A stretch of DNA of 64,000 nt from a virus, in IMG/VR virus record IMGVR_UViG_3300030103_003629, positions 32,462 through 96,461 of that record. One strand, given 5' to 3'. Each line of letters opens with the position of its first letter. Within the stretch, counting starts at the first letter, position 1. The translations under genes and the position numbers were made by a program. Positions 1-64,000 of the stretch are shown here, piece by piece. The notes beneath the pieces are model-generated. The model was not told the DNA's origin. It saw only the letters and a list, made by a program, of their open reading frames with translations, and made no database searches.

Positions 1-3000
1 CAAACATTCTTATTTCTTCTTCGGTCATTTCAACTTCATCATCAATCATTGGACCTCCATAAGCCATTGATCCAGGATTACCCATAGCTTGAATAAAAGG
101 ATTTCCTTCTCCCTCATATATTCCTGTATTATCATCCGTACCCATTGGTCCAACTCTTTGATTTTGAAGCATATTAGTATTAAAAGGTACTTCAGGATTT
201 CTGTTTTGTAATGTAGGTATACCTGTTCCCATTGGATTAAATGTTGTAGCATCACTACCATCCATAAGAACTCTTTCACCACGGCTTTGTCCCTTTACAT
301 TTACAGGAGTTGTAATTCTACTAGGAGGAAAAGCATTATATGATTTACCTGTAGCTGCTGATCCAAAATTTCCTGTTTTACCAAACTTCATTCTTTGATC
401 AATGTCTGCCATAGCAGCATTTCTATCAGCTTCTTTCTCTTTTTCAAAATCAGCGTTAAGCTCTTCAAGTTCCATTGGTTCATTGTCACGATCCAGTTCT
501 GCTATCTCTCTATCCACTGTAGCTTCATCTTCCTCTTGAAAATTATCAATTGCATTTTGATAATCCAGTTCTTCTTGTCTAGCTATTTCAGCTTCTTCTG
601 CTTTTTGTTCTCGATATGAAAGCATACCATCTCCTACACCTTTTTTCATAGCTCTTCTTCTATTTCTTTCATATTTATTTTCTGCTCTTCTCTCTTTTCT
701 GTTAAGTAAGTTATCAGTTTTTCTTTCAGCTCTAGAACGTGTATCTTGTTCTTCTGATGATACTCTATTTCCATCATCATCTACACCATACAACTTAGGA
801 GCACCTGTTCCATATGTGAGAGACCATTTTTTTGGTCTACCAAATATTCCAGATTTAGTTACATCAATCTTCTGAAGATTAGCTCCTGGAGGAACCATTC
901 CCATAAACGGAGAACCTGATCTTTTATTATAGATAGGTTGAGCATAAGAACCTGCATAACTAAACGCTGGGTTAGCTGACATAAAGTTTCCAAATAGGTT
1001 ACGCCCTCTTCCCATACTAGGATATCTCATACCTCTCATCATAGAATTCTGATAATTCTGCATTAGTTGTTGTTGCATCATTTTCATTTGTTCAGGAGAT
1101 ACTCTTGAATTTGGATTTGGATTAACAAAATTTCTATTGTTAGAACTAACACGTTGTTGTTCTTTAGCTCTTTGGTCTTGAACTTCTTGAGTAGGACTCA
1201 TCATACCTAATGCAGGATCTAATCTAGGATCACCAGCTTGTTGTTGAGTATAATCTACTATTGGTCTTTTAGCATTAGGACCTACATCTGCACCACTTAC
1301 AGTATACTGAGTAGCACCAGCTTTTTGATATTCATCTAGTTCACCACCATCTTGTTGTTGCATAATTTTTTGTTGAACTGACAAAGGCAATGCTTTAAAA
1401 CCAGGATTATTATATGAACCTCCTTCTTCATACATATCTTCATCTCCACCATATACAAATTTAGTTAAGCCTGATTCTTGATCTGTAAATCCACCAAATT
1501 GAGCACCAGGTAATTTCCAATCATCACCACTCCAAGTTTTAGTCATGTCTTCTTCAGAGAATGCTTCCATATACTCATCACCACCTCTACCAGTTCTTGC
1601 AAAGTAAGCTTGTAGAGTTTCTCCTATTACAGGATCATGACCTGCATAATCAGAAGCCATCCTTCCTTCTGCTTCTATATCAGGAATACTATTTCTCATT
1701 TGAACTTCTTTTTCAGCTTTAGTAGTAGTATTTGCTTTATTGCTTTGAGTTATAAAAGGAACAGTATATTGATAAGGCATTCCCATATTAGATAACATTC
1801 CTTGCATCATCATCATAGGATTACCCATCATTCCCATAAGACCACTATATGCAGGATTCATTGTCATACTATATTCTTTTGGACCAAAGATACCGCTTTT
1901 TGTTACATTAATTTTTGAAACACCCGGCATGATCATACCACGTCTCATCATTTGTCTCATAGGTCTTGTAGCTCTTCTTAACATTCTACGTTGTCTACCT
2001 CCACCAAATTGTGCACTAGGCATTTCTTCTTGCATGTTTGTCATATCAATTATTTCTTCTCCCATAGGAGGATTATACATTTGTTGTTGTTGTGCCATCA
2101 TAGCATCATATTCAGCTTCTAGTCTTTTCTTTTCTTGATCTTTTGCTACATTAGTTTGAGCATAGTTTACAAGAATATTCTTTTGAGCTTCTCTAGTTCC
2201 TGTTTCATTATTTACATTCCAAGGAGTTGCATTATTTATTTCTTGTCCACCAGCTTCAAAGTTTTTCATTCCTTGTTTAACATATTGTTTTTTAGAAATG
2301 ACTCCTCCTCTTTGTGCCATAGTTTTCATAGGTAATGGAGAAGAAGACGGTGCTTGAGCATTTTCATCTAACCATTGTTCACCTTTATACATATTATCTC
2401 TTAACTGTTGTAATGTTCCTCGTCTCTTAAATGTTCTTATAATACTTTTTATTTTTGCAGGTGATAGGTTAGGAAATTCCTTTTGCATTTCTCCTTCTAA
2501 ATCATCTCCTGTATAGGACGGTACATCAGTAGGCATATCTTGTAGTTTTTGTTGTTCAGGAGTAAAAGGTTCTTTTTGTATTGGTGCTTCTTTTCTTTCA
2601 GTAAATGGAGTAAGAAATTGATCAGCTGCATAAAGACCTGCAGCACCTAAAGGCCATTTACCTATACGCCATAATTTTGCAGCAGGAGATAAATCTTTAA
2701 ACTTTTTAATTTTACTAGTATTAACTGGAACAGGTTCTCCTTTCATACCCATAAAACCAAACCCTCTACGTTTATTACCTGTAGAAGTACTTGTAGTTTT
2801 ACCTGTAGTTGTTCCTACCATTTCATCAAGATAACCATAGTCAGATAAACCTGATGACTTAGATGGATCTCCACTTGTCATTTCATCAAGATAACTATAA
2901 TCTTCTATACCATCCTTTGCACCTTTCTTACTTTTCTTACCTTTAACTTTTGGTTTACCCTTTTTTCCCCATCTTCCAAAAGGAAAAAGAACCATAGCAT

Positions 3001-4405
3001 TTTGTGCAGCTCTTTCATAATCAAAGTCTGTATCAAAGTTTTTAATCTTATCATAAGCTTGCATACCTAAGTCAGCAGCACCAATTGTTCCAAATGCAAT
3101 AGCACTTGGAAGTGCACCAGGACCAGTAAACATAGGTCCTGAAGAAGCTACTGACGCTGCAAGCTTAGTTTGATCTACCCAATTATCAGGGAATAAACCG
3201 GATAGTGTAGAACCTACTAGTGGAATATTCCCTACTTGATCTTGCATTGCTCCCATAAGACCTCGTTCAAGATCACTTTCTCTATAACTACTATCACCTG
3301 TAAACGCACCTCTTAATAAAGCTGAAAAAGGATTAGCTTTCCAAATTCTATATGCTGCTTCACCATCATAACTAGCGTTAGGTCCAAAACCTCTTGCTGT
3401 TCTAGGATCTATTTCTATTAAATTCTTTGCTCTATAAATTCTATTCCACTGACCAGTATCAATTCCTTTTAACTTACCTTGAGCATCATGATACTTATCC
3501 CATATTCTATATTGTTCTGCTCTTCTATCTAATTCATCTTGAGCTTGTCTTCTAAATAAATCTCTATTTTTAAAAAAGTTTTGCAATTGATCAAGAGTAA
3601 GATTTTTATATTCAGGAACTCTTGAAAATTTTTCATAAAACTCTTCCTCAGTCATATTAGGATTAGTTTTAAATATACTTGTAGCCAAATCTTTAAGCTG
3701 TCGTCCTCTTGCTATTTTTTTAGCTTCTTTGCTAATTTCTGTTGGAGCACCTTCAAGGCTTCTATTAATTACTGTTTCATCAATATTTTGAGGGTTTTCC
3801 CATGTTCCTGTTTTTGGTTCTCCTCCACTTTGAGAATCAGGAATATCTTCTTCAACAGTTTCTTCTACTACTTCTTCCTGATTATCATCCATTGCCTCAA
3901 TCATCTCATCAACTTGATCATCCTCATTAACTCCTTCAGACATTGAAGAGTCTTGATTCATCTCATCAACTAGTAATTGTTCTTCAGCAGCAGCTGCTTC
4001 TTGCTGTTCTTGTTCAAGTCTTTTTCTTTCTGCAAGAGCTTCTTCTCTTTCTATTTCTGCCTGAGCTAAAGCTTTTTCAGAATCAGCTGAACTTCTTCCT
4101 TCAGTTATTCTTTTAATACTTAATTCAATAATAGTCTTAACTAAATTAGGATCCATACCCTGTTTAGTTAATGTTTCAAATAACATTTGAGGATCAGCCT
4201 GGTCAATATCAAGAGAGTCATATACATAATTATATAACTGTTCTTGTTCAGCAGGAGACATTCCTTGTTGTTGCCCACCTTGCTGAGGAGCCGCTTGTTG
4301 AGGAGCGCCACCCGCTTGTGCAAGAAATAAAAAGTTTTTTAAATTACTTCTATATTCTCCTTTGCCATTTGGATCTTTATATATCCTTACTTTTCTCTTT
4401 GCCAT
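1..4405 (-). CDS. Giant virion/cargo-like protein, C-terminus beyond the left edge
   Basis: An uninterrupted minus-strand frame starts with ATG at 4405 and runs off the window (about 1468 codons seen). It begins MAKRKVRIYKDPNGKG and is rich in Gln, Met, Gly and Glu, with an acidic coiled-coil-like stretch around residues 90-190, a central region with Gly/Ala hydrophobic segments, and Met/Gln-rich low-complexity tracts. It carries five short Gln-Gly motifs (AQAGG near residue 29, AQRGG, AQFGG twice, YQKAG) that also occur in neighbouring virion proteins. A segment containing VTKSGIFG occurs twice (about 1885-1920 and 850-895). Its last visible residues, EVEMTEEEIRMF, resemble the SDEEI module of the upstream 1503-residue protein. 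It is the last visible gene of the ring-muzzle-cargo operon and is probably an internal, ejected protein. This role is inferred from position and composition; no enzymatic domain was recognised. Confidence 0.75.
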   Translation of the reverse strand, partial: MAKRKVRIYKDPNGKGEYRSNLKNFLFLAQAGGAPQQAAPQQGGQQQGMSPAEQEQLYNYVYDSLDIDQADPQMLFETLTKQGMDPNLVKTIIELSIKRITEGRSSADSEKALAQAEIEREEALAERKRLEQEQQEAAAAEEQLLVDEMNQDSSMSEGVNEDDQVDEMIEAMDDNQEEVVEETVEEDIPDSQSGGEPKTGTWENPQNIDETVINRSLEGAPTEISKEAKKIARGRQLKDLATSIFKTNPNMTEEEFYEKFSRVPEYKNLTLDQLQNFFKNRDLFRRQAQDELDRRAEQYRIWDKYHDAQGKLKGIDTGQWNRIYRAKNLIEIDPRTARGFGPNASYDGEAAYRIWKANPFSALLRGAFTGDSSYRESDLERGLMGAMQDQVGNIPLVGSTLSGLFPDNWVDQTKLAASVASSGPMFTGPGALPSAIAFGTIGAADLGMQAYDKIKNFDTDFDYERAAQNAMVLFPFGRWGKKGKPKVKGKKSKKGAKDGIEDYSYLDEMTSGDPSKSSGLSDYGYLDEMVGTTTGKTTSTSTGNKRRGFGFMGMKGEPVPVNTSKIKKFKDLSPAAKLWRIGKWPLGAAGLYAADQFLTPFTERKEAPIQKEPFTPEQQKLQDMPTDVPSYTGDDLEGEMQKEFPNLSPAKIKSIIRTFKRRGTLQQLRDNMYKGEQWLDENAQAPSSSPLPMKTMAQRGGVISKKQYVKQGMKNFEAGGQEINNATPWNVNNETGTREAQKNILVNYAQTNVAKDQEKKRLEAEYDAMMAQQQQMYNPPMGEEIIDMTNMQEEMPSAQFGGGRQRRMLRRATRPMRQMMRRGMIMPGVSKINVTKSGIFGPKEYSMTMNPAYSGLMGMMGNPMMMMQGMLSNMGMPYQYTVPFITQSNKANTTTKAEKEVQMRNSIPDIEAEGRMASDYAGHDPVIGETLQAYFARTGRGGDEYMEAFSEEDMTKTWSGDDWKLPGAQFGGFTDQESGLTKFVYGGDEDMYEEGGSYNNPGFKALPLSVQQKIMQQQDGGELDEYQKAGATQYTVSGADVGPNAKRPIVDYTQQQAGDPRLDPALGMMSPTQEVQDQRAKEQQRVSSNNRNFVNPNPNSRVSPEQMKMMQQQLMQNYQNSMMRGMRYPSMGRGRNLFGNFMSANPAFSYAGSYAQPIYNKRSGSPFMGMVPPGANLQKIDVTKSGIFGRPKKWSLTYGTGAPKLYGVDDDGNRVSSEEQDTRSRAERKTDNLLNRKERRAENKYERNRRRAMKKGVGDGMLSYREQKAEEAEIARQEELDYQNAIDNFQEEDEATVDREIAELDRDNEPMELEELNADFEKEKEADRNAAMADIDQRMKFGKTGNFGSAATGKSYNAFPPSRITTPVNVKGQSRGERVLMDGSDATTFNPMGTGIPTLQNRNPEVPFNTNMLQNQRVGPMGTDDNTGIYEGEGNPFIQAMGNPGSMAYGGPMIDDEVEMTEEEIRMF

Positions 4406-4424
4406 AATTTGGTATATATAATAT

Positions 4425-4435
4425 TAATATACTAA
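4425..4435 (-). promoter_or_regulatory. Candidate late promoter motif (site A)
   Basis: The minus strand reads TTAGTATATTA, an exact match to the recurring 11-mer TTWGTATATTA, ending 19 bases before the ATG of the partial cargo-like gene. It lies in the gap between the two giant cargo-like genes. Confidence 0.5.
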
Positions 4436-4468
4436 TTTTTAGTTTAATGTTTAAACATATAATGTTTA

Positions 4469-7400
4469 CTACTTTTTCTGCATAATTGTAAGATACTCTG
4501 AGTTCTTAATTGCATTTCGTGCGTATGTGTCTCTTCTTTTTTCATCACTATCTCCACCAGCCCATTCTCTTGGTAAAGTATCAGGTATATCTGAAACTTT
4601 CATTTTTTTACCTTTATTAGGTCCTGACCTAATTGCTCTAGTTTTATAGTAATAAGCTAAAATTGCTGCTGTTGCTTTAGCTGCATTTTTAGGATCCATA
4701 AAGTCTCTATTACTTGTTATTCCAATTGCTGCTAATTTATCTTTTAATGAACCTTTCTTTCCTTTTTTACGGTATAATTCATCATCATCCTCAACCCATT
4801 TCCATCTAAATTGTGTAAGACCAACACTATTAGAATTTCCTCTTACTTTATAGGTATTATATTTAGATTTATAATCAGGACTACTGGTACTACCCAAATC
4901 AAATTTTTTAGATGCCCATTTTCTACCTGCTCTGAAAAGATTTGATGAAGCTTCATGAGTATCTCCAAAGTTACTTTCATTACCAAATATACCAAATGTA
5001 ATTTTAGCAATTTCATTATACTCATCACCACTTACACCCATAACTCTCATAACCTCTTTTTTACTATTTTCTAATGATTCTATAAAAGGTAATACAGTTT
5101 GATTATATTCTACATTATCATCAATATCAGTAGAAGTAAACTGATTATCTATAAATCTTTTTTGATCAAACTTAAATTTAATTGGTTTAGCACCATCAAC
5201 TCTTTTTTCTCTAGGTGTTCTATTAACTTTAGCATTACCACTTTTAAAAATTAATTGACCATCTTCATATACAAATTTGTTTTTATTTTCTTTTATGGTG
5301 TTTCCTTTTTCATCTTTATATACTTCAGGTAAAACAAATACTTCAGTTCCTGAACCAACATTATAATCGTTTTTCATTTTGTTTAGATCTGAACATACAC
5401 CATTAATACAACCATAACTCATTCTGTTATCATCTAGATCTGCATTACCAAATTTATCTCTTCTGCTTTTCGGAGCCCTATGAATTGCAGTAGGTATTTT
5501 TATACCTCTATCATTTACCATTGTAAAAGAAGGAGCATTTAAATATTCATATACATTATCAATAGTATATTTACCAGCTCCAGTTTGTTTATTACCAAGA
5601 TTTCTGTCTTTTTCTACACTTATTGTTTGCTCATCACCCTTAAACATTCCTGTTCCTACTTCAAATGAATCAATTAGTTTATTACCTCTATAAAGATGCA
5701 TTCTTTGATGCTCTTTATCTACAATCATATATTGCTTATTAGGATCTTTATTTGTTTGATAATTTATTATAAGATTTGATTGATCCATCTTATTCATATC
5801 ATTTTTATGTTTCTTAAGATCTTTAAAATTTTCATATCCTGAAAAGTCTACTTGTTTAATATTAGTATAAGGACTATCAGAAAGTTCACTGTAAGCATTT
5901 TTTAATGGTGTAAATACATTATCATCAATACCTTTTTTTATTTCTTCATATGTGTTTTTAGCTTGATCTATTTGTCTAGCAAATTCACCTTCAGAAACAT
6001 CTCCTATTACCTCATAATTTTCTAATTCTTTTTCCTTTTTCTTTTCTAGTCTTCTCATAGCTTCATAAGGAACAGGAGGTGAATACGGAGCAGCTTCTCC
6101 AAACTTAGATTTAAGAGGACTAGGGTACTTAGCAGCTTCATTATAATATTCTTGTACTATTTGTTCATCACTTTTTTTCTTTGGTATATCTAAATATTTT
6201 TTCTGACTTTCCATTAATTGTAATTGATCAGCAAGTTCTTGATCTTTAGCAATCTGATCTTGTTTACTAAAGTTCATGCTAAGTCTATTTGATAAGTTTT
6301 GAGCATCCTCATCTTCAGCTGGTACATTATTTTGCTGTCTTAATAAATTAAGCATGTCTTGTTCATAATCACCAGTTGAATCTGGGAAACCAAAATTTGA
6401 TGGAGGTTGTTGACTTTGAATTTGTTTTTGAACTTCTTCTCCTATTAATCTTTCTCTTTCTTTTTCCTCATCACTTCTAAGATCAAATTGTATACCTGTT
6501 GTTCTAGGTTTAAAAAATTCTTTAAAATTTTCATCAACAGATTTAGAAGGATCATATGCAGATTTTCTTATAGCGGGTGAATCTAATTTAAGCTTTCTAG
6601 GTTTATAATTTGCCGCAATTTTTGTAAATGCAAATGGACTATAATCAGGCTTTCCTAGATTAATATTACCAAATATATTAGATTGTTTAGGATATCTTCT
6701 TTCTCTTCTAGTTCTTCTTCTTTCTTTTTCAGCTAGCATTTCAAATGCTTTAGGACTTAAGTCATCTAAGCTTATTTTTCCTTTACGATATTTGTATAGT
6801 TCTCTATCTTCAGAAGTTACTTTTATTTCAGGTTGATTTAAAAGTACATTTTCTTCTTCTGAAAGTTCTTCTCCATATATTTTAGATTTAATTGAAGCTA
6901 AAGGTTTGCCTTTTGCTGTTACCCAATTATCAGCTCCAGATTTTTTTGTAAAATATTTATCACCTTCTTTTTTATAATCCCAACCTCTTTCAGATATAAC
7001 ACCACCATCTTGATATTCAGGTATCTCTTCTACTATATATCCACCAGCTGCGTATTCTTTAATTTCTTCATCACTTAACTCAGCTTCTATATAGCCACCT
7101 TCTTCAAGTCTATATGCTCTTTTAAACCTTCTATTGCTTTTAGGTTGACCAAAAATATTTTTATTACCTGCTCTTACTTTACGAGTTTTAATATTTTTTT
7201 GTTTACCGTCTTGTTTACCTTTTCTTTCTTGTTGTCTAAGTTCTCTACGAGTATATCCTTCTTCTTCTGGAAAATTATAATCTTTTAAAATTAATTCAGA
7301 TTGATTTATAGGAATCACTTGAGGATCTAAAGTTTCCATTTGTGGAATAGTCATATCTTCAAATGTAAGTTCTTCTTGAACGGGTGTTCTTCCTGCATAG

Positions 7401-8980
7401 TCAATATAATCCATTACCTCTTCTTCACTTGCCGCTGGAGTTTTTTTAGTTACTTTACTTGGATCAATAATAACTTCAAACTCTGGTTTTTTAAAAAATA
7501 CATTACTTGTATAATAGTTCTTTTGAGTTCCACTATGATCAGTATCAAAATCAGTATCAGTAAAATCAGGTTTAATGCCATATTTATTTGCTAAGTTATA
7601 AATCCTTTTCATGTCTGTATCCAGATGTAACTTTCCTAAGTCTTTTGGAGTATCAACTAAATAAGCCTCGTCATATCTATTAAATGATGTATTACCTCTT
7701 TTCTTATTATCTTCCATCTTCCAACGATGACTTTCTTTTGGAGTACCCATTGATAAATCACCAGATACATAAGTTACCATGTAATGTTTATCTTTTAAAA
7801 TATCATCATATCTTCTACGGCTTGGTTTATCCCAATATTTGCTTTTACTACCAGGATTTTTATCAGTAGTAAATGCACCATGTGAATACCAGCCAGCCTT
7901 TGGATTCTTATTGAAAAGACCTGGATTATTCCAAAAATCTTTTTGTCGTTTATAAAAAGCTTCTCTAGATAAATCATAAAGTTCTTTTCTTTTTAAGTAC
8001 TCTTGATATCTAGGATCATCTTTATCTTTAACATATATAGGCCCTCCTTCTTGATGACTAGGCATACTTACACCTAAAATATTTTCATTTTTAAGAGCCT
8101 GTGCAGCATAGTACTCTGGTGTATGATCATATTTACTTGCTTTTCTTCTTAATTTTCTTGTATTAAGAGGACCAACAGTTCCCATTTCTTTTTTGACTAT
8201 GTTTGCTAATACATCTGTATCACCCTGCTTTTCAGTATTACCTAATGCTATTTGTTCTTTCTGATATTGCACTTGATCTAAAAATTCTTGTGAAGGCACA
8301 TATGATTTTTTACCATGATACAAACCTTCATCTGGAAATCTTTTTTTAATTTTTTGTTGCTTAAATTCTTGTTTTACAAAAGGTTTTAATTCTTTACGTA
8401 TCTTTTTATATCTTGGATCATCTTTAGTTATTTCAGTATAACCTTTATCATAATCATCATAACCAAATCTAGTAGGTACTCTTTTTATATTTTGTGTTGG
8501 ATATATTAAAGTAAGAGGATCTTTATATTCATCTTGAGTAACAAACGTATCACTTACTACTGAACCTGCTCCTTCAGAAGTAAGATTTTTAAAAGGTATA
8601 TTTGTTGTAATACCCGGTTGAGCTTTAGGTAATTCTTCTACTATATAACCTCCTCTTTTATACTCTTCTATTTCTTCATCAGATAGTTCTACAATCATTC
8701 CTTCTTCAGCCATTGGTATTTCATAAACATCATTACCTGGAAATTGATATTCTCCTCCAGGCATCATCATTTGTTGATTACCTTCATCATCAATACCTAA
8801 TACAGGATAGTTTACTCCTTTCATAGTTATACGTCCATTTGCATTTGGAATTAATGTATTCTGCCCAGGATAAGCCCATTGCCCATATGAAGATTCAATA
8901 AAACCTTCAGTAAATTTGTTAAGCTCATTAGGTCCCCCCGGTAAACCTCTTCTTACATGTTGACTAAATTTCTTTTTCAT
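4469..8980 (-). CDS. Cargo-like virion protein with L,D-transpeptidase-like and lytic transglycosylase-like domains
   Basis: This 1503-residue protein directly follows the muzzle gene (start 8980 overlaps its stop). Residues about 98-123 and 634-660 are two copies of a module ELSDEEIxEY..GGYIVEE(L/I)P followed by AQPG or YQDGG; SHQEGG is near 309. The middle is charged and low in complexity. Around residues 1090-1220 it resembles a YkuD-type L,D-transpeptidase: a strand-rich IVDKEHQRMHLYRG segment, His1167 in IHRAP, and SYGCIN with candidate nucleophile Cys1191. The C-terminal 190 residues resemble a lytic transglycosylase/lysozyme, with candidate catalytic Glu1335 in FGNESNFG followed by SVGLTQFRWKW. 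It probably cleaves or remodels host peptidoglycan during DNA entry. Domain calls are by motif; YkuD folds in phages are uncommon, so that activity is less certain than the lysozyme-like one. Stop codon is TAG. Confidence 0.75.
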   Translation of the reverse strand: MKKKFSQHVRRGLPGGPNELNKFTEGFIESSYGQWAYPGQNTLIPNANGRITMKGVNYPVLGIDDEGNQQMMMPGGEYQFPGNDVYEIPMAEEGMIVELSDEEIEEYKRGGYIVEELPKAQPGITTNIPFKNLTSEGAGSVVSDTFVTQDEYKDPLTLIYPTQNIKRVPTRFGYDDYDKGYTEITKDDPRYKKIRKELKPFVKQEFKQQKIKKRFPDEGLYHGKKSYVPSQEFLDQVQYQKEQIALGNTEKQGDTDVLANIVKKEMGTVGPLNTRKLRRKASKYDHTPEYYAAQALKNENILGVSMPSHQEGGPIYVKDKDDPRYQEYLKRKELYDLSREAFYKRQKDFWNNPGLFNKNPKAGWYSHGAFTTDKNPGSKSKYWDKPSRRRYDDILKDKHYMVTYVSGDLSMGTPKESHRWKMEDNKKRGNTSFNRYDEAYLVDTPKDLGKLHLDTDMKRIYNLANKYGIKPDFTDTDFDTDHSGTQKNYYTSNVFFKKPEFEVIIDPSKVTKKTPAASEEEVMDYIDYAGRTPVQEELTFEDMTIPQMETLDPQVIPINQSELILKDYNFPEEEGYTRRELRQQERKGKQDGKQKNIKTRKVRAGNKNIFGQPKSNRRFKRAYRLEEGGYIEAELSDEEIKEYAAGGYIVEEIPEYQDGGVISERGWDYKKEGDKYFTKKSGADNWVTAKGKPLASIKSKIYGEELSEEENVLLNQPEIKVTSEDRELYKYRKGKISLDDLSPKAFEMLAEKERRRTRRERRYPKQSNIFGNINLGKPDYSPFAFTKIAANYKPRKLKLDSPAIRKSAYDPSKSVDENFKEFFKPRTTGIQFDLRSDEEKERERLIGEEVQKQIQSQQPPSNFGFPDSTGDYEQDMLNLLRQQNNVPAEDEDAQNLSNRLSMNFSKQDQIAKDQELADQLQLMESQKKYLDIPKKKSDEQIVQEYYNEAAKYPSPLKSKFGEAAPYSPPVPYEAMRRLEKKKEKELENYEVIGDVSEGEFARQIDQAKNTYEEIKKGIDDNVFTPLKNAYSELSDSPYTNIKQVDFSGYENFKDLKKHKNDMNKMDQSNLIINYQTNKDPNKQYMIVDKEHQRMHLYRGNKLIDSFEVGTGMFKGDEQTISVEKDRNLGNKQTGAGKYTIDNVYEYLNAPSFTMVNDRGIKIPTAIHRAPKSRRDKFGNADLDDNRMSYGCINGVCSDLNKMKNDYNVGSGTEVFVLPEVYKDEKGNTIKENKNKFVYEDGQLIFKSGNAKVNRTPREKRVDGAKPIKFKFDQKRFIDNQFTSTDIDDNVEYNQTVLPFIESLENSKKEVMRVMGVSGDEYNEIAKITFGIFGNESNFGDTHEASSNLFRAGRKWASKKFDLGSTSSPDYKSKYNTYKVRGNSNSVGLTQFRWKWVEDDDELYRKKGKKGSLKDKLAAIGITSNRDFMDPKNAAKATAAILAYYYKTRAIRSGPNKGKKMKVSDIPDTLPREWAGGDSDEKRRDTYARNAIKNSEYLTIMQKK

Positions 8981-11900
8981 TATCTTTGAGATAGTTGAGT
9001 TTTAGTATTAACCATTTTAATAATCATATTAACTGGCCCTGATATATTTCTTTTTAAACTTATAAAGTTAGCATAATGTCTGAATCTTTTACGCTGTTCT
9101 CTTGGTTTTTGATAATCAATATTTGTAGCATTAAGCTCTCTTACATATCCATTTGGTTTAGTTAACCATATATGTCTTTCATTATAATTACCATTTAATA
9201 CAGTACTTCCTGGGATTACAGGAGCTGTTGGAGGATAACCTGCACCTATAGGAAACTCTCCTCTATCTTTAGTAATATCCCAGAATTGATTAAATCTATA
9301 TTTCTGTTCTTCTTTTGAGAATAGTATATCATATGAAGGATTAGCTACATTATACTTTGGATACTCTAAAGATAACGGTAAGTTATTTTTTGGCATTAAG
9401 TTTAAGTTTAATAAACCGGATACTTGCTCTGAATTATAAATCACAGCTTCATCAAAGTTAAAGTCTAATACATGAAACTGATCAAAACAATTATACTCTG
9501 CTCTTTTATAAGACTCTAATAAATATTCTACACTTTTTAATGTTCCTACATTTTGACCTGTAGATGCAACTAACTCTATTTCAAATGGATAGTTCTTACC
9601 ATAGTATTTACAATAGTCATTACAAACATTATTATGCTTCCATAACTGATTTCTTTTTGTAGTTACCCAAGTATTCTTTCCAGGCATCATTAAATCTGGA
9701 TGCCAATCATGGAAAGAAATAAACATCTTACTCTTAGGATCAAAGCTTATGGTCCATGAAGCATCATCAAAAATATTAGGATCTCCAAGTTTAAATTTAC
9801 CTGCTCTCCTGTCTTTTATTATAAACACATCTTTTGCAGAATCATAAGTAACTTGTCCAGTAAATTCTGGTTTAAGCTTATAGTCCTTCTTAGAAAAGTA
9901 TAAAAGTAAATTATCATTATCATATAATGTTTGACAACCAATGCCGCATATTGGATTATTAGTATAAGGATAATCTGGAAAATCTTGTAATAGCTGATAA
10001 GGTAAATAAGTATCAAACCACCATTTCATTCCATTCTGTGATATCTCATTTAATCCACTAGCATAAGAAAATATCTTACCTTGGTTTTGAGATATATAAA
10101 AGAATCCTGCTGGTGTAGATAATATAGATTTAGAATCTTGACAAGACCCGTATTCAAATGGTGCAGCTGCTACAGATATATTTTGAGGTGGTTGAGCAAA
10201 AAGTCCTCCATCTCCAATTGTAAGTTCTGTATTAGCATCAGTAGTAATAGTATCTACTCCTCTATATATTATTGGACTCTGATCATGGAAAGTAATAAAC
10301 ATACCACTTTTAGCAAAAGATTTAACACCACTAATTGTAGCCTTCATATCTTTATAGTTATTAACTAAGTATACTTTCCATGCATCTTTATATGAAGCAT
10401 CCTGCTGAGGTAATGAATAAATAATTCTATTTGGATAAGATTCATAACATAACTTAGCTATATCTGGATCATAGTTTCTATTCTGCAAGTTTCCTTGTGA
10501 AAAGTACTGAGTCCAAGCTTTTGAAATACTTAATGAATAATCATATAAGTAAGTATTATCTCTTGTTATAATTTGAGGATCCATATTGAACATACTTCTA
10601 TAATCAGTATATCTATATGGATCATAATGTTTTTCTGCAATATTGTTAGTTGTTTCTCTAAAGTCAACTAATACATCACTTTCTACAAAAAAGTCTCTTA
10701 TTGAAGATACTGATAAATAAAAGAAGGCATCTTTAACAGTAAATAATCCAGGACTATCTCCCTCCATTGAAGCAGTAGCATAATTATATTTACTACTAGA
10801 ATTTTTAAAATAATCAAGTTCATAAAAACCGCTAGGAAGCGCACCTGTTCCTGGAGTACTAATACCAAAAAGATTTGTAGGCATTAAATTAAATGCTTCA
10901 TAACTAGTACTATTAGCCCAGAACTTAGGTTCATGAATCATTTGATATAATTTATAGTTATACTCAAATCCATCAGGTTGACCATATAACCAATCATAGA
11001 AAAAGAACATATTATTCTTTTCTGTATATCTATTTATAAAAGTATCTCCTCCAAATAGAACAGGAGTATTAGGTATTACATTTAGAAATAAAGGATTAGG
11101 ATCATCAGTACCACATATTGGACCTTCTGGAGAAAGTCTAAAATCTTTTTGTTCACAAGGTGTTATTGGTATTTGTTTAACAGAATTAAGCTGTCCATAT
11201 TGATTTTGTAATCTATATTTTAAACCTCCGTAATAACTTCCTATAGGTAAACTAAATGCATTTTCTTGAGGATCATCCATAGTTGGTAATGCTCCACTAG
11301 GTGAACCAGAAGGTGCACCAAATTGTTCTAGAGCTCCTAAAGTGGTTAATGAAAAATCTTCACCATCTAATAATTTAGGTCCAGTAAATTGTAATGCAGA
11401 AGGATGTCCGTAAGGACCTGTTTTAGTTCTTAAAGTTACATGACTGTTTCTTTTAAGATTATTTATTTTATATGATACACTACCTGATGCATTCTGATAT
11501 AAAGGTACATCTTGAAAAGTATTCTTAGTATAAAAACTATCTTCTATTTTAAATCTAGAAGTACTAGAAGTTTTTACAGCTTCCATATTATCATATAAAC
11601 CATGACACTTCATTTGAAGAGCGTATTGTCTAAATGGTGTAAGTGCTTTTATAAGTTTTGCAGTAACATCAGCACCTTCTGAAAAATAAAATGTTAAATG
11701 ATTTAAAGCACCTAAAGTTCTATTAAAAGGATCTAAATATGCATACTTAGGAAGTTCTACAGTATATAAGCTAGCTATTTGAGATTGACCAAGTTTTTTA
11801 GCATTTTGATTAAAAAACTTTATTAATGCTTTATTATATTTTGCAGCTTCTGTTCCTTCATATCCACTAATTAAAGCTTTAGCACCATCAAGCATAGCAC

Positions 11901-14364
11901 CACCACTATTATAATAATTACCAAAAAAAGTATTATAAGCAGTAGTACCAACTATGTTAGGACTAATTATAGGAACTGGTGGTTGATTTCTTAAAAGTCC
12001 ATAAGCTATTGCTTGTTGAGGATCATATGTATTAGGGTTTGGAGTTTGTGAGGTTGAAAGCTGTGGATCAAGAAGATATTTACCATAATCATCTGGTAAC
12101 TTTGGAGAGTTAATTGTTCTTTTACCTAATGTAGATACAATTGCTTCTGCTACTCCACCTAATATCATAGCTACAGCTGTAAAATCAGAAAGTAATTTTA
12201 CTTCAGGATGCTGATCAGGATAACAAAACTCTTGCTCAGAAAATCCTTTTATAACTCCATAAAGTTTTAACTCTGTGGTAGATAAATAAGGATTAGTAAA
12301 CATTGCATCAGGAGAATGAAATGATATTATATCTGATGGAATTTCTTGATGCACTAATCCATCTTGATCAGGCACTTTAATAAAAGGATCATTATATCGG
12401 TAATTCTGATCACTAAGAGTTCCAAAATTAAGGTATGGTTTTATTGTATTAAAAGGATAATTTGCGTAAAGTCCAGTTCTTCCTTTTTTAGCAGAACCCT
12501 TAAGCTCATACGTTCTATAGTTATTAATCATTCCCTTTGCAACTATAGATTTATTACCTTCTCTAGAACCTCTTAATATCTCATAACCTACTATACCTTC
12601 AATATCTTTTCCTGTATTATCTTTTGGATAAGCTATATTTTCAAAGTATACACCCATTAATCTAATTTTTAAATCATCAGCATTTGTACCACCTAAAGGA
12701 TTAGGTTTAAAATGCATAGTCTCATTTAATAAACTATTATCAGGAAATTTATGATGTCTTATTTTCTTACCACATAAATCATTATTAGGATCTGATTGAT
12801 ATGTCCAGCAATGACTAGATGAATTCCATACATTAGGTTTTTTATCAGGATATATTTCTTCTGACTCCCAGTAACCCATATCTCCAGAAGCTATGATTTC
12901 TCCACCATCATCTAGAGTAGTACTTAAATTTGGATTTAAAGCTCCAGCACTAGCAGTATTATATACTTCATATATTTTTTCTGTAGAATCTAAGGTTTCT
13001 AAATCTTGAATTCCATCCGTTTCTTCATATTGTCCAGGTATTCCAGGAATAACAAAATCTCTTGGAGGTCTTCCAGGAATATGATAGGACGCAGATTTAT
13101 CACCTGTATCATAAACCCATCTAATAAAAAAGCAATACACTTCATCTCTTAAGTAACTACCTTTATATCCTCCATCTACATAGTATGTAGCAGGATATTC
13201 TACAGATGCCCACTTAGCTCTAATTAAATTAGCTAGCGGTTGATAATTAAAATCAAACTTTCCAGTAGGAGCTACTCTAAGTAAATAACTATTTACTTTC
13301 TCCATAGAATTAGATTTCTCATATACAACAGATTGAAGAGGTATATTTTCTTTAGGTACAGATATTAGATCTGATTGTAATAAATCAATTGTTACTCTAG
13401 ATGTTTTTGTAGAATAAAATCCAACTTGTTTTGCAACTATTCCTTGATTTATATTCTGAACTACTACTAATACAAACTCATCAAAGTTTTCATCATCAGC
13501 GGATATCTCAATTTCTAAAGAATTCTTAGAATCATCCTCATGCCATAAAGGCTGAGTATTACTAGGTGAAAAATAATCTGTTACCTTTTGACCTTTAACA
13601 GTATATGCTATTACTGCAAAGTAAGTTCCGTTTCTTAGTGTTCCTCCTGATACTCCTGGTTTTACTTTAACACATGGAGTTTTCATTAGAGGAGCTAGTC
13701 TTATCTTTGGACAATCTAAATTAGGTAAATCTGTACATATAATACAAGTAGCTGGTGGACAATCTTGTTTCCATTCTACACCGGGCCAAAGAATTTTATT
13801 AACACCATCCGTATAATAATTTATATCACCTTGACCAATAAAAGTAAATGTACTATCTGGCCAAGTTTCAGGATCTCCTATATTTAAAAATCTATCAGGA
13901 TTTAATCCATCACACCAATATACTTGCCAAGTGCAATCTTCCATTTCTCTGGCAGCCCCATCAATAAGATATCTTTTATCAAACTTTAAACAAGCATCTT
14001 GTACTATTTCTCTATATCTACAACTATCTTCTTCAAATAAACCTATTTCAGACATAGTTGCTGTGTCAGCCGCATTATGACCAACAGTATATATAATCCA
14101 TTTATCTGCATAAAGATGTACAGTTCCTATAATAAATCTATCAGGAAAGGTGTTAGTCATTGTCTTACCGGCTGTAGCACAAAGTTGATTTGAAGATGCA
14201 TTAGATATAGTACCTTGATTTCCCTCAATAGTATTGTTAGTTGCATTACGGGCATGTGTCCACATACCATTTTGTAAATATGTAAAGTCTGAGTCTTTGT
14301 TAAGACCTTTTACAAAACTATGAGTTTGTACATCTGAAGTATTAGGAAGTCTTCTCTTTGCCAT
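8980..14364 (-). CDS. Muzzle-like tail protein (1794 residues)
   Basis: This very long protein starts MAKRRLPNTSDVQTHSFVKG and then has GLNKDSDFTYLQNGMWTHARN, the kind of N-terminus found in the large tail/muzzle proteins of crAss-like phages. It is rich in Gly, Asn, Tyr and Pro with predicted beta structure throughout, and Cys pairs in the first 250 residues (for example ATCIICTDLPNLDC). There is no signal peptide, and no membrane segment is obvious. It lies immediately downstream of the two ring-protein genes (12-base gap) and directly upstream of the cargo-like gene. This is the order expected if it caps the end of a short tail and gates cargo release. The assignment rests on size, N-terminal pattern and gene order. 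A generic tail tubular or tail-tip protein is the alternative. Confidence 0.7.
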   Translation of the reverse strand: MAKRRLPNTSDVQTHSFVKGLNKDSDFTYLQNGMWTHARNATNNTIEGNQGTISNASSNQLCATAGKTMTNTFPDRFIIGTVHLYADKWIIYTVGHNAADTATMSEIGLFEEDSCRYREIVQDACLKFDKRYLIDGAAREMEDCTWQVYWCDGLNPDRFLNIGDPETWPDSTFTFIGQGDINYYTDGVNKILWPGVEWKQDCPPATCIICTDLPNLDCPKIRLAPLMKTPCVKVKPGVSGGTLRNGTYFAVIAYTVKGQKVTDYFSPSNTQPLWHEDDSKNSLEIEISADDENFDEFVLVVVQNINQGIVAKQVGFYSTKTSRVTIDLLQSDLISVPKENIPLQSVVYEKSNSMEKVNSYLLRVAPTGKFDFNYQPLANLIRAKWASVEYPATYYVDGGYKGSYLRDEVYCFFIRWVYDTGDKSASYHIPGRPPRDFVIPGIPGQYEETDGIQDLETLDSTEKIYEVYNTASAGALNPNLSTTLDDGGEIIASGDMGYWESEEIYPDKKPNVWNSSSHCWTYQSDPNNDLCGKKIRHHKFPDNSLLNETMHFKPNPLGGTNADDLKIRLMGVYFENIAYPKDNTGKDIEGIVGYEILRGSREGNKSIVAKGMINNYRTYELKGSAKKGRTGLYANYPFNTIKPYLNFGTLSDQNYRYNDPFIKVPDQDGLVHQEIPSDIISFHSPDAMFTNPYLSTTELKLYGVIKGFSEQEFCYPDQHPEVKLLSDFTAVAMILGGVAEAIVSTLGKRTINSPKLPDDYGKYLLDPQLSTSQTPNPNTYDPQQAIAYGLLRNQPPVPIISPNIVGTTAYNTFFGNYYNSGGAMLDGAKALISGYEGTEAAKYNKALIKFFNQNAKKLGQSQIASLYTVELPKYAYLDPFNRTLGALNHLTFYFSEGADVTAKLIKALTPFRQYALQMKCHGLYDNMEAVKTSSTSRFKIEDSFYTKNTFQDVPLYQNASGSVSYKINNLKRNSHVTLRTKTGPYGHPSALQFTGPKLLDGEDFSLTTLGALEQFGAPSGSPSGALPTMDDPQENAFSLPIGSYYGGLKYRLQNQYGQLNSVKQIPITPCEQKDFRLSPEGPICGTDDPNPLFLNVIPNTPVLFGGDTFINRYTEKNNMFFFYDWLYGQPDGFEYNYKLYQMIHEPKFWANSTSYEAFNLMPTNLFGISTPGTGALPSGFYELDYFKNSSSKYNYATASMEGDSPGLFTVKDAFFYLSVSSIRDFFVESDVLVDFRETTNNIAEKHYDPYRYTDYRSMFNMDPQIITRDNTYLYDYSLSISKAWTQYFSQGNLQNRNYDPDIAKLCYESYPNRIIYSLPQQDASYKDAWKVYLVNNYKDMKATISGVKSFAKSGMFITFHDQSPIIYRGVDTITTDANTELTIGDGGLFAQPPQNISVAAAPFEYGSCQDSKSILSTPAGFFYISQNQGKIFSYASGLNEISQNGMKWWFDTYLPYQLLQDFPDYPYTNNPICGIGCQTLYDNDNLLLYFSKKDYKLKPEFTGQVTYDSAKDVFIIKDRRAGKFKLGDPNIFDDASWTISFDPKSKMFISFHDWHPDLMMPGKNTWVTTKRNQLWKHNNVCNDYCKYYGKNYPFEIELVASTGQNVGTLKSVEYLLESYKRAEYNCFDQFHVLDFNFDEAVIYNSEQVSGLLNLNLMPKNNLPLSLEYPKYNVANPSYDILFSKEEQKYRFNQFWDITKDRGEFPIGAGYPPTAPVIPGSTVLNGNYNERHIWLTKPNGYVRELNATNIDYQKPREQRKRFRHYANFISLKRNISGPVNMIIKMVNTKTQLSQR

Positions 14365-14376
14365 TTGAAATAACTA

Positions 14377-15348
14377 TTAGCTTTTAAACATATCATAATA
14401 CTTGGAATACATTGCTTTTCTATTTGCCCAATGTAATTTTTCAAGCTCTTTAAAGTTAGGCATATTAACCACACTTAATGCATTATTTCTAGCAGGTCTT
14501 AATTTTTGTTCTACTAATTGCATTCTTTGAGCTACATCTTCACCATTAATATATAAGTTTTCTAGAATTCTAGATTTAATAGCATATTCATAATATTCAT
14601 TTAGTAATGGATGATCAGGTACTAATAGATTACCTTCTTCATCTTCCATTTCTCCTTGATAGCTTAAATAAACTTTTCCAGTGGTAAAACTGGTAAATAA
14701 AAAGCCATCTCTTATCCATCCTTCATTTGTAGCATTTGAGTATAAGTTAGGACATTCTGAATCTATTCTTCTACTAGATCTCATTCTTAATGGTAAAAGA
14801 TTTCTAGAAACATATGCATTACCACCAGCTACAATTTGTATAAGTTCATACTTATCATTCTTACAATTTGTAAATACTCTTGGTTTAATACAAGTATCTC
14901 CATATACTCCAACTGACTTGTTTAGATCTACATTAGAAGGAAGACATCCTGCAGCTGTAGATTGACAAGGATTTGAATTACAAGCAGAACAATTTACAGT
15001 AGGAGCTGCACATGGATCTGTAGATGCAGGAGTTTCTGTATAAGGTACTTCTTGTATATTAGTTCCTCCTATATCATAACCTACAGTTTTAATAAAGTCT
15101 CCACATATATAAGCTAAATTAAGTGTATCAAAATTATCAGGTAATTTTACTTTACCATGACACACATCTAGTATAACTTCATTTGTTTGATTGATTCTTA
15201 ACCCAAGATCATAATTTACTTTTCTAGCTATTTTAATTAACTGTTGAGGCTCTATCTTATTTTCTAAGGCAAGTCCCGTCATATCAACTGAAACATCTTC
15301 TATAAGCTGATCATAGGTTCTATATTTAAGTGTATAATTCTGATCCAT
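14377..15348 (-). CDS. Ring/tail tubular protein (crAss-like)
   Basis: 323 residues. The N-terminus, YRTYDQLIEDVSVDMTGLALENKIEPQQLIKIARKVNYDLGLRI, is the helical pattern I associate with crAss-like ring proteins that stack below the portal. A Cys-rich insert (about residues 108-160, including CSACNSNPC) is unusual for the family and may bind metal or form disulphides. The start ATG at 15348 overlaps the stop of the 224-residue ring-like gene, so the two are probably translationally coupled. The function, building the short tail barrel, is inferred from the family pattern and from the muzzle gene following. Confidence 0.65.
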   Translation of the reverse strand: MDQNYTLKYRTYDQLIEDVSVDMTGLALENKIEPQQLIKIARKVNYDLGLRINQTNEVILDVCHGKVKLPDNFDTLNLAYICGDFIKTVGYDIGGTNIQEVPYTETPASTDPCAAPTVNCSACNSNPCQSTAAGCLPSNVDLNKSVGVYGDTCIKPRVFTNCKNDKYELIQIVAGGNAYVSRNLLPLRMRSSRRIDSECPNLYSNATNEGWIRDGFLFTSFTTGKVYLSYQGEMEDEEGNLLVPDHPLLNEYYEYAIKSRILENLYINGEDVAQRMQLVEQKLRPARNNALSVVNMPNFKELEKLHWANRKAMYSKYYDMFKS

Positions 15349-16022
15349 TATCTAAGAACATTTTGATTATCATCTGCACCATTTGCTGGTACTTTCATAG
15401 TAGTAGTTAATTCTTGTATAACCATTTGCTCTACTTCAGCATACAAATATTCAGGAATACCCATTTGCTCATTTTGTCTTAAAGAGCATTTAGCAGGATC
15501 ATCATCACAAAGAAATGGAGCTATGCTTCCTTCAAAAGCTCCTTCTACTCTAACTGCATCCCATTCTAAATTTGGAAAATATAAATATCCATTTAAAAAC
15601 CAAAAGTAAAACCTATTGTTATATTTAAATGAAGTTAGTTTTGTCATTGATGTATATGTACCTGGATCAGTTCTATATAATTCAATTGATCCATCAAGTG
15701 AAGAAACTGTTCTAATTACAGGCCCATTTAATGCATCAAGAAATCCAGGCATTTTATATCTAGATCTTTTTATTATACATCCTGATTGTATTCCTGCACA
15801 AGAAGCTTCTATTTTATCTACTTCAACAAGTTCTACATTTGGAAGAACATTAAATATAGAACTTAATTTCATAAGTCTATTATTAACATCTTCTCTTTTT
15901 ATTAAAGCTTGTGCATATTTAATAATAGCATAGTAGATAGTTCTATCAGTTAAGAAAGGATCTTCTTTAACTGCTTTAAGAACATTTCTTACTCTTGATA
16001 TTACTTGTCCTACCGTGGTCAT
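15348..16022 (-). CDS. Ring/connector protein (crAss-like, P22 gp4-like role)
   Basis: 224 residues: an N-terminal helical segment VGQVISRVRNVLKAVKEDPFLTDRTIYYAIIKYAQALIKRE, a beta-rich middle, and a C-terminal helix IPEYLYAEVEQMVIQELTTT. This helix-beta-helix layout and the position next to another ring gene fit the head-tail connector proteins that attach to the portal. It overlaps the upstream 178-residue gene by 4 bases and the downstream ring gene by 1 base, which supports assembly as one complex. Confidence 0.6.
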   Translation of the reverse strand: MTTVGQVISRVRNVLKAVKEDPFLTDRTIYYAIIKYAQALIKREDVNNRLMKLSSIFNVLPNVELVEVDKIEASCAGIQSGCIIKRSRYKMPGFLDALNGPVIRTVSSLDGSIELYRTDPGTYTSMTKLTSFKYNNRFYFWFLNGYLYFPNLEWDAVRVEGAFEGSIAPFLCDDDPAKCSLRQNEQMGIPEYLYAEVEQMVIQELTTTMKVPANGADDNQNVLR

Positions 16023-16555
16023 ATATCTTTATTTAATATGTTATTATCATAGAGAGCCCTAACTTTTTTTGTAGGTTCTATTTCCATATATATGGGCCAA
16101 TTATCAGAATATGCTTTAGATACATTTCTTTTAAATCCTCTACATGCATCAAATCCCCAATACTCTCTATGTTTAAATTGATACTTAGGAGCGTAGTTAC
16201 TATAGAATATTTTAGCAAGTTTTCCATCTGTTTCCCAGTTCTTGTTTCTTACCTTTATTCCATACTTAATTGACTTTCCTAAATCAATATTATTTTCACT
16301 ATTAGTTTTACAAGTACCAATAAAAATCCATCCTAAACTTTCTGGAAGTTCAACTCCATCTCTATTGTTTATAACCTCCTGACAAACAGATCTATTAAAG
16401 CTTTTTATAATTTGGTATATCTCAGATGTTTTCTTTTCTTTATACTCCGGATACTTTTTAAAAAATCTTTTATAAAAATCATCATTTATTATATGATGTA
16501 CTTTTTTTCTATATCTTGGTGCTTTTAAGTCAGGTTTATTAAAACTTTTATCCAT
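16019..16555 (-). CDS. Conserved structural-module protein, function unknown
   Basis: 178 residues, very basic and aromatic. It begins MDKSFNKPDLKAPRYRKKVHH and contains LPESLGWIFIGTCKT and KHREYWGFDACRGFKRNVSKAY. Similar-looking proteins sit beside ring genes in other crAss-like genomes, but I do not know their role. It opens the ring-muzzle-cargo operon: a candidate late promoter motif lies 13 bases upstream and a terminator separates it from the preceding adhesin-like genes. The high positive charge suggests contact with DNA or an acidic partner. That is inference only. Confidence 0.6.
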   Translation of the reverse strand: MDKSFNKPDLKAPRYRKKVHHIINDDFYKRFFKKYPEYKEKKTSEIYQIIKSFNRSVCQEVINNRDGVELPESLGWIFIGTCKTNSENNIDLGKSIKYGIKVRNKNWETDGKLAKIFYSNYAPKYQFKHREYWGFDACRGFKRNVSKAYSDNWPIYMEIEPTKKVRALYDNNILNKDI

Positions 16556-16568
16556 ACTACTTATTAAT

Positions 16569-16579
16569 TAATATACTAA
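16569..16579 (-). promoter_or_regulatory. Candidate late promoter motif (site B)
   Basis: Exact TTAGTATATTA on the minus strand, 13 bases before the start of the 178-residue gene and downstream (in the direction of transcription) of a strong terminator. It therefore sits where a new operon should begin. Confidence 0.55.
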
Positions 16580-16612
16580 ATTTAAATGAGTTTAACAAGT
16601 ATAAAGATAAGA

Positions 16613-16642
16613 TAAAAAACAAAACCCTCACTTGTGTGAGGG
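16613..16642 (-). terminator. Intrinsic terminator after the 183-residue gene
   Basis: On the minus strand CCCTCAC-ACAA-GTGAGGG forms a perfect 7-bp stem followed by TTTTGTTTTTT. It lies 46 bases after the stop of the 183-residue Cys-rich gene and ahead of late promoter motif B. Confidence 0.8.
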
Positions 16643-16687
16643 CTTCATCCTTGTTAGTCACAGAACCAACAAAACTGCGACATGTCT

Positions 16688-17239
16688 TTATCCAATTACT
16701 ATAGCTCTTACTTTATCATAAAAAGAACCACTAGATAATGTTATTGTAATGTCTCCTGTACTACCATTTATTGTAATATCAGTTGTAGCTTCAGCTGTCA
16801 TTCTTTTCCAAGTTGCTGTAGCTATAGTATAGTAGTAAACATCTATTGTAAAATCTACCTTATCTTGTAGAGGAGTTAGTCCCGCATTAGGAATAAAACA
16901 ACCATCTTTTAAACCATTACAAACAGTTAATTCAGCTTGTGTAATAGTTATAGGAGTTCCTGCTCCTGTGGTAATTAACTCATTCCATTCTTTAATAAAC
17001 TTATTAGTGGTGCTAGAACATATTAATGATATAATATTTGCAAGAGCTCTATCCATAAAAGTATTTTGAGGAACTATCACATTAGTACCACATGCTAATT
17101 CATCACCAGTATATCTAGTGCATTTTGCATCTACTACTTCTGAGCATTGCACATCTTCTACACATGCCTCTGGATCTGGACAAGGGGCTGGAGATGGTAA
17201 AAATTTATCATCGCATCCACATTTTTCACAATTTGTCAT
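16688..17239 (-). CDS. Small Cys-rich tail/adhesion-type protein
   Basis: 183 residues. The N-terminus is Cys/Pro-rich (CEKCGCDDKFLPSPAPCPDPEAC), then AKCTRYTGDELACGTNVIVPQNTFMDRALANIISLIC. That pattern (Cys - aromatic-x-Gly - Cys - short acidic/hydrophobic helix - Cys) is a shorter version of the one in the preceding gene (17260-19137). The C-terminal half is beta-rich with Thr/Ile repeats, as in fibre or decoration domains. It is the last gene before a terminator. Function unknown; an adhesin or tail-surface protein is the likeliest role. Confidence 0.6.
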   Translation of the reverse strand: MTNCEKCGCDDKFLPSPAPCPDPEACVEDVQCSEVVDAKCTRYTGDELACGTNVIVPQNTFMDRALANIISLICSSTTNKFIKEWNELITTGAGTPITITQAELTVCNGLKDGCFIPNAGLTPLQDKVDFTIDVYYYTIATATWKRMTAEATTDITINGSTGDITITLSSGSFYDKVRAIVIG

Positions 17240-17259
17240 TTTCTAATTTTTTAATTTAT

Positions 17260-19137
17260 TTAAGGACACACTTTAGATGGTTGAATATCTGTAGTACATG
17301 GATCTATAAAACAAGTTAACCCGTCTAAACAAAATTTAAATCCACCTACTTCATCAGGTTTAGAAGCATCTAATGCAAAAGGGTAATCAGCATAACCTCC
17401 AGAACCATCAGACTGTGTACCAAATCCTAATCCTATTCCTGTTGCTACAGCTGAACCATTACTCCATGTAGTTGGAGTAGTTCCTGAAGCAATAAATGTT
17501 TGTCCTGTTGCATTATCCGCTGCACCAACATTAGTAAAGACATCACCTGGTTCAAAATTTACTATTGTATATAACTGACCAGCTACAAGAGTACCTGAAG
17601 TTTGATAAGAAGGTTGAGTTCCTATTGCATTACTATGTAAGTTTCCTATTGGAACTTGATTATAGTTAGGAATAGTTTTTCCATTTTGTGCATTAGTGGT
17701 TATAAAGTTAGCAGCTGATGCACCATCATATGATGCTGTATCTGCAATATTACTCTCTAATACGTTTAATGCTTTATAATATAATCTTTTATCTGTTGAC
17801 ATATATACTTCCATAAAAGCTGTCATAAGAACAGTTCCTGTATCTACAGCTACTTGTCTTGTTGCTATTATGTTTCCTCCGCCTAAGCCTACTATATTTT
17901 GAAAAGTTGTACCAGTATCCATAATACTTGTAGGTACAACAGGATCATTTTCATTAAAATATACCACATTATCTACAGCAACAGCTCCTCCTGTAACTCC
18001 TAATGCAGTATTGTTTCTGGCAACTGTTCTATATGTGTCTACATTTGTCATAGCTTGTACTCCACCTGCTCCATCAGATAATGGAATAAAAACATCTCCT
18101 CTAAAATGAACTACATTACCAATTCTTCTTGCTTGAGGTGCACCAACTGTACCACCTTGATGACCAAAACCTGATAAATCCTTCCATCCAGTATCTACTA
18201 ATTTAGCACTAAGTGTAACACCCATATCACCATTAGCAGCGTCAAGAGTTGCTGTTAAATCAATAGTATTAGTATCTGTTACTTTAATTTCATAAGTTGC
18301 TAAAAAAGCATAAGTATCACATAACGCAATCCATATATTATTAATAGCAGATGCCATTGTGATGTTACTTGCATCAGTAATCCAGCTTCCTGCATATTTT
18401 GTAATCATGTCCTGACCTGATGCAGAAGAGAGAGCTATATTAGCATCTAATATACACTTTCTAGATATTGCATCTGTAATTGTCGTATTACCACCTGTTA
18501 ATGTTCTAAAAGAACAATAACCATAAGTTGAATCATTAACTAAAGCAGTAAGAATATCAGTCAATGTATGAGATGTTCCTAATGCAACAGTACTACTTAA
18601 ATCGCACCCTACTGTAAACTTAGGCATAGTAAAACTAGGAGCTGGAGCATTTTCTAATGCATCAACTCTAATATCTAAACTATTAATTTGATTTTGAAGT
18701 AAGCTTATATCACTTACTAATGAACATACTTTTTTAGCAATTAAAGTTACATAATCAGTAAGATTCATTGTAGTTTCTTCTCCTGTGATTAAACAGGATT
18801 CAATTGTCATAATACAACCCGTAGGACAATCACCAGTTGATGTGGTAGAATCTGTTGTACTTACACTTTCTAAAGCACAAATTCTTTCAATCAATAATTG
18901 AATTAGTTCCTCAAATTTTGCTGGAGGACATGTAGCTAAACTAAAACAAGAAAGATCATAACTGCTCACTTTTAATGAAGTCATGATTGTACAAAGTTCA
19001 GTAGCTAATTTACTAACAGTATCAGATATAGTATCTCCTGTACATAGATTTATACATGATATATCTGGTCCAGCCCAAATAACACAATTAGAGGACTGAG
19101 GTGAACAAGGAGCGTTATCAGCGTTAATAGGTTTCAT
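17260..19137 (-). CDS. Tail fibre/adhesin-like protein
   Basis: The frame opens at 19233, but the likely start is the ATG at 19137 (MKPINADNAPCSPQSSNC), because the longer version adds a hydrophobic extension lying inside the previous gene. About 625 residues. The N-terminal module has CVIWAGPDISCINLCTGDTISDTVSKLATELC, a pattern I recognise in Bacteroidota phage tail proteins, then further Cys-rich helices (residues about 60-160), a short coiled-coil with ISLLQNQINSLDIRVDALENA, and a long Thr/Gly/Ala-rich beta region with a hydrophobic GVAVDNVVYF-type core. The coiled-coil followed by beta structure suggests a trimeric fibre. The C-terminus is again Cys-rich (CLDGLTCFIDPC). It is sandwiched between the Cys-repeat protein and the small Cys-rich protein. 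Confidence 0.6.
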   Translation of the reverse strand: MKPINADNAPCSPQSSNCVIWAGPDISCINLCTGDTISDTVSKLATELCTIMTSLKVSSYDLSCFSLATCPPAKFEELIQLLIERICALESVSTTDSTTSTGDCPTGCIMTIESCLITGEETTMNLTDYVTLIAKKVCSLVSDISLLQNQINSLDIRVDALENAPAPSFTMPKFTVGCDLSSTVALGTSHTLTDILTALVNDSTYGYCSFRTLTGGNTTITDAISRKCILDANIALSSASGQDMITKYAGSWITDASNITMASAINNIWIALCDTYAFLATYEIKVTDTNTIDLTATLDAANGDMGVTLSAKLVDTGWKDLSGFGHQGGTVGAPQARRIGNVVHFRGDVFIPLSDGAGGVQAMTNVDTYRTVARNNTALGVTGGAVAVDNVVYFNENDPVVPTSIMDTGTTFQNIVGLGGGNIIATRQVAVDTGTVLMTAFMEVYMSTDKRLYYKALNVLESNIADTASYDGASAANFITTNAQNGKTIPNYNQVPIGNLHSNAIGTQPSYQTSGTLVAGQLYTIVNFEPGDVFTNVGAADNATGQTFIASGTTPTTWSNGSAVATGIGLGFGTQSDGSGGYADYPFALDASKPDEVGGFKFCLDGLTCFIDPCTTDIQPSKVCP

Positions 19138-19168
19138 AGTCTTTATATTTATAATATAGTTATAATTC

Positions 19169-21016
19169 TCAAGAACTGCAAGTCTTAGGGGTAGAACAAT
19201 TGCATGTTGTACAGTTACTACTATTACAACCACAAGTGCTAGGTGATGTAGAACATGTATAGTTAGGATCCACTAATGCTTGAAGCTCAATTAATTCTTT
19301 TTTAATAGTCCATTTATCAATTTCTTCTGGACAACAACTAGATACACCATATCTTTTTTGTACTACAGACTTATAAAGTTGTTCTCCAAAGTTACATGAT
19401 ATTTTTTCATATTTTTCTATTGAACAAGATGGTGTATTGTATCCTGGTTTAATACTCTTAACAGGATATGTTTGCACAGGACATGTCCATGGTGAATCAG
19501 CATCTCTTTGTGTACAATTACCATGATATAAAGGTAATGTTCCACTAGTCCATCTAATTACACAATATCTTTCACTTCTAGATTTAGCTGCAACAGGCGC
19601 AGTAATCTGGTTAATTCCATTACAATCTATATAAGTAAAAGTATCTTCTCTATCACCCTCATTATATATAGTAGAACATCTACATGCAAAGTCTTTTAAA
19701 CATGCCGCACAATCAGTATATTGAGAATAAAAAGTTACTCCAACTGGATTTGTAGGGACTCCTATAAATTCAGAAACGGTAAAGCATTTTTCACAACCTA
19801 CCAGCTGTATTACTCTTCCTACATAAGCAGATAAATCTGTACTTGTATATGTTATAGGATCAACACCATCACATGATGTAAGTTTATAATATGTTGTCTT
19901 ACACTCTGTACAAGTATCAAAACCACATGCTTGAATAACTACTGTAGTATCACTAGGAGGTACAACATTAATTTCTTCAACTGTATAACATCCACAAGGA
20001 TCTTCTAACTCTACTACTTTATTTTTATACTCTGATAAATCTTGAGTAGTATATATTATTTGTTCTTCATTATCACAAGAAGTTAATCTATAAGCTATTG
20101 TAGGTTCGCAAGCAGTACAGTCAACATAATCAAATCTAACTATAACATCAATTGGACAATCACATTCATAATCAGGATCAGTTGCCTCTACTGTATAACA
20201 CCCAGCTTGACCTTCTATAGTAACTACATTACCTAAGTAAGCAAATAAATTTTGTGATTTACTATTTATTACAGCTCCTGTTGTACATTCTGTAAGCTTA
20301 TAACAAATTTCAGGACATTCACCATCTACACAACCAGCACTTGTAGTAATAGTTCCAGAACCATCTGAATCAAAAATTGGTTTAGTTAAAGCACAAACCT
20401 GAACTGGAGCTAATACTCCTGAATATGCTACGTTATCACAACCAATATAACTTATTGTTCCTGTTCCGCTAACTGTATAACAATTACATGTACAAGCACT
20501 ACAAGCAGAAACATAAGTTACAGTAGTAGTTACTCCTGAACATTCATTTGGTGATTCTTCTACAAACCAACAATCTGAATTATCATTGATTGTTATAAAT
20601 GTATTTACATAAGCTGAAAGATCAGTTATTGTAAGGAACGTATCACCATCACAGTTTGTTAATTTAAAACAAGGAGTTACACAAGTAGGACATATTGCAT
20701 AATCAGCATCTAAAGGTTGTTTATCTTCACATACTGTTTTACCAGTATAGAAAAAACTAGTATCTTGTAAAACATCATATCCTAAAACTACTGCAATATC
20801 AGCTTGTTTTCCTTCAACATGATAACACTTATTATTTTCAAGTGGTTTAATTGATCCATCAGTAGCTACATAATTAGTAGTAGGACCTGCGTATAACCAT
20901 ACAACATCTGGACCCCAAAAAGGATTCCAACTAGATTTGTCTAGTCTTACATTAAATTGAATTGATGGATCACAACAATCTGTTAATGTGTAATATCTTA
21001 TGGAGTTTGTTGACAT
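19169..21016 (-). CDS. Cys-rich tandem-repeat structural protein
   Basis: 615 residues built largely from repeats of about 65-75 residues of the form (C/Y)xKLTxCDG...TxxDLSAYxxxVIxLxxxxxCYTVEE...xYxxCxxC. Good copies begin near PCFKLTNCDG, ICYKLTECTTG, IAYRLTSCDNEE and YYKLTSCDGVDP; a fifth copy is degenerate (CYTVSGTGTISYIGCD). Each ends in a CxxC or CxAC pair, so the protein has several dozen Cys. The C-terminal 60 residues are also Cys-rich (CSTSPSTCGCNSSNC). There is no signal peptide. It belongs to the connector/adhesin cluster and is probably on the virion surface. Function is unknown; the repeat could be a small disulphide- or metal-stabilised beta domain. Confidence 0.6.
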   Translation of the reverse strand: MSTNSIRYYTLTDCCDPSIQFNVRLDKSSWNPFWGPDVVWLYAGPTTNYVATDGSIKPLENNKCYHVEGKQADIAVVLGYDVLQDTSFFYTGKTVCEDKQPLDADYAICPTCVTPCFKLTNCDGDTFLTITDLSAYVNTFITINDNSDCWFVEESPNECSGVTTTVTYVSACSACTCNCYTVSGTGTISYIGCDNVAYSGVLAPVQVCALTKPIFDSDGSGTITTSAGCVDGECPEICYKLTECTTGAVINSKSQNLFAYLGNVVTIEGQAGCYTVEATDPDYECDCPIDVIVRFDYVDCTACEPTIAYRLTSCDNEEQIIYTTQDLSEYKNKVVELEDPCGCYTVEEINVVPPSDTTVVIQACGFDTCTECKTTYYKLTSCDGVDPITYTSTDLSAYVGRVIQLVGCEKCFTVSEFIGVPTNPVGVTFYSQYTDCAACLKDFACRCSTIYNEGDREDTFTYIDCNGINQITAPVAAKSRSERYCVIRWTSGTLPLYHGNCTQRDADSPWTCPVQTYPVKSIKPGYNTPSCSIEKYEKISCNFGEQLYKSVVQKRYGVSSCCPEEIDKWTIKKELIELQALVDPNYTCSTSPSTCGCNSSNCTTCNCSTPKTCSS

Positions 21017-21022
21017 TTTATC

Positions 21023-21181
21023 TTAAGTTGTTTCCTCTCTTCTTTTAATTCTTTTTACTTCTAATTCTTTTTCATATTTGCTTGCACATTTATTGCATAC
21101 TTGTTTGCCGTCTGATGCATTTCTTAATTGACAGCTGCAACCTAATGCTGCTCCGCAGTTTGGACATTTTGCTGATCCCAT
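21023..21181 (-). CDS. 52-residue zinc-ribbon miniprotein
   Basis: ATG at 21181, stop TAA at 21023-21025. The sequence begins MGSAKCPNCGAALGCSC and contains QVCNKCASKYEKEL, giving CPNC and CNKC pairs plus a CSC, the spacing of a treble-clef or zinc-ribbon fold, followed by a basic helix KRIKRREE. It lies tightly between its neighbours: 20 bases after the 180-residue gene and 6 bases before the 615-residue gene. Probably a small zinc-binding accessory of the tail cluster; no specific function is known. Confidence 0.65.
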   Translation of the reverse strand: MGSAKCPNCGAALGCSCQLRNASDGKQVCNKCASKYEKELEVKRIKRREETT

Positions 21182-21201
21182 AATTTGTTGGTTTTATTTA
21201 T

Positions 21202-21744
21202 TTAACAATTAGTGCAATTCATCTTTCCTAGTAATTTGCACGCATAATTATATAATGTCATGCCTTTCTGAGGTTCATGACAATATTCTACTTTAGCTTT
21301 TGCTGCTTCAAGATACATCTTGATTAAACGTAATTGCTCTAGCTTTTTCTTTACATCAGCTGGAGGATCACAAGCAGATACATCAATATCACATAATATT
21401 TTATTATACTTTATTAATGCGTCAGTAATTCTTAAATGATTGTAAGTAACATATACTACATCATTAGGTGATACACTATACTTTATAATGTATACTCCGT
21501 CAGGGAGATTTGCATACTTTTCACCACAGTCTTCTGTCTGTAGTTGCAATTCACAAGCAGTTATAGTTTTAGTAAAATTTTCAGTTACATTAATTTGTGT
21601 AGAGTATCCATATCCCGGAACAGTAATGTTCAGGTATGTACAATTTACATCAATTAAACTTGAATAAACACTTGTATCCACAACTCTCATTATACATGAG
21701 TTCATAACTGTAGGTACTTCTAAACTTAATACGTGATTTGCCAT
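21202..21744 (-). CDS. Structural-module protein, function unknown
   Basis: 180 residues with a beta-rich N-terminal half (VLSLEVPTVMNSCIMRVVDTSVYSS, then a GYGYSTQINV segment) and a helical C-terminal half with Cys spaced along KKLEQLRLIKMYLEAAKAKVEYC and a CNTNC-like end (GKMNCTNC). It is the first gene after the terminator that follows the 532-residue structural gene. The arrangement of a beta sandwich plus helix suggests a tail completion or adaptor protein. That is an inference. Confidence 0.55.
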   Translation of the reverse strand: MANHVLSLEVPTVMNSCIMRVVDTSVYSSLIDVNCTYLNITVPGYGYSTQINVTENFTKTITACELQLQTEDCGEKYANLPDGVYIIKYSVSPNDVVYVTYNHLRITDALIKYNKILCDIDVSACDPPADVKKKLEQLRLIKMYLEAAKAKVEYCHEPQKGMTLYNYACKLLGKMNCTNC

Positions 21745-21753
21745 AATTTTTTT

Positions 21754-21793
21754 AAAAAAAAAGGAGAGGAAAGATAACTCTAACCTCTCCCTT
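21754..21793 (-). terminator. Intrinsic terminator after the 532-residue structural gene
   Basis: On the minus strand GGAGAGG pairs perfectly with CCTCTCC, followed by at least nine T. It lies 28 bases after the stop of the 532-residue gene. Readthrough would be needed for the next gene to be expressed from the same promoter. Confidence 0.85.
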
Positions 21794-21821
21794 TAGGTTT
21801 ATTATTCAACGTAATTAGTGA

Positions 21822-23420
21822 TTACGCACAGACAAATGGTGTTTGTTCTGTACATGCGTCTGTATCACATGAAATTACTTCCAATGAAACTGGGCAATCT
21901 GCACAACCTCCTAACCAAGCAGCCATGAAGTTCTCAAAGTCAGTATCATTGCCTGCTGTTATAATTTCAAGTAAGTATTGATCATTGTCAAATACTCCTG
22001 TTGGATTATTATAACGTGGAACAGTGTGTAAGATTTGATAACGTACCCAATTATCTTTACCTCTAATTGAAGCTTGAGCGTGATCTTCAAGTATTTCATT
22101 TCCTTGAGTAATCTCACGGATTCTAATATCAGTTGCAAAATGGTTTTGACCATAAGACTCTGATAAAATCAAGTCTCTAACAACTGATTCACCAAGACCC
22201 ATTGGAGAAACTGGTGGACATACATCAACAACACAGATACCAGTAAAGTTACATGGAGAACCTGTATAGTCTACTTCAGAAGCATAAATCTTAAGTGGTT
22301 GATAGTTATATCCATCTATATATTGGAATGAACAATCTCCAAACTCAGTACTTACGTAACAAGCTTGAATTGACATACCAGCACATTCACCTAGAGTGTG
22401 ACCTGGAGAAACATAGTCTTTCCAGTTACCACCAATTGTAAATCCAGTTGGAGGAGTAATACCAGAAGTATCAACATCATCAGCATACCATAATTTGTTA
22501 GTTTCATCAGTAACAACTATTTCAAGAAAATCTTTCATAATTGGACTTGTACTAAGTTGTTTAGCCCACTCAATATATACAAGTGAACTATCTACTACAG
22601 TAGGGTTTGAAGGATCTGCACAACATCCTGTATAATGCTCTACTGTTAAGTATGCATTATGTGCAAGAAGTTCTAATGCAGCCTCTCCTTTAACGTCTAC
22701 TCTTAAAGAGTAAGTTTCGTCACAAAGGAACTCTTGACAACAATCTGCAACAGCTTGTGTCATTGCAGGTGTATAAGTACCAGTAATTACATCATCTGGT
22801 GCAACAGAACCTGCAGCTACCATAGCAGCAGATGTAATTTCCCAAGTAAGTGTAGTAGCAGGTAAACCATATCCTTGACCAGCAGATGTAATAGTAACAC
22901 TAGTGACAACATTACCAGAAACTACAACAGTAGCTAATGCGCTAGAAGAAATTGCATTTCCGGCAGCATCCTTACCAACAACAGGTATATTAGTATAAGT
23001 ATCGTCTGTCATACTACCCGTACCGTTTGCCACAATTGTTAGTGCTTGACTAACTAGTAAACCAATTGTATCAGGTGTATACCCAAGAGCAATAACATGG
23101 TTTTGTGCAGCACAGTCATCTACTCTGTAGAACTTGTGTACAAATTTAGGATTAATAAGTTTGGATTTGTTACTTTCTTTGTAACCTCCGTGATGTGGTC
23201 CAATATTATCTTTTGCATAAAGTGAACCTGAGACTAATGTTAAAGGACAACATGTTGTTGGTGCTGAACCAATATCAACAAGCTTCCAGTCAGAGCCAAC
23301 AAAGCCAAACTCACCTTTTGCCATTATGTTATTGGCTGTTCCTAAAACTCCTTTGCTTTTTTCAGTAAATTCCTTACTTCCCAGCATAGTCTTTTTAAAA
23401 GCGTGATTAAAATAACTCAT
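21822..23420 (-). CDS. Abundant-type virion protein (head or tail decoration/tube), 532 residues
   Basis: The protein begins MSYFNHAFKKTMLGSKEFTEKSKGVL. It has a Gly/Thr/Val-rich insertion (about residues 125-230) containing VTSVTITSAGQGYGLPATT, a motif common in beta-rich fibre and decoration domains, then Cys-bearing segments (CCQEFLCDETYSLRVDVKG) and a C-terminal CADCPVSLEVISCDTDAC. Codons and base composition are slightly more GC-rich than its neighbours, as in the MCP gene, consistent with high expression. It is the only late gene with a clear Shine-Dalgarno-like AGGAGG upstream, and a strong terminator follows. Position after the connector-like 232-residue gene suggests a tail or head surface protein; the precise role is unresolved. 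Confidence 0.6.
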   Translation of the reverse strand: MSYFNHAFKKTMLGSKEFTEKSKGVLGTANNIMAKGEFGFVGSDWKLVDIGSAPTTCCPLTLVSGSLYAKDNIGPHHGGYKESNKSKLINPKFVHKFYRVDDCAAQNHVIALGYTPDTIGLLVSQALTIVANGTGSMTDDTYTNIPVVGKDAAGNAISSSALATVVVSGNVVTSVTITSAGQGYGLPATTLTWEITSAAMVAAGSVAPDDVITGTYTPAMTQAVADCCQEFLCDETYSLRVDVKGEAALELLAHNAYLTVEHYTGCCADPSNPTVVDSSLVYIEWAKQLSTSPIMKDFLEIVVTDETNKLWYADDVDTSGITPPTGFTIGGNWKDYVSPGHTLGECAGMSIQACYVSTEFGDCSFQYIDGYNYQPLKIYASEVDYTGSPCNFTGICVVDVCPPVSPMGLGESVVRDLILSESYGQNHFATDIRIREITQGNEILEDHAQASIRGKDNWVRYQILHTVPRYNNPTGVFDNDQYLLEIITAGNDTDFENFMAAWLGGCADCPVSLEVISCDTDACTEQTPFVCA

Positions 23421-23431
23421 TTTTTAAATTG

Positions 23432-23453
23432 CCTCCTATTTTATTCAGAGGAC
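23432..23453 (-). promoter_or_regulatory. Unusual Shine-Dalgarno-like site that can be sequestered
   Basis: The minus strand has AGGAGG (23432-23437) 11 bases before the ATG at 23420. Most genes here have no such site. The upstream CCTC of GTCCTCTGAAT (23443-23453) can pair with GAGG of the site, so a small hairpin could hide it. A run of eight A precedes the hairpin. Confidence 0.4.
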
Positions 23454-23483
23454 TTTTTTTTGTTTATAAATAAATAGATACTA

Positions 23484-23494
23484 TAATATAATAA
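23484..23494 (-). promoter_or_regulatory. Weak match to the late promoter motif (site I)
   Basis: The minus strand reads TTATTATATTA, one base from the TTWGTATATTA consensus, 63 bases before the 532-residue structural gene in a 98-base intergenic gap that is otherwise empty. Confidence 0.3.
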
Positions 23495-23518
23495 AATTTA
23501 GTATAATATCAAAATAGT

Positions 23519-24217
23519 TTAATTATTTCTTTCAGCTGTATCTGTACCTCTTGAGAACTGACTCATAGACTCAATATCTCCAGCTAATACACTAACTGTT
23601 TCATCAATAATTAATTCAACTATATCATCTTTAAATTCAGATATAACTTCTGTAGTAGATTCTATCTGATTGTAAGGATCTGAACACCCTTTAATCTGAA
23701 TTTTACGTGGTTGCCTATAATAGACAAACTCACTTTTATCAATTTCAAAATCCTGATTAGTAAAAATATTTAGTTTATTTCCTTGTAGAGTAGCAAATGT
23801 TTCTGACCATTCAAAGCTAGGCTGCTTTGATTTATCTCTCAAAAGTAAATTAAGGTTAGCTTCTTCAACTAAGTATACCACCATTCTTCTATTCTCACAA
23901 CATTCCTTTTTAGCAAAGGCATCTACTCTTTTCCATTGCAAATAGTTAGCAGGAACAGACGCAGAAAAATAATCAACCTTATCAGTTAATGTAAGATTAT
24001 CAACAACAAGCAATGCTTGAAGGTCATCTATTCTTCTAGTAGATTGTTCATCACCTTCTTTCATTAAGTTCATACCATGGAGCTGTCTACGGGCCCATTC
24101 TACTTGTGCCTTATTAAAAGCTTCAACAATCATCCAGCATTCTATATTATCATAGTCGTTACTGTCTAGTTTATTTAGACGCTGTTTTACCTTAACTGTT
24201 ATAGTACTATTTAACAT
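23519..24217 (-). CDS. Putative head-tail connector/ring protein
   Basis: 232 residues. The N-terminal helices MLNSTITVKVKQRLNKLDSNDYDNIECWMIVEAFNKAQVEWARRQL are followed by a beta-rich core (VDYFSASVPANYLQWKRVDAFAKKECC) and a C-terminal helix (DDIVELIIDETVSVLAGDIES). This helix-beta-helix plan and length resemble portal-proximal adaptor proteins of podoviruses. It starts at the stop of the last small basic gene (1-base overlap), linking DNA-packing proteins to head completion. The assignment is by pattern only. Confidence 0.55.
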   Translation of the reverse strand: MLNSTITVKVKQRLNKLDSNDYDNIECWMIVEAFNKAQVEWARRQLHGMNLMKEGDEQSTRRIDDLQALLVVDNLTLTDKVDYFSASVPANYLQWKRVDAFAKKECCENRRMVVYLVEEANLNLLLRDKSKQPSFEWSETFATLQGNKLNIFTNQDFEIDKSEFVYYRQPRKIQIKGCSDPYNQIESTTEVISEFKDDIVELIIDETVSVLAGDIESMSQFSRGTDTAERNN

Positions 24218-24423
24218 TACTTCTTTTTCTTTCTTAGTTTAGCTAGAGTCTTAGCAAATCTAGCACGTTGTCCAATTTTACCTTTTTTCTTAGCCATCTT
24301 ATTAATCCAAGACTTTTTAATTGTTCCATCTTTTTTAACAGCACCTGCTCTTTTAGCAGAAGCAGTTAAAGCTCCAGGTTTCTTAATTGCTTTTTTTATA
24401 TTTAATTTTTTCTTTTGTGCCAT
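24217..24423 (-). CDS. Small Lys/Arg-rich protein 5 (68 residues)
   Basis: Fifth of five adjacent basic miniproteins. It starts MAQKKKLNIKKAIKKPGAL and ends in a run of Lys; roughly 40% of residues are Lys or Arg, with Ala and Gly making up much of the rest. There are no acidic patches and no membrane segment. Likely binds packaged DNA or RNA inside the capsid, by analogy with protamine-like and core proteins; that is inference from composition and from lying between capsid and connector genes. Confidence 0.6.
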   Translation of the reverse strand: MAQKKKLNIKKAIKKPGALTASAKRAGAVKKDGTIKKSWINKMAKKKGKIGQRARFAKTLAKLRKKKK

Positions 24424-24450
24424 TATTCCCAGTATATAAAAATAAGCTCA

Positions 24451-24744
24451 TCACCATTTGACTCTGTTGGCCCAGTAGGCTGCTGACATTTTTCCTTTTG
24501 CAATATTTCTAGCATGTCTTGCTTTAAATGATTTACGTTTTTTTCTCATTTTATCACTCTCTCCTGCCTTTGGTTTACCTGCCGTCTTAGCTCCTTGTTC
24601 ACCAAATCTGATAGTTTTAATTTTGTCTCCAACTTTAGCTACAACTATATGAGACTTTTTAGGATGATTAGGAGTACGTTTAGGTTTATTATAACCTGAT
24701 ACTCCAGCTCTTGCTAATCTACTGTCTTTCTTCTTGCCAGCCAT
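24451..24744 (-). CDS. Small Lys/Arg-rich protein 4 (97 residues)
   Basis: Begins MAGKKKDSRLARAGVSGYNKPKRTPNHPKKS, then a short beta-type stretch HIVVAKVGDKIKTIRFGEQG, then a basic tail KMRKKRKSFKARHARNIAKG with MSAAYWANRVKW at the end. The pattern KxRKxRxSFKARHxxNIxKGKxSAAYWAxxxKW is a DUF6321-like signature that I have seen in phages and giant viruses, so a family likely exists. The start ATG shares a base with the stop of the previous miniprotein (TAATG). A DNA-condensing virion protein is the likely role. Confidence 0.65.
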   Translation of the reverse strand: MAGKKKDSRLARAGVSGYNKPKRTPNHPKKSHIVVAKVGDKIKTIRFGEQGAKTAGKPKAGESDKMRKKRKSFKARHARNIAKGKMSAAYWANRVKW

Positions 24745-24872
24745 TACTTCTTTTTCTTAGAAGGTTTAGACATACTTTTAAGCATAGCATCAATTTTAGC
24801 TGCTTGTCCTTTATGCATAGCAGAAGCTTTCTTTAACTCTGCAGAAATCTTTTTTAGTTTTTTAGCATCCAT
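24744..24872 (-). CDS. Small Lys-rich protein 3 (42 residues)
   Basis: MDAKKLKKISAELKKASAMH, then GQAAKIDAML and a Lys-rich end. ATG at 24872 and TAA at 24744-24746; the stop overlaps the next ATG as TAATG, and the gap to the previous gene is 2 bases. The first 32 residues form an amphipathic helix. The gene fits exactly between genes 2 and 4 of the basic series, which is the main reason to believe it. Confidence 0.6.
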   Translation of the reverse strand: MDAKKLKKISAELKKASAMHKGQAAKIDAMLKSMSKPSKKKK

Positions 24873-24874
24873 AA

Positions 24875-25117
24875 CTATCTTTTTTTCTTTTTATGTAAAC
24901 CATGTTTAGCATGTTGTTTACCTGCTTTAGTAGCAGCTCTTTTCTTTTTATTAGCGGCAGCTAATTTCTTTCTGCCTTTCTTAGTGCTTTTTAATTTTGC
25001 AATAGTTTTAGAAGGAGCATAGACTTCACCAGTTTCAGAAGACTTCTTACCGGAAGGAGTTCTCCACTTCTGTTTAGTCCATCTTTTTAAACTTTTCTGT
25101 TTCTTAGTTAGTCCCAT
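24875..25117 (-). CDS. Small Lys/Arg-rich protein 2 (80 residues)
   Basis: Begins MGLTKKQKSLKRWTKQKWRT, with PSGKKSSETGEVYAPSKTIAKLKST in the middle and a C-terminal run of Lys/Arg/Ala. The segment KWRTPSGKKSSETGEVYAP is like a motif I associate with a small family in marine phages. It overlaps the previous gene by one base. Probable DNA-binding virion or assembly protein. Confidence 0.6.
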   Translation of the reverse strand: MGLTKKQKSLKRWTKQKWRTPSGKKSSETGEVYAPSKTIAKLKSTKKGRKKLAAANKKKRAATKAGKQHAKHGLHKKKKR

Positions 25118-25329
25118 TATTTATATCCTCCTCCTTTAGCTTTATATTGTTTAGCTAGCATCTGCGCCTTTCTAGCAGACCACTGACCAGGTCTTCCTCC
25201 TTTACTACCAGCCTTAATACGGTTAAACAATGTTTTACGCATTCCAGGCTTTGTGTAGTTTCCAGATGAATTAACTGTACTCTTTTTCTTCTTAGAAGAA
25301 GACCTTTTCAATGTTTTTTTCAGTGCCAT
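25117..25329 (-). CDS. Small Lys/Arg-rich protein 1 (70 residues)
   Basis: Begins MALKKTLKRSSSKKKKS, followed by SGNYTKPGMRKTLFNRIKAGSKGGRPGQWSARKAQMLAKQYKAKG. The KPGMRK..F..IKAGSKGGRPGQWSARKAQ..A..YK..G pattern recurs in many phage and environmental basic miniproteins of this size. It follows the 335-residue capsid-module gene by 2 bases. A DNA-binding role inside the virion is likely. Confidence 0.65.
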   Translation of the reverse strand: MALKKTLKRSSSKKKKSTVNSSGNYTKPGMRKTLFNRIKAGSKGGRPGQWSARKAQMLAKQYKAKGGGYK

Positions 25330-25331
25330 TT

Positions 25332-26339
25332 TTAACTATTCCAAAATTTTTCACATTTAGTATTTAAATCACCAAGAATATCCTCATGTAAAGGATTCTT
25401 AAGATACTCAACAACATCAGTAACATTTCTACCTAGTGCTGCATTTGTATCATTGTGATAAATATAACCATCACTCTTATTAACAATATACTTAAAAAAT
25501 ACGGAATCTTTAACAATTGCTTTAATTTTTAATGTTTCCATATTCATTTTACACGCATCTAAGAATGAAGTAGCTGCTCTTTCTTTATTACTTTCAACAC
25601 CTTGACCACTAATATAGATATCCATATTATCATAAATAATATCATTTGGAGTATCTTTCTTATATAGTGTACTATGAGTATCTACTACTTTAGCAATATA
25701 AAATAACTTACTACTATTCTTATCAAATAATTTTTGTAGTTCAGAGTATGCTTTGTTTCTTAGTTTCTTATACTCTGTTCTTATCATTGCAGTATCTTCT
25801 TCTTTATCTAGATAAAACTTAGGCGGTACTGCTTGTGATCTTGCATCATCATAACTTTTTGCAACTAGGGAAAATCCTCCCGCTTCAATTGCATAAAATT
25901 TAATTCTATCATAAGGATCTTTCATATCTAAATATACGGGCTCATTACCGCATTTGATTTCAATCTTATTCCAGAATTCTGAATTGTTAGGTTTAAGTAA
26001 AGTTACTTTATTCCAAAAGTCTTTATCTGTTATATCAATAACATTTGATGCTAATTCTTTTTCTAGCTCTGCAACTGTAGTTCTGATTTGCTTTACTTTA
26101 GCTTCTTTAGCTTCACCAGTTAATAATTTAACTGCAGGTGCAAACTCATTTAGTCCGGTAACATATCTTACAATACCGTTTTTTTCAATGCATGCTAGTT
26201 GTTCCATATGCTTGACACCGTCAAACATTGTGATCCCATAATCTTCTAGTCCCATATTTGAGACAGTAGGATCAAAGTAAGGTTTAATTCTTACTTGTGT
26301 TTTTTTATTTGTTTTTGTGATTACTTGTGTAAATGACAT
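25332..26339 (-). CDS. Capsid-module protein, function unknown (335 residues)
   Basis: Begins MSFTQVITKTNKKTQVRIKPYFDPT. It has a helical segment around residues 75-100 (LTGEAKEAKVKQIRTTVAELEKEL), a mixed alpha/beta body, and ends in a short helical tail. It directly follows the MCP terminator and precedes the basic miniproteins. Proteins at this place in other crAss-like genomes are capsid- or head-associated. There are no catalytic motifs. A head auxiliary or assembly protein is the likeliest role. Confidence 0.5.
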   Translation of the reverse strand: MSFTQVITKTNKKTQVRIKPYFDPTVSNMGLEDYGITMFDGVKHMEQLACIEKNGIVRYVTGLNEFAPAVKLLTGEAKEAKVKQIRTTVAELEKELASNVIDITDKDFWNKVTLLKPNNSEFWNKIEIKCGNEPVYLDMKDPYDRIKFYAIEAGGFSLVAKSYDDARSQAVPPKFYLDKEEDTAMIRTEYKKLRNKAYSELQKLFDKNSSKLFYIAKVVDTHSTLYKKDTPNDIIYDNMDIYISGQGVESNKERAATSFLDACKMNMETLKIKAIVKDSVFFKYIVNKSDGYIYHNDTNAALGRNVTDVVEYLKNPLHEDILGDLNTKCEKFWNS

Positions 26340-26357
26340 AATGTTGGTTTAAAAATT

Positions 26358-26393
26358 AAAAAAAAAGAAAATGGGGAGCAATGTCTACTCCCC
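26358..26393 (-). terminator. Intrinsic terminator after the major capsid gene
   Basis: On the minus strand GGGGAG pairs with CTCCCC across a 9-base loop, followed by ATTTTC and nine T, 16 bases beyond the MCP stop. It would boost the ratio of MCP message to downstream messages. Confidence 0.75.
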
Positions 26394-26408
26394 GTTTTCA
26401 TATATATA

Positions 26409-28025
26409 TTAGAATGATCCGCCAGTAATTGGGTTACGCATCACAATCTTAAGTACCTTGGTTGGGTCTTTTACCCAAATTGCAGGCATTGTTTGTGACA
26501 TGTATACACGGTAACCGTTAAACTGTCCTGATCCTTGGAAGCCTTGAGTTCTTCCTTGATAATCCATAGTTCCATTTTGGTAGAACCATTTTAATTGATT
26601 ATCCCAAGATAATTTCAATAAGAAAATATTATCATTAGAATTATCCGTTACATCAAAGATGATGAAAGAATAAGATGATAATGGGAATCCATCAATGATT
26701 GGGTTCTCAATGTCATTAGTATGAACATTGTCAAACGCAGGATTAATTACAAACTTCACGTTTGCTAAGAAAGGAATTACATAAGAAGTATATGCAAATC
26801 CAAAGTTAAGGTCCATTCCTTTACCAGTAATCGCACCTATATCAGCAGCTTGAATAGTAAGACCTGAAGCTACAGCTTCTAATTTAATAGCCTCATTAAC
26901 CATTCTCATACCACCCATACCTGTTTGTACAATTAATTGACGTTGTGGATCTGGTCCAGTAAAGTCAACTTTACCATTGAAGAAATTAAAGATCTCTCCA
27001 CGGAATAAATCAAGGTTGAAGTTATTCTTGTTGTATACTCTTTTGAAAGAGTTATCCAACTGTTTCCAAAGACCTACAGATAATCTTACATCATCTGGAC
27101 CGTCTTGTCTAACTCTACCACCATGACCCCACATTAGGTAAGTCTCAATGTCAGTAGCTACTTTTGTTAAGTGAGCTGCTTCCATATTTGTTAAGAAGCT
27201 TCTTGATAAGTCTCCGTTATCAAATGCTTTCTTAACTGCATCTTTACCCATGATTTTAACCATGTCTTCCATAGAAGAAACAGAAGGATTTAGATTCTTG
27301 TCAAAAGATCTCCAGATCTCTGTAACAGGAATAGTACCATCTGCATTCATTCCACCTTTGATCATAAGATCAGCTCTAGAAGAAACAGAGTAATGCACGT
27401 GAGCTTCTGCTCCTCCTACATAATTGTAGAATTCACGGAAACCAGTGTTAGTAATGATATCAGAAAATCTCTCTCCATACTCACCTCTTGCAGAACCTTT
27501 TCTAAAAAGTTTAGTTCCGTTAGCAAGATACTTGTTATCTAGAAATTTAGTACTATCATTATTAACTAACTGAACAGTATAGATGAATCCATCACCAAGA
27601 GGTTGTATGTCGTCTGCTGTAATATAAAGTTCAGCACCGTTATACTTATCATAAGTAATGATATCACCGTGACCAAATTCACGTTTGTTAATTTTAATCT
27701 TAAAGGTAGTACCGTCAATACCTTTAGATGTGTTAGCAGCTTCAATGTCCTCAATGATATAAGGAAGATCCTGATTAACAGGAGTCTGCCATTTATACTC
27801 ACCACGGGCATTGTCTACCATGATTGTGTTTTTACCACCAAAAGAGGCTAGTTGATAAAGAGGCATCTCTACTTTTTGAGCCATAGCCCATAAGTCCACT
27901 GGACCCATATCCATAGGTTCTGCATCTTGCAACATGTTTCTAAGGTGATAGGAATCCAAATGTGACGAAGCTTGATAAGCTGTGTCTCTCATAAAGATCC
28001 CATTGTTTAAAACTGGAGTTGCCAT
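26409..28025 (-). CDS. Major capsid protein
   Basis: 538 residues, starting MATPVLNNGIFMRDTAYQASSHLDSYHL. It follows the acidic scaffold-like gene and the portal gene, and is followed by a strong terminator. The body contains segments typical of an HK97-fold capsid protein: a long N-terminal arm, KWQTPVNQDLPYIIEDIEA, a helix around DVRLSVGLWKQLDNSFKRVY, and a beta-rich C-terminus with YVIPFLANVKFVINPAFDNV. Codon use is more GC-rich than surrounding genes, as expected for the most abundant virion protein. The leader has no Shine-Dalgarno site. Identification is by position, length (crAss-like MCPs are about 500 residues) and pattern. Confidence 0.8.
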   Translation of the reverse strand: MATPVLNNGIFMRDTAYQASSHLDSYHLRNMLQDAEPMDMGPVDLWAMAQKVEMPLYQLASFGGKNTIMVDNARGEYKWQTPVNQDLPYIIEDIEAANTSKGIDGTTFKIKINKREFGHGDIITYDKYNGAELYITADDIQPLGDGFIYTVQLVNNDSTKFLDNKYLANGTKLFRKGSARGEYGERFSDIITNTGFREFYNYVGGAEAHVHYSVSSRADLMIKGGMNADGTIPVTEIWRSFDKNLNPSVSSMEDMVKIMGKDAVKKAFDNGDLSRSFLTNMEAAHLTKVATDIETYLMWGHGGRVRQDGPDDVRLSVGLWKQLDNSFKRVYNKNNFNLDLFRGEIFNFFNGKVDFTGPDPQRQLIVQTGMGGMRMVNEAIKLEAVASGLTIQAADIGAITGKGMDLNFGFAYTSYVIPFLANVKFVINPAFDNVHTNDIENPIIDGFPLSSYSFIIFDVTDNSNDNIFLLKLSWDNQLKWFYQNGTMDYQGRTQGFQGSGQFNGYRVYMSQTMPAIWVKDPTKVLKIVMRNPITGGSF

Positions 28026-28046
28026 TTGTTTGTTATTTATTTGTTA

Positions 28047-29315
28047 TTAAAAGCGTTTAAAAAAATTATTTTTGTTTCTAGGAATACTCTTTTTCTTTGT
28101 AGTTCTAGAAGTTGTTTTCTTTTCTGGTGTTACTGAGGATGTTATCTTTCTTGAAGATTCAGTCTTCAACATCCTTACAGTTTTTTCATTTGCCTTATTA
28201 CTTCCTTGACTTTGAATTTTACTTCTGTATCCTTGAGGATCTGCAAGTAACCAAAGTGCTTCTGCAATAAGATCATGTCTTGGTTCTACATATTGGTATT
28301 TCTCTAATAAGTGTCCCAATAAGTTTGTAGGTTTACCTGACATAGAAGGGTAACTAGGTTGAACTAAACCTGTATATAAAAGTCCTTGTGTCTTTTTATC
28401 CAGTTTTACTTCTCCTAAAGTACCTATAGATAATGTATTATAAACATCATCCATATAAGCTCTTGCTGCATTTTCTTGTTGCTTTTTCATTTCCTCTTGT
28501 TGAGCAAGTTGTCTAGCAACAATCTCTTCTTGCATTCTATCTAACTTAGGTTTAAACTGATTAGCTTTCTTTTCTAGCTTTTCAATATCTCTCCAAGTAT
28601 CAATCTCTTCTTGAATTTCTTCCGGAGTTCCAAAATTAGTAGCAGTTAAATACTGTCTTGCTATCTCAGCTTGATGTTGTTCATTAGAAGGATCTAATTG
28701 AGTAACTTCTTCTACATGTGCAAGAGTTCTAAACAATCCTTTCATATCAGTTCCTCCATCTGCTACATATTTTGCAGCTATCTGAAGTTCTTGAGGAAGA
28801 GAGTTAAAAAATTCTTTAGGTGTATTCTGTCTAATTTTTTCTTCTCTTTGTTGAAAGTTAGCTTCAAACAATTCTCTAAAATCTTTTGCTGTATAATCAT
28901 CTATAGGTTTATCATCATCAAAAGGCATTAAAGAACCTTCTTCAATCATCTTATTAGCTAAATCTGCAAGACCACTTTTATCAAGTCTACGTCTTCCTTT
29001 TCCTTCAGCATCTTCTTCCTGACTAATTAAATCATCTAGTTCAGCAATTGCTTCTTCTGTCTGTTCTGCTATTACTTCATCTGAAACAGGCTTTTCTTCT
29101 GTTTTAGTTTCTGTCTTTGCAGGCTTGTCAATGAACTCTGTGTCAAAGGGCTTTTCAGTCGCTAAGACATTTGTTGGTTTTTCAGTTTCTTCTTCTGTTG
29201 GTAGCATTACATTGCTTGCATCAGGACTTGCCCCAAATATACTATCAATATCTACATCTACCTGACCTACCGTTGTAGTGTCTTGTGTTTCCACGTTGTT
29301 GGTTTCTTCACTCAT
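28047..29315 (-). CDS. Acidic scaffold-like protein between portal and MCP
   Basis: The frame opens at 29354, but MSEETNNVETQDTT at 29315 is the likelier start, giving 422 residues and a short leader after late motif C. The N-terminal 150 residues are acidic and Thr/Glu-rich without obvious folds; residues about 150-310 are helical with long coiled-coil stretches (DIEKLEKKANQFKPKLDRMQEEIVARQL); the C-terminal 60 residues are basic (SRKITSSVTPEKKTTSRTTKKKS). An acidic start, helical middle and basic tail, placed between portal and MCP, are classic for scaffolding proteins. No protease motif was seen. Confidence 0.65.
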   Translation of the reverse strand: MSEETNNVETQDTTTVGQVDVDIDSIFGASPDASNVMLPTEEETEKPTNVLATEKPFDTEFIDKPAKTETKTEEKPVSDEVIAEQTEEAIAELDDLISQEEDAEGKGRRRLDKSGLADLANKMIEEGSLMPFDDDKPIDDYTAKDFRELFEANFQQREEKIRQNTPKEFFNSLPQELQIAAKYVADGGTDMKGLFRTLAHVEEVTQLDPSNEQHQAEIARQYLTATNFGTPEEIQEEIDTWRDIEKLEKKANQFKPKLDRMQEEIVARQLAQQEEMKKQQENAARAYMDDVYNTLSIGTLGEVKLDKKTQGLLYTGLVQPSYPSMSGKPTNLLGHLLEKYQYVEPRHDLIAEALWLLADPQGYRSKIQSQGSNKANEKTVRMLKTESSRKITSSVTPEKKTTSRTTKKKSIPRNKNNFFKRF

Positions 29316-29344
29316 TTTTGTTGGTTTTAAATTACTGTTACTAT

Positions 29345-29355
29345 TAATATACAAA
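29345..29355 (-). promoter_or_regulatory. Candidate late promoter motif (site C)
   Basis: Exact TTTGTATATTA on the minus strand, 29 bases upstream of the preferred start of the scaffold-like gene. It would drive scaffold and MCP separately from the portal. Confidence 0.55.
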
Positions 29356-29447
29356 TTAACTTTAAAATAAACTTAAGAAATTTAAAAATTTTTGATAAAA
29401 ATCTGCACTATATAGCTATTTTATTTTTTTGTATAATTTTTCAAGCA

Positions 29448-32198
29448 TTATTTCTCTTTATCTTTTTTAGATTTAGATTGAGGTTTATCAAATTGATTTT
29501 TATTTTCTCTAGCAATTTGTAATTGAGTTTGTGCCACATCTCTTTGAACTTGTAGTTTTTCTCTTTCAATAGCATTCTTTTGATTAGCTTGCGTTTGCCT
29601 ATTAGATTCTTTTTGTCTAGCCATTTGAGTTTGAGTTTGATACTGTTCTGTTTTACGTATATCATCCATAGCATCTCTATAGTCACTCATTTGATTTTGA
29701 TTTATGTCAGACATAGATCCATAACCCGCAGCTTTAATCTCAGCAATAAGAATATCTTTTTGTCTATCTTTCTCATCTCTACCTTCTTCATACTCACGTT
29801 TAAGTTTTTCTTCTTCTGCTTTAGCTTGAATTTGTTGCTGTTGCATTTCTTGCTGCTGCTGTTGTTGTTGCTGTTGTTGTTGTTGTTGTTTTTCTTCGGA
29901 AGCTTTCATTACGCTATTAAGATCAGCAATAGAGTCTGACTGAACAATTTTACCAAGATCATAAATACTAGCACCTGTAGTATTGTTAGTCATTGCCATT
30001 TGTTTAAGTTGTTCAAGCACTGCTCTGTGATTAGCATTGGTAGTTGAAAAGATATTTAAATCTCTCATTAATAAATCAGTACCGTTTATTTCAAAATTAA
30101 CTTTTTCAGCAGCTGTTGTTATATAAGTTAATCTAGTAGATGGTTTAGTTGAATGGTAGTACTGAGCTAAATCAGTTCTCATTTGATGAACTCTTGGCAT
30201 TAAATAATCACAATGTTGCATGAAATAAGTTTCTGTTTGAGCATATGATGCACTTACAGCTTGTTCTACTCCTGTTGCTGTAGTTTGTGCTATTTGCTGT
30301 CCCATTCTTTGAGGATTAACTCCTACAACATCATAAGCTTGTTGTTTAAAGTGATTACCTAATTGAATTCTAGACATAAGCCTATTAGTCTGAGATAGAT
30401 CTAATTTTTGGAAATGCTGAAAGTTTAATGCATTTTCTGTATTTGTAATAGAAGTATCTAAAGGTAACATTTGGAAATCTTTCATAGCTACATAAGCCTT
30501 AGCTAAATTACCTTTACCCCAATCTTCTCCTAATGAATGTCTAGGTAGAGTATTTTGATCTAACATTATTATAGTTCCTAACTCATCAACAAGTATATCT
30601 GCTATTTGATTATTTACCATGTTATACCCTATCTGATATGGTTTCATCATATCTACTAATGAAGTAGATCTAGTATTTCTATCTGAAAACACAGACCCTT
30701 CTACCGGAAGCTTGCATCCATACAAACTAGAATCTCCTTTAAATTGAAATCTAAGAGGACCTATATTATTTTTATCAATACCTAAATAAATAGGATCTAG
30801 TCCTTCAGGATTATTCATACCCCAATAACTAGGAATGTTTGGGCCAATTTTAACACCACCCCATACTTCATTAATCCATATCCAATCTATATGTTCTCCA
30901 AATACTAAATTATCTTTAGATTTATTCTTAAACAATCTAGTATCATATTGAGGCTTATCTGTAACTTTATATGCTTCAGTAATTACTTCATTTACTACTT
31001 CACCATTTTCCTTTACTTTAGTAAGATGTCCTACTTTTCTTTGAGACTTCCAATATACTGTACAAACTCTAAGTAAGTCATTAGTACCATCTACATAATA
31101 TTCTTCACCTTGTAACAATAATTTTTCTACAACATCATCACCATACATAGCTTGAGATGATGCTAAAGATCTCCAAGCTAAAGAAGGCATATTTGTATTA
31201 GATTCATATGATTTAGTTGCATCATAAAAAGTCCCGTCATTTTGATATCCTGTCATGTTATATCCTATAGCTTTCATAGGATATACAGCTTCTAGTGCTT
31301 CTAATTGTTTTTCTGACATAAGATAACCATACTTATCAATTACATCAGCACCTGTCATCATATCAATTTTCCCTACCCAATTACCTTGAGAGATATATCT
31401 AACATCAGGAGATTTATGATAAAAAGTAATTAAAGGATTCCATAGCTCTACTTCGTAATCATCCTCCATCATTTTCATATGCCAGAATTCTCTATCTGTA
31501 ATAAGCATATCACGGAAAGCTCTTTCTTCTAATTCATCTAGTTTAAATCTTTCTACATCAACTTTATGTTGATGAGAAGCCCATTGCTCCACCATAGATC
31601 TATAATCTTTTTTAAAGAAAGATTCAATTTCTGGTAATTGTTTTAAAGCGTCTGGAGCTAGTTGTTGTTGAGCTTCTTCAGATTCGGGATCTAAACCTTG
31701 TTCTAATAGTGCAGTACCTATTTTTACCTGAGCATCTTGAAATAGTACTTCTTCAACAGCTTGTCTTTTTTGTTCAAGCATTTCATTATATGAACCTTCA
31801 TCAACTGCTCTATAAGTAAGCTTAGTTGCTCTTTTAGCAAACTCTGCTACAAGTACATTAACTACATTAGGAATAATAGGATAAAATTTTAACTCTAATG
31901 CTGTACTATCTTCTTTAGTAAGAATATCAATTATTTCAGCATACTCATTGTCTTCCTCAACAATGTAATCTGTTTTGTCTATAATACCCTTTGCAAGTTT
32001 ATAATTTTTAGAAAGTCTTCTAGCATTTCTTTTAATTTGCTTTAGACCATTCCACTCTAACCAGTCTATATTCCATGCTGCCCACTCACCATCTTTATCT
32101 TTTGGAGATAAAAATTGTAAAGGTTGAGTTATATTTCCTATTCTATTATGTTCTGCTTTAGCTCCATTTTTGAGCTGCATTGCGTTGAGGACCTGCAT
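29448..32198 (-). CDS. Portal protein
   Basis: 916 residues, immediately downstream of TerL (4-base gap). The N-terminal half contains INRNARRLSKNYKLAKGIIDKTDYI-type helices and a long alpha/beta core with DITDREFWHMKMM, and IGNIP and YWGMNNPEGLDPIYLGIDKNN segments seen in crAss-like portals. Residues about 610-740 are helical barrel-like (LSQTNRLMSRIQLGNHFKQQAYDVVG). The C-terminus is a long Gln/Lys/Glu coiled-coil with an uninterrupted poly-Gln run of 13 (codons CAG/CAA, 29851-29891). Large portals with extended C-terminal barrels are typical of podoviruses of this size. The tail end is rich in charged residues and may reach into the packaged DNA. Confidence 0.8.
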   Translation of the reverse strand: MQVLNAMQLKNGAKAEHNRIGNITQPLQFLSPKDKDGEWAAWNIDWLEWNGLKQIKRNARRLSKNYKLAKGIIDKTDYIVEEDNEYAEIIDILTKEDSTALELKFYPIIPNVVNVLVAEFAKRATKLTYRAVDEGSYNEMLEQKRQAVEEVLFQDAQVKIGTALLEQGLDPESEEAQQQLAPDALKQLPEIESFFKKDYRSMVEQWASHQHKVDVERFKLDELEERAFRDMLITDREFWHMKMMEDDYEVELWNPLITFYHKSPDVRYISQGNWVGKIDMMTGADVIDKYGYLMSEKQLEALEAVYPMKAIGYNMTGYQNDGTFYDATKSYESNTNMPSLAWRSLASSQAMYGDDVVEKLLLQGEEYYVDGTNDLLRVCTVYWKSQRKVGHLTKVKENGEVVNEVITEAYKVTDKPQYDTRLFKNKSKDNLVFGEHIDWIWINEVWGGVKIGPNIPSYWGMNNPEGLDPIYLGIDKNNIGPLRFQFKGDSSLYGCKLPVEGSVFSDRNTRSTSLVDMMKPYQIGYNMVNNQIADILVDELGTIIMLDQNTLPRHSLGEDWGKGNLAKAYVAMKDFQMLPLDTSITNTENALNFQHFQKLDLSQTNRLMSRIQLGNHFKQQAYDVVGVNPQRMGQQIAQTTATGVEQAVSASYAQTETYFMQHCDYLMPRVHQMRTDLAQYYHSTKPSTRLTYITTAAEKVNFEINGTDLLMRDLNIFSTTNANHRAVLEQLKQMAMTNNTTGASIYDLGKIVQSDSIADLNSVMKASEEKQQQQQQQQQQQQQEMQQQQIQAKAEEEKLKREYEEGRDEKDRQKDILIAEIKAAGYGSMSDINQNQMSDYRDAMDDIRKTEQYQTQTQMARQKESNRQTQANQKNAIEREKLQVQRDVAQTQLQIARENKNQFDKPQSKSKKDKEK
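29851..29891 (-). repeat. CAA/CAG triplet repeat encoding poly-Gln in the portal
   Basis: Fourteen consecutive CAA/CAG codons read on the minus strand, in frame in the portal C-terminal coiled-coil. Such tracts can change length by slippage. Confidence 0.85.
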
Positions 32199-32202
32199 AT
32201 TG

Positions 32203-34404
32203 TTATTTTAAATTTTTAAAAGCTGACTTCTTAAAAACCTTGCCGTTAACCATTCTTCCTCTTCCCATATTACGAAAAGGACTATATTTTAATTTAAATA
32301 AATTATCTGACTTTTGCAAGTTTTTATTGACATCATCAGTGATAGTTCTCTTATTATAACCTCTATTAGAATTTTGAATTGTCATAAAGGCAATTAATGC
32401 TGTAAATGCTATTAAACGGTCAACATTGACTCCAGGTTGATATTCTCTCATTTCTTTTAAAAGCATTGGGTCTGGTATTCTTTCTACACCATACTTAGTT
32501 CTTACTATTGCACCATCTGGCTTTGTCTCTACATCTAACTCTTCTCTAAGATATTCAATTGAGTAATTAAGCAAGTGACCTTTAAATAGATTACCAGTAT
32601 TTCTCCAGCCATATTCTTGATATACATTAGTATTAGAACCTAACTCTTTTAGAAATAATATTTGATTCTTTGGTACCAGATACTTTTGTTTTCTTTGTGA
32701 TATCATATACTGAATAAATAAAGATATGTTATTCTCTATTACTGTCCAGGCATTATACCACTCTATAATCATTTCAAGTTTCTGATGTGTTTTTTTTAAA
32801 TCATTAAATCTTCCACACCATGTTGCTACAATCTTATCCGGTTCTATATAACTTTCATGTTCTGCATCATTTAGTTTAGTTACTTCTACAGGAGCTTTCA
32901 TAACATAAATAGAACAGAGAGATTCTGAGGTTGTAGTCTTACCTGCTGATACAGGGTCAATAGAAGCATAATAAGTTCCAAACTTAGGATCCTTTACTGG
33001 TCTTTCCCATACTACTAGTGCTCCTTCTTTATTCTCTGATCTTTTAGATATAGGAAACTCTTTTATTGGTTGTTTATTAGTTTCCTTAGCTTTTATTTTA
33101 AACTTTTCATCACGGCTAAGTTCTAATAGTTCATAAGCATATTCTTTTTCTTCTATTCTTTTTAACTGAGCTGCTAAAAGATTAGGAGGAAATAATGATT
33201 CTTTTCTATAGGCAAAGGCCTCTTCAATATTTCTAGGATGCTGAGATATTCTTAACTGATACTGTTCAGGACTGAGTTCTTTTTTCCACTTTTCAAATTG
33301 GTCATTTAAAGCCTCTAATGCTTCTTCAACTTGAGAGTTACCATACTCATCTATAAATGGCGGCATAGACCATTGTTCAGGAATAAATAATCCGGATCTT
33401 CCTTCTGTATTCTTTTTATCTATAAGATTAGTTTCTACAGAATAAATATCATTCATTTCAGGATTAAGTATCATATCCTTTAGTGGTTCACACTGATCTA
33501 AATCTCCTACTGAACCTGCTGCTATAAACACACCAGTTGTGACCAGACCTGCTCTCATTGCAGGTCTTAAATATTCATATGTGGTATTCATCTTAGGAGC
33601 AATTCCTGCTTCCTCATGAAAGAAAAACTTAACTGGTCCTCCTACTCCTGTTGTAGCATCTTTTTCAAAAGACATCCCTTGTATAGTACCTTTTAGTCCT
33701 ACTTGAGTTTTTCTGCCTCCTTTTCTTACTTCAATCTTTTGCTGCCACATCATAACCTTTTCAGGATTCATAGGTCTATACCAAGCTGTATGTTCATTTA
33801 AAAATCCCGCATACTCATTTAAAAACTTCCAAGATCCTTTTTCATTTATATAATCTTTTAGAGCAGCTCCTATTTTTAAAGTAACACCTTCTTCAAACCA
33901 AAGTTGATTTATAAGTTTAGCCATATGAAAGTAAGAAGATCCAAACTGTCTTTTCTTTAGTATTGCACAATGTCTATAATATATTTCTGCTAGCATTTCA
34001 TATAATGCCATATGATATTGTGCATCCCTTAATTTAGGAAATCCAAACTTTTGTGTTTCTTTATCAAATATAGGAAGGAAGTTAAGAAACATATAATAGT
34101 CTCTTGTAATATACCAAGATTTATCTCCTGACTTTACAATCAGGCCTTTTCTGCATTTAGCCTTTTCACCATCCCAGTACCTAATAAAATCTTTTGATTT
34201 AAATGGAGCAGTACAGTATACATTTTCCTTAGTAAAGTTTACACCTTCTTTAATAAATTCTTCTGATGTTTTATCAAACTTATATTGACCGGGTAGTTTA
34301 AATAAACTAATAAGATATTCTCCAAATTCATCTCTGGAACTAAAAGAAGTTAAAGTAATTTCTCCATCTTCCCATGTAGGTATATCTTCATATATTTCAC
34401 TCAT
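32203..34404 (-). CDS. terL: Large terminase subunit (TerL)
   Basis: 733 residues. The N-terminal ATPase has a degenerate Walker A-like KKRQFGSS near residue 150, and a Walker B VKFFFHEEAG with catalytic Glu near residue 268, followed by the coupling segment TGVFIAAGSVGD. The C-terminal RNase H-like nuclease shows YYASIDPVSAGKTT with the first metal-binding Asp, and an acidic DPMLLKEMREY stretch before VDRLIAFTALIAFMTIQ. It packages phage DNA into the procapsid through the portal encoded by the next gene. The start overlaps the 145-residue gene by 8 bases. The missing GKS/T in Walker A is common in crAss-like TerL. Confidence 0.9.
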   Translation of the reverse strand: MSEIYEDIPTWEDGEITLTSFSSRDEFGEYLISLFKLPGQYKFDKTSEEFIKEGVNFTKENVYCTAPFKSKDFIRYWDGEKAKCRKGLIVKSGDKSWYITRDYYMFLNFLPIFDKETQKFGFPKLRDAQYHMALYEMLAEIYYRHCAILKKRQFGSSYFHMAKLINQLWFEEGVTLKIGAALKDYINEKGSWKFLNEYAGFLNEHTAWYRPMNPEKVMMWQQKIEVRKGGRKTQVGLKGTIQGMSFEKDATTGVGGPVKFFFHEEAGIAPKMNTTYEYLRPAMRAGLVTTGVFIAAGSVGDLDQCEPLKDMILNPEMNDIYSVETNLIDKKNTEGRSGLFIPEQWSMPPFIDEYGNSQVEEALEALNDQFEKWKKELSPEQYQLRISQHPRNIEEAFAYRKESLFPPNLLAAQLKRIEEKEYAYELLELSRDEKFKIKAKETNKQPIKEFPISKRSENKEGALVVWERPVKDPKFGTYYASIDPVSAGKTTTSESLCSIYVMKAPVEVTKLNDAEHESYIEPDKIVATWCGRFNDLKKTHQKLEMIIEWYNAWTVIENNISLFIQYMISQRKQKYLVPKNQILFLKELGSNTNVYQEYGWRNTGNLFKGHLLNYSIEYLREELDVETKPDGAIVRTKYGVERIPDPMLLKEMREYQPGVNVDRLIAFTALIAFMTIQNSNRGYNKRTITDDVNKNLQKSDNLFKLKYSPFRNMGRGRMVNGKVFKKSAFKNLK

Positions 34405-34834
34405 ATCCTTGTTGGTCCCAAAACTTCTTTAATAATCTAGAACCGCACTCTGTATTTTCTATTTCTCCAAGTAATGATCCAAGTACTTTATTTTCTTCAA
34501 GAAGTCTTCTATTTTCTTTTTCTGTAAGATACAAATCATATTGTATATCTCCAGCATCTTTTCTAATTATTTCAACTTCTTCTTCTAGAAGCTTATACTC
34601 TTTTAAGGATACAGTATTCTTTTCTATTTTTACAGGTTCCTTTTTTATTAATGAAATTGTAAACAACAAAGTAAGAACTATTGTAACTCCAATACAAAGT
34701 AATACTGCTCTTAATTTTATTTGTTTATTCATTATACTATTTTTTATTTGATCATGTTTCTTTCTAGCTTTTAAAGTATCCTTATACTTTTTGCATAGCA
34801 GTTCAAATAATTCTGGATCAAACTCTTGTTTCAC
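34397..34834 (-). CDS. Membrane-anchored coiled-coil protein next to TerL
   Basis: 145 residues, start GTG at 34834 overlapping the upstream TGA (GTGA). About 35 basic residues are followed by one membrane segment (AVLLCIGVTIVLTLLFTISLI, about residues 43-63) and a long coiled-coil with Glu/Lys heptads (LKEYKLLEEEVEIIRKDAG onward). N-in, C-out topology with a periplasmic coiled-coil resembles inner-membrane spanins, but the gene is far from the lysis cassette. An envelope-tethering factor for assembly is another possibility. Function unknown. Confidence 0.55.
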   Translation of the reverse strand: MKQEFDPELFELLCKKYKDTLKARKKHDQIKNSIMNKQIKLRAVLLCIGVTIVLTLLFTISLIKKEPVKIEKNTVSLKEYKLLEEEVEIIRKDAGDIQYDLYLTEKENRRLLEENKVLGSLLGEIENTECGSRLLKKFWDQQGYE

Positions 34835-35472
34835 TCTACATCTGTATTATCATAAAACATTCTTTGCGAATCTTCAGTATGCCACTTTTCATATCCTTCA
34901 GCATTGTAATAATCTTTACACACTAGATAATCAGGTTTTGCTGGAAAAGGTTTTGTTACAAAACTAGGCTCAGTCCATTTAATTCTATTATTAGGTTGTA
35001 GCGCTATTTGCCCATTATCAAGTAATATAATATGATGGCTTTTATGTTCCATTGGATCTTCAGATAATGTTAAATCACAATTAGAATCATTACTACCCCA
35101 GTTAATTGTAGCATAATATGTACCATCATACCACTTCTTATCTTTCATATATACAGATACAGGAGTATCATATAAATAAGAAAGTTGTACTATAGTAAAG
35201 TTATAAGAAAAGCAATTCCATATTTGTAGATAATCAAAAGGTAAATCAGGAGTAGGAGTTTTAGGTTCAGTTAATAATGCGTGTGACGGAAGTTTATCTC
35301 TAAGAACTCCATTATCAAGGAGTACTTGAAATAACGCTACCTGTCCAGGCATGCACCTAACAGATATTATTACACCTTCACTAAATTCACCATGACCTTT
35401 TTTATCTTGGTATAAGTATTCATTTCTTAAGAATACTTTCATTGGAAAAAAATTATGTTCTATATATGCCAT
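34831..35472 (-). CDS. Conserved packaging-cluster protein, function unknown (213 residues)
   Basis: Begins MAYIEHNFFPMKVFLRNEYLYQDKKGHGEF. Mostly beta-rich with HGEFSEGVIISVRCMPGQVALFQVLLDNG and a GTYYATINWGSNDS segment. No recognised motif. It is in a run of overlapping genes between the HU/IHF-like gene and TerL, and similar proteins occur at the same place in other crAss-like genomes as far as I recall. It may act in assembly or packaging. Confidence 0.55.
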   Translation of the reverse strand: MAYIEHNFFPMKVFLRNEYLYQDKKGHGEFSEGVIISVRCMPGQVALFQVLLDNGVLRDKLPSHALLTEPKTPTPDLPFDYLQIWNCFSYNFTIVQLSYLYDTPVSVYMKDKKWYDGTYYATINWGSNDSNCDLTLSEDPMEHKSHHIILLDNGQIALQPNNRIKWTEPSFVTKPFPAKPDYLVCKDYYNAEGYEKWHTEDSQRMFYDNTDVE

Positions 35473-35475
35473 ATC

Positions 35476-35991
35476 TTAACTATCATATGCAAGACCTTGT
35501 CCACCACGGACCTGACTTTGCTGTTCTTCTTGTAAATCTTTATATGCTCCTTTAAAAGATGATCTTATTGATTCAAATTTTGCAGCTGCATTTACTAATG
35601 AATTTATATTACCATCTCTACCATGTTCAATAGGAACTGTTTCCATATATCTAGCTAGTTTATCAAGCATAGATTTAATTCCTTTATATGCTCTAGAAGT
35701 AGGGGTGCTATACATTTCTTCACAAAATGCTAACGCATGTCTTACGGCTCCATCTTCTGTAGAAAACTCTGCCTCTATTTCTTGGAGTATTAATTCTTCT
35801 TTGTCTCTTTCTGGAGTATGAAAAAATGGATTTTCTTCTGGGTTAGGATAAGTCATATAAAATATATACTGATATATCTTTAAATAATCATCCGGATAAT
35901 CATCCATTATTTTCTTTAATGTCTTTAGTGTATAACAATGTTCTGTAGGTACTACAGTATTATTTTCTACATCAAATAATCTTATAATCAT
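35476..35991 (-). CDS. Helical packaging-cluster protein (possible small-terminase role)
   Basis: 171 residues, mostly helical and acidic. Begins MIIRLFDVENNTVVPTEHCYTL; the middle includes PEENPFFHTPERDKEELILQEIEAEF and the C-terminal helices end in QVRGGQGLAYDS. No HTH is visible. It lies three genes upstream of TerL, where a small terminase subunit could be expected, and no other gene is a better candidate. This is a weak positional guess. Confidence 0.5.
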   Translation of the reverse strand: MIIRLFDVENNTVVPTEHCYTLKTLKKIMDDYPDDYLKIYQYIFYMTYPNPEENPFFHTPERDKEELILQEIEAEFSTEDGAVRHALAFCEEMYSTPTSRAYKGIKSMLDKLARYMETVPIEHGRDGNINSLVNAAAKFESIRSSFKGAYKDLQEEQQSQVRGGQGLAYDS

Positions 35992-35993
35992 AA

Positions 35994-36233
35994 TTAAGGA
36001 TTTAATAGTCCGTCAATAGTAGCATATGTATCATTTACCAAAAGAGCTGCACCACTAGCCATTATTAACCAAGTATAATCATTAACCATCTCTCCAACAG
36101 AATCTGTATAAGAATAATATGCTTTTACATCATTTAATTCTATAGTAGCTGTTGAAAGTTTATAGTTATATAATCCAAATTCATTAATTATAGGAAGTAC
36201 TATTTCTGTATCTAATTTGATAGTATACGCCAT
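35994..36233 (-). CDS. Small packaging-cluster protein (79 residues)
   Basis: Begins MAYTIKLDTEIVLPIINEFGLYN; beta-rich N-terminus, then DYTWLIMASGAALLVNDTYATIDGLLNP, which may form one hydrophobic helix. It lies 2 bases upstream of the 171-residue gene and 1 base after the nuclease gene, so it is part of the same transcript. Function unknown. Confidence 0.5.
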   Translation of the reverse strand: MAYTIKLDTEIVLPIINEFGLYNYKLSTATIELNDVKAYYSYTDSVGEMVNDYTWLIMASGAALLVNDTYATIDGLLNP

Positions 36234-36234
36234 T

Positions 36235-37065
36235 TTATTTAAATTTTATTCTATTATCATATAACCAATGAATTATACTTATTACTTCATCTTTTAAATA
36301 ATCAATAGGCATTTGTATTATCTCTTTTATAACAGGGTCTCCTTCCGGAGTATATTTAGTTATAGGATAACCGTAGTCATCTTTACCTTCTTCTTCAAAT
36401 TTAACATGATGTATATGTATCTTTCCTGGTCTAAGTTTAGGGTTATGCTTTATTATAATATACATATAAATACTGAGTTGTAAGGCATAATGACTAAAAT
36501 TACAATCATCTAAATGAGATAAAGGTAAAGCCATTCTTTCTGATTTACCTTCCCAATTTTTAAAAGATTTTGTTTTAATTTCTTTGTTTGTTTTATAATC
36601 TATTATGTTTACTTTTCCATCAACTACTTCTACTAAATCCGCTTGACCGCAAATACCTGCAGATTTTAGATATACCATATGTTCAGGATACACACCTGGA
36701 TCTAATTTTTGAATTGGTGCAATTTTAATTCCATCTTCTTCTCCTTTAGGAGCAAATACAGGAATAGTAAAACCTTCTCTTTCTATAGAACTAAAACTAC
36801 AAATATCTTTTTCTCTTTGGTCATGATAGAAGGTTCCTAAAGTCATTGCACGTATAGATTCATTATTCCATATCTCTTGAATCTTTTTAGGTTTAATACC
36901 ATACCATTTTGAATTCTTCTTTTTAGAAACTTTAATAGCTACCTTTTCTGCATTAAAAGGATTTTTAAATTTAGATATAAGAGTAGTCACACTAATCCAA
37001 TTAATATTTTCATCAGCGCTTATACTTTTATAACTATGATCTTCTGCATTAAATATTATACTCAT
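36235..37065 (-). CDS. PD-(D/E)XK nuclease (RecB/Cas4-like exonuclease domain)
   Basis: 276 residues. The motif GQADLVEVVDGKVNIIDYKTNKE gives Asp, then Asp-x-Lys (DYK) of the PD-(D/E)XK core, preceded by an N-terminal helix with LGTFYHDQREKD (the conserved His/Glu region) and followed by LPLSHLDDCNFSHYALQLSIYMYIII, the Q-x-x-x-Y helix of RecB-type nucleases. It probably acts as a DNA exonuclease or Holliday-junction/flap nuclease in packaging or recombination. The start overlaps the upstream 96-residue gene by 4 bases. Confidence 0.75.
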   Translation of the reverse strand: MSIIFNAEDHSYKSISADENINWISVTTLISKFKNPFNAEKVAIKVSKKKNSKWYGIKPKKIQEIWNNESIRAMTLGTFYHDQREKDICSFSSIEREGFTIPVFAPKGEEDGIKIAPIQKLDPGVYPEHMVYLKSAGICGQADLVEVVDGKVNIIDYKTNKEIKTKSFKNWEGKSERMALPLSHLDDCNFSHYALQLSIYMYIIIKHNPKLRPGKIHIHHVKFEEEGKDDYGYPITKYTPEGDPVIKEIIQMPIDYLKDEVISIIHWLYDNRIKFK

Positions 37066-37352
37066 AGCTCATTTAGTTTATCTTCTTCTTCTTGCGTCAT
37101 AACTGCTTTCCATTTATCTAAAGGACAGTCACTAGATAAAGATCTTAGTTTAAATCCTAGTGCACAACCACATTCTCCACAACAAGGCTGTGTTCCAGGA
37201 ACAGCACATTTATCTCCTTTTTGATCACAAGAATTACATATCTTAAGTCTTTCATTAAATAGTTTTTCTACAAACTCATCTCTAAGTACTGCATTTTTTA
37301 TACCTTCTAAAATCTTTTTTCTATTCTTCCAAATTTCCTTTAGACTGAACAT
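37062..37352 (-). CDS. Zinc-binding protein (Cys-rich)
   Basis: 96 residues. A basic N-terminal helix (KEIWKNRKKILEGIKNAVLRDEF) is followed by CNSCDQKGDKC, then CCGECGCALGFKLRSLSSDCPLDKW. With seven Cys in 35 residues this looks like two zinc knuckles. This protein type is common in Bacteroidota phages next to packaging or structural genes. Its last residues overlap the nuclease gene, and its start overlaps the HU/IHF-like gene by 32 bases. Likely a DNA- or protein-binding accessory. Confidence 0.65.
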   Translation of the reverse strand: MFSLKEIWKNRKKILEGIKNAVLRDEFVEKLFNERLKICNSCDQKGDKCAVPGTQPCCGECGCALGFKLRSLSSDCPLDKWKAVMTQEEEDKLNEL

Positions 37353-37707
37353 TCTTTTTATTTTTAAATTCTTTTTTTCTATTTACTTCATCATAGTATT
37401 TGTCTCTAACACCATAAAGCTTTTCTAATAATGACTCTTTATATTTAAAATACTGAAAGCTGTTAAAAGTATAAACATCTTTATTTTTTATAATTTTCTT
37501 ACATCTATTAATCTCTTTATTAACAGCTTTAATTTTAATATTAAAAACACCTAATCCAGGAGCATTTATTGAAATATAATTAAGTTCTGTTAAAGTAGAT
37601 CTTAAATCTCTGTAATAAAAATCAACACAAGCAGAAATAAAATTTTTATCAGCGTCTAAATCTTCAGCTATCTCTTTATAAATCTCTTTATATTTTTTAG
37701 GTTTCAT
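37321..37707 (-). CDS. HU/IHF-like DNA-bending protein
   Basis: 128 residues. The segment KEIYKEIAEDLDADKNFISACVDFYYRDLRSTLTELNYISINAPGLGVFNI matches the N-terminal dimerisation half of HU/IHF (helix-turn-helix then a GLGxF beta start). The C-terminal arm is replaced by a Lys-rich helical tail. IHF-like proteins at this place are a hallmark of crAss-like phages. It presumably bends DNA for packaging or replication. It overlaps the wHTH-like gene by 4 bases. Confidence 0.7.
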   Translation of the reverse strand: MKPKKYKEIYKEIAEDLDADKNFISACVDFYYRDLRSTLTELNYISINAPGLGVFNIKIKAVNKEINRCKKIIKNKDVYTFNSFQYFKYKESLLEKLYGVRDKYYDEVNRKKEFKNKKNVQSKGNLEE

Positions 37708-38063
37708 TTAGCTAAAAACTTATAGTCAAGTAAGATACTTCCGTTTGTTTGTATTTTTAATTTTTTATTTAAACTAATAATCTTTTTATTCTTTCTATCT
37801 TTTATTACCAGTTTATTCTTTGCACACTTATTAATACAGTTTCTTACTGTTTGTTGTGATTTAAATATTTTATATTCCTCAGCTGCATCATAACAAAAAT
37901 CAGTAAGTTCAATTGGTCCTGATTCACTTAATAGCGTTAAACATTCTAGTTCAGAATTACTCACCGCTATACTATTTATATAACAGTGAGTTAATATCTG
38001 ATATTTAATGATATCTTTTTTAGACATCACTACACGCTTTTGTACCTGATTTACAATTGCCAT
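37704..38063 (-). CDS. Winged-helix-like DNA-binding protein
   Basis: 119 residues. After a short basic start, MSKKDIIKYQILTHCYINSIAVSNSELECLTLLSES is helical and IELTDFCYDAAEEYKIFKSQQTVRNCINKCAKNKLVIKDRK looks like a winged helix (recognition helix SQQTVRNCINKC, wing KDRKNKKIISL). Small proteins of this type lie beside the IHF-like gene in crAss-like phages. It could be a late transcription regulator or a packaging-site recogniser. Confidence 0.55.
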   Translation of the reverse strand: MAIVNQVQKRVVMSKKDIIKYQILTHCYINSIAVSNSELECLTLLSESGPIELTDFCYDAAEEYKIFKSQQTVRNCINKCAKNKLVIKDRKNKKIISLNKKLKIQTNGSILLDYKFLAK

Positions 38064-38341
38064 TATTTTTTCTTAAGCGTTCTTTTCTTTGGCTGAGGTT
38101 TTGTTTGAGGCTCTTCTTCCATTTCTTCAGGTGGATTCATCATCATTGCAAATTGCATCTGAATCTGAGCTCTTTTAAATCTAACTTCATCTAACTTCAT
38201 AAGAGTCTCTTCATATTTGTGTTGAGCATCTAAGTAAGGAATAGATTCAGTATAAAAATCTAGCATTTCTTTTTTCTTTTTTGCTAGTTCTTCTGGAGAC
38301 ATTTGCTCCATTTCTTGTTCTGTTGGTTCTGCTGTCATCAT
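38063..38341 (-). CDS. Acidic coiled-coil protein opening the packaging operon
   Basis: 92 residues: MMTAEPTEQEMEQMSPEELAKKKKEMLDF, then a long helix (HKYEETLMKLDEVRFKRAQIQMQFAMMM) and a Pro/Lys tail ending in RTLKKK. The next gene starts at its stop (1-base overlap). It is the first gene after the best host-type promoter in the window. No known family. Confidence 0.55.
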   Translation of the reverse strand: MMTAEPTEQEMEQMSPEELAKKKKEMLDFYTESIPYLDAQHKYEETLMKLDEVRFKRAQIQMQFAMMMNPPEEMEEEPQTKPQPKKRTLKKK

Positions 38342-38364
38342 AATGTATATAATTTAGATTTAAA

Positions 38365-38396
38365 CAAATATATACATTTAAAGTTTAAACATCAAA
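38365..38396 (-). promoter_or_regulatory. Bacteroidota-type sigma-factor promoter, TTTG-N20-TATATTTG
   Basis: On the minus strand TTTG (38393-38396) and TATATTTG (38365-38372) are separated by exactly 20 bases. This matches the primary-sigma consensus of Bacteroidota (TTTG, 19-21 bases, TAnnTTTG). It ends 23 bases before the first ATG of the packaging operon and just downstream of a terminator. It suggests this operon is read by host RNA polymerase. Confidence 0.65.
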
Positions 38397-38407
38397 TATT
38401 TAAACAT

Positions 38408-38438
38408 AAAAAAGTCTCCCCATTGCTGAAGAGACTTT
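38408..38438 (-). terminator. Intrinsic terminator after the lysis cassette
   Basis: On the minus strand AAAGTCTC pairs with GAGACTTT (8 bp), followed by TTTTTT. It separates the amidase gene from the packaging operon promoter. About 180 bases lie between it and the amidase stop, in which I see no gene; two short AT-rich frames there are not convincing. Confidence 0.75.
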
Positions 38439-38617
38439 ATAACACACATAATTACACTATCTATTTTTTAGCGTAAAGTTTAATAATGTGATTAAATAAA
38501 ACTCACGGGAGAGATCTATTTCAATTGCAAATATATCTAGAGATGAGATTCTAAGTTTTATAATAACTTTATCCCATTGTTTATTTCTTGCATTCCAACC
38601 ATTTCTTATTTTCATAA

Positions 38618-39496
38618 CTATAGACTTAATAACATATCAATTAATTCTTGTTGAGGAGCCATATCAAACTTACCTTTTCTACAGTTTGTATGATTCCATA
38701 ATCCTTTGGTTTCCGTACACATAGATACACTACATATATCAAAAGCTTCTGCGCCTTTTTCTTTTATTAAATCTACTAACCCTGCTGTAGGATCTATATT
38801 ATCTCTATTAGCTATGTATAGAATTAAGTTTCTTAAAGATCTTAGTTGTTCATCAGAGTATTTATGCCACTCTTTAAAACCTCTGAACTTATCTTTTAGT
38901 GTAACTACTTGATTCTCATGTGGTATAGTACCCGCATATGTTCTTCCATTACGTATATATCCAAAGTTACAAACTTCTATACCTACAGAATGTCTATGCA
39001 TTACTGAGTTGCCCGTACCTAAGTGCCATCCGTATCCTCCTTCAGGCATACACTGAACTATTTCTCCATCATATTTAGAATCATTGTTCTTAATATTCTG
39101 TCCACCAATAACAAATTCTGTAGCTACTCTACCTCTTCTATCATTATTCCAGTGATCTACTGTGTTATAAGGATTATTCCATCCTGCAGTATGATGCAAG
39201 AATATCCAATGTTTACCTCTATCCCCTCCAAAGTATTCATCAGGAGATAAATAATGTTTGTTTATAACCAGGTTACCTTCTATAATCTTTCTTTCTTTTT
39301 GATCAGTATCTAGTATACCCATTGCATTCATAGTCTTAGGACCTACTATACCATCTCCCCAAAGATTATTTTCTTTTTGAAACTTTATTACTGCTTCTTT
39401 TGTTTTGGGCCCAAAGATCCCATCAGCAGTGATACCTAGATACTCTTGTATATCTTCTACAAGAGATCCTTTACTTCCTTGTTTGATTAACATCAT
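38618..39496 (-). CDS. Endolysin: peptidoglycan-binding domain plus N-acetylmuramoyl-L-alanine amidase
   Basis: 292 residues. Residues 1-62 form a PG_binding_1 domain (GSLVEDIQEYLGITADGIFGPKTKEAVIKFQ, GIVGPKTMNAMG). Residues about 90-290 form an Amidase_2 domain with zinc ligand WIFLHHTAG (His near 100), WHLGTGNSVMHRHSVGIEVCNFG and a later His/Cys region ending in LWNHTNCRKGKFDMAP. It cleaves the stem peptide from N-acetylmuramic acid to release progeny. There is no signal peptide, so it needs a holin. The start overlaps the holin-like gene stop as ATGA. The N-terminal wall-binding domain is unusual for a Gram-negative-type host but common in crAss-like phages. Confidence 0.9.
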   Translation of the reverse strand: MMLIKQGSKGSLVEDIQEYLGITADGIFGPKTKEAVIKFQKENNLWGDGIVGPKTMNAMGILDTDQKERKIIEGNLVINKHYLSPDEYFGGDRGKHWIFLHHTAGWNNPYNTVDHWNNDRRGRVATEFVIGGQNIKNNDSKYDGEIVQCMPEGGYGWHLGTGNSVMHRHSVGIEVCNFGYIRNGRTYAGTIPHENQVVTLKDKFRGFKEWHKYSDEQLRSLRNLILYIANRDNIDPTAGLVDLIKEKGAEAFDICSVSMCTETKGLWNHTNCRKGKFDMAPQQELIDMLLSL

Positions 39497-39720
39497 TTTT
39501 TTGTTTTACTAAATTTATCCATTGATGTAAGACCTAATGCACCAAATGCAAATAAAGCTACAGCATCTACTAGATACTCAGCTGGTCTAATCTCTTCAGG
39601 ACTAAACGTATTAGCTATTAAACACGCTACAAGAGCAAATATACATATTAATCCGGATAATCTCTTAGATGAGTAATTTCCTGACTCATCACTTAATAAT
39701 TGTTTAAAGAAAATTTTCAT
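39493..39720 (-). CDS. Holin-like membrane protein
   Basis: 75 residues with two membrane segments (LSGLICIFALVACLIANTF, residues about 21-39, and YLVDAVALFAFGALGL, about 49-64), a charged N-terminus, and a basic C-terminal tail DKFSKTKK. It lies between the u-spanin-like gene and the endolysin and overlaps both by 4 bases. Small two-span proteins with a basic tail next to an endolysin are typical class II holins. Function is inferred from context. Confidence 0.65.
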   Translation of the reverse strand: MKIFFKQLLSDESGNYSSKRLSGLICIFALVACLIANTFSPEEIRPAEYLVDAVALFAFGALGLTSMDKFSKTKK

Positions 39721-40187
39721 AATTTAGTTTTTAAGAATTTGCATAATCTATATATGCCATATAAGATCAACAATATTAAAGATAGATATATTCCTTTATT
39801 TATAAGTTGTTTCCACTTAGGAGTTTTTTCATAATACTTTATAGGTATTTTTCTTTCTATAATCTTTTCTACTGTTACAGTATCACATTTACCACTGATA
39901 TAAACAGAATCATGAATAGTATCATGATATATTTCAATTCTTAGTCTTTCCTTTTCTATAACTAAAGTATCCTTTCTAATTTCAGTCCAGAAATGTTGAG
40001 AGAATACTGTATCATGTTCTACCTTTTCTACAGTAAGTCTTACAGTATCTACTACTTCTACACTATCTATAGTTAATAAATATGGATGCTTTTCTACTAG
40101 TCTTGTAAATCTTGCTTTTGGACTACAAGAAATAAGTGTTAATAAAAGTAGTAAACTAAATATTATATGTTTACTTTTTACTTGCAT
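39717..40187 (-). CDS. Unimolecular spanin-like lipoprotein
   Basis: The frame opens at 40256 but the ATG at 40187 (MQVKSKHIIFSLLLL) is preferred because it places a lipoprotein signal at the N-terminus: a basic start, a hydrophobic core and the lipobox LISC with Cys at residue 18. A beta-rich periplasmic stretch follows (repeats of D-T-V near SVEVVDTVRLTVEKVEHDTVF), then a C-terminal membrane segment (YLSLILLILYGIYRL) and a basic end. A lipidated N-terminus plus a C-terminal transmembrane helix is the architecture of u-spanins, which fuse inner and outer membranes in lysis. It overlaps the upstream gene by 17 bases. About 156 residues. Confidence 0.65.
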   Translation of the reverse strand: MQVKSKHIIFSLLLLLTLISCSPKARFTRLVEKHPYLLTIDSVEVVDTVRLTVEKVEHDTVFSQHFWTEIRKDTLVIEKERLRIEIYHDTIHDSVYISGKCDTVTVEKIIERKIPIKYYEKTPKWKQLINKGIYLSLILLILYGIYRLCKFLKTKL

Positions 40188-40494
40188 GTATAGCTTGAAT
40201 AATTCTAAGTTCCATTTGACCCATTTCAGTTTTAAGTTCTGAAATAGATGCTTCATTCTTAGATCTGTTTTCTTCTACCTGATCTTTTAAGATGTCAATT
40301 CTTTTATGCAGTGTTATTTGTGACTCTTTTTTAGTTGCTTTAATCTCTTCCATATCTTTCTTAAGATTTTCTAAGACTACTTGCTGGATAGCAACTTTAT
40401 TCTTTAGACTATACCATACTGTTAAAGCTCCTATTAAAGCTGAAAGTAATGACACTAAGGCGTCAAAACCTATTTGCATACTTGTAATTTCCAT
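40171..40494 (-). CDS. Membrane protein with cytoplasmic coiled-coil (lysis cassette)
   Basis: 107 residues. One N-terminal membrane segment (about residues 9-28, FDALVSLLSALIGALTVWYSL) is followed by a long coiled-coil (KDMEEIKATKKESQITLHKRIDILKDQ onward). The small-helix-plus-coiled-coil form resembles XhlA-type lysis accessory proteins in reverse order. It opens the lysis cassette, downstream of a late promoter motif, with the spanin-like gene starting inside its 3' end. It could be a holin partner or antiholin. Confidence 0.55.
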   Translation of the reverse strand: MEITSMQIGFDALVSLLSALIGALTVWYSLKNKVAIQQVVLENLKKDMEEIKATKKESQITLHKRIDILKDQVEENRSKNEASISELKTEMGQMELRIIQAIHASKK

Positions 40495-40525
40495 CTCGCA
40501 CTCTTATAAATAAATAAATATACTA

Positions 40526-40536
40526 TAATATACAAA
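40526..40536 (-). promoter_or_regulatory. Candidate late promoter motif (site D)
   Basis: Exact TTTGTATATTA on the minus strand, 31 bases before the first gene of the lysis cassette. The motif places lysis genes under the same control as the virion genes. Confidence 0.55.
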
Positions 40537-40557
40537 ATATATTTAACTTATAGAAAT

Positions 40558-41472
40558 TTACAAGGGGAACTTTGAGCTATCAATTCTTCTGTCATAACGG
40601 TCAACTCCACCATTGCGTTTTCTTTTATAGCTTATCTTTAATATTCTACCGCCTAGTGGCTTAACTGGAGCACCTCTTTCAACATGCCAACCTTTAGAAC
40701 CATCAGCATATTCTTCTTTATATGTACCTGTAACCATTAAGTGAAGCTGTTTTTGTAAATGTCTATATTGACTTCTACCTCTTAATATAGTATCTCTTAC
40801 ATCATTTCTTGCAGAGTTCTCATGTATGTGACCCATAGTAAATACATCAAAGTCTTCATACTTTTCTAAAGCTCTAGTAAGGTTTAGTGCACCTTTAGTC
40901 ACTACACCTCCACCACCAGATCCGTGAAAGTATTTAATTAATGCTGATTTACTGCTACCGCCTTTTTCTTTTTCTTCTGATCCCTCTTCAGTACTAAATC
41001 TTGATAAAGCTTGGTTTACAACAAGCCATCCTCCATAACCACCTACTTTAACTTCTGTATTATTTTCATAATTTAAAAGTTTTACAAATCTAGCTAGTAT
41101 ATCAGTTTCTTGCCATTTAAGAACTCCTGTTTCATGATTACCGTAACCTATTACTGCAATTAAATGAGCATAAGGACCCCACCACTTAACTGCAGTATTT
41201 ACAACTGAATCTAAATATTTAGCATTATTATGTTCAGGTCTTATGTCAGACTTATTCTTTCTATTATCACCTCTTCCTTGCATGAGACAAAACATGTCTC
41301 CATTTATTAGTATTGGTATATTGTTAGCTTTACAATATTCTAAATCTTTTTTAAGTAATGCTCTATCGCATTTAGGATTATCCCAATGTATATCACTAAG
41401 CATAGCAATTTTAGCCTCTTTCCCATCCATTACAATTTCGTGGATGTTAGAAGCATGTTCTATTATTTTCAT
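40558..41472 (-). CDS. Calcineurin-like metallophosphoesterase
   Basis: 304 residues with the full set of metallophosphoesterase motifs: LSDIHW (D-x-H), ILINGDMF (GD), VIGYGNHETG (GNHE), and FTMGHIHENS (GHxH). The metal ligands Asp, His, Asp, Asn, His are all present. The insert between motifs III and IV (residues about 150-200) contains a Gly-rich loop GSGGGGVV. It hydrolyses phosphate esters; the substrate is unknown (nucleic acid ends or cyclic nucleotides are possibilities, including anti-defence signalling). It is the last gene of the fibre operon before the lysis promoter. Confidence 0.8.
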   Translation of the reverse strand: MKIIEHASNIHEIVMDGKEAKIAMLSDIHWDNPKCDRALLKKDLEYCKANNIPILINGDMFCLMQGRGDNRKNKSDIRPEHNNAKYLDSVVNTAVKWWGPYAHLIAVIGYGNHETGVLKWQETDILARFVKLLNYENNTEVKVGGYGGWLVVNQALSRFSTEEGSEEKEKGGSSKSALIKYFHGSGGGGVVTKGALNLTRALEKYEDFDVFTMGHIHENSARNDVRDTILRGRSQYRHLQKQLHLMVTGTYKEEYADGSKGWHVERGAPVKPLGGRILKISYKRKRNGGVDRYDRRIDSSKFPL

Positions 41473-41493
41473 TTTTCTTTTTTTTAATTTCTT

Positions 41494-41790
41494 TTATTCA
41501 GGTGGAGTAGGAGTATACTTACTTGAAGGTCCTTGAAATTTATTACCTAAAGTTTCTGCTTGTAGCTTATAATAGTCATCAATACCCACATCTTCATTTA
41601 CAAATGATTCTAACTCATCTTCAGTTAAAAAAGCATTAATAGTAGGTTGACCTGTTCTAACTCTTGTAGCTCCTTGATCTCCTGCATAACCAAATACTAC
41701 AAGACCTGCTTCTCCTTCACCATTCATTACAAAGAACCATCTATTAGGATTATTAATTGTTATTTCATTTATGTTAAATTGTGCTGGCAT
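41494..41790 (-). CDS. Small fibre-operon protein (98 residues)
   Basis: Begins MPAQFNINEITINNPNRWFFVMNGEGEAGLVVFGYAGDQGATRVRTGQP; a compact beta-rich protein ending in a Pro-rich tail (YTPTPPE). It sits 12 bases after the DUF285-repeat protein and before the metallophosphoesterase. It could be a fibre chaperone, fibre tip or decoration protein. No family recognised. Confidence 0.5.
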   Translation of the reverse strand: MPAQFNINEITINNPNRWFFVMNGEGEAGLVVFGYAGDQGATRVRTGQPTINAFLTEDELESFVNEDVGIDDYYKLQAETLGNKFQGPSSKYTPTPPE

Positions 41791-41802
41791 ATTTTTTATG
41801 TT

Positions 41803-43536
41803 TTATGTACAAGCTAAATCTGTTATAGTCCATCCTGCTGCTAATAATGTAGCTTCTGCTGTAGCTGCTGCAGATGGAGCACATGTAAATGAAGAAGCGT
41901 TTGCACCTAATGTTACACTATTAGTATTTGTTGCAGCGGCTCTAATTAAAAAGTTATCATATGATGTTATGCTTAAAGGTGCCGTATTAAATGCTGCTGT
42001 CATATTTGTTGTTCCTGCAATACTTGCACTTGCATCAAGAGTTAATGTTGTTAATGAAGCAGCAAGGTTAAACCCGTTGCTCCAAGTTGTTACACCACTT
42101 AAATCACATGAGCTATCAAATATTACAGTTTGAACAGAAACTGCCCCAAAAAATATTGTATCAAAAGTTGTACAACTGCTAGAAAGATTACTAAAGGTTG
42201 CACTTGTTGTTCCAGAATTTGACCTCATAAAACCTTTTAAAGTGGTAACTGAAGAAAAATCCCAAGATGATACATCAATGCTTCCTGAAAAAACAGTAGT
42301 AAAAAATGTACTTTCCATAGTAGTTACATTAGATGTATCCCAACCTGTTACATTCATTGGTGGACCACCTACAAGTAGTGAACAGTTTCTAAAAGTACTA
42401 AGAAGATTTGTTAAATTTGTTAATGATGCACCCCATAAAGTTGAATCAAAGTTATGAGTGGCAAAACTTAATCTTTGAGCATCTTGAAATGCTGCTCTCA
42501 TAGTTGTAATACTATCTCCTTTCCAACCACTTAATCCTACTATTTCTGTTAAATCGTAGGCTTCATAAAAAGCAAAAGAAATATCTGTTATATTACTTGT
42601 ATCCCAACCTGTAGTATTAATAGAAGTAATGTCAGAACCCCAAAATGCTTGAGCTATCTTAGATATTCGTGAAGTATTACTCCAACTTGATAAATCTACT
42701 GTAAAAGTAGCATGTGGACAAGTTGACTCTTTAAATATAGCAGTTAAAACAACTGATGATACAGAATCTAATACCCAATTATCTAAACTTATAGTATTAA
42801 TCTTAGCTAATTGCCAATTAGCTTGAAAACTACTATTGTCAGACCAAGTCATATTATCTAATATAAAAGTACATCCATTAGTTGTTCCTGTTCCAACTTG
42901 ATAAAACATTTCTCTGCAATCATCACCGTGAGTTAAAGTCCATCCTGATAAATTTATAGAATCTATATTATGACAACCTCTAAACATTTGATATAATCCA
43001 AAACTTCCTACACATTCTAAATCAGTCCAATTTGTTAAATCTACAGCTCCTGTTATACCATCACAATTTTGAAAAAGTCCTCTAAGCATACTAGATGTAT
43101 TAGCAGGAGCTGTTGAAAGATCAGGAGCATCTGTAGCAGTATATTGCATATTAGAACAGTTCTTAAATGTATCCCATAAATAGGTATATTGAATATCTCC
43201 CCAATTAGACATTTCAACAAGTTTTGCTCTATTAGCAGCAGACATGTCTCCGAAATAAGGTTGAGGAAATGATCCTGTAATTTTTACAGTATATGTTCCT
43301 GCTGCTGCATATGTATGAGTTTTTGTTGTTGCAGTTACGCCTGTATCTTGAGAACTATCTCCCCAGTCTACATCATAGTTATTGGTAGTACGAGATCTTA
43401 TCTCAATACTTTCAGAAGGAGTTGTAGTTGTGTACTTTAATATTAAAGCAGAATCATGAGTAGGTGTGGAAGGAGGTACAATATGAGTATGTACACCTAC
43501 CCCTAGACTTTTATGTGTGTTAATAGAAACAGGCAT
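41803..43536 (-). CDS. Putative receptor-binding adhesin: PKD-like domain plus DUF285/BspA-type repeats
   Basis: 577 residues. After a Thr/His-rich start, residues 35-85 form a PKD-like domain (DVDWGDSSQDTGVTATTKTHTYAAAGTYTVKI: WGD and Y..AGTYTV are diagnostic). The rest is tandem 25-35-residue repeats with W-D-T-S-N-(I/V)-T-x-M/L (for example GWDTSNVTTMESTFF, GWDTSNITDISFAFY), the signature of DUF285 leucine-rich-like surface repeats. Such repeats make long solenoids in bacterial surface proteins, so a host-derived adhesin for receptor recognition is likely. It starts 4 bases after the previous gene. The repeat region is a good candidate for rapid variation by recombination. Confidence 0.75.
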   Translation of the reverse strand: MPVSINTHKSLGVGVHTHIVPPSTPTHDSALILKYTTTTPSESIEIRSRTTNNYDVDWGDSSQDTGVTATTKTHTYAAAGTYTVKITGSFPQPYFGDMSAANRAKLVEMSNWGDIQYTYLWDTFKNCSNMQYTATDAPDLSTAPANTSSMLRGLFQNCDGITGAVDLTNWTDLECVGSFGLYQMFRGCHNIDSINLSGWTLTHGDDCREMFYQVGTGTTNGCTFILDNMTWSDNSSFQANWQLAKINTISLDNWVLDSVSSVVLTAIFKESTCPHATFTVDLSSWSNTSRISKIAQAFWGSDITSINTTGWDTSNITDISFAFYEAYDLTEIVGLSGWKGDSITTMRAAFQDAQRLSFATHNFDSTLWGASLTNLTNLLSTFRNCSLLVGGPPMNVTGWDTSNVTTMESTFFTTVFSGSIDVSSWDFSSVTTLKGFMRSNSGTTSATFSNLSSSCTTFDTIFFGAVSVQTVIFDSSCDLSGVTTWSNGFNLAASLTTLTLDASASIAGTTNMTAAFNTAPLSITSYDNFLIRAAATNTNSVTLGANASSFTCAPSAAATAEATLLAAGWTITDLACT

Positions 43537-43539
43537 GAC

Positions 43540-44361
43540 TTATGCTACATATATCACCAAAAGATCTCCTCCACCTAATGCTCCTGGATCTGGATCATAG
43601 TCAAAAGTACTTGCGGCAAACTTATTCATATTACCACCCGCATCAAAATTTACAGTCTCTCCTGGTTTAAGAACTATTCCTAAAACATGTGCATTTGGAG
43701 TACCTGCATTATAAAAAGATACAGACTTCATAGAAGCAGCAATTGTTACTAAACCTGATGTACCAGATCTTGAAATTGAGGGCAGTGCCGTAGTATCATT
43801 AAGAGAACGTGTATCAAGCTCTATAGCTGTAGTATTAGCAGCTGTAGTTGCAGTTGATGTATCAATAGCAGAGGTATCAACTTCTATTTCAGTATTCTTT
43901 GCAAGAATATCTGTATTCATAGCTAATATAGCAGCATTACTTGTATCAATAGCAGAAGTGCTTGCTTCAATAGAAGCATTACTTGTTTCAATAGCAGCAG
44001 TATGATTGTCTATACTAGTGGTTTCAGTAGCTGTAGTTTCAGTTGCAGTTTTAATTGCTTCTAATACTAATGCGTTATCTTCATCAGCATATTGTACATC
44101 AGCAGGATTTAAAGCTACAGGAGTATTACTCCCTACTTCATAATACTTTGGAGTACCATCCCAAGTATTACTATCTACATCCCAAAGTCTTACCTCTAAG
44201 TATAATGTATACGGAGAGGCAATTAATCTCACCAGTCTAGATTCAAACTCTGTACTCGCACCTAGACTAGAAGAGATGCTATTTAGTGTTTTTATCATGG
44301 CATATTGCCATGGCCAGTTACTTCCTTTACTACCTGTTGTTTTTACGTTACCAATAGACAT
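43540..44361 (-). CDS. Fibre protein with Ser/Thr-Asn coiled repeat
   Basis: 273 residues. Residues 100-185 are low-complexity repeats such as SNASIEASTSAIDTSNAAI, with heptad-like spacing typical of trimeric fibre stalks. The N-terminal 100 residues are mixed (VRLIASPYTLYLEVRLWDVDSNTW), and the C-terminal 80 are a compact beta domain (SLVTIAASMKSVSFYNAG...PGETVNFDAGG). It precedes the PKD/DUF285 protein by 4 bases, so the two may form the stalk and the tip of one fibre. Confidence 0.6.
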   Translation of the reverse strand: MSIGNVKTTGSKGSNWPWQYAMIKTLNSISSSLGASTEFESRLVRLIASPYTLYLEVRLWDVDSNTWDGTPKYYEVGSNTPVALNPADVQYADEDNALVLEAIKTATETTATETTSIDNHTAAIETSNASIEASTSAIDTSNAAILAMNTDILAKNTEIEVDTSAIDTSTATTAANTTAIELDTRSLNDTTALPSISRSGTSGLVTIAASMKSVSFYNAGTPNAHVLGIVLKPGETVNFDAGGNMNKFAASTFDYDPDPGALGGGDLLVIYVA

Positions 44362-44392
44362 GTTATAATTTTTTCAGATGATATATATATAA

Positions 44393-44403
44393 TAATATAC
44401 AAA
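44393..44403 (-). promoter_or_regulatory. Candidate late promoter motif (site E)
   Basis: Exact TTTGTATATTA on the minus strand, 31 bases before the fibre-stalk gene and just downstream of a terminator. Confidence 0.55.
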
Positions 44404-44420
44404 AAACTTTCTATATATGC

Positions 44421-44447
44421 AAAAAGCCCCGGAAATACATCCAGGGC
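44421..44447 (-). terminator. Intrinsic terminator after the 232-residue fibre-operon gene
   Basis: On the minus strand GCCCTGG pairs with CCGGGGC (one G-U pair, 8-base loop) followed by TTTTT. Confidence 0.75.
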
Positions 44448-44493
44448 CTTGATAACCAATTAAATTATTAATTATGAGCTTCTTATTATAAAG

Positions 44494-45192
44494 TTATCTT
44501 AATACCTGTGCTATACTAAGATTAATTGTGGGATTTCCTCCAGGACCTATTGTACTTACTGGCTTTGCTATCAAGCAGTATTGAACTGCCTCTCCTCCTT
44601 CAATTTCACAAAGTACTTTAGCACCTGTAAACAGATATTCTTCAAGCCCAGGGATTCCTACAGGAACTCCATTAGGTTGACATTCTCCTACTCCTGTAAG
44701 AAACGCTATATCTTGCGTCCCACAGGGTGTGCCTTCTGCCTGAGCATAAAATCCTGAAAAGCTTTCTATTACAAATGGAGAACCTATAGTAATACTACCT
44801 AGTCCTTCTGGATTAATTTCTACGTTTAATATATTACAATTTTCTGGATCAAAACCAGCTGTTAGTTCCCATGCTTCCCAAGTGTTAAGTTCACAGTCTT
44901 CTTTCTCTCCTGGTACAGTAACAGGTATTACAGATGGTATAACTCTTATTTTATCATTTGAATTTATTAGTTGTTGCCATTCTCTTTCAAGATAAGCTTT
45001 AATATAACCAGCACTGTTTTCTAAAGATCCTGTAAGGACTAATCCTGCTGAATTATCAATACTGTTACTTATAAAAAATAACTGATTATCATCCTTTACC
45101 CAAAGATATTTAACATTACTCATGTTTACAAGTTGAAACATGGGAGGTCTAGATGCTTCAGGTCTTGCCTGAAATTGAAAATACTTTTCCAT
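44494..45192 (-). CDS. Fibre-operon protein, function unknown (232 residues)
   Basis: Begins MEKYFQFQARPEASRPPMFQLVNMSNVKYLWVKDDNQLFF; N-terminal segment has aromatic beta-strand character, then IKAYLEREWQQLINSNDKIRVIPSV and a Cys-containing C-terminal half. It follows the 199-residue putative fibre gene. No recognised domain. A head/tail decoration or fibre adaptor is possible. Confidence 0.5.
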   Translation of the reverse strand: MEKYFQFQARPEASRPPMFQLVNMSNVKYLWVKDDNQLFFISNSIDNSAGLVLTGSLENSAGYIKAYLEREWQQLINSNDKIRVIPSVIPVTVPGEKEDCELNTWEAWELTAGFDPENCNILNVEINPEGLGSITIGSPFVIESFSGFYAQAEGTPCGTQDIAFLTGVGECQPNGVPVGIPGLEEYLFTGAKVLCEIEGGEAVQYCLIAKPVSTIGPGGNPTINLSIAQVLR

Positions 45193-45223
45193 TTTTTTTA
45201 AATTTATAATGTTTTTAATTAGA

Positions 45224-45823
45224 TTATGAGAATGGAGTTGCTGCAGTACCAGAATGACCTAATTCTGCACGTACTCTCCACTCAGTATCAGAGATACCTA
45301 TAAACTCAATTTTATCACCAATTAGTCCGCCTGTTGTAGTACCGTTTAATGTAATCGCAGTACTTCCTGCAGCAGCAAAATAAGATATAGCATCTCCTCC
45401 AGCTATGTGACTGTTAACTAGGGCATAACCACTCATTGTGGTTCCTGCACTAGTTCCTATAACATGAGTACCAGCAGTTACCTTTTCTGTTATTAAAACA
45501 GTTATTCTTGCGCCTTCTGATGGAGCGGGTAATCCTAGAATTAAACCTACAGTTCCTGCAATAAGATATTCATTTCCAGCTGCCGCAACTGGTGGTGGTA
45601 GTAAGGGGTTAATTGGTGTTAAATCTGGTAATGTAACAAGACCAGTAAACTTAGGATCATTAATATCTGCTTTTAAAGCAATAGCTGTTGCATTAGTTCC
45701 TACTTCTGCTTCTACTTGTGCTTTTAAATCGTTGTTCCAATCTCCTACTTTTAAAGGAGTCATATCTTCTCCCTTCAAAAGGTTTGCATTTGGGGAAGAA
45801 GGAATTATTTTCTTAAGTGCCAT
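45224..45823 (-). CDS. Fibre/tail-tip-like protein (199 residues)
   Basis: Begins MALKKIIPSSPNANLLKGEDMTPLKVGDWNNDLKAQVEAEV. A short coiled-coil (residues 25-55) and a Gly/Ala/Thr-rich C-terminus with GGDAISYFAAAGSTAITLNGTTTGGLIGDKIEFIGI, which has the pattern of the C-terminal beta domains found on many phage tail proteins (D-x-I-x-F-x-G-I). A late promoter motif lies 40 bases upstream. Probably a tail fibre or tip component. Confidence 0.55.
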   Translation of the reverse strand: MALKKIIPSSPNANLLKGEDMTPLKVGDWNNDLKAQVEAEVGTNATAIALKADINDPKFTGLVTLPDLTPINPLLPPPVAAAGNEYLIAGTVGLILGLPAPSEGARITVLITEKVTAGTHVIGTSAGTTMSGYALVNSHIAGGDAISYFAAAGSTAITLNGTTTGGLIGDKIEFIGISDTEWRVRAELGHSGTAATPFS

Positions 45824-45863
45824 TTTTTTTAAATTTATAAATTCTCAATTAGTATACTAATAT

Positions 45864-45874
45864 TAATATACAAA
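45864..45874 (-). promoter_or_regulatory. Candidate late promoter motif (site F)
   Basis: Exact TTTGTATATTA on the minus strand, 40 bases before the 199-residue fibre-like gene, in a 60-base intergenic gap. Confidence 0.55.
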
Positions 45875-45882
45875 AAATATTT

Positions 45883-46260
45883 TTAATTTCTAAGTAATCT
45901 GTTCATAAATGCAGAGAAGCCTAAACCATATACAGCTCTACACACTATAGTTATTATAATAGCATCTGCAAGATTTCCATAGTTTTCTCCTAATGTAAAG
46001 AACAATCCAACAAATAAAAAGATATTTCTAAAGAACTTCATTAGATGCCATGCATCTGTTACAAATACAAATATTGTAGTAGAACCTGGAAACTTAGCTC
46101 CGTATCTAGGATCATTAAGCTTGTACTTATTTCTCCAAGATATTTCCGGATTCCAAAAAGCGTGATTGAATGAACTGAATCTAGATCTATAAAAATGAAA
46201 TTGTAATGTATCCATATGAGCTTCTGCTACGCCAGCCAGGAAAAACATTAACAATTCCAT
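45883..46260 (-). CDS. Membrane protein (125 residues)
   Basis: Begins MELLMFFLAGVAEAHMDTLQFHFYRSRF. One short hydrophobic N-terminus, then a polar region with FNHAFWNPEISWRNKYKLNDPRYGAKF, and two or three membrane segments (FFRNIFLFVGLFFTL and AIIITIVCRAVYGLGF). Proteins of this pattern are common in Bacteroidota phages but I know of no function. It is encoded just after the 74-residue membrane gene and could act on the host envelope during infection. Confidence 0.55.
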   Translation of the reverse strand: MELLMFFLAGVAEAHMDTLQFHFYRSRFSSFNHAFWNPEISWRNKYKLNDPRYGAKFPGSTTIFVFVTDAWHLMKFFRNIFLFVGLFFTLGENYGNLADAIIITIVCRAVYGLGFSAFMNRLLRN

Positions 46261-46261
46261 T

Positions 46262-46486
46262 CTAATCTTTTTTTCTTTTATAATAATCTAGTTCATGAGC
46301 TATAGTTCCTCCTAATGCTCCAATACATGCTATACCTACACCGATCTTTAAATACCAACTATCTAAATATTGATCAGTAACTAAACAATATATATAAAAC
46401 CCTAGACAAACAGATGCTAGGGTTATAGTTGCTAATGATGTCAGCACATCTAACTTACGTCTCCACTTTGGGTTAAGTAATCCCAT
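46262..46486 (-). CDS. Small two-span membrane protein (74 residues)
   Basis: Two hydrophobic segments (VLTSLATITLASVCLGFYIYCLV and IGVGIACIGALGGTIAHEL) with a basic N-terminus (NPKWRRKLD) and charged C-terminus (YYKRKKD). It overlaps the previous gene stop by 1 base. Function unknown; co-transcription with the 125-residue membrane protein suggests they work together. Confidence 0.55.
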   Translation of the reverse strand: MGLLNPKWRRKLDVLTSLATITLASVCLGFYIYCLVTDQYLDSWYLKIGVGIACIGALGGTIAHELDYYKRKKD

Positions 46487-47043
46487 TATCTTAAAGATTT
46501 ACCTTGGATTACTTTAGGAGGACACATTCCACCCATTCCCATTTTTGTAGCACCGCCTCTTTTCTTTTTACGTCTATCATACGCATCTTTCATTATGCCA
46601 AACATAACATTTTTCTTTGCGTTTGATGCTTGAATCTTATTAAGATCTTGACCTGTCATCCCACCTTTTTGACCAGTAGTTGGACCTGGTATTGGACGAG
46701 ATCTTCTTTCCTGCACACCTCTAAGAGATGGACGTGGAGCGTTAATGCTATCCATGCTTTGTTGCATATCTCTTAAATTTTGTTGGTACGTTCTAGGATC
46801 TATTTCAGGATACATTGTATCTAGTGCATTTCTTTTTTTAAGCTGGCGGGGGTTATTGAATATATAATCTGCTTCTCTAGCTTCAGGGTCATTTTCACGT
46901 TCTGTCGCCTTCATATCACCAAAACTTCTAAATGGAACAATATTAGTATTATTAATAGCATCATAAAACATAGCATCTTCCTTGGTCTGAGGACCTATTA
47001 AACCACGTTGCGCTTTCTTTAATCTTTTTTTTCTTTTTGCCAT
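46486..47043 (-). CDS. Basic Gln-Gly-motif protein, paralogue of its upstream neighbour
   Basis: 185 residues. It starts MAKRKKRLKKAQRGLIGPQT and later has INNTNIVPFRSFGDMKATE; the C-terminus ends VIQGKSLR. The neighbour at 47054-47632 has KKLKKYQTAGPKTEF, SNVNFVPFRSESDKFATE and VINGKSLR at the matching places. The middle is Arg/Pro/Asn-rich and probably disordered. The KAQ/KYQ plus Gly motif resembles those in the giant cargo-like proteins, so this may be a small virion-internal protein. No domain recognised. Confidence 0.55.
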   Translation of the reverse strand: MAKRKKRLKKAQRGLIGPQTKEDAMFYDAINNTNIVPFRSFGDMKATERENDPEAREADYIFNNPRQLKKRNALDTMYPEIDPRTYQQNLRDMQQSMDSINAPRPSLRGVQERRSRPIPGPTTGQKGGMTGQDLNKIQASNAKKNVMFGIMKDAYDRRKKKRGGATKMGMGGMCPPKVIQGKSLR

Positions 47044-47053
47044 AATAATTGTT

Positions 47054-47632
47054 TTATCTTTTATAACTTCTAGTACTTCTTAAACTTTTACCATTAATTA
47101 CTGAACCACCTGTCTTTCTGTTACCAGGAATAGTAACCTCGTCAAGAGGAATTGGATTTGTTTCTGTTCCAAAAGCCGGAATATTCATTTCTTTCCACCT
47201 TTTATTAAGATCAGCATCAAACGACTCATTAACTCTTTGGTCCATTTGTTCCAATGCCAATTGCTTTTGTCTTGCAGCTTCTTTTCTTGCAGCTGCTAGC
47301 ATTTCTGCATTCCTATTATCTACTTTATTTTGCATCATGCTGTCTATGATTTGTCTATCAACTGAACCAAGTTGATCCAGTTCTGTAGCAAATTTATCTG
47401 ACTCACTTCTAAATGGAACAAAGTTAACATTACTAACTGCATCCATAAACTCAGTTTTAGGACCAGCGGTTTGATACTTTTTTAACTTCTTTTTCTTGGC
47501 ACCACCTTTTTTATAAACTGATTTAGCCGTGGGTTTAGCAGCTTTACTTGAACCGCCTCCCATCATTTTCTTCATTTTCTTTTTTTTGGGTCTACCTACT
47601 TTAGATCCATATGTTCCTTTACCTCTTGGCAT
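47054..47632 (-). CDS. Basic Gln-Gly-motif protein (paralogue pair)
   Basis: 192 residues; N-terminal 55 residues are extremely Lys-rich (KVGRPKKKKMKKMMGGGSSK), followed by KKLKKYQTAGPKTE and NVNFVPFRSESDKFATE. Ends VINGKSLRSTRSYKR. It is paralogous to the next gene (see that entry) but has an extra Lys-rich arm and an Ala/Gln/Arg helix. It is the first gene of the minus strand after the divergent region, behind late motif G. It may be a DNA-binding virion component. Confidence 0.55.
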   Translation of the reverse strand: MPRGKGTYGSKVGRPKKKKMKKMMGGGSSKAAKPTAKSVYKKGGAKKKKLKKYQTAGPKTEFMDAVSNVNFVPFRSESDKFATELDQLGSVDRQIIDSMMQNKVDNRNAEMLAAARKEAARQKQLALEQMDQRVNESFDADLNKRWKEMNIPAFGTETNPIPLDEVTIPGNRKTGGSVINGKSLRSTRSYKR

Positions 47633-47671
47633 AATTTCTTATTTTTAGTTATTAAAATACGTATATACAAC

Positions 47672-47682
47672 TAATATACAAA
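47672..47682 (-). promoter_or_regulatory. Candidate late promoter motif (site G)
   Basis: Exact TTTGTATATTA on the minus strand, 39 bases before the first minus-strand gene of the divergent region. Confidence 0.55.
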
Positions 47683-47715
47683 AAAATTTTAATATTGCCC
47701 CATACACTACCATAG

Positions 47716-47744
47716 AAAAAGGGCCACTAACTAGAGCAGCCCTT
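47716..47744 (-). terminator. Hairpin with U-tract upstream of the leftward genes
   Basis: On the minus strand AAGGGC pairs with GCCCTT across a 14-base loop, followed by TTTTT. It lies upstream of late motif G, so it would stop antisense or stray leftward transcripts from the accessory region rather than end a known gene. Confidence 0.55.
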
Positions 47745-48002
47745 CAGGAAGAATATGAAAATATATTTGAACATCACAAATATAATAACTTTTTTTAGAT
47801 ACAACGGTATATGGAAAAATAATGTGTAATAAGTTGTAGTGGGTATTATGTAGCAGCACCCCCCTGCCACCACCCCTCTGGCCTACCCCCCTTGCTTGGC
47901 ATGGCCAACACACAAAACCTGGCTACACAAAACAAAAAAAATTTCTGCAGGGAAGGTTTGCCTTCTCTCTCCCACACACAGGCCCTCACACCTCCAACCC
48001 TC
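47745..48002. other. C-rich intergenic region at the divergent strand switch
   Basis: There is no convincing gene. The plus strand has C-rich blocks around 47852-47892 (runs such as ACCCCCCTGCCACC and TACCCCCCTT) and 47970-48002 (polypyrimidine stretches), strongly different from the AT-rich genome. Small inverted repeats include GAAGG-TTTG-CCTTC near 47953-47966. A short frame on the plus strand (47896-48042) is rejected as an N-terminal extension of the next gene. Candidate role: origin or regulatory region at the switch between leftward late and rightward early genes. Confidence 0.4.
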
Positions 48003-48020
48003 AGACCTCTCTGAATTGAT
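48003..48020 (+). promoter_or_regulatory. Early promoter-like repeat P1
   Basis: AGACCTCTCTGAATTGAT, the prototype of a motif found six times between 48.0 and 49.6 kb. The first gene of the rightward cluster starts 22 bases downstream. Confidence 0.6.
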
Positions 48021-48042
48021 TGTAAATATAAAACTTATAATT

Positions 48043-48180
48043 ATGATTTCAATTTATTTAATTAAGAGATATAATCTCACATTACCTTCTGACAAGGTCA
48101 AAGCAATTATTGCCGGTATATGTTTATCTGCACCAATAGTAATACCTACATTTCTAGTACTAATCGGAGTAATACTATAA
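48043..48180 (+). CDS. Small membrane protein (45 residues)
   Basis: ATG at 48043 is preferred because it lies in the usual AT-rich leader just after repeat P1; a frame extending to 47896 would cross the promoter. MISIYLIKRYNLTLPSDKV is followed by one membrane segment (AIIAGICLSAPIVIPTFLVLIGVIL). Likely an early phage protein acting on the host membrane; no family. Confidence 0.55.
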   Translation: MISIYLIKRYNLTLPSDKVKAIIAGICLSAPIVIPTFLVLIGVIL

Positions 48181-48183
48181 GCC

Positions 48184-48402
48184 ATGAAAAGAAAAACACA
48201 ATTAATAGTAATGTATCATACGTATATGGTACTTGCTATATTAACCGGAATAGTAAGCTTATTTGGTATAATTGACTTAATTCATTTAGGTCCCAAGTAT
48301 GGTATAATGGCAGGAACATTTGCATGCATAACCTTTGTAACCGTTTCAGTAGGATTATTCAGAGGTGCAATGGCATGCAGAGATAAAATTGTAACCTCAT
48401 GA
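48184..48402 (+). CDS. Two-span membrane protein (72 residues)
   Basis: Two membrane segments (TYMVLAILTGIVSLFGIIDLI and YGIMAGTFACITFVTVSVGLF) with a basic N-terminus and C-terminus. It starts 3 bases after the previous gene. Together with the neighbours it forms a three-gene membrane cassette behind P1. Function unknown; early membrane proteins of this kind are often superinfection-exclusion or holin-like factors, which is only a guess. Confidence 0.55.
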   Translation: MKRKTQLIVMYHTYMVLAILTGIVSLFGIIDLIHLGPKYGIMAGTFACITFVTVSVGLFRGAMACRDKIVTS

Positions 48403-48479
48403 ATGATATAGCTACTATTATTCTGGTATCAATTCTGCTATACTCACAGTATAAACTAAATAATAAGTACGGAGACTAG
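48399..48479 (+). CDS. 26-residue membrane microprotein
   Basis: The ATG overlaps the previous stop (ATGA), giving MNDIATIILVSILLYSQYKL and a polar end; one membrane segment. The terminator stem (48469-48487) overlaps its last codons. The coupled start and hydrophobic character support a real product. Confidence 0.4.
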   Translation: MNDIATIILVSILLYSQYKLNNKYGD

Positions 48480-48496
48480 ATCTCTGTATTTTTTTT
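48469..48496 (+). terminator. Terminator of the P1 cassette
   Basis: ACGGAGA pairs with TCTCTGT (one G-U, 5-base loop), followed by A and eight T. The T-run abuts repeat P2. Confidence 0.7.
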
Positions 48497-48514
48497 AGAC
48501 CTCTCTGAATTAAT
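48497..48514 (+). promoter_or_regulatory. Early promoter-like repeat P2
   Basis: AGACCTCTCTGAATTAAT, 16 or more bases identical to P1 at the same places, directly after a terminator and 24 bases before an ATG. Confidence 0.6.
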
Positions 48515-48538
48515 AGGGAACTTTAAATTTATAAAATT

Positions 48539-48748
48539 ATGATATCCGCATTTATTATTGACATGATTAGAGAATATGAAAATGAATTAGATCTTCCGCA
48601 AGAAGAAAGGTACACAGATACTGATTTCTTCCATATGGAGATGCAACAAGCTGATGCTATATTACACCAGCTTAAAGCAAAGATTGCAGAAGAACAGCAC
48701 TATGCTGACCAAATGCTAATGATTCAAAGCATAATTTCTAAGTTCTAA
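48539..48748 (+). CDS. Small acidic helical protein (69 residues)
   Basis: MISAFIIDMIREYENELDLPQEERY, then a helical, Glu/Gln/Met-rich body with no membrane segment. It stands alone between P2 and a terminator, which suggests it is expressed as its own early transcript, as expected for host-takeover proteins. No family. Confidence 0.6.
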   Translation: MISAFIIDMIREYENELDLPQEERYTDTDFFHMEMQQADAILHQLKAKIAEEQHYADQMLMIQSIISKF

Positions 48749-48755
48749 TAAAGAG

Positions 48756-48779
48756 TCCTCTGTATAGAGGATTTTTTTT
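48756..48779 (+). terminator. Terminator of the P2 cassette
   Basis: TCCTCT-GTAT-AGAGGA (6 bp) followed by eight T, abutting repeat P3. Confidence 0.8.
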
Positions 48780-48782
48780 AGT

Positions 48783-48800
48783 AGACCTCTCTTAATTTAT
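48783..48800 (+). promoter_or_regulatory. Early promoter-like repeat P3
   Basis: AGACCTCTCTTAATTTAT, 15 of 18 bases as in P1; no gene follows before P4, only a structured RNA. Confidence 0.55.
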
Positions 48801-48804
48801 ATTG

Positions 48805-48896
48805 AGTAGTCCTAAGTCAATAAGTGGTGTGCATAATTAATATATCCCACATCTAAAGTTAATTGCATGTAGTAATGATTAGGTCTACTTTTTTTT
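48805..48896 (+). ncRNA. Candidate small RNA 1 (P3 transcript)
   Basis: AGTAGTCCTAA (48805-48815) pairs with TTAGGTCTACT (48879-48889) with a single mismatch, and the second strand is immediately followed by eight T. Inside, TAATTAA and TTAATTGC can form a second helix near 48832-48866. There is no ORF of any length with a good start. A transcript of about 95 bases would begin near P3 and end at the T-run. Confidence 0.55.
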
Positions 48897-48899
48897 GGA

Positions 48900-48917
48900 A
48901 GACCTCTCTTAATTGAT
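48900..48917 (+). promoter_or_regulatory. Early promoter-like repeat P4
   Basis: AGACCTCTCTTAATTGAT, 17 of 18 bases as in P1, 3 bases after the T-run of small RNA 1. Confidence 0.55.
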
Positions 48918-48920
48918 ATG

Positions 48921-48961
48921 AGTCAATCTACAGGTGATAGCGTAGGTTTACTATTTTTTTT
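48921..48961 (+). ncRNA. Mini-transcript or attenuator behind P4
   Basis: AGTCAATCTAC pairs with GTAGGTTTACT (one mismatch, one G-U), followed by A and eight T. It begins immediately downstream of P4, so transcripts from P4 could end after about 40 bases. The helix has the same form as in small RNA 1. Confidence 0.5.
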
Positions 48962-48990
48962 CAACCAACTTGGGGAGCATATATGCCCGT

Positions 48991-49006
48991 TTGCGCAAAG
49001 GCGCAA
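48991..49006 (+). repeat. Perfect GC-rich hairpin
   Basis: TTGCGC-AAAG-GCGCAA, a 6-bp perfect stem without a following T-run, just upstream of repeat P5. It is preceded by a palindrome GCATATATGC (48977-48986). Not a terminator; possibly an RNA or protein-binding site. Confidence 0.5.
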
Positions 49007-49040
49007 GAGACTAAAAATTTTATTCTAAAATTTGGCTTTT

Positions 49041-49058
49041 AGACATCTCTTAATTGAT
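49041..49058 (+). promoter_or_regulatory. Early promoter-like repeat P5
   Basis: AGACATCTCTTAATTGAT, preceded by TATTCTAAAATTTGGCTTTT; that upstream block is shared with P6 and not with P1-P4. The ATG of the next gene is 30 bases downstream. Confidence 0.6.
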
Positions 49059-49088
49059 AGGAATTATTAATCATTTAAATTTACAATT

Positions 49089-49457
49089 ATGGCAAAGCCT
49101 AAATTTGAAAGCGTTACTTTAAGTAACGGCACACCCGCTAAAGTAGCGCAGGTATCAGCAGAGTTAATCTCAATTAATGAGAATGACGTTTATGAAAACA
49201 AGAATGGTACTCAGTACCGCCTTTGTACAATCAAGTTTGATAACGGTAATAAAGTTATGACTCCTGGTGCAATGATGTATGAGAGTAACTACCAAAAAGG
49301 CGTTACTGTCGGTAGCCATTATCTTGCAGAAATCACATTAACTGCTGATAATGACCCGCTATTTATTTGCTCTGCATTGTCTCAAAGACAGTCAGTATCT
49401 AACAGTGACTTTGATGTAGAAGTTACTGCAGCTGATTTCTCTGAAGCAGGCAAATAA
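49089..49457 (+). CDS. Early protein with OB-fold-like pattern (122 residues)
   Basis: MAKPKFESVTLSNGTPAKVAQVSAELISINENDVYENKNGTQYRLCTIKFDNG, then VTPGAMMYESNYQ and a GSHYLAEITL strand; the alternating beta pattern and length suit an OB-fold. The acidic end DFDVEVTAADFSEAGK is like the tails of ssDNA-binding proteins, but no aromatic DNA-binding pattern is certain. It is the only gene between P5 and its terminator, and its codons are more GC-rich, suggesting strong early expression. A nucleic-acid-binding role is inferred. Confidence 0.6.
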   Translation: MAKPKFESVTLSNGTPAKVAQVSAELISINENDVYENKNGTQYRLCTIKFDNGNKVMTPGAMMYESNYQKGVTVGSHYLAEITLTADNDPLFICSALSQRQSVSNSDFDVEVTAADFSEAGK

Positions 49458-49469
49458 ACCTACACACAA

Positions 49470-49497
49470 AAGACAGACTAATACTCTGTCTTTTTTT
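49470..49497 (+). terminator. Terminator of the P5 cassette
   Basis: AAGACAG pairs with CTGTCTT (7 bp), followed by T6, 13 bases after the stop codon. Confidence 0.85.
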
Positions 49498-49538
49498 CTG
49501 CCTTAGAAAAATTCTTTATTCTAAAGAATTTGGCTTGA

Positions 49539-49556
49539 AGACATCTCTGAATTGAT
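49539..49556 (+). promoter_or_regulatory. Early promoter-like repeat P6
   Basis: AGACATCTCTGAATTGAT with the P5-like block TATTCTAAAGAATTTGGCTTG upstream (a one-base pause apart). No gene follows for 160 bases; instead the structured RNA region begins. Confidence 0.6.
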
Positions 49557-49569
49557 TGTGTGTAGGTAG

Positions 49570-49660
49570 TGTTAACGGTTTTATAATAAAACACGCAAGA
49601 GCTTAAAAGAACATGTAATATTTTACAAAGTTCTATAAACATTTGTGTGTTGTTAACACA
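49570..49660 (+). ncRNA. Structured leader after P6
   Basis: GTGTTAAC (49570-49577) pairs perfectly with GTTAACAC (49653-49660), enclosing about 75 bases without an ORF. It lies just downstream of P6 and upstream of a 32-residue membrane ORF. Could be a small RNA or a leader element. Confidence 0.4.
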
Positions 49661-49714
49661 GTAGGAGTCAAACAACCCTTCTTTCTTAGGCTTAAAGCTT
49701 AAAAAAGAATTGTT

Positions 49715-49813
49715 ATGGCTCATTATATATTATATATAGCTATTCTTTGGTTGACAATAGCTATTTGCCTACACACATTAGTCTATCTATCACTATATAC
49801 ATTACTTATATAA
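49715..49813 (+). CDS. 32-residue membrane microprotein
   Basis: MAHYILYIAILWLTIAICLH continues into a nearly all-hydrophobic single span. ATG in an AT-rich context (TTGTTATGG); TAA stop. Supported only by the start context and composition. Confidence 0.4.
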   Translation: MAHYILYIAILWLTIAICLHTLVYLSLYTLLI

Positions 49814-49860
49814 TCTCTTATAGTATGTTATAGAGTTTCATAGACTTATTCACCGGAATT

Positions 49861-49960
49861 ATACAACTACAAGGAGGAGCCAGCTTGACTGGAAAATCTG
49901 CTTTAAAACGCCTATCTAGATGAGGTAGCATCCTTGGTTTATATCTTAATGTAGTTGTAT
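49861..49960 (+). ncRNA. Structured RNA element 1
   Basis: ATACAACTAC (49861-49870) pairs perfectly over 10 bp with GTAGTTGTAT (49951-49960). Nested helices: AAGGA (49871-49875) with TCCTT (49931-49935), and CCAG-CTTGA-CTGG (49880-49892). A closed fold of 100 bases with no ORF. Confidence 0.5.
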
Positions 49961-50029
49961 ATTTAATAAGGTTAATCCATTAAGGGATTATTAAATGATA
50001 TCCGTATGTGAAGATGCCTTATTATTTAT

Positions 50030-50105
50030 TCAGTGTGTCAATAGATTGCACTCTATTATATTATTATTGTATTGTGGTTTTGCTACTTTCCCACACTGAT
50101 TGACA
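50030..50105 (+). ncRNA. Structured RNA element 2 with alternative helices
   Basis: TCAGTGTG (50030-50037) can pair with CACACTGA (50092-50099), or TGTCAAT (50036-50042) with ATTGACA (50099-50105). The two helices share bases and exclude each other, as in a switch. Confidence 0.45.
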
Positions 50106-50141
50106 AGGTTACTAGTACCTTTATAAGCAATCAGGAATAAA

Positions 50142-50167
50142 AGTAGTTTTATATATTTATAACTACT
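50142..50167 (+). repeat. Hairpin
   Basis: AGTAGTT pairs perfectly with AACTACT across a 12-base AT loop; no T-run. A second 7-bp hairpin, CTTTACA (50193-50199) with TGTAAAG (50220-50226), follows. Confidence 0.45.
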
Positions 50168-50268
50168 GTTTCGGTGTAGAGATGTATAGATTCTTTACAC
50201 ATGTAGGAGGGTCGGTGCCTGTAAAGTGCTGCAGCATAGGACAGGTGGGACGGTAGTTATATTATTAT

Positions 50269-50349
50269 TGGAGTGAGGGAGGACAGTTATACTTCGGTCA
50301 CTGACTGGATACACAAACCCTGCAGGTCTTAGCCGTGTACCTCACTCTA
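50269..50349 (+). ncRNA. Structured RNA element 3
   Basis: TGGAGTGAGG (50269-50278) pairs with CCTCACTCTA (50340-50349): 10 bp with one G-U. Inside are TACAC (50310-50314) with GTGTA (50335-50339) and a CCTGCAGG palindrome (50319-50326). It ends 27 bases before the next ATG. Confidence 0.5.
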
Positions 50350-50376
50350 TTAATTTAACAAATTAAATTAACACTT

Positions 50377-50532
50377 ATGAAACAAATTACGCATTACTTA
50401 TTTGCTGTACTCTTATTGGGTACATTTACTTCAGTATTTTCTTCCGGAGATTCATTCTCGCTTGGAAAGTCCTTAGTTATTTATGGATTTTGGGCGCTTA
50501 TGTTATCTCCTATGACAATTAAAAACGTTTAA
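50377..50532 (+). CDS. Small exported or membrane protein (51 residues)
   Basis: MKQITHYLFAVLLLGTFTSV, then SSGDSFSLGKSLVIYGFWALMLSPMTIKNV. The N-terminus has signal-peptide form (basic start, hydrophobic core, Ser-rich exit), and a second hydrophobic segment follows; either secreted with one anchor or a two-span membrane protein. AT-rich leader ACACTTATG. It lies between the structured RNA elements and a basic microprotein 5 bases downstream. No family. Confidence 0.5.
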   Translation: MKQITHYLFAVLLLGTFTSVFSSGDSFSLGKSLVIYGFWALMLSPMTIKNV

Positions 50533-50537
50533 CTATT

Positions 50538-50660
50538 ATGAAAAAGATTATAATTACTCAAAAAGAAATCCAGGACGCTATGAAACATAGAGTTCAAAGG
50601 AACAAAAAAAAGTATTACCGGAAGGTAAAACACAAAAGTGCTTCTAAAGAGGCACAATGA
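50538..50660 (+). CDS. Basic microprotein (40 residues)
   Basis: MKKIIITQKEIQDAMKHRVQ is followed by a run rich in Lys/Arg/Tyr (NKKKYYRKVKHKSASKEAQ). ATG at 50538, TGA at 50658-50660. It is 6 bases after the 51-residue gene, in the same transcript. The high charge suggests RNA binding, which would fit the surrounding RNA elements, but this is inference. Confidence 0.5.
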   Translation: MKKIIITQKEIQDAMKHRVQRNKKKYYRKVKHKSASKEAQ

Positions 50661-50667
50661 CATTTGG

Positions 50668-50748
50668 TGTTTATCTATAGCTTGCTATAGTATAAGCATC
50701 TCATGGCCTTATGGTCATGCGGTTGCTCTCAAACCGTTAAGATAAACC
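50668..50748 (+). ncRNA. tRNA-like RNA element
   Basis: GTTTATCT (50669-50676) pairs with AGATAAAC (50740-50747), 8 bp. Inside are three arms: CTATAG-CTTG-CTATAG (50675-50690), CATGGCC-TTAT-GGTCATG (50702-50719) and CGGTT-GCTCTCA-AACCG (50720-50736), the last with a tRNA-like 5-bp stem and 7-base loop. The first arm shares a base with the closing stem. It is not a canonical tRNA: the loop is not TTCRANYC, four bases separate the last arm from the closing stem, and no clear CCA follows. Confidence 0.5.
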
Positions 50749-50765
50749 AGTAATGGTATAAATCT

Positions 50766-50816
50766 GTAGTCGTCTTGGTAATAGACTACGGAGATATGTA
50801 TAGCTTGCTATATGTA
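50766..50816 (+). repeat. Hairpin pair with TAGCTTGCTA element
   Basis: GTAGTC (50766-50771) pairs with GACTAC (50784-50789); then GTATAGCTTGCTATATGTAT contains a TATAG-CTTG-CTATA hairpin. The TAGCTTGCTATA sequence also occurs in the tRNA-like element. Confidence 0.4.
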
Positions 50817-50827
50817 TTTTATAGAAG

Positions 50828-50949
50828 AGTATTCCAATATCCATGTAACGGCAGCAATAAATCCCACGGGTTTGTGAGTTGCATGGAGAGTATGACAGGC
50901 ATGCTCTTGAGCTTAAAAGGCAATAAGAATTGGGATAGATATTGGTACT
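50828..50949 (+). ncRNA. Structured RNA element 4 (multi-branched)
   Basis: AGTA + CCAATATC (50828-50841, two-base bulge) pairs with GATATTGG + TACT (50938-50949). Inside are CCATGTAAC (50841-50849) with GTTGCATGG (50877-50885), AAATCC (50860-50865) with GGGTTT, and AGAGTATG with CATGCTCT (about 50887-50906). Three helices meet in one junction. A 219-base ORF covers the segment, but its codons are not convincing. Confidence 0.45.
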
Positions 50950-51070
50950 ATGGTGTTGTCGCACTTAGAGCTGGTATTAGAATTTGTATTTAGAATGCTG
51001 TAAGAAATTACGTGTTCACATAAATATTCATTTAGTTAGTAGCTTTGACAAGCAAAAGCAGGTAGGAGTA

Positions 51071-51104
51071 GTAATCTAAACTTCCCAAAAGGAAGCATGA
51101 TTAC
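51071..51104 (+). repeat. Two-part hairpin
   Basis: GTAATC (51071-51076) pairs with GATTAC (51099-51104), enclosing CTTCC-CAAAA-GGAAG (51081-51095). No T-run. Outside it, GTTAGT (about 51034) can pair with ACTAAC (about 51129), giving a larger closed domain. Confidence 0.45.
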
Positions 51105-51214
51105 ATAAACTCTAAGCGCCTTCTATCACTAACCTGAAACCTTTTTAAGCCATTAGATTGGCAAAGTTTAATTTAAATATCAAGTAATAACTTAAAAGCA
51201 AAATTAGTTTAGAG

Positions 51215-51384
51215 ACTATTGTGATGCCATTAAAGGCAACAATGTTCTTATCCTTCTGCAATATGGAGGCATGGATAGCTCGCAAGGCTTGCCATGAAGG
51301 AATCCAGTAGTATCTGTAGTGAGGGGACACCCTCTTTAGCTCGTAAGGCATGCGGTATGAAAGTGAACTTATGTAAACAATAGT
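51215..51384 (+). ncRNA. Structured RNA element 5, with a repeated TAGCTCG unit
   Basis: ACTATTGT (51215-51222) pairs perfectly with ACAATAGT (51377-51384). Inside: TCCTTC (51251-51256) with GAAGGA (about 51296-51301); GAGGG-GACA-CCCTC (51321-51334); AAGT-GA-ACTT. Two similar units, TAGCTCGCAAGGCTTGCC and TAGCTCGTAAGGCATGCG (51276 and 51337), each followed by ATGAA(G/A)G, lie 61 bases apart. No ORF. Confidence 0.5.
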
Positions 51385-51479
51385 AGTGATGGCGGACATC
51401 TTAATCCGTGAACATGTACAGTACAAATTAGAAATAGTTTGTGTGAGATAGTTGGAGAAATCCTAATTAATCTGTACGT

Positions 51480-51508
51480 AAAAGGTCAAGCTCTCAGCCT
51501 TTTTTTTT
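51480..51508 (+). terminator. Possible terminator before the 3'-phosphatase gene
   Basis: AAAAGG pairs with CCTTTT over a 12-base loop and runs into nine T. The A-T-rich stem makes it weak. It would end the structured-RNA transcript or act as an attenuator for the phosphatase gene. Confidence 0.5.
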
Positions 51509-51555
51509 ATATCAGAACAATTATTAATCAATTAAAGTTAAAGACGCATAAGCTT

Positions 51556-52023
51556 ATGAAAAAAGAATTAGCAATTATTGTAGATGTTGACGGGACGTTA
51601 GCAGATATGAGAGGTATTAGAGGACCTTTTGAGTGGGACAAAGTTCACCTTGATAGACCCCATCAAGATATTATTGATCTTGTTAAAGATTTAGCATGTG
51701 TTGGATTTGATGCAGGTTTAGAAATACATCCAGATTTAGAATTTGAACCTAAATACAGTATTATCATTACTACAGGTAGAGATGGTGTTTGTGAAGCGGC
51801 AACAAAACAATGGTTGCATGATCATAAAGTACCTTATGATGATTTTTATATCAGAAAAGCAGGTGACTTTAGGAAAGATAACATCATTAAGTCTGAGATC
51901 TATATGGATCATATCAGACCTAAGTATGATGTTAAGTATGTCATTGATGACAGAGACCAGGTTGTTGAAATGTGGAGGTCATTAGGTTTACGGGTGTTAC
52001 AAGTAGCACCAGGAAACTTTTAA
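51556..52023 (+). CDS. Polynucleotide 3'-phosphatase (T4 Pnkp phosphatase-domain type, HAD superfamily)
   Basis: The frame opens at 51439, but ATG at 51556 (MKKELAIIVDVDGTLADMRG) is the clear start, with an AT-rich leader (AAGCTTATG). 155 residues. HAD motif I DVDGTLA (Asp nucleophile and Asp acid/base), motif II ITTGRDG, and motif IV VKYVIDDRDQVVEMWRSLGLRVLQVAPGNF match the C-terminal domain of T4 polynucleotide kinase-phosphatase. It removes 3' phosphates from DNA or RNA ends. The kinase domain is absent. It is surrounded by structured RNA elements, so a role in RNA repair or maturation is attractive but is inference. Confidence 0.8.
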   Translation: MKKELAIIVDVDGTLADMRGIRGPFEWDKVHLDRPHQDIIDLVKDLACVGFDAGLEIHPDLEFEPKYSIIITTGRDGVCEAATKQWLHDHKVPYDDFYIRKAGDFRKDNIIKSEIYMDHIRPKYDVKYVIDDRDQVVEMWRSLGLRVLQVAPGNF

Positions 52024-52025
52024 GG

Positions 52026-52152
52026 TGTTGAAGAGTGTAAGTCCAGACGTGGCAGTATCAACATAATAGAGAGTAAAACATTTGCGTACTCACTCTCTTC
52101 CTTAGATAATAGGAGTTGGCAGTAATCTCAGCGTAACAAAACTGCCATTTTT
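52026..52152 (+). ncRNA. Structured RNA element 6 with terminator
   Basis: Three consecutive helices begin 3 bases after the phosphatase stop: TGTTGA (52026-52031) with TCAACA (52058-52063), AGAGAGT (52068-52074) with ACTCTCT (52092-52098), and TGGCAGT (52117-52123) with ACTGCCA (52141-52147) followed by T5. The last is an intrinsic terminator. No ORF. It could be a 3'-UTR-derived small RNA. Confidence 0.6.
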
Positions 52153-52194
52153 ATCAAATTAAAAACAATTAATTAAACACTTAAACTATTACTT

Positions 52195-52548
52195 ATGAAA
52201 ACACTTACATTACTTATTTTTAAACTTATGTTATCTGCCGGAGTAGTTGTTCCTATGAATCAGGACAATGAAGGTAGAGAACTTTACGTAGTATTTCCTA
52301 ATGCTAACTCGGTAGCTTTTGATGGAATAGGATTAACTATTCTTGATCTACAAGAAGAAGGCTTACATGGTGCTACAGAAGAATACGGATTTAAATATCT
52401 TGATGAAGCTTTACGTCTGCAAGATGTATCTGATAATGATAGAGCATTTATGTATGAATACTGCTATAAAGGAGAGATATTAAATTGGATTCAGACACTG
52501 GAATTCTCATATAATGAGGCTTATCCTGATGATATAACTTCAAACTAA
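52195..52548 (+). CDS. Early protein, function unknown (117 residues)
   Basis: Starts MKTLTLLIFKLMLSAGVVVPM; the first 20 residues are hydrophobic and could be a signal or anchor. The rest is acidic (EGRELYVVFPNANSVAFDGIG; EILNWIQTLEFSYNEAYPD). AT-rich leader ACTTATG. No known family. It forms a two-gene unit with the next gene. Confidence 0.55.
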   Translation: MKTLTLLIFKLMLSAGVVVPMNQDNEGRELYVVFPNANSVAFDGIGLTILDLQEEGLHGATEEYGFKYLDEALRLQDVSDNDRAFMYEYCYKGEILNWIQTLEFSYNEAYPDDITSN

Positions 52549-52553
52549 TTATT

Positions 52554-52829
52554 ATGACATTAGAATTTATAGTATTCGGTATTATAGATAATCTTGTAAT
52601 GATTATTGGAGCAATGACAGGATATGAAGTGGAGAAGTATCTCCCTTCAAGATTCCAAAAAGGATTGGGCACCGTTATTGGTGCAGGTTTAGGTAACGCC
52701 ACAAGTGATTGGCTTGGTGGTGCAATAGCAGGTAACTTATGTTTAGCTAATGGTACAGCACTTGGTTGTATCATTGGTCTGTTATTCATACCTATCATAT
52801 TATTCATACAAAGACTTTTAAAGAACTAA
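52554..52829 (+). CDS. Membrane protein with glycine-zipper-like segment (91 residues)
   Basis: Segments LEFIVFGIIDNLVMIIGAM, GTVIGAGLGNATSDWLGGAIAG and CIIGLLFIPIILFI, the middle one Gly-rich as in pore- or zipper-forming helices, and a basic end QRLLKN. It starts 5 bases after the previous gene. A similar small Gly-rich protein type is found in crAss-like and other Bacteroidota phages. A holin-like or pore-forming activity is possible. Confidence 0.55.
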   Translation: MTLEFIVFGIIDNLVMIIGAMTGYEVEKYLPSRFQKGLGTVIGAGLGNATSDWLGGAIAGNLCLANGTALGCIIGLLFIPIILFIQRLLKN

Positions 52830-52834
52830 GGTCT

Positions 52835-52906
52835 AGGGCAGTGATTGTATACCGTGAAATTCGGAGGTTTAAATTACCCAAGCAGAAAACCTTTCATTGC
52901 CCTTTT
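52835..52906 (+). ncRNA. Structured RNA element 7 ending in an intrinsic terminator
   Basis: GGGCAGTGA (52835-52843) pairs with TCATTGCCC (52893-52901), 9 bp with one G-U, followed by T5. AGGTTT (52864-52869) with AAACCT (52886-52891) and CCG-TGAAATT-CGG form inner helices. It begins 6 bases after the stop of the 91-residue gene. Confidence 0.6.
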
Positions 52907-52920
52907 TAATTTATAAATAT

Positions 52921-53032
52921 TAAAGCAGGAGTCTTTGATCCGTTGAAGGTTACTTAGAGTTCTATAGTTGGCTAGCTATAAACTATAGTAATGCTCAGGC
53001 ACGTTAAAACTGGAGGTTAGATGACTGCTTTA
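52921..53032 (+). ncRNA. Structured RNA element 8
   Basis: TAAAGCAG (52921-52928) pairs perfectly with CTGCTTTA (53025-53032). Inside, CTATAGTT (52962-52969) pairs with AACTATAG (52981-52988) across GGCTAGCTATA. No ORF. Two further hairpins follow: TTCTTGT (53050-53056) with ACAAGAA (53064-53070), then the terminator at 53079. Confidence 0.55.
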
Positions 53033-53078
53033 TTAATACTAGTAAGCAATTCTTGTGCTTTAAACAAGAAAGGTTTTA

Positions 53079-53107
53079 ATACTTGTACCTGAACAAGTAT
53101 TTTTTTT
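53079..53107 (+). terminator. Strong terminator before the 78-residue gene
   Basis: ATACTTGT-ACCTGA-ACAAGTAT (8 bp) followed by seven or eight T. The next ATG is only 15 bases away, so the gene needs its own promoter or readthrough; TATCTTTA in the gap is close to TAnnTTTG. Confidence 0.8.
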
Positions 53108-53121
53108 ACTATCTTTACAAC

Positions 53122-53358
53122 ATGTTATACTTTAAAAGAGCAAAGAAAGGCAAGTATGAAGTCACTCAAATTACAAAAGGAGTGGTTAACTTTGTATATT
53201 CCGTTAATGCTAGCAATAAAAAAGAGGCACTGGAACAGATAGAAAATAAAGTTAATGATCCTAACTTTGAACCTCTAGAAGAAGCTGATAGAATTGAGGC
53301 TCATCCAGACTATGACAGTACATCAACCTATAAAGTAACAGAAGTTGAACAAGACTGA
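53122..53358 (+). CDS. Small early protein (78 residues)
   Basis: ATG at 53122 chosen over an upstream TTG that lies within the terminator. MLYFKRAKKGKYEVTQITKGVVNFVYSV has a single-domain alpha/beta look (two strands, then ASNKKEALEQIENKVNDPN). Acidic C-terminus. Function unknown. Confidence 0.55.
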   Translation: MLYFKRAKKGKYEVTQITKGVVNFVYSVNASNKKEALEQIENKVNDPNFEPLEEADRIEAHPDYDSTSTYKVTEVEQD

Positions 53359-53539
53359 ACTCATAGAATTAAGTTATTTACTTGTAGATGAACAACAAGT
53401 ACGTAGATATATGGATGAGGATTGGTTCTCTGATGAAGCTTGCTATGTAGAAGATAAAGGATGGTTCATTCCCAGTAAATATTTAGTACATACTTTTAAT
53501 AAAAAAGAGTACATGTTTCCTGGACCAATTAATTTGTAA
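53345..53539 (+). CDS. Small early protein, TTG start (64 residues)
   Basis: The frame overlaps the previous gene by 14 bases and starts with TTG (first residues after Met: NKTELIELSYLLVDE). No in-frame ATG exists until residue 23. Contains DEQQVRRYMDEDWFSDEACYVEDKG and IPSKYLVHTFNKKEYMFPG. Acidic, no family. The TTG start is inferred from overlap coupling. Confidence 0.5.
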   Translation: MNKTELIELSYLLVDEQQVRRYMDEDWFSDEACYVEDKGWFIPSKYLVHTFNKKEYMFPGPINL

Positions 53540-53559
53540 ACCACTTAATTTATATACTT

Positions 53560-53871
53560 ATGAAACACTTAATTAAAAGGGTAAAGGATTTCTTTGCCCA
53601 TAATCCAGAGACGGATGTCAAATATCTTCAGGAAAAGATAAGAAGACTTGAGAATGATTTAGCAATGTTTGATTATAACTATTATCAAATGCATATTGAA
53701 AGAGGAACAGCAGATGCTTCTACTCTTGATATGCTTAAAGAACAAGCGCAGTTTCACATTACTAATCACATAGAATTATTATGTAGAGCAAGAATACTTA
53801 GACTAAAGAAAAGATTAATAGTCTTTGTAGTATCTATCAATATTATATTATTAATCTCTTTAATACTTTAA
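53560..53871 (+). CDS. Coiled-coil protein with C-terminal membrane anchor (103 residues)
   Basis: MKHLIKRVKDFFAHNPETDVK, then a coiled-coil (QEKIRRLENDLAMFDYNYYQMHI), and a C-terminal membrane helix (LIVFVVSINIILLISLIL). Tail-anchored topology places the coiled-coil in the cytoplasm. AT-rich leader ATACTTATG. Function unknown; could tether phage or host complexes to the membrane. Confidence 0.55.
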   Translation: MKHLIKRVKDFFAHNPETDVKYLQEKIRRLENDLAMFDYNYYQMHIERGTADASTLDMLKEQAQFHITNHIELLCRARILRLKKRLIVFVVSINIILLISLIL

Positions 53872-53873
53872 TC

Positions 53874-54050
53874 ATGGCAAAGAAAGAAAAATTAAAACAC
53901 TTTATTGTAGGATTTAGACTAGGAGCTATGCCTAAAGTTAAAAAGTTTATGATGCCGGGGAAGCATCATGAGAGAGGACCATATTGGTTTGATCATTATA
54001 ATGAAGGCTTACTTGCACAGATTAGAGATTACAGACGCAGAAATACCTAA
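53874..54050 (+). CDS. Small basic protein (58 residues)
   Basis: MAKKEKLKHFIVGFRLGAMP, then KVKKFMMPGKHHERGPYWFDHYNEGLLAQIRDYRRR. ATG at 53874, TAA at 54048-54050; the gap to the previous gene is 2 bases. Hydrophobic-basic pattern, no membrane span. Conserved-looking, no family known. Confidence 0.5.
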   Translation: MAKKEKLKHFIVGFRLGAMPKVKKFMMPGKHHERGPYWFDHYNEGLLAQIRDYRRRNT

Positions 54051-54095
54051 TTAAAAATAGTATGTTCTCAAGAATGTACTTTTCCTGAATGAAAT

Positions 54096-54120
54096 ATGGG
54101 GGATAAACGTCCCCCATTTT
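54096..54120 (+). terminator. Strong terminator before the replication module
   Basis: ATGGGGG-ATAAACGT-CCCCCAT, a 7-bp G-C-rich stem followed by TTTTC. It ends the accessory region. Confidence 0.8.
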
Positions 54121-54208
54121 CAAAGAATAGCTATATAGTGGCAAATATTTAATGTTTAAACTAAAATTTCTGCATAAAATATAATATATTTACGTCTACT
54201 ATAATGAG

Positions 54209-54472
54209 ATGCAGTATCAGTTACCAAATGGCAAGGTTGTTTACTTGAGTATTGAGGAGTTTTTAAACCTCACAGATCAAGACATCCAATATCTTATGGC
54301 CATGAATGCTGGTGACTACGTTAATAATCCTTTTCAAGGTTCTGCAATTAGTAGAAAATCTATTCCAAGTTTATCAACAGATGATGATGACATCATTAAA
54401 CCAATTGATGATGATGATCTTAGAGATATTGATCTCAATAATCTAGATGATATAGAAGATCTTTTAAAATAA
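54209..54472 (+). CDS. Acidic small protein (87 residues)
   Basis: MQYQLPNGKVVYLSIEEFLNLTDQDIQYLMAM; the second half is very acidic (DDDDIIKPIDDDDLRDIDLNN). Acidic C-termini of this kind mimic DNA or bind SSB-type partners. It lies 90 bases before the SSB-like gene. A DNA-mimic inhibitor is one possibility. In the leader TATATTTA resembles the TAnnTTTG box. Confidence 0.55.
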   Translation: MQYQLPNGKVVYLSIEEFLNLTDQDIQYLMAMNAGDYVNNPFQGSAISRKSIPSLSTDDDDIIKPIDDDDLRDIDLNNLDDIEDLLK

Positions 54473-54489
54473 TAGTAATAACTATTCTT

Positions 54490-54530
54490 ACTCTTGATGT
54501 GAGCAGTCAAGAGTATAGTAAGTTCTGCTC
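54490..54530 (+). promoter_or_regulatory. H-type pseudoknot in the leader of the SSB-like gene
   Basis: Stem 1: ACTCTTGA (54490-54497) pairs with TCAAGAGT (54507-54514). Stem 2: GAGCAG (54501-54506), inside the loop of stem 1, pairs perfectly with CTGCTC (54525-54530). Loops are 3, 0 and 10 bases. An unstructured AT-rich stretch of 32 bases follows before the ATG at 54563. T4 gene 32 autoregulation uses the same layout. Confidence 0.6.
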
Positions 54531-54562
54531 AATCAATTATTTATTTATTAACCTTTTAAATT

Positions 54563-55078
54563 ATGAGTCTAAAATTAGATCAAGAGAAACCTCCTGTGAG
54601 AGTTTCTGCAGACAAAGCAGGCTGTATTATTAAACAGTCAAAGAATCCTGAATGGGGATTCATTAGAGTAGTACAAGAAAAACTTGTAGTAAAAGATAAC
54701 TTCTATGGAGAAAAAGAAGTTAGTGCTTTATTCCACGGACCTATGGAAAAATTGAAAAGTATGGGACTTCAAGCAGGAGATAAGCTAATAGGAAATGTTT
54801 ATATAAAAGAACAATTAACTCCTTTTAGTTTAGCTACAGCTGAGAAAGACAAGAAGAAAGCTGGTGACACAGGTATATTCTTAACAGTTGATGGTTGTCC
54901 AATTTACCGTAGAACATACTACACAACAGCTTCTAATGTTGAAGATACTTTAATTCAACATGATAACATAGAAGAGCTTAGAGCAGCGTATGAATCACAA
55001 AAGGATACTGAAGATGTATCAACTAGTACATCTGAAAGTTTATCAGAAACATCTTTTGAAGATGATTTCTCACTATAA
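54563..55078 (+). CDS. Putative single-stranded DNA-binding protein
   Basis: 171 residues. The first 125 residues are beta-rich with alternating basic and aromatic residues (VRVSADKAGCIIKQSKNPEWGFIRVVQEKLVVKDNFYG; DKLIGNVYIKEQLTPF), which fits an OB-fold; the final part is Ser/Thr-rich and ends with ETSFEDDFSL, an acidic-aromatic tail like those that SSB proteins use to recruit replication enzymes. It precedes an HNH protein and an SF2 helicase in the replication module. A pseudoknot in its leader suggests translational feedback. The call is by pattern and place. Confidence 0.65.
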   Translation: MSLKLDQEKPPVRVSADKAGCIIKQSKNPEWGFIRVVQEKLVVKDNFYGEKEVSALFHGPMEKLKSMGLQAGDKLIGNVYIKEQLTPFSLATAEKDKKKAGDTGIFLTVDGCPIYRRTYYTTASNVEDTLIQHDNIEELRAAYESQKDTEDVSTSTSESLSETSFEDDFSL

Positions 55079-55110
55079 CATTTAGCTTATTTAGTTTAGG
55101 CTAAACTACA

Positions 55111-55145
55111 GGGAGGAAGGAGTAGGTTACTTTCTCCCTTTTTTT
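55111..55145 (+). terminator. Terminator after the SSB-like gene
   Basis: GGGAGGAAG pairs with CTTTCTCCC (9 bp, one G-U), followed by T7. A second hairpin, TAGTTTA-GGC-TAAACTA, lies at 55092-55108. Tandem hairpins separate SSB from the next gene. Confidence 0.8.
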
Positions 55146-55168
55146 ATTAATCCCCAAATGTATAACAC

Positions 55169-55711
55169 ATGAAAAAACAAATTTCAAATCGCAGAGGAAA
55201 GTATCAGTTTGCAGGCAAGCTGTCAGACTTTCAAAAGTTAGAAGCTAACCCAAAAAGCTTCGTTAAGTATGAGCAGGATAAATATACTGCTTACCAAAAT
55301 TATCTTTACAAAAGAGCTTTATATGGATTTAAAGCAATGACTAAAGAAGAGTATAATAATACTTGTAAACAAAAGAAACAAAGAATAAGTAGAGTATATC
55401 TGAGAGCTCAAAAAGTTATTAATAAACTTAAACAGGAAAGTACAAATAGATACTCAAACTTTATATTTAAGACTTTGTTTCCAGATGCACCATTAACTGA
55501 TTGGTTCATTGAAAATAGTTTTACAGATGATAAGTTTAAAAATACTCTTACCTTTGCTGACCTAGGTATATCTAAAGATGATATAGTTCAAATATTTATA
55601 AAGGAAGGTGTCTTACCTCATAATTTTATGAATATCACAGAACAACCTAAGTCTAAATTAAAGAGAAATAATTCTCAAAAATTACCAAGGTTAAAGTATC
55701 AATGTAAATGA
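55169..55711 (+). CDS. Replication-module protein, function unknown (180 residues)
   Basis: Basic, helical N-terminus (MKKQISNRRGKYQFAGKLSDFQKLEANPKSFVKYEQDKY), then a helical body with aromatic residues and a Lys-rich tail (KSKLKRNNSQKLPRLKYQCK). No recognised motif. It overlaps the HNH gene by 4 bases (ATGA), so the two are translationally coupled. It could be a DNA-binding partner of the HNH protein. Confidence 0.55.
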   Translation: MKKQISNRRGKYQFAGKLSDFQKLEANPKSFVKYEQDKYTAYQNYLYKRALYGFKAMTKEEYNNTCKQKKQRISRVYLRAQKVINKLKQESTNRYSNFIFKTLFPDAPLTDWFIENSFTDDKFKNTLTFADLGISKDDIVQIFIKEGVLPHNFMNITEQPKSKLKRNNSQKLPRLKYQCK

Positions 55712-56115
55712 TAAAAGCTAAAAAGAAAGTGTGTGATTCTTGTGAAGAACTCACTTATATCTGGAAAAATTATGGCGGCATGCGCTGGTGTAAAAAATGC
55801 TGGAGTTGCCACAAGGCTAAAGAAGGTGTTAAAAAACCAACTACGTCAGCCATCCGTCATAGTTCTGCCAGAAGACAAAAGAAAGATAATGAATATTTAA
55901 AGTTAAGAAAAAGATACTTAACTGAAAACTCATTATGTAAAGTAAAAGTAAAAGGATGCACAACACATGCAACAGATGTACATCATACAAGAGGTGGCAG
56001 TGAAAGAGATGTGTATTATTTAATACAATCTACTTGGTTACCTGTATGTAGAAGTTGTCATAACTGGATACATACTAATCCTAAAGAAGCAAGAGAATTA
56101 AATTATTTAAAATAA
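55708..56115 (+). CDS. HNH-type nuclease with zinc-ribbon N-terminus
   Basis: 135 residues. Two CxxC-type motifs (VCDSCEEL, WCKKCWSC) are followed by an HNH-like region: CKVKVKGCTTHATDVHHTRGGSERD, with the DVHH pair, and LPVCRSCHNWIHTNP. The last resembles the terminal Cys-x-x-Cys-His of NinG- and HNH-type nucleases, with the metal-binding His. It probably cleaves branched or nicked DNA in recombination. Position between SSB-like and SF2 helicase genes fits recombination-dependent replication. Confidence 0.7.
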   Translation: MIKAKKKVCDSCEELTYIWKNYGGMRWCKKCWSCHKAKEGVKKPTTSAIRHSSARRQKKDNEYLKLRKRYLTENSLCKVKVKGCTTHATDVHHTRGGSERDVYYLIQSTWLPVCRSCHNWIHTNPKEARELNYLK

Positions 56116-56116
56116 T

Positions 56117-57235
56117 ATGGACAAAACAAAAATTCAAGAGATTGCCCTGAAGCAAACTGATAGAGTCAAAAGATGTGGCTTAGGTTTAGCAACAGGTGTA
56201 GGTAAGACTTTACTAGGTCTTAAACATATGGAAAAAGAGTATAGTCCTTTGAAGAAGTATTTAGTAGTAGCTCCTAAGAAAGCTATTATGGAAGAGTGGA
56301 GATCACAGGCAGTCTTATTTAATAAAACTAAAGTGATATCAATTACAGAGTTTACAACTTATAGAAGTTTAAACAAAAAAGATCCTAAAGAATATGATGT
56401 TATTTATCTAGATGAGTGTCATAGTTTATTAGATAGTCATAGGACATTCTTATCTAATTATAATGGTAAGATTTTAGGACTCACTGGTACTCCTCCCAGA
56501 TTTACAAATTCTGAAAAGGGCAGGATGGTACAAGAGTACTGTCCAATTGTTTGGAACTATTTAGCTGATGAAGCTATTGATGATAAAATTCTAAATGATT
56601 ATAAAATAGTTGTACATCATATACAACTTACTTCTAAACCAGTAATACCTGTTACTGCAAAATTTGGAAAATTAAAGTTTAATACTTCTGAAAAGAAAAG
56701 TTATAACTATTGGAATACTAGACTAGATAATGCTTTTACTCCTAAAGAAATAAATATAGCTAGAATTCAAAGAATGAGAGCTTTAAAAGATTTTCCTAGT
56801 AAAGAAAAGTATACTAAGATACTTGCTCATTCTATAGAGAATACTGACAAAGATAAATGTTTAATCTTTGCAAATACTCAAGAGCAAGCTGATAAGTTAT
56901 CAGAGCATAGTTATCATAGTAATAACATTGATTCAGAAGACAATCTTAAACTATTTAAAGAAGGTAAGATCAATAGACTATCTTGTGTATTACAGTTAAG
57001 TGAAGGTGTAAATATACCTAATCTAAAACAAGGAATTATTATGCATGCATATGGTAATGAAAGAAAAGCTAGTCAAAGAATTGGTAGGCTTTTAAGATTA
57101 AATCCTGATGACACATCTATAATTCATATCTTATGTTACAAAGATACTATAGATGAGAAATGGGTAGCAAACGCATTAGAACCTTTTGATAAAGATAAAA
57201 TAATATTCAAAGATTTTAATATAAAAATCTGGTAA
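56117..57235 (+). CDS. Superfamily 2 helicase (DECH box)
   Basis: 372 residues. Walker A ATGVGKT (residues about 27-33), motif Ia VVAPKKAIMEEW, motif II DECH (residues about 98-101), motif III TGTPPRF, and motif VI QRIGRLLRL with the arginine finger. It lacks the extra domains of larger SF2 enzymes. Such helicases in crAss-like phages are placed beside SSB and UDG genes and are thought to remodel replication forks or recombination intermediates. Starts one base after the HNH gene stop. Confidence 0.85.
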   Translation: MDKTKIQEIALKQTDRVKRCGLGLATGVGKTLLGLKHMEKEYSPLKKYLVVAPKKAIMEEWRSQAVLFNKTKVISITEFTTYRSLNKKDPKEYDVIYLDECHSLLDSHRTFLSNYNGKILGLTGTPPRFTNSEKGRMVQEYCPIVWNYLADEAIDDKILNDYKIVVHHIQLTSKPVIPVTAKFGKLKFNTSEKKSYNYWNTRLDNAFTPKEINIARIQRMRALKDFPSKEKYTKILAHSIENTDKDKCLIFANTQEQADKLSEHSYHSNNIDSEDNLKLFKEGKINRLSCVLQLSEGVNIPNLKQGIIMHAYGNERKASQRIGRLLRLNPDDTSIIHILCYKDTIDEKWVANALEPFDKDKIIFKDFNIKIW

Positions 57236-57254
57236 ATTTTTCGTAAATTATAGT

Positions 57255-57515
57255 ATGGAAGAAAAGGTAAGAACACATAAAGTAACACTGTATAATGATG
57301 ATGATCATAGTTTTGAATTCGTAATGGCTTCATTAATAAAGTTTTGTGATCATGATATAAAACAAGCAGAACAGTGTGTATTAATCACTGATGCTACTGG
57401 AAAATGTGATGTCTTTAGTGGAAATTTTGATGAAGTCTTGGAAACTAAGTTAGAATTAGATAACTTAGGACTCAAAGTTGATCTTCATGAAACCATTAAG
57501 AGTGATATGCATTGA
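57255..57515 (+). CDS. clpS: Phage-encoded ClpS (Bacteroidota type)
   Basis: 86 residues. HKVTLYNDDDHSFEFVMASL is the ClpS signature (the NDD and hydrophobic helix that bind N-end-rule degrons), and FCDHDIKQAEQCVLITDATG plus GKCDVFSGNFDEV are the pattern of Bacteroidota ClpS, including the QAEQC and GKCDV stretches. ClpS delivers proteins with destabilising N-termini to ClpAP or ClpCP. Host ClpS usually has about 90-110 residues, so this is nearly full length. It lies in the replication and takeover module, and the next gene starts within its 3' end. It could redirect host proteolysis to degrade host factors, protect phage proteins or inactivate defences. Confidence 0.85.
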   Translation: MEEKVRTHKVTLYNDDDHSFEFVMASLIKFCDHDIKQAEQCVLITDATGKCDVFSGNFDEVLETKLELDNLGLKVDLHETIKSDMH

Positions 57516-57819
57516 TGCCTCTAATAAACCAGAGGAGATTCCAGAAGATTTGTGGGTAAAACAAGATGAAATCTATACAATTAAAGAAGTAGCTAAACTT
57601 GAGATTCAAAACTTTAAGATTGGTTACAAATTTGAAGAAGTAGAGTTAGATGAATCTTGTTTTCCCTATGAGTTTTATGATGCAGACAGATTTATATTTT
57701 TATTAGATGTTAGTATTGCTATGGTATTAGAAGATCTGAGAGATTATGATCCTGATGATAATGGTGATGATGATGAAGATGATACACCTGCAGTAGCAAA
57801 CTTTGAAAGTTTAAATTAA
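57487..57819 (+). CDS. Small acidic protein overlapping clpS (110 residues)
   Basis: The frame opens with a TTG at 57478, but the ATG at 57487 (MKPLRVICIDASNKPEEIPEDLWVKQDEIYTIKEV) is better. It overlaps clpS by 29 bases and ends with DPDDNGDDDEDDTPAVA, a strongly acidic tail. N-terminal part has an SH3-like or small beta-barrel character (WVKQDEIYTIKEVAKLEIQNFKIGYKF). It is often found in crAss-like and related phages, function unknown. Co-translation with ClpS makes a joint role plausible. Confidence 0.55.
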   Translation: MKPLRVICIDASNKPEEIPEDLWVKQDEIYTIKEVAKLEIQNFKIGYKFEEVELDESCFPYEFYDADRFIFLLDVSIAMVLEDLRDYDPDDNGDDDEDDTPAVANFESLN

Positions 57820-57827
57820 TTTTATTT

Positions 57828-58013
57828 ATGAAAAAGTCTAATGATCTAGGCTGCTATCTTATGATAGTTAGCTATATGTATTTACTATTTACACAAGTAT
57901 TTGCCTTGTATTTTTTTTGGGAATATTATAACACTCATTCCTTTTGGAATTCAATAATATTCGGTAGCTTAGTAGCTGAGATCAAAGGATTTTTATTTCC
58001 ATTTTTTATATGA
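57828..58013 (+). CDS. Membrane protein (61 residues)
   Basis: MKKSNDLGCYLMIVSYMYLLF and WNSIIFGSLVAEIKGFLFPFFI give two membrane segments. It overlaps the next gene start by 4 bases (ATGA). Takeover-region membrane proteins like this are common; function unknown. Confidence 0.5.
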   Translation: MKKSNDLGCYLMIVSYMYLLFTQVFALYFFWEYYNTHSFWNSIIFGSLVAEIKGFLFPFFI

Positions 58014-58513
58014 GCAAACAATATTCAATGCTTGATGTAGTACAAGAGTTAAGAAAACTAGTACCAAGTAAAGCAACAAGAAAAAGAGTTTATTTAGATA
58101 GGAGAAACTATCTAATATGTATATTACATTATAAGTTTAAATGTTCTGAAGAATATATTGCAAGTAACCTTGATATTAAGAGATGTTCCGTATCACATTC
58201 TAAAAGACAACCTATATATTTAGTTAAATCAGGTGATCCTTTATTTGAACAGAACACTATACACTTACAAAAAAAATATCCTTTTGATGTACCAGATAAT
58301 GATATGCCAATAGCAAAAGGTAGAGAAAGAACAAAGACAATATTCTTAGATGCAGCTACTCTTAACAGAATACAATTGTTTAGAGAAAAGTATCACGTTG
58401 ATAATAATAGATCAGCACTAAGATTACTTATTGATCTAGGTTTAGATAGAGTTGAAAAAGAAAGTATAACATTTGAAGTATTATGGGATACTAAAAAGAA
58501 AATTAAAAAATGA
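58010..58513 (+). CDS. HTH plus ribbon-helix-helix DNA-binding protein
   Basis: 167 residues. N-terminal half contains a helical segment RRNYLICILHYKFKCSEEYIASNLDIKRCSVSHSKRQP, which resembles the DnaA-C-type HTH (the serine-x-His turn before the recognition helix). The C-terminal half, RERTKTIFLDAATLNRIQLFREKYHVDNNRSALRLLIDLGLDRVEKE, has a ribbon-helix-helix look (short beta strand, helix, helix). Together this suggests a phage repressor or origin-binding protein. Neither fold is certain by eye. Coupled to its neighbours by ATGA overlaps. Confidence 0.6.
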   Translation: MSKQYSMLDVVQELRKLVPSKATRKRVYLDRRNYLICILHYKFKCSEEYIASNLDIKRCSVSHSKRQPIYLVKSGDPLFEQNTIHLQKKYPFDVPDNDMPIAKGRERTKTIFLDAATLNRIQLFREKYHVDNNRSALRLLIDLGLDRVEKESITFEVLWDTKKKIKK

Positions 58514-58584
58514 GTAAGTGGAAAAGAATATTTAGACTAAATGTATTCTGTTATAAAATAAGAATCTATAAGAGAAGAAGATGA
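58510..58584 (+). CDS. 24-residue basic microprotein
   Basis: MSKWKRIFRLNVFCYKIRIY then Lys/Arg. Its start overlaps the previous stop (ATGA) and its stop overlaps the next start (ATGATG), so it is translationally coupled on both sides. Amphipathic and strongly basic. Confidence 0.45.
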   Translation: MSKWKRIFRLNVFCYKIRIYKRRR

Positions 58585-58793
58585 TGAAAGGTAGTATGAT
58601 TTACACAAAAGGATTGGAAGATCAGATTCAAAATTTAAAAACAGAACTTTTAGAAATCAAAAAGAATAAAAAAGAATCTGAATTAGAAATGTATAAGAAA
58701 GCATATTGGGTACTTAAAAACTATATTAAAGATAGTAAAGAAGAAGAAGAAGTACCAGAATATATTAAAGAAATATTAGAACTTGAATTATGA
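58581..58793 (+). CDS. Small helical protein (70 residues)
   Basis: MMKGSMIYTKGLEDQIQNLKTELLEIKKNKKESELEMYKKAYWVLKNYI, mostly a coiled-coil with an acidic end (DSKEEEEVPEYIKEILELEL). It overlaps the microprotein stop. Could be a dimerisation partner in a transcript with the HTH/RHH protein. Confidence 0.5.
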   Translation: MMKGSMIYTKGLEDQIQNLKTELLEIKKNKKESELEMYKKAYWVLKNYIKDSKEEEEVPEYIKEILELEL

Positions 58794-58796
58794 AGT

Positions 58797-59015
58797 ATGG
58801 GAAGAATGAAAGATGTATTTATACAAATGAGAGCAGAGGAGTATGAGGGAGATGTAAACACTTATGTAAAGAAATACGCTGAAGAATTAAATTCTATTAA
58901 GTATTTTTGTACACACTGCGGTAAAACCTGGTCATATAAGCATGATCAAGAAAATGAAGTGTGTCCTGAATGCTTCAGCACAGTAATAGAAACAGTTATA
59001 AAACATGATAGATGA
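58797..59015 (+). CDS. Zinc-ribbon protein (72 residues)
   Basis: An acidic helical N-terminal part (MRAEEYEGDVNTYVKKYAEEL) followed by a rubredoxin-like ribbon: YFCTHCGKTWSYKHDQENEVCPECFST, two CxxC pairs. It overlaps the next gene by ATGA. Zinc ribbons of this type bind nucleic acids or RNA polymerase. Function inferred only. Confidence 0.6.
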   Translation: MGRMKDVFIQMRAEEYEGDVNTYVKKYAEELNSIKYFCTHCGKTWSYKHDQENEVCPECFSTVIETVIKHDR

Positions 59016-59260
59016 AACCAATTGAAGAAGATTTTGAGTACATGGAAGGAACATGGGCTGGTAAAGTATTAATACAGCACTTACATAGTAGTACTTACGG
59101 TACTCTAGATGTAGCAATTGGTGTTAAGAAAACTGTTGTAGAAAAGTTTGAAAAGGAGTTCGGGTATAGTAGAAATATGCCTGAATATAATAGGGATTAT
59201 GCATTTAATCTCGGAATGCTAGATGCATTAAAAGAATATAAAAAGAATCAAGAAGACTGA
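59012..59260 (+). CDS. Small conserved-looking protein (82 residues)
   Basis: MKPIEEDFEYMEGTWAGKVLI, then a helix-rich body with FEKEFGYSRNMPEYNRDYAFNLGMLDALKEYKK. No motif. Tight ATGA overlap with the zinc-ribbon gene. Confidence 0.5.
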   Translation: MKPIEEDFEYMEGTWAGKVLIQHLHSSTYGTLDVAIGVKKTVVEKFEKEFGYSRNMPEYNRDYAFNLGMLDALKEYKKNQED

Positions 59261-59261
59261 T

Positions 59262-59870
59262 ATGGCAAGGTATTATCATAGTCCTAGCATATTTGTTGAT
59301 AACTTAATAAAAGGAAGAATGGGACAATATTTTAAAGCGTTTAATTTAGATAAAGAAGAAGTTGTAAAACCGGATTGGTTAAAACTTATGGAGCATAGCT
59401 ACATAGATAATGAATCTGTCAGTTCTGTAGAAATGTTACTTGTAGAAGGAGGAAGATGGCATAAAGATAGAATAGTATGGGGTGGAGATTATGGAGAGAT
59501 GGACTTGTGGTCAGTACTTTATGAAGATAAAGCTAAAGACTGGGTTGAACTTAAGGGTTTGATTGAAGCAATACCAGACAAGTATAGATATGTCGTTAAC
59601 TATGATACAAAAGAGTATGTAGATAAACAAGATACTACTCCTGACTTTGTTGGATATACTGATGGGTATACTGAAGAAATAGCAATACATCCTATGCCAT
59701 TATTGCTAGCAGATGGAAATGGAAGTGGTGGTGGAGATTATCATGGTAGTGATATGAATTTAGTAGGTAGTTGGAAAGGTAATAGAATTGGTATTCTAGA
59801 GGAAGTTCCAGAAAATTTTACTAAATTAAACTATAAGTTCAAAAGAGCTGGTAGATACGCAGATCATTAA
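59262..59870 (+). CDS. Takeover-region protein (202 residues)
   Basis: MARYYHSPSIFVDNLIKGRMGQYFKAFNLDKEEVVKPDWLKLMEHSYIDNESVSSVEMLLVEGGRWHKDRIVWGGDYGEMDLWSVLYEDKA is an alpha/beta single domain; a Gly-rich GNGSGGGDYHGSDMNLVGSW segment may be a loop near the C-terminus. No known family. One base after the previous gene. Confidence 0.55.
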   Translation: MARYYHSPSIFVDNLIKGRMGQYFKAFNLDKEEVVKPDWLKLMEHSYIDNESVSSVEMLLVEGGRWHKDRIVWGGDYGEMDLWSVLYEDKAKDWVELKGLIEAIPDKYRYVVNYDTKEYVDKQDTTPDFVGYTDGYTEEIAIHPMPLLLADGNGSGGGDYHGSDMNLVGSWKGNRIGILEEVPENFTKLNYKFKRAGRYADH

Positions 59871-59886
59871 TTATAAAATTTAAACC

Positions 59887-60075
59887 ATGCCAAAACAAAT
59901 GTACACGTTTTATATCAAAGGAGATATAAGTCAAGAAGCAATATCTCTTGTTAGTTGTGAAGATAAGGAAGAAGCAATAGAAATTTTTTGTAATCAAAAA
60001 CAATTAACTAGAGATGATTTTTTAGAACTATTTGAAGTATCAGATGAAAATGGAAGTAACCAGGAAGATATCTAA
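59887..60075 (+). CDS. Small protein (62 residues)
   Basis: MPKQMYTFYIKGDISQEAISLVSCEDKEEAIEIFCNQKQLTRDDFLELFEVSDENGSNQEDI: a short beta start then an acidic helical body. It may belong to the same small-protein type as the gene at 53122 (both begin with a strand and then a helix with EEA and I). Function unknown. Confidence 0.5.
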   Translation: MPKQMYTFYIKGDISQEAISLVSCEDKEEAIEIFCNQKQLTRDDFLELFEVSDENGSNQEDI

Positions 60076-60454
60076 CTTCTTAAAAAAGATAATTAAAGAA
60101 CATTTTGAGATAACTAAACACACTGCAAATAAAAATCTTAATTACCTGTGGTTTATGTACTCATCAGGTACAAAGAAAGATAATCTTAAAGATGCCTATA
60201 TGCTAATGTTTTGTGCAGAGCTAGGTATTCTTAAAGAAATGGGTTACATAAGTCATGAGGAAGCAGATAATATAATTAGAATGTTACATTCAGATGATAC
60301 AGACAATCATTTTGTTGCATTTCTAACTGTAAAAACTCTAAGAACTCAAAGAATAAAAGATCATGGAGAGTTTAGTCAACATATTACTGCTTATGATAAA
60401 GTGGTAGCTAACTATGCATTTCATGATTTAAAAATTTTAACTGGAGAAAAATGA
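60044..60454 (+). CDS. Helical protein (about 136 residues)
   Basis: The open frame begins with a TTG at 60032; the ATG at 60044 or 60050 (MEVTRKISNFLKKIIKEHFEITKH) is likelier. Body: LWFMYSSGTKKDNLKDAYMLMFCAELGILKEMGYISHEEADNIIRMLHSDD. Mostly helical. It overlaps the previous gene 3' end by about 30 bases and the next gene by 4 (ATGA). Confidence 0.5.
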   Translation: MKMEVTRKISNFLKKIIKEHFEITKHTANKNLNYLWFMYSSGTKKDNLKDAYMLMFCAELGILKEMGYISHEEADNIIRMLHSDDTDNHFVAFLTVKTLRTQRIKDHGEFSQHITAYDKVVANYAFHDLKILTGEK

Positions 60455-60714
60455 CAGAACAAGAACTAAAAGACTTAGGCTTTGAAAAGGTTAAAGTCTT
60501 AAAGCATATGAGTGGTAATGAGTTTGATTATTACTACTATAATCTAAAAATAGGAAATGTATTACATCTTACAAGTACAGATAGTAAACAAATAGAAGAT
60601 AAAGGTGGTAAGGATGAATGGTTTGTATATCATTATCATTGGGCCAATTGTACTATAAAAGATCCTGAAGATATCAAGGCTCTTAAAGAGATGATTACTT
60701 CCTGGCAAAACTAA
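60451..60714 (+). CDS. Small protein (87 residues)
   Basis: MTEQELKDLGFEKVKVLKHMSGNEFDYYYYNLKIGNVLHLTSTDSKQIEDKGGKDEWFVYHYHWANC, with an aromatic cluster. The pattern (LG-F-x-K ... YYY ... GN-x-LxLxS) is common among short phage early proteins. Function unknown. Confidence 0.5.
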   Translation: MTEQELKDLGFEKVKVLKHMSGNEFDYYYYNLKIGNVLHLTSTDSKQIEDKGGKDEWFVYHYHWANCTIKDPEDIKALKEMITSWQN

Positions 60715-60718
60715 ATTT

Positions 60719-61090
60719 ATGTTAACACTTAAGATGACCAAACACAATGGTAAAATAATTTATAAGAATGACTCAGATAAATTAAGATACCGTTTGTTTG
60801 TAGATAAACTTAAAGAAGGACAAGATTTAGAGTTTTTTGTGGATGTAGTTTCAAAGAAAGCATCAACAGCTCAGATCACAAAAGTCCACACATGTATAAG
60901 ACTATTAGCTGGAGAAGCTGGATACACATTTGATGAAATGAAAAGCATCGTTAAGGAAAAAGCAGGGCTATATATTGAAGGAGAAGAAGACCTTAAGTCT
61001 TTTGCTCACTGCAGTAAAGATGAAATTACTATGGCAATAGAGGTTTGTAATGAAATAGGTAGAGACTTTAATATGGACTTTACTCAGTAG
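60719..61090 (+). CDS. NinB-like recombination protein
   Basis: 123 residues. The body FVDVVSKKASTAQITKVHTCIRLLAGEAGYTFDEMKSIVKEKAGLYIEG, then SFAHCSKDEITMAIEVCNEIGRDFNMDF, follows the layout of NinB-type proteins: an N-terminal strand, a helix with Lys/Gln, the (S/A)..(D/E)(E/Q)M/T helix and an acidic C-terminal helix. NinB assists recombination. Confidence is moderate because NinB-like proteins are short on invariant residues. The end overlaps the convergent gene by 11 bases. Confidence 0.5.
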   Translation: MLTLKMTKHNGKIIYKNDSDKLRYRLFVDKLKEGQDLEFFVDVVSKKASTAQITKVHTCIRLLAGEAGYTFDEMKSIVKEKAGLYIEGEEDLKSFAHCSKDEITMAIEVCNEIGRDFNMDFTQ

Positions 61091-61391
61091 GAGGTACATA
61101 TCCTTCATCACCAGGCTCAAGAATTTCTTTCTCTTCATAGAGATTATTATTTTTACCTTGAATTTCTATTTCTGCAAGTAATAATGTAACAGTATAAAAA
61201 GCTTTTTGAATTTCATCAAGATTTTCATATTTATCTTCCATTATTTTTTTAAGAGCATTTTCTCTTTCTACTTCTTCTTTAGGCATTTGCTTAAATAGAT
61301 ATAAAGAAACATTTTTAACCATTAAATAAAATGCTTTATTAACTTTAATGTCTACTGTAGCATCATTTTTTAATTCTTTAACTTTAATCAT
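61080..61391 (-). CDS. Lone leftward protein in the replication module (103 residues)
   Basis: MIKVKELKNDATVDIKVNKAFYLMVKNVSLYLFKQMPKEEVEREN, helical with an acidic tail (EEKEILEPGDEGYVPPTE). It is the only minus-strand gene in 54-64 kb and is convergent with the NinB-like gene. A near-copy of the late motif lies just upstream (61397-61407). Antisense position between two early genes suggests late expression. No family. Confidence 0.55.
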   Translation of the reverse strand: MIKVKELKNDATVDIKVNKAFYLMVKNVSLYLFKQMPKEEVERENALKKIMEDKYENLDEIQKAFYTVTLLLAEIEIQGKNNNLYEEKEILEPGDEGYVPPTE

Positions 61392-61396
61392 ATAAC

Positions 61397-61407
61397 AAAT
61401 ATACTAA
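61397..61407 (-). promoter_or_regulatory. Weak late promoter motif (site H) for the lone leftward gene
   Basis: The minus strand reads TTAGTATATTT, one base from the consensus TTWGTATATTA, only 5 bases before the ATG at 61391. The short distance would make the transcript almost leaderless. Confidence 0.35.
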
Positions 61408-61408
61408 A

Positions 61409-62122
61409 ATGAAATCAACTATCAATATTGAAGATATAAAAAACAAATTGTATAATAATTTAAAGGCTTCAGGATGGGCCCGCATACTAAAAGGATTTAT
61501 TTACAGTAAAGACTTTGATAATATCATAAAAGAATTAGCTAAACAATCAAGTGAGGGTAAAAGATTTACTCCAACTTTTAAAAATATGTTTAGAGCTTTT
61601 GAAGAATGTCCTTATGATAAACTAAAAGTAATAGTAGTTGGGCAAGATCCATATCCTACACCAGGAGTAGCTGATGGTATTGCATTTTCCTGTAAGAATA
61701 CACCTAACCTGCAACCAAGTATAAGATATATTCTTACTGCTATTAATGATACAGTGTATAATGGTAATGCTACATCTTCTGAACAAGATCTTACAAAATG
61801 GGCTAATCAAGGTATACTATTACTAAACACAGCTCTTACTACAACTGTAAGTAAATCAGGTCAGCATTTTAAAATATGGCAACCCTTTACAGCATATCTT
61901 TTTGATTGGTTAAATTGGCATAACTCAGGAATTGTGTATATTTACATGGGAAGAAAAGCTGAAGACTGGAGAGACTCTGTTTCAGATAATAACTATAAGT
62001 TAATAGTATCACATCCTGCTAGTGCTGCATACACTAAGCAACAAAAATGGGAATGTAATGATGTATTTAATCATACAAATAAAATTATGCATGATTTGTA
62101 TGGAGAAAAAATAATTTGGTAG
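61409..62122 (+). CDS. Uracil-DNA glycosylase (family 1-like)
   Basis: 237 residues. Motif A GQDPYPTPGVADGIAFSCKN includes the catalytic Asp and the Pro-rich loop; ILLLNTALTT is the uracil-binding Asn segment; LIVSHPASAAYTK is the His-containing minor-groove loop. The usual Tyr-His of GQDPYH is Tyr-Pro here, as in several phage UDGs. UDG removes uracil from DNA, and crAss-like phages commonly carry one in the replication module. It is divergent from the leftward gene by 17 bases. Confidence 0.85.
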   Translation: MKSTINIEDIKNKLYNNLKASGWARILKGFIYSKDFDNIIKELAKQSSEGKRFTPTFKNMFRAFEECPYDKLKVIVVGQDPYPTPGVADGIAFSCKNTPNLQPSIRYILTAINDTVYNGNATSSEQDLTKWANQGILLLNTALTTTVSKSGQHFKIWQPFTAYLFDWLNWHNSGIVYIYMGRKAEDWRDSVSDNNYKLIVSHPASAAYTKQQKWECNDVFNHTNKIMHDLYGEKIIW

Positions 62123-62123
62123 C

Positions 62124-62711
62124 ATGGATGAAATATTTAATGTACTCAGGAAATATAAACTAACACCTAATCAATTTTATGTACTTTATAGTATGAAGTA
62201 TAAAGTAAAGACTGAGAATTTTGTAAACATATCTTTAGAATTAACAAGACTAAAGAATGATAAATGGTTAAAAGACACTAATAAATTGACTGATAAAGCA
62301 ATAATAGTTGTACAACAAGTAGAAGAGTTTTTTAAAGCTCAAAAAAAGAAAACATCTGCTAGTTTAATGGGACCAGAATTTATCAAGAAAATTAAGGAAT
62401 ATTCAGAAATTTTTCCTAAATTTAAACTTCCAAGCGGTAAGTATGCTAGAACAAATATCAAGACTTTAGAGAATACATTTAGATGGTTTTTTAATAATTT
62501 TGATTATGAATGGGAAACTATTCTTATAGCAGCAAAAAACTATGTGGAAGAATATGAAATGAATAATTATAAGTATATGAGAACTTCTCAATACTTTGTT
62601 AGAAAACAGAACCAAGATAAAACATATGATTCAGAGTTGGCTGATTATTGTGAAGCATTAATCAATGGAGTAGATGAAAAGAAGAATCATTTTAAAGAAA
62701 GAGTAGTATGA
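62124..62711 (+). CDS. Replication-associated protein (195 residues), possible helicase partner
   Basis: Begins MDEIFNVLRKYKLTPNQFYVLYSMKYKVKTENFVNISLELTRLKND; helical throughout with basic central segment (EEFFKAQKKKTSASLMGPEFIKKIKEYSEIF) and FRWFFNNFDYEWETILIAAKNYVEEY. It starts one base after the UDG stop and is followed closely by the DnaB gene. A loader or primase-partner role is plausible; no motif is diagnostic. Confidence 0.55.
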   Translation: MDEIFNVLRKYKLTPNQFYVLYSMKYKVKTENFVNISLELTRLKNDKWLKDTNKLTDKAIIVVQQVEEFFKAQKKKTSASLMGPEFIKKIKEYSEIFPKFKLPSGKYARTNIKTLENTFRWFFNNFDYEWETILIAAKNYVEEYEMNNYKYMRTSQYFVRKQNQDKTYDSELADYCEALINGVDEKKNHFKERVV

Positions 62712-62899
62712 AATTTTTAAAAAAACCAAAATTAACACTAGCTATAATAGCTATCATAGGAAGCCTATCAGCTTGGGCATTAATTAATCTAGCATTAATT
62801 AAGATAAATCTATTTGAATATTTTGTAATTGAAATAATAATTACAGTATTACATTTACTATACAATAAAGCAAAGAAGGATCTTATTCCTCAATCATAA
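62708..62899 (+). CDS. Small membrane protein (63 residues)
   Basis: Two membrane segments (LTLAIIAIIGSLSAWALINLALI and FVIEIIITVLHLLYN) with a basic N-terminus and C-terminus. ATGA overlap with the preceding gene. Its place between two replication genes is odd; it may anchor replication at the membrane. Confidence 0.5.
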   Translation: MKFLKKPKLTLAIIAIIGSLSAWALINLALIKINLFEYFVIEIIITVLHLLYNKAKKDLIPQS

Positions 62900-62905
62900 T
62901 AATTT

Positions 62906-63889
62906 ATGAGTACGTTATCTGTAGCAGCTTCAACTAAATGGAGCAGTCAAAAGACTGGCTTTATAGATGCCCTTCATTATATGAAAGGCAGAATGGATGG
63001 AAATATAAAGAGTCTCAAAACTCCGTGGCATAAATTTAATGATGCTACTACGGATGGTATTGAGTGGAATACTCTTACGGTTATTGGTGGAAGACCTGGT
63101 TCAGGTAAAACACTAATAGTAGACCAAATAGTTAGAGAATCTTTTGTACTTAATGCAGGTGAAAACTTTAGAGTATTACAATTTCAATTTGAAATGTTAG
63201 CTAGAACAAGTGCTATTAGAGAATATTCTAGTGTACTTAGACAAACATATAAACATTTATGCAGTGCTGATGGAAGTTTGACTCCGGATGAACTGCAGAA
63301 ATGTTATGACTATGCTAAAAAGAAAGTAAAGTATCCTATTGATGTAGTAGAAAGACCGTGTACTGTTGAAGAATTTAAAACAATAGTTCATGATTATATG
63401 AAGCATCATAAAGTAAGAAGAGAAGAGGATGATATTTATACTAAAACTTTAATTACTATTGACCATTCTTTGTTATTCAAAAAAGATGTAAATGAAAGAG
63501 ATAAGTTAGAACAACTAAATAAGCTTGGAGAAGCTTTGACTTATCTTAAAAGATTATATCCTATTTCTTTTATTGTACTAAGTCAATTGAATAGGAACAT
63601 TGATAAGCCGGAAAGAAATGAAGATGGTAAGTATGGTAATTATATTTTAGAATCTGATCTTTTTGGAGCAGATGCTTTATTACAACATGCAGATACTTTG
63701 GTAGGTATTAATAGACCAGCTAAACAAAAGATAAGATATTATGGACCAGAGAAATACGTTATAGATAATGATAAAGTTCTTGTTATGCATTTTCTTAAAT
63801 GTAGAAATGGTGATAATAGATTAAGTTTCTTTAGAGCTGAGTTTGAAAAGATGACTATTAAAGAAATGCTTACACCTTTAACTAAATAA
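62906..63889 (+). CDS. DnaB-like replicative helicase
   Basis: 327 residues. RecA-type core with Walker A GGRPGSGKT, Walker B ITIDHSLL, and a motif FIVLSQLNRNIDKPERNEDGKYG (the SQL-N-R pattern of DnaB motif 4), then GADALLQHADTLVGI. The N-terminal collar domain of full DnaB is shortened to about 45 residues, as in other phage helicases. It unwinds DNA at the fork and sits with UDG and the possible loader gene. Confidence 0.85.
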   Translation: MSTLSVAASTKWSSQKTGFIDALHYMKGRMDGNIKSLKTPWHKFNDATTDGIEWNTLTVIGGRPGSGKTLIVDQIVRESFVLNAGENFRVLQFQFEMLARTSAIREYSSVLRQTYKHLCSADGSLTPDELQKCYDYAKKKVKYPIDVVERPCTVEEFKTIVHDYMKHHKVRREEDDIYTKTLITIDHSLLFKKDVNERDKLEQLNKLGEALTYLKRLYPISFIVLSQLNRNIDKPERNEDGKYGNYILESDLFGADALLQHADTLVGINRPAKQKIRYYGPEKYVIDNDKVLVMHFLKCRNGDNRLSFFRAEFEKMTIKEMLTPLTK

Positions 63890-63891
63890 TT

Positions 63892-64000
63892 ATGCTTAAG
63901 AAAAAACCATTTGACAGAAGAAAGGCTACTGCAGAAGTTCTTGAACATCATAAAGATAAGTTTAATAAGTTAAATATTAATGATCCTTTATTTATACCTA
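63892..64000 (+). CDS. Partial gene after the helicase, cut by the right edge
   Basis: ATG at 63892, 2 bases after the helicase stop. Visible residues MLKKKPFDRRKATAEVLEHH and then KDKFNKLNINDPLFIP. It continues past the window; its identity cannot be decided, but it is in the replication operon (primase or nuclease are common next genes). Confidence 0.5.
   Translation, partial: MLKKKPFDRRKATAEVLEHHKDKFNKLNINDPLFIP

Follow-up and report, generated by a model that had tools for sequence, protein, structure and literature searches.

A probable divergent GOLLD-class RNA, conserved in its 5' domain, from a group of crAss-like phages

Introduction

Few natural RNAs are as strange as GOLLD and ROOL, which form protein-free cages larger than the ribosome. 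GOLLD is a phage RNA that assembles into hollow cages, i.e. a 14-mer RNA-only nanocage, and its expression rises during lysis; we know of no GOLLD for which the cargo or the role of the cage is established. ROOL is a large, ornate, phage-borne and cage-forming RNA, and the linker of GOLLD can contain a tRNA (PMC12286853).

Here we analysed a stretch of 64,000 nucleotides (the window) from a crAss-like phage record of 102 kb. It contains a block at 50.64-51.50 kb that very probably represents a divergent, crassvirus-borne clade of GOLLD with a conserved 5' domain. Our literature search found no paper linking GOLLD with crAss-like phages.

Results

Folding across the region

The initial annotation had described 48783-53107 as a region with at least ten closed RNA structures fitting no known family. 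The helices are present at the coordinates given there, and the region does contain much genuine structured RNA, phage-borne and non-coding. Compared with dinucleotide shuffles, folding is most pronounced at 50668-50748 (z -4.3), 50160-50260 (-4.1) and 50828-50949 (-3.2), followed by 52921-53032 (-2.9), 52835-52906 (-2.4), 49861-49960 (-2.25) and 50030-50105 (-2.1). Weak values were obtained for 52026-52152 (-1.6), 51215-51384 (-1.3) and 50269-50349 (-1.2), and 48783-48965 has no excess over the shuffles. As the mean z of the whole region (-1.09) exceeds that of neighbouring coding DNA (-0.89) only modestly, single-sequence folding alone is no proof of the region's structure; for the block at 50.64-51.50 kb the proof is covariation.

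One large RNA

The stretches 50668-50748, 50828-50949 and 51215-51384 and the intervening sequence are one noncoding RNA (~50640-51503), and the count of ten was too high, several of the structures being pieces of this molecule. Its parts are as follows.

50637-51503, + strand: probable divergent GOLLD-class RNA, ~850-870 nt; 5' boundary approximate (~50640)
50720-50736, + strand: 5-bp hairpin directly before the signature; 5/5 pairs covary, 92.5% of cells paired
50741-50762, + strand: signature GATAAACCAGYAATGGKATAAA, an invariant CCA-GYAA-UGG hairpin with a GNRA-type tetraloop
50763-50818, + strand: two covarying hairpins (helices 5 and 6; two-sided changes in 10/10 and 6/6 pairs)
50830-50937, + strand: three-way junction of the 5' domain (helices 7, 8, 9, 12 and 14)
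50938-50978, + strand: 9-bp helix with inner hairpin (helix 15; 88.8% paired, two-sided changes in 6/9 pairs)
51061-51127, + strand: GOLLD arm with the conserved CAAAAG loop hairpin at its end (Rfam alignment)
51128-51206, + strand: variable A/U-rich linker (Rfam alignment), tRNA-bearing in two relatives (L099, L148)
51215-51384, + strand: GOLLD multiloop with an 8-bp helix 51215-51222/51377-51384 (Rfam structure mapped on the window)
51242-51415, + strand: pseudoknot helix 51242-51247/51410-51415, crossing the multiloop helix
51270-51296, + strand: hairpin with conserved CGCAA pentaloop, the same in Rfam GOLLD (helices 26 and 27; 99% and 93% paired)
51416-51477, + strand: 3' domain helices (35-37)
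51480-51508, + strand: terminator-like end AAAAGG...CUCUCAGCCUUUU with T-run (helix 38)

The Rfam GOLLD model (RF02032) matches 51061-51500 end to end (positions 1-416 of 416, E 1.1e-15) with 61.6 bits, which does not reach the gathering score of 150 bits, a curation threshold and no biological feature, and the RNA is therefore filed as a divergent variant and not as a standard member. The match is visible only in a 471-nt scan with lax filters; GOLLD was detected neither at the gathering threshold on the whole window nor at E <= 5 on 4.5 kb. Among 36 carrier records 17 match the model end to end (E 1.6e-8 to 1.8e-29), the scores outside the window all lying far below the cut-off as well (32-103 bits). 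The motifs follow the order known from GOLLD, i.e. the CAAAAG loop, AAAAGCAAAA, the CGCAA hairpin and the UCUCAGCCU at the terminator-like end, which is part of the GOLLD consensus. Thus, a known family does fit 51061-51500, albeit below threshold, and accounts for the helices there, and the alignment of the relatives extends the same molecule 5' to ~50640, many pairs of them aligning from a point ~105 nt before the signature to ~+765. As the Rfam model covers the 3' region only, the 5' domain has no Rfam counterpart for comparison.

Sub-threshold scores, a 5' domain with its own signature and a GOLLD-derived pairing that is weaker in places, the multiloop helix being paired in just 63-71% in our alignment, would also suit a new class of large RNAs that merely converged on similar motifs and shares no descent with GOLLD. 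Since 17 records match positions 1-416 end to end and keep the motifs in the same order, such convergence is very unlikely. We favour a divergent GOLLD clade because of these matches and because two relatives contain a tRNA inside the linker, one within the GOLLD match (L099) and one identified by ARAGORN (L148).

Covariation

Pairing was counted in an alignment of 32 relatives. The structure predicted de novo holds in 90.6% of the pair cells, versus 36-46% when slid, and 137 of its 166 pairs covary (0/500 shuffles as high). When the structure is drawn up on 11 close relatives and applied to 21 distant ones of 43-63% identity, 81.7% of the cells pair (37-43% slid). When the pairs of the GOLLD model are mapped onto the 32 crassvirus sequences, 78.8% of the cells are paired (40-45% slid) and 70 of 90 pairs covary, i.e. 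the GOLLD secondary structure is supported by covariation in the crassvirus sequences. The CAAAAG loop hairpin (51081-51095) is paired in 98.8% and the pseudoknot (helix 24) in 100% of the cells, with 5/6 pairs of the latter covarying. In the three-way junction, proposed earlier for 50828-50949 and borne out here as the 5' domain, 90-98% of the cells are paired and nearly all pairs covary.

These data bear on two further explanations. The block might code for protein, its structure being incidental, and open frames of 93 aa (51145-51426, minus strand) and 72 aa (50775-50993, plus strand) exist. Yet the relatives' indels are not in threes, compensatory pairs occur throughout and the stop-free maximum on the + strand is 79 codons in 787 nt; a coding block is thus extremely improbable, and we find no coding signal. 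It is also quite unlikely that the region is an array of at least ten separate new small RNAs, e.g. decoys, tRNA mimics or translation regulators, as had been proposed. Outside the block a number of small elements do fold better than their shuffles, and for two of them relatives show compensatory changes, but in ~40 phages the main items recur as a single unit of unchanged order, joined by long-range pairs, and the 3' half is an end-to-end match to a single Rfam family. ARAGORN found no tRNA or tmRNA gene in the window, and the supposedly tRNA-like 50668-50748 belongs to the GOLLD-like RNA as its 5' hairpin region. The 8-bp stem at 51215-51384 closes the GOLLD multiloop and is no separate element. 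The main structures are therefore best described as a single large RNA belonging to the GOLLD class, which is already known.

Carriers and genomic position

The signature pattern matched 37 IMG/VR loci, essentially all of which hold relatives, the conservation of the signature being partly a product of the pattern itself. The signature hairpin is a probable tertiary contact. Altogether ~40 relatives were found in virus contigs, with a crAss-type TerL in 25 of 35 carriers; three early pattern matches (L070, L071, L073) were chance matches in coding sequence and were dropped. Among 84,980 genomes of bacteria and archaea (GTDB) the signature had two matches, both chance by context, and blastn searches of INPHARED, for which the window, a consensus and two divergent members served as queries, gave nothing convincing. 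The GOLLD model had no match in nine named crassviruses (crAss001, phi14:2 and others) in a search whose first pass scored no candidates.

Where a locus is long enough for a strand switch to be seen, the RNA mostly lies near it on the outward strand; its position is recurrent, just inside the gene block running away from the structural genes. In several carriers tRNA genes are located near the RNA. Two genes border it in the window.

50538-50660, + strand: 40-aa highly basic ORF (..NKKKYYRKVKHK..), adjoining the RNA
51556-52023, + strand: gene with polynucleotide kinase 3'-phosphatase (PNKP) domain (HAD; PHROG 505 polynucleotide kinase, E 8e-54), the right flank of the RNA slot

Many carriers have a relative of the basic ORF close to the RNA, on its upstream or its downstream side.

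In a sister phage (L004), whose flanks are 86-92% identical to those of the window phage, the slot holds an unrelated structured RNA of ~580 nt, termed RNA Y (L004:4849-5499). It has five members, two of which (L004, L009) also carry a relative of the basic ORF upstream; L163, L167 and L170 share little beyond the search word and were left out. RNA Y has no Rfam match, and the ROOL model gave none on its records in a search with an insensitive first pass.

Small elements around the RNA

The small elements around the GOLLD-like RNA are separate, and some are terminator-like 3' stem-loops.

49861-49960, + strand: S1, 11-bp closing stem, conserved core CTGGAAAATCTGCTTTAAAACG, z -2.25
50030-50105, + strand: S2 hairpin, z -2.1, part retained in L004
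50160-50260, + strand: S3, three-way-junction element with 13-bp stem, z -4.1, thinly supported
50269-50349, + strand: S4, 10-bp stem-loop, z -1.2, not beyond shuffles
52026-52152, + strand: element after the PNKP gene, z -1.6 on +, TGGCAG..CTGCCA hairpin and T-run at its end
52835-52912, + strand: S7 stem-loop with T-run, invariant core TGTATACCGTGAAATTCGGAG, z -2.4
52921-53032, + strand: S8, 8-bp closed stem-loop, z -2.9

Compensatory changes in a few relatives are seen for S1 (stem, in L096 and L158; it lies upstream of GOLLD in L096, too) and S7 (outer stem, in four further contigs); support for the others is weak or comes from single sequences. The 3' half of S3 is 88% retained in L004, S4 is 100% identical in L005 and hence uninformative for covariation, and the 3' hairpin of 52026-52152 is 98% retained in L007, directly after the same PNKP gene. 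A search for relatives of S8 found none, and a lax Rfam scan of 52820-53110 gave chance-level matches only, no family explaining the elements there.

Discussion

Judged by the searches described here, a GOLLD clade appears to have been missed by the standard database cut-off throughout a group of crAss-like phages, i.e. a deep clade hidden below the Rfam threshold, with a recurrent genome position and, in some members, linker tRNAs. This ~850-nt transcript-sized RNA combines the conserved GOLLD 3' region (51061-51500) with a crassvirus-type 5' domain beginning at the invariant GNRA hairpin; it also has a pseudoknot, a terminator-like end and a variable linker in which a tRNA can be accommodated. 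By extrapolation from the solved GOLLD, it would be made during infection and would fold, unaided by protein, into a hollow homo-oligomeric cage surrounding the linker. Given that some linkers contain tRNAs and that PNKP-phosphatase and tRNA genes lie close by, protection of tRNAs or ribosomes during takeover may be its most likely role.

That an unrelated structured RNA takes the place of GOLLD in the slot of the sister phage amounts to a natural swap experiment: if RNA Y also forms cages, it must be the cage, rather than the sequence, that carries the function. We tentatively consider, as a somewhat doubtful possibility, that crassviruses keep a dedicated slot for giant cage RNAs that unrelated RNAs can fill, RNA Y being a new giant ornate class with the same job.

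Among other families, the Hatchet ribozyme (RF02678) has no match in the window and E 0.57 at best elsewhere in the genome; a true Hatchet match is found in L095. With OLE RNA the crassvirus RNA shares being a large ornate noncoding RNA, and no OLE appeared in the Rfam scans of the region. With ROOL (RF03087) it shares being large, ornate and phage-borne; the ROOL model has no match at E <= 10 in the window genome, in a search whose first pass was insensitive and left the control undetected. With GOLLD (RF02032) the crassvirus clade has in common the end-to-end 416-position 3' match, the motif order, a length of >800 nt, being carried by phages and a variable linker able to hold a tRNA, with tRNA genes nearby in several carriers. 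It differs from GOLLD in its scores of 32-103 bits (cut-off 150), in the invariant signature of its own 5' domain and in being found here only in virus contigs, most with crAss-type terminase/portal.

A divergent GOLLD RNA in the plus-strand gene block

The region of structured RNA in the window is genuine, yet it is not the array of many new RNAs fitting no known family that the initial annotation had proposed: the 50.64-51.51 kb block is a single RNA, a divergent variant of the giant phage RNA GOLLD (Rfam RF02032). Starting loci were gathered via a 155-aa HAD gene, and the DNA of the block is ~67% identical in phages where it is located ~7 kb from this gene. The search word GGCGGACATCTTAATCCG gave a closer set of relatives, a second word, GATAAACCAGNAATGGNATAAA, retrieved 37 contigs, essentially all homologous in a profile search, and a relaxed word added L106/L142, L109, L116, L144 and L148. 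Blocks common to many relatives extend from ~105 nt 5' of the signature, an invariant CCA-GYAA-UGG hairpin at 50741-50762, to about +765, and the unit of ~870 nt corresponds to about 50637-51503 of the window, the 5' end being approximate because the first ~100 nt of the window copy are diverged. At its 3' end the unit has a terminator-like stem and a T-run.

Rfam scans of the whole window or of 4.5 kb did not return GOLLD, and a scan narrowed to 471 bases matches 51061-51500 to RF02032 (61.6 bits, E 1.1e-15). Moreover, RF02032 positions 1-416 are matched by 17 of the 36 carrier records, i.e. contigs with a GOLLD-like RNA, at E values from 1.6e-8 to 1.8e-29, none reaching the Rfam cut-off of 150 bits. 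When the Rfam base pairs were transferred through the window-RF02032 alignment onto 32 sequences, 78.8% of cells were paired (slid: 40-45%) and 70 of 90 pairs covaried.

The 32-sequence alignment itself yields a consensus structure of 166 pairs, with standard pairs in 90.6% of cells (shuffles: 67.6%; slid: 36-46%) and changes on both sides in 137 pairs. As this structure came from the same alignment, a separate one was derived from 11 close relatives only and applied to 21 distant sequences (43-63% identity), where 81.7% of cells are paired vs 37-43% when slid. The three-way junction at 50828-50949, recognized in the initial annotation, is among the parts well supported by covariation. A six-pair pseudoknot (51242-51247/51410-51415) is intact in all sequences spanning both sides, and five of its pairs covary.

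Folding of single sequences and small structured elements

The named stretches were each folded against 200 dinucleotide shuffles. Seven of nine give z values between -1.6 and -4.3, and 50160-50260 reaches z -4.1; 51215-51384 (z -1.3), 50269-50349 (z -1.2) and 48783-48965 are not convincing. Since the mean z of the island (-1.09) is close to that of adjoining coding sequence (-0.89; elsewhere about -0.3 to -0.4), thermodynamics by itself is only suggestive of structure in the island.

The 50.64-51.51 kb block is supported by covariation, and two of the small elements show compensatory changes. Element S1 (49861-49960) also lies upstream of GOLLD in L096 and is present in L158, and its closing stem has compensatory changes in both. 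S7 (52835-52906), followed by a T-run, has an invariant 20-nt core and an outer stem with compensatory changes in other contigs. The 3' half of S3 (50160-50260) is common to L004, 52026-52152 has a terminator-like hairpin at its end, which in L007 likewise comes after the PNKP 3'-phosphatase gene, and S4 (50269-50349) and S8 (52921-53032) have no informative relatives. These elements are modest and lie outside any assigned family.

Genome setting and carriers

The window, 64 kb of a virus record of 102,213 bases, has the layout of a crAss-like phage, with these structural genes:

Minus strand, terminase (PHROG 6681)
Minus strand, portal (PHROG 6547)
Minus strand, major head protein (PHROG 11589)

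The strand switches at ~47.7-48.0 kb, small genes follow on the plus strand, and the structured-RNA region is within the first 5 kb of this block. AGACCTCTCTTAATTGAT occurs six times (48003, 48497, 48783, 48900, 49041 and 49539, plus strand; 0.2 copies expected), several copies being immediately 3' of a T-run, and resembles a phage promoter that recurs in the gaps separating small genes.

Among 35 carrier contigs, 25 have a crAss-type terminase and 23 a crAss-type portal, and their major head proteins range from 88% identical down to undetectable, indicating a broad lineage. At most loci of sufficient length the RNA lies on the strand running away from the structural genes, ~1.5-4 kb beyond the strand switch. 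Several carriers have tRNA genes, and in two a tRNA is embedded in the GOLLD linker:

L099:10519-10594, minus strand, tRNA-Asn with the unusual anticodon AUU
L148:243-317, minus strand, tRNA-Asn with the unusual anticodon AUU

In-frame TAG codons in the L099 terminase and a CUA-anticodon tRNA in L148 make both look like TAG-recoded phages. In L081 (1-775, minus strand) the linker has GGGTTCGACTCCC, which resembles a lone T-arm and is possibly a relic of a linker tRNA. L095 carries a Hatchet ribozyme exceeding the Rfam cut-off (9177-9379), ~750 nt upstream of its GOLLD-like RNA.

Across 84,980 bacterial and archaeal genomes the signature matched only twice, each time by chance, and the GOLLD model matched none of nine named crassviruses in a low-sensitivity search that does not count as absence. 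A gene for a TROVE-domain (Ro60-like RNA-binding) protein is found in the cultured crassvirus PhiCrAssBcn9 (OQ221544, 21-1439).

A different RNA at the same locus

Sister phages possibly harbor a new class of giant RNA. Contig L004 shares with the window both the left ORF (50534-50654, 86% DNA identity) and the right gene (51549-52147, 92%), but the noncoding stretch that they enclose in L004, 4867-5443, is a different one, with a relative at L009:6261-6831 (86%). This RNA Y, ~580 nt long, is found in three further contigs, and its five members are 77-87% identical:

L004:4849-5499, RNA Y
L009:6237-6904, RNA Y
L164:448-1118, RNA Y
L166:483-1150, RNA Y
L168:119-776, RNA Y

Consensus pairing is kept at 95.4% among the five, with 49 covarying pairs (slid: at most 45.6% and 10). 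RNA Y is well supported as a genuine structured RNA. Scans against Rfam at E<=5 and against GOLLD gave no match to it, nor did a ROOL search with an insensitive first look; GOLLD alignment and RNA Y give no profile match in either direction. Within the sensitivity of blastn, Y carriers are without the window-type RNA and GOLLD carriers without Y. RNA Y might be a new class performing the job of GOLLD. L004 has an additional noncoding insert of ~170 nt (6070-6240), missing from the window, 3' of the PNKP gene, ending in a GGGTAG..CTACCCC hairpin and a T-run.

Possible function and comparison with GOLLD

By cryo-EM, GOLLD is a 14-mer cage built of RNA alone, and the linker, disordered in the cage interior, sometimes contains a tRNA; ribosome pull-down and induction at lysis have also been described (PMC12286853). 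From homology, the window RNA would be expected to form a GOLLD-type cage during infection. The nearby PNKP 3'-phosphatase gene, the linker tRNAs and the tRNA clusters hint weakly at tRNA or ribosome handling. In many carriers a very basic tiny ORF with an NKKKYxRKxKHK motif (window 50538-50660 and relatives) is found close to the giant RNA, either upstream or downstream, and we speculate that this small protein might be its partner.

The window RNA shares with GOLLD the order of motifs, i.e. a CAAAAG hairpin loop, AAAAGCAAAA 5' of the multiloop, a hairpin with a CGCAA pentaloop and the UCUCAGCCU end, and the divergent member L099 matches RF02032 end to end (E 5.5e-13, Rfam scan) with its tRNA within the linker of the match, but scores here stay below the 150-bit cut-off.
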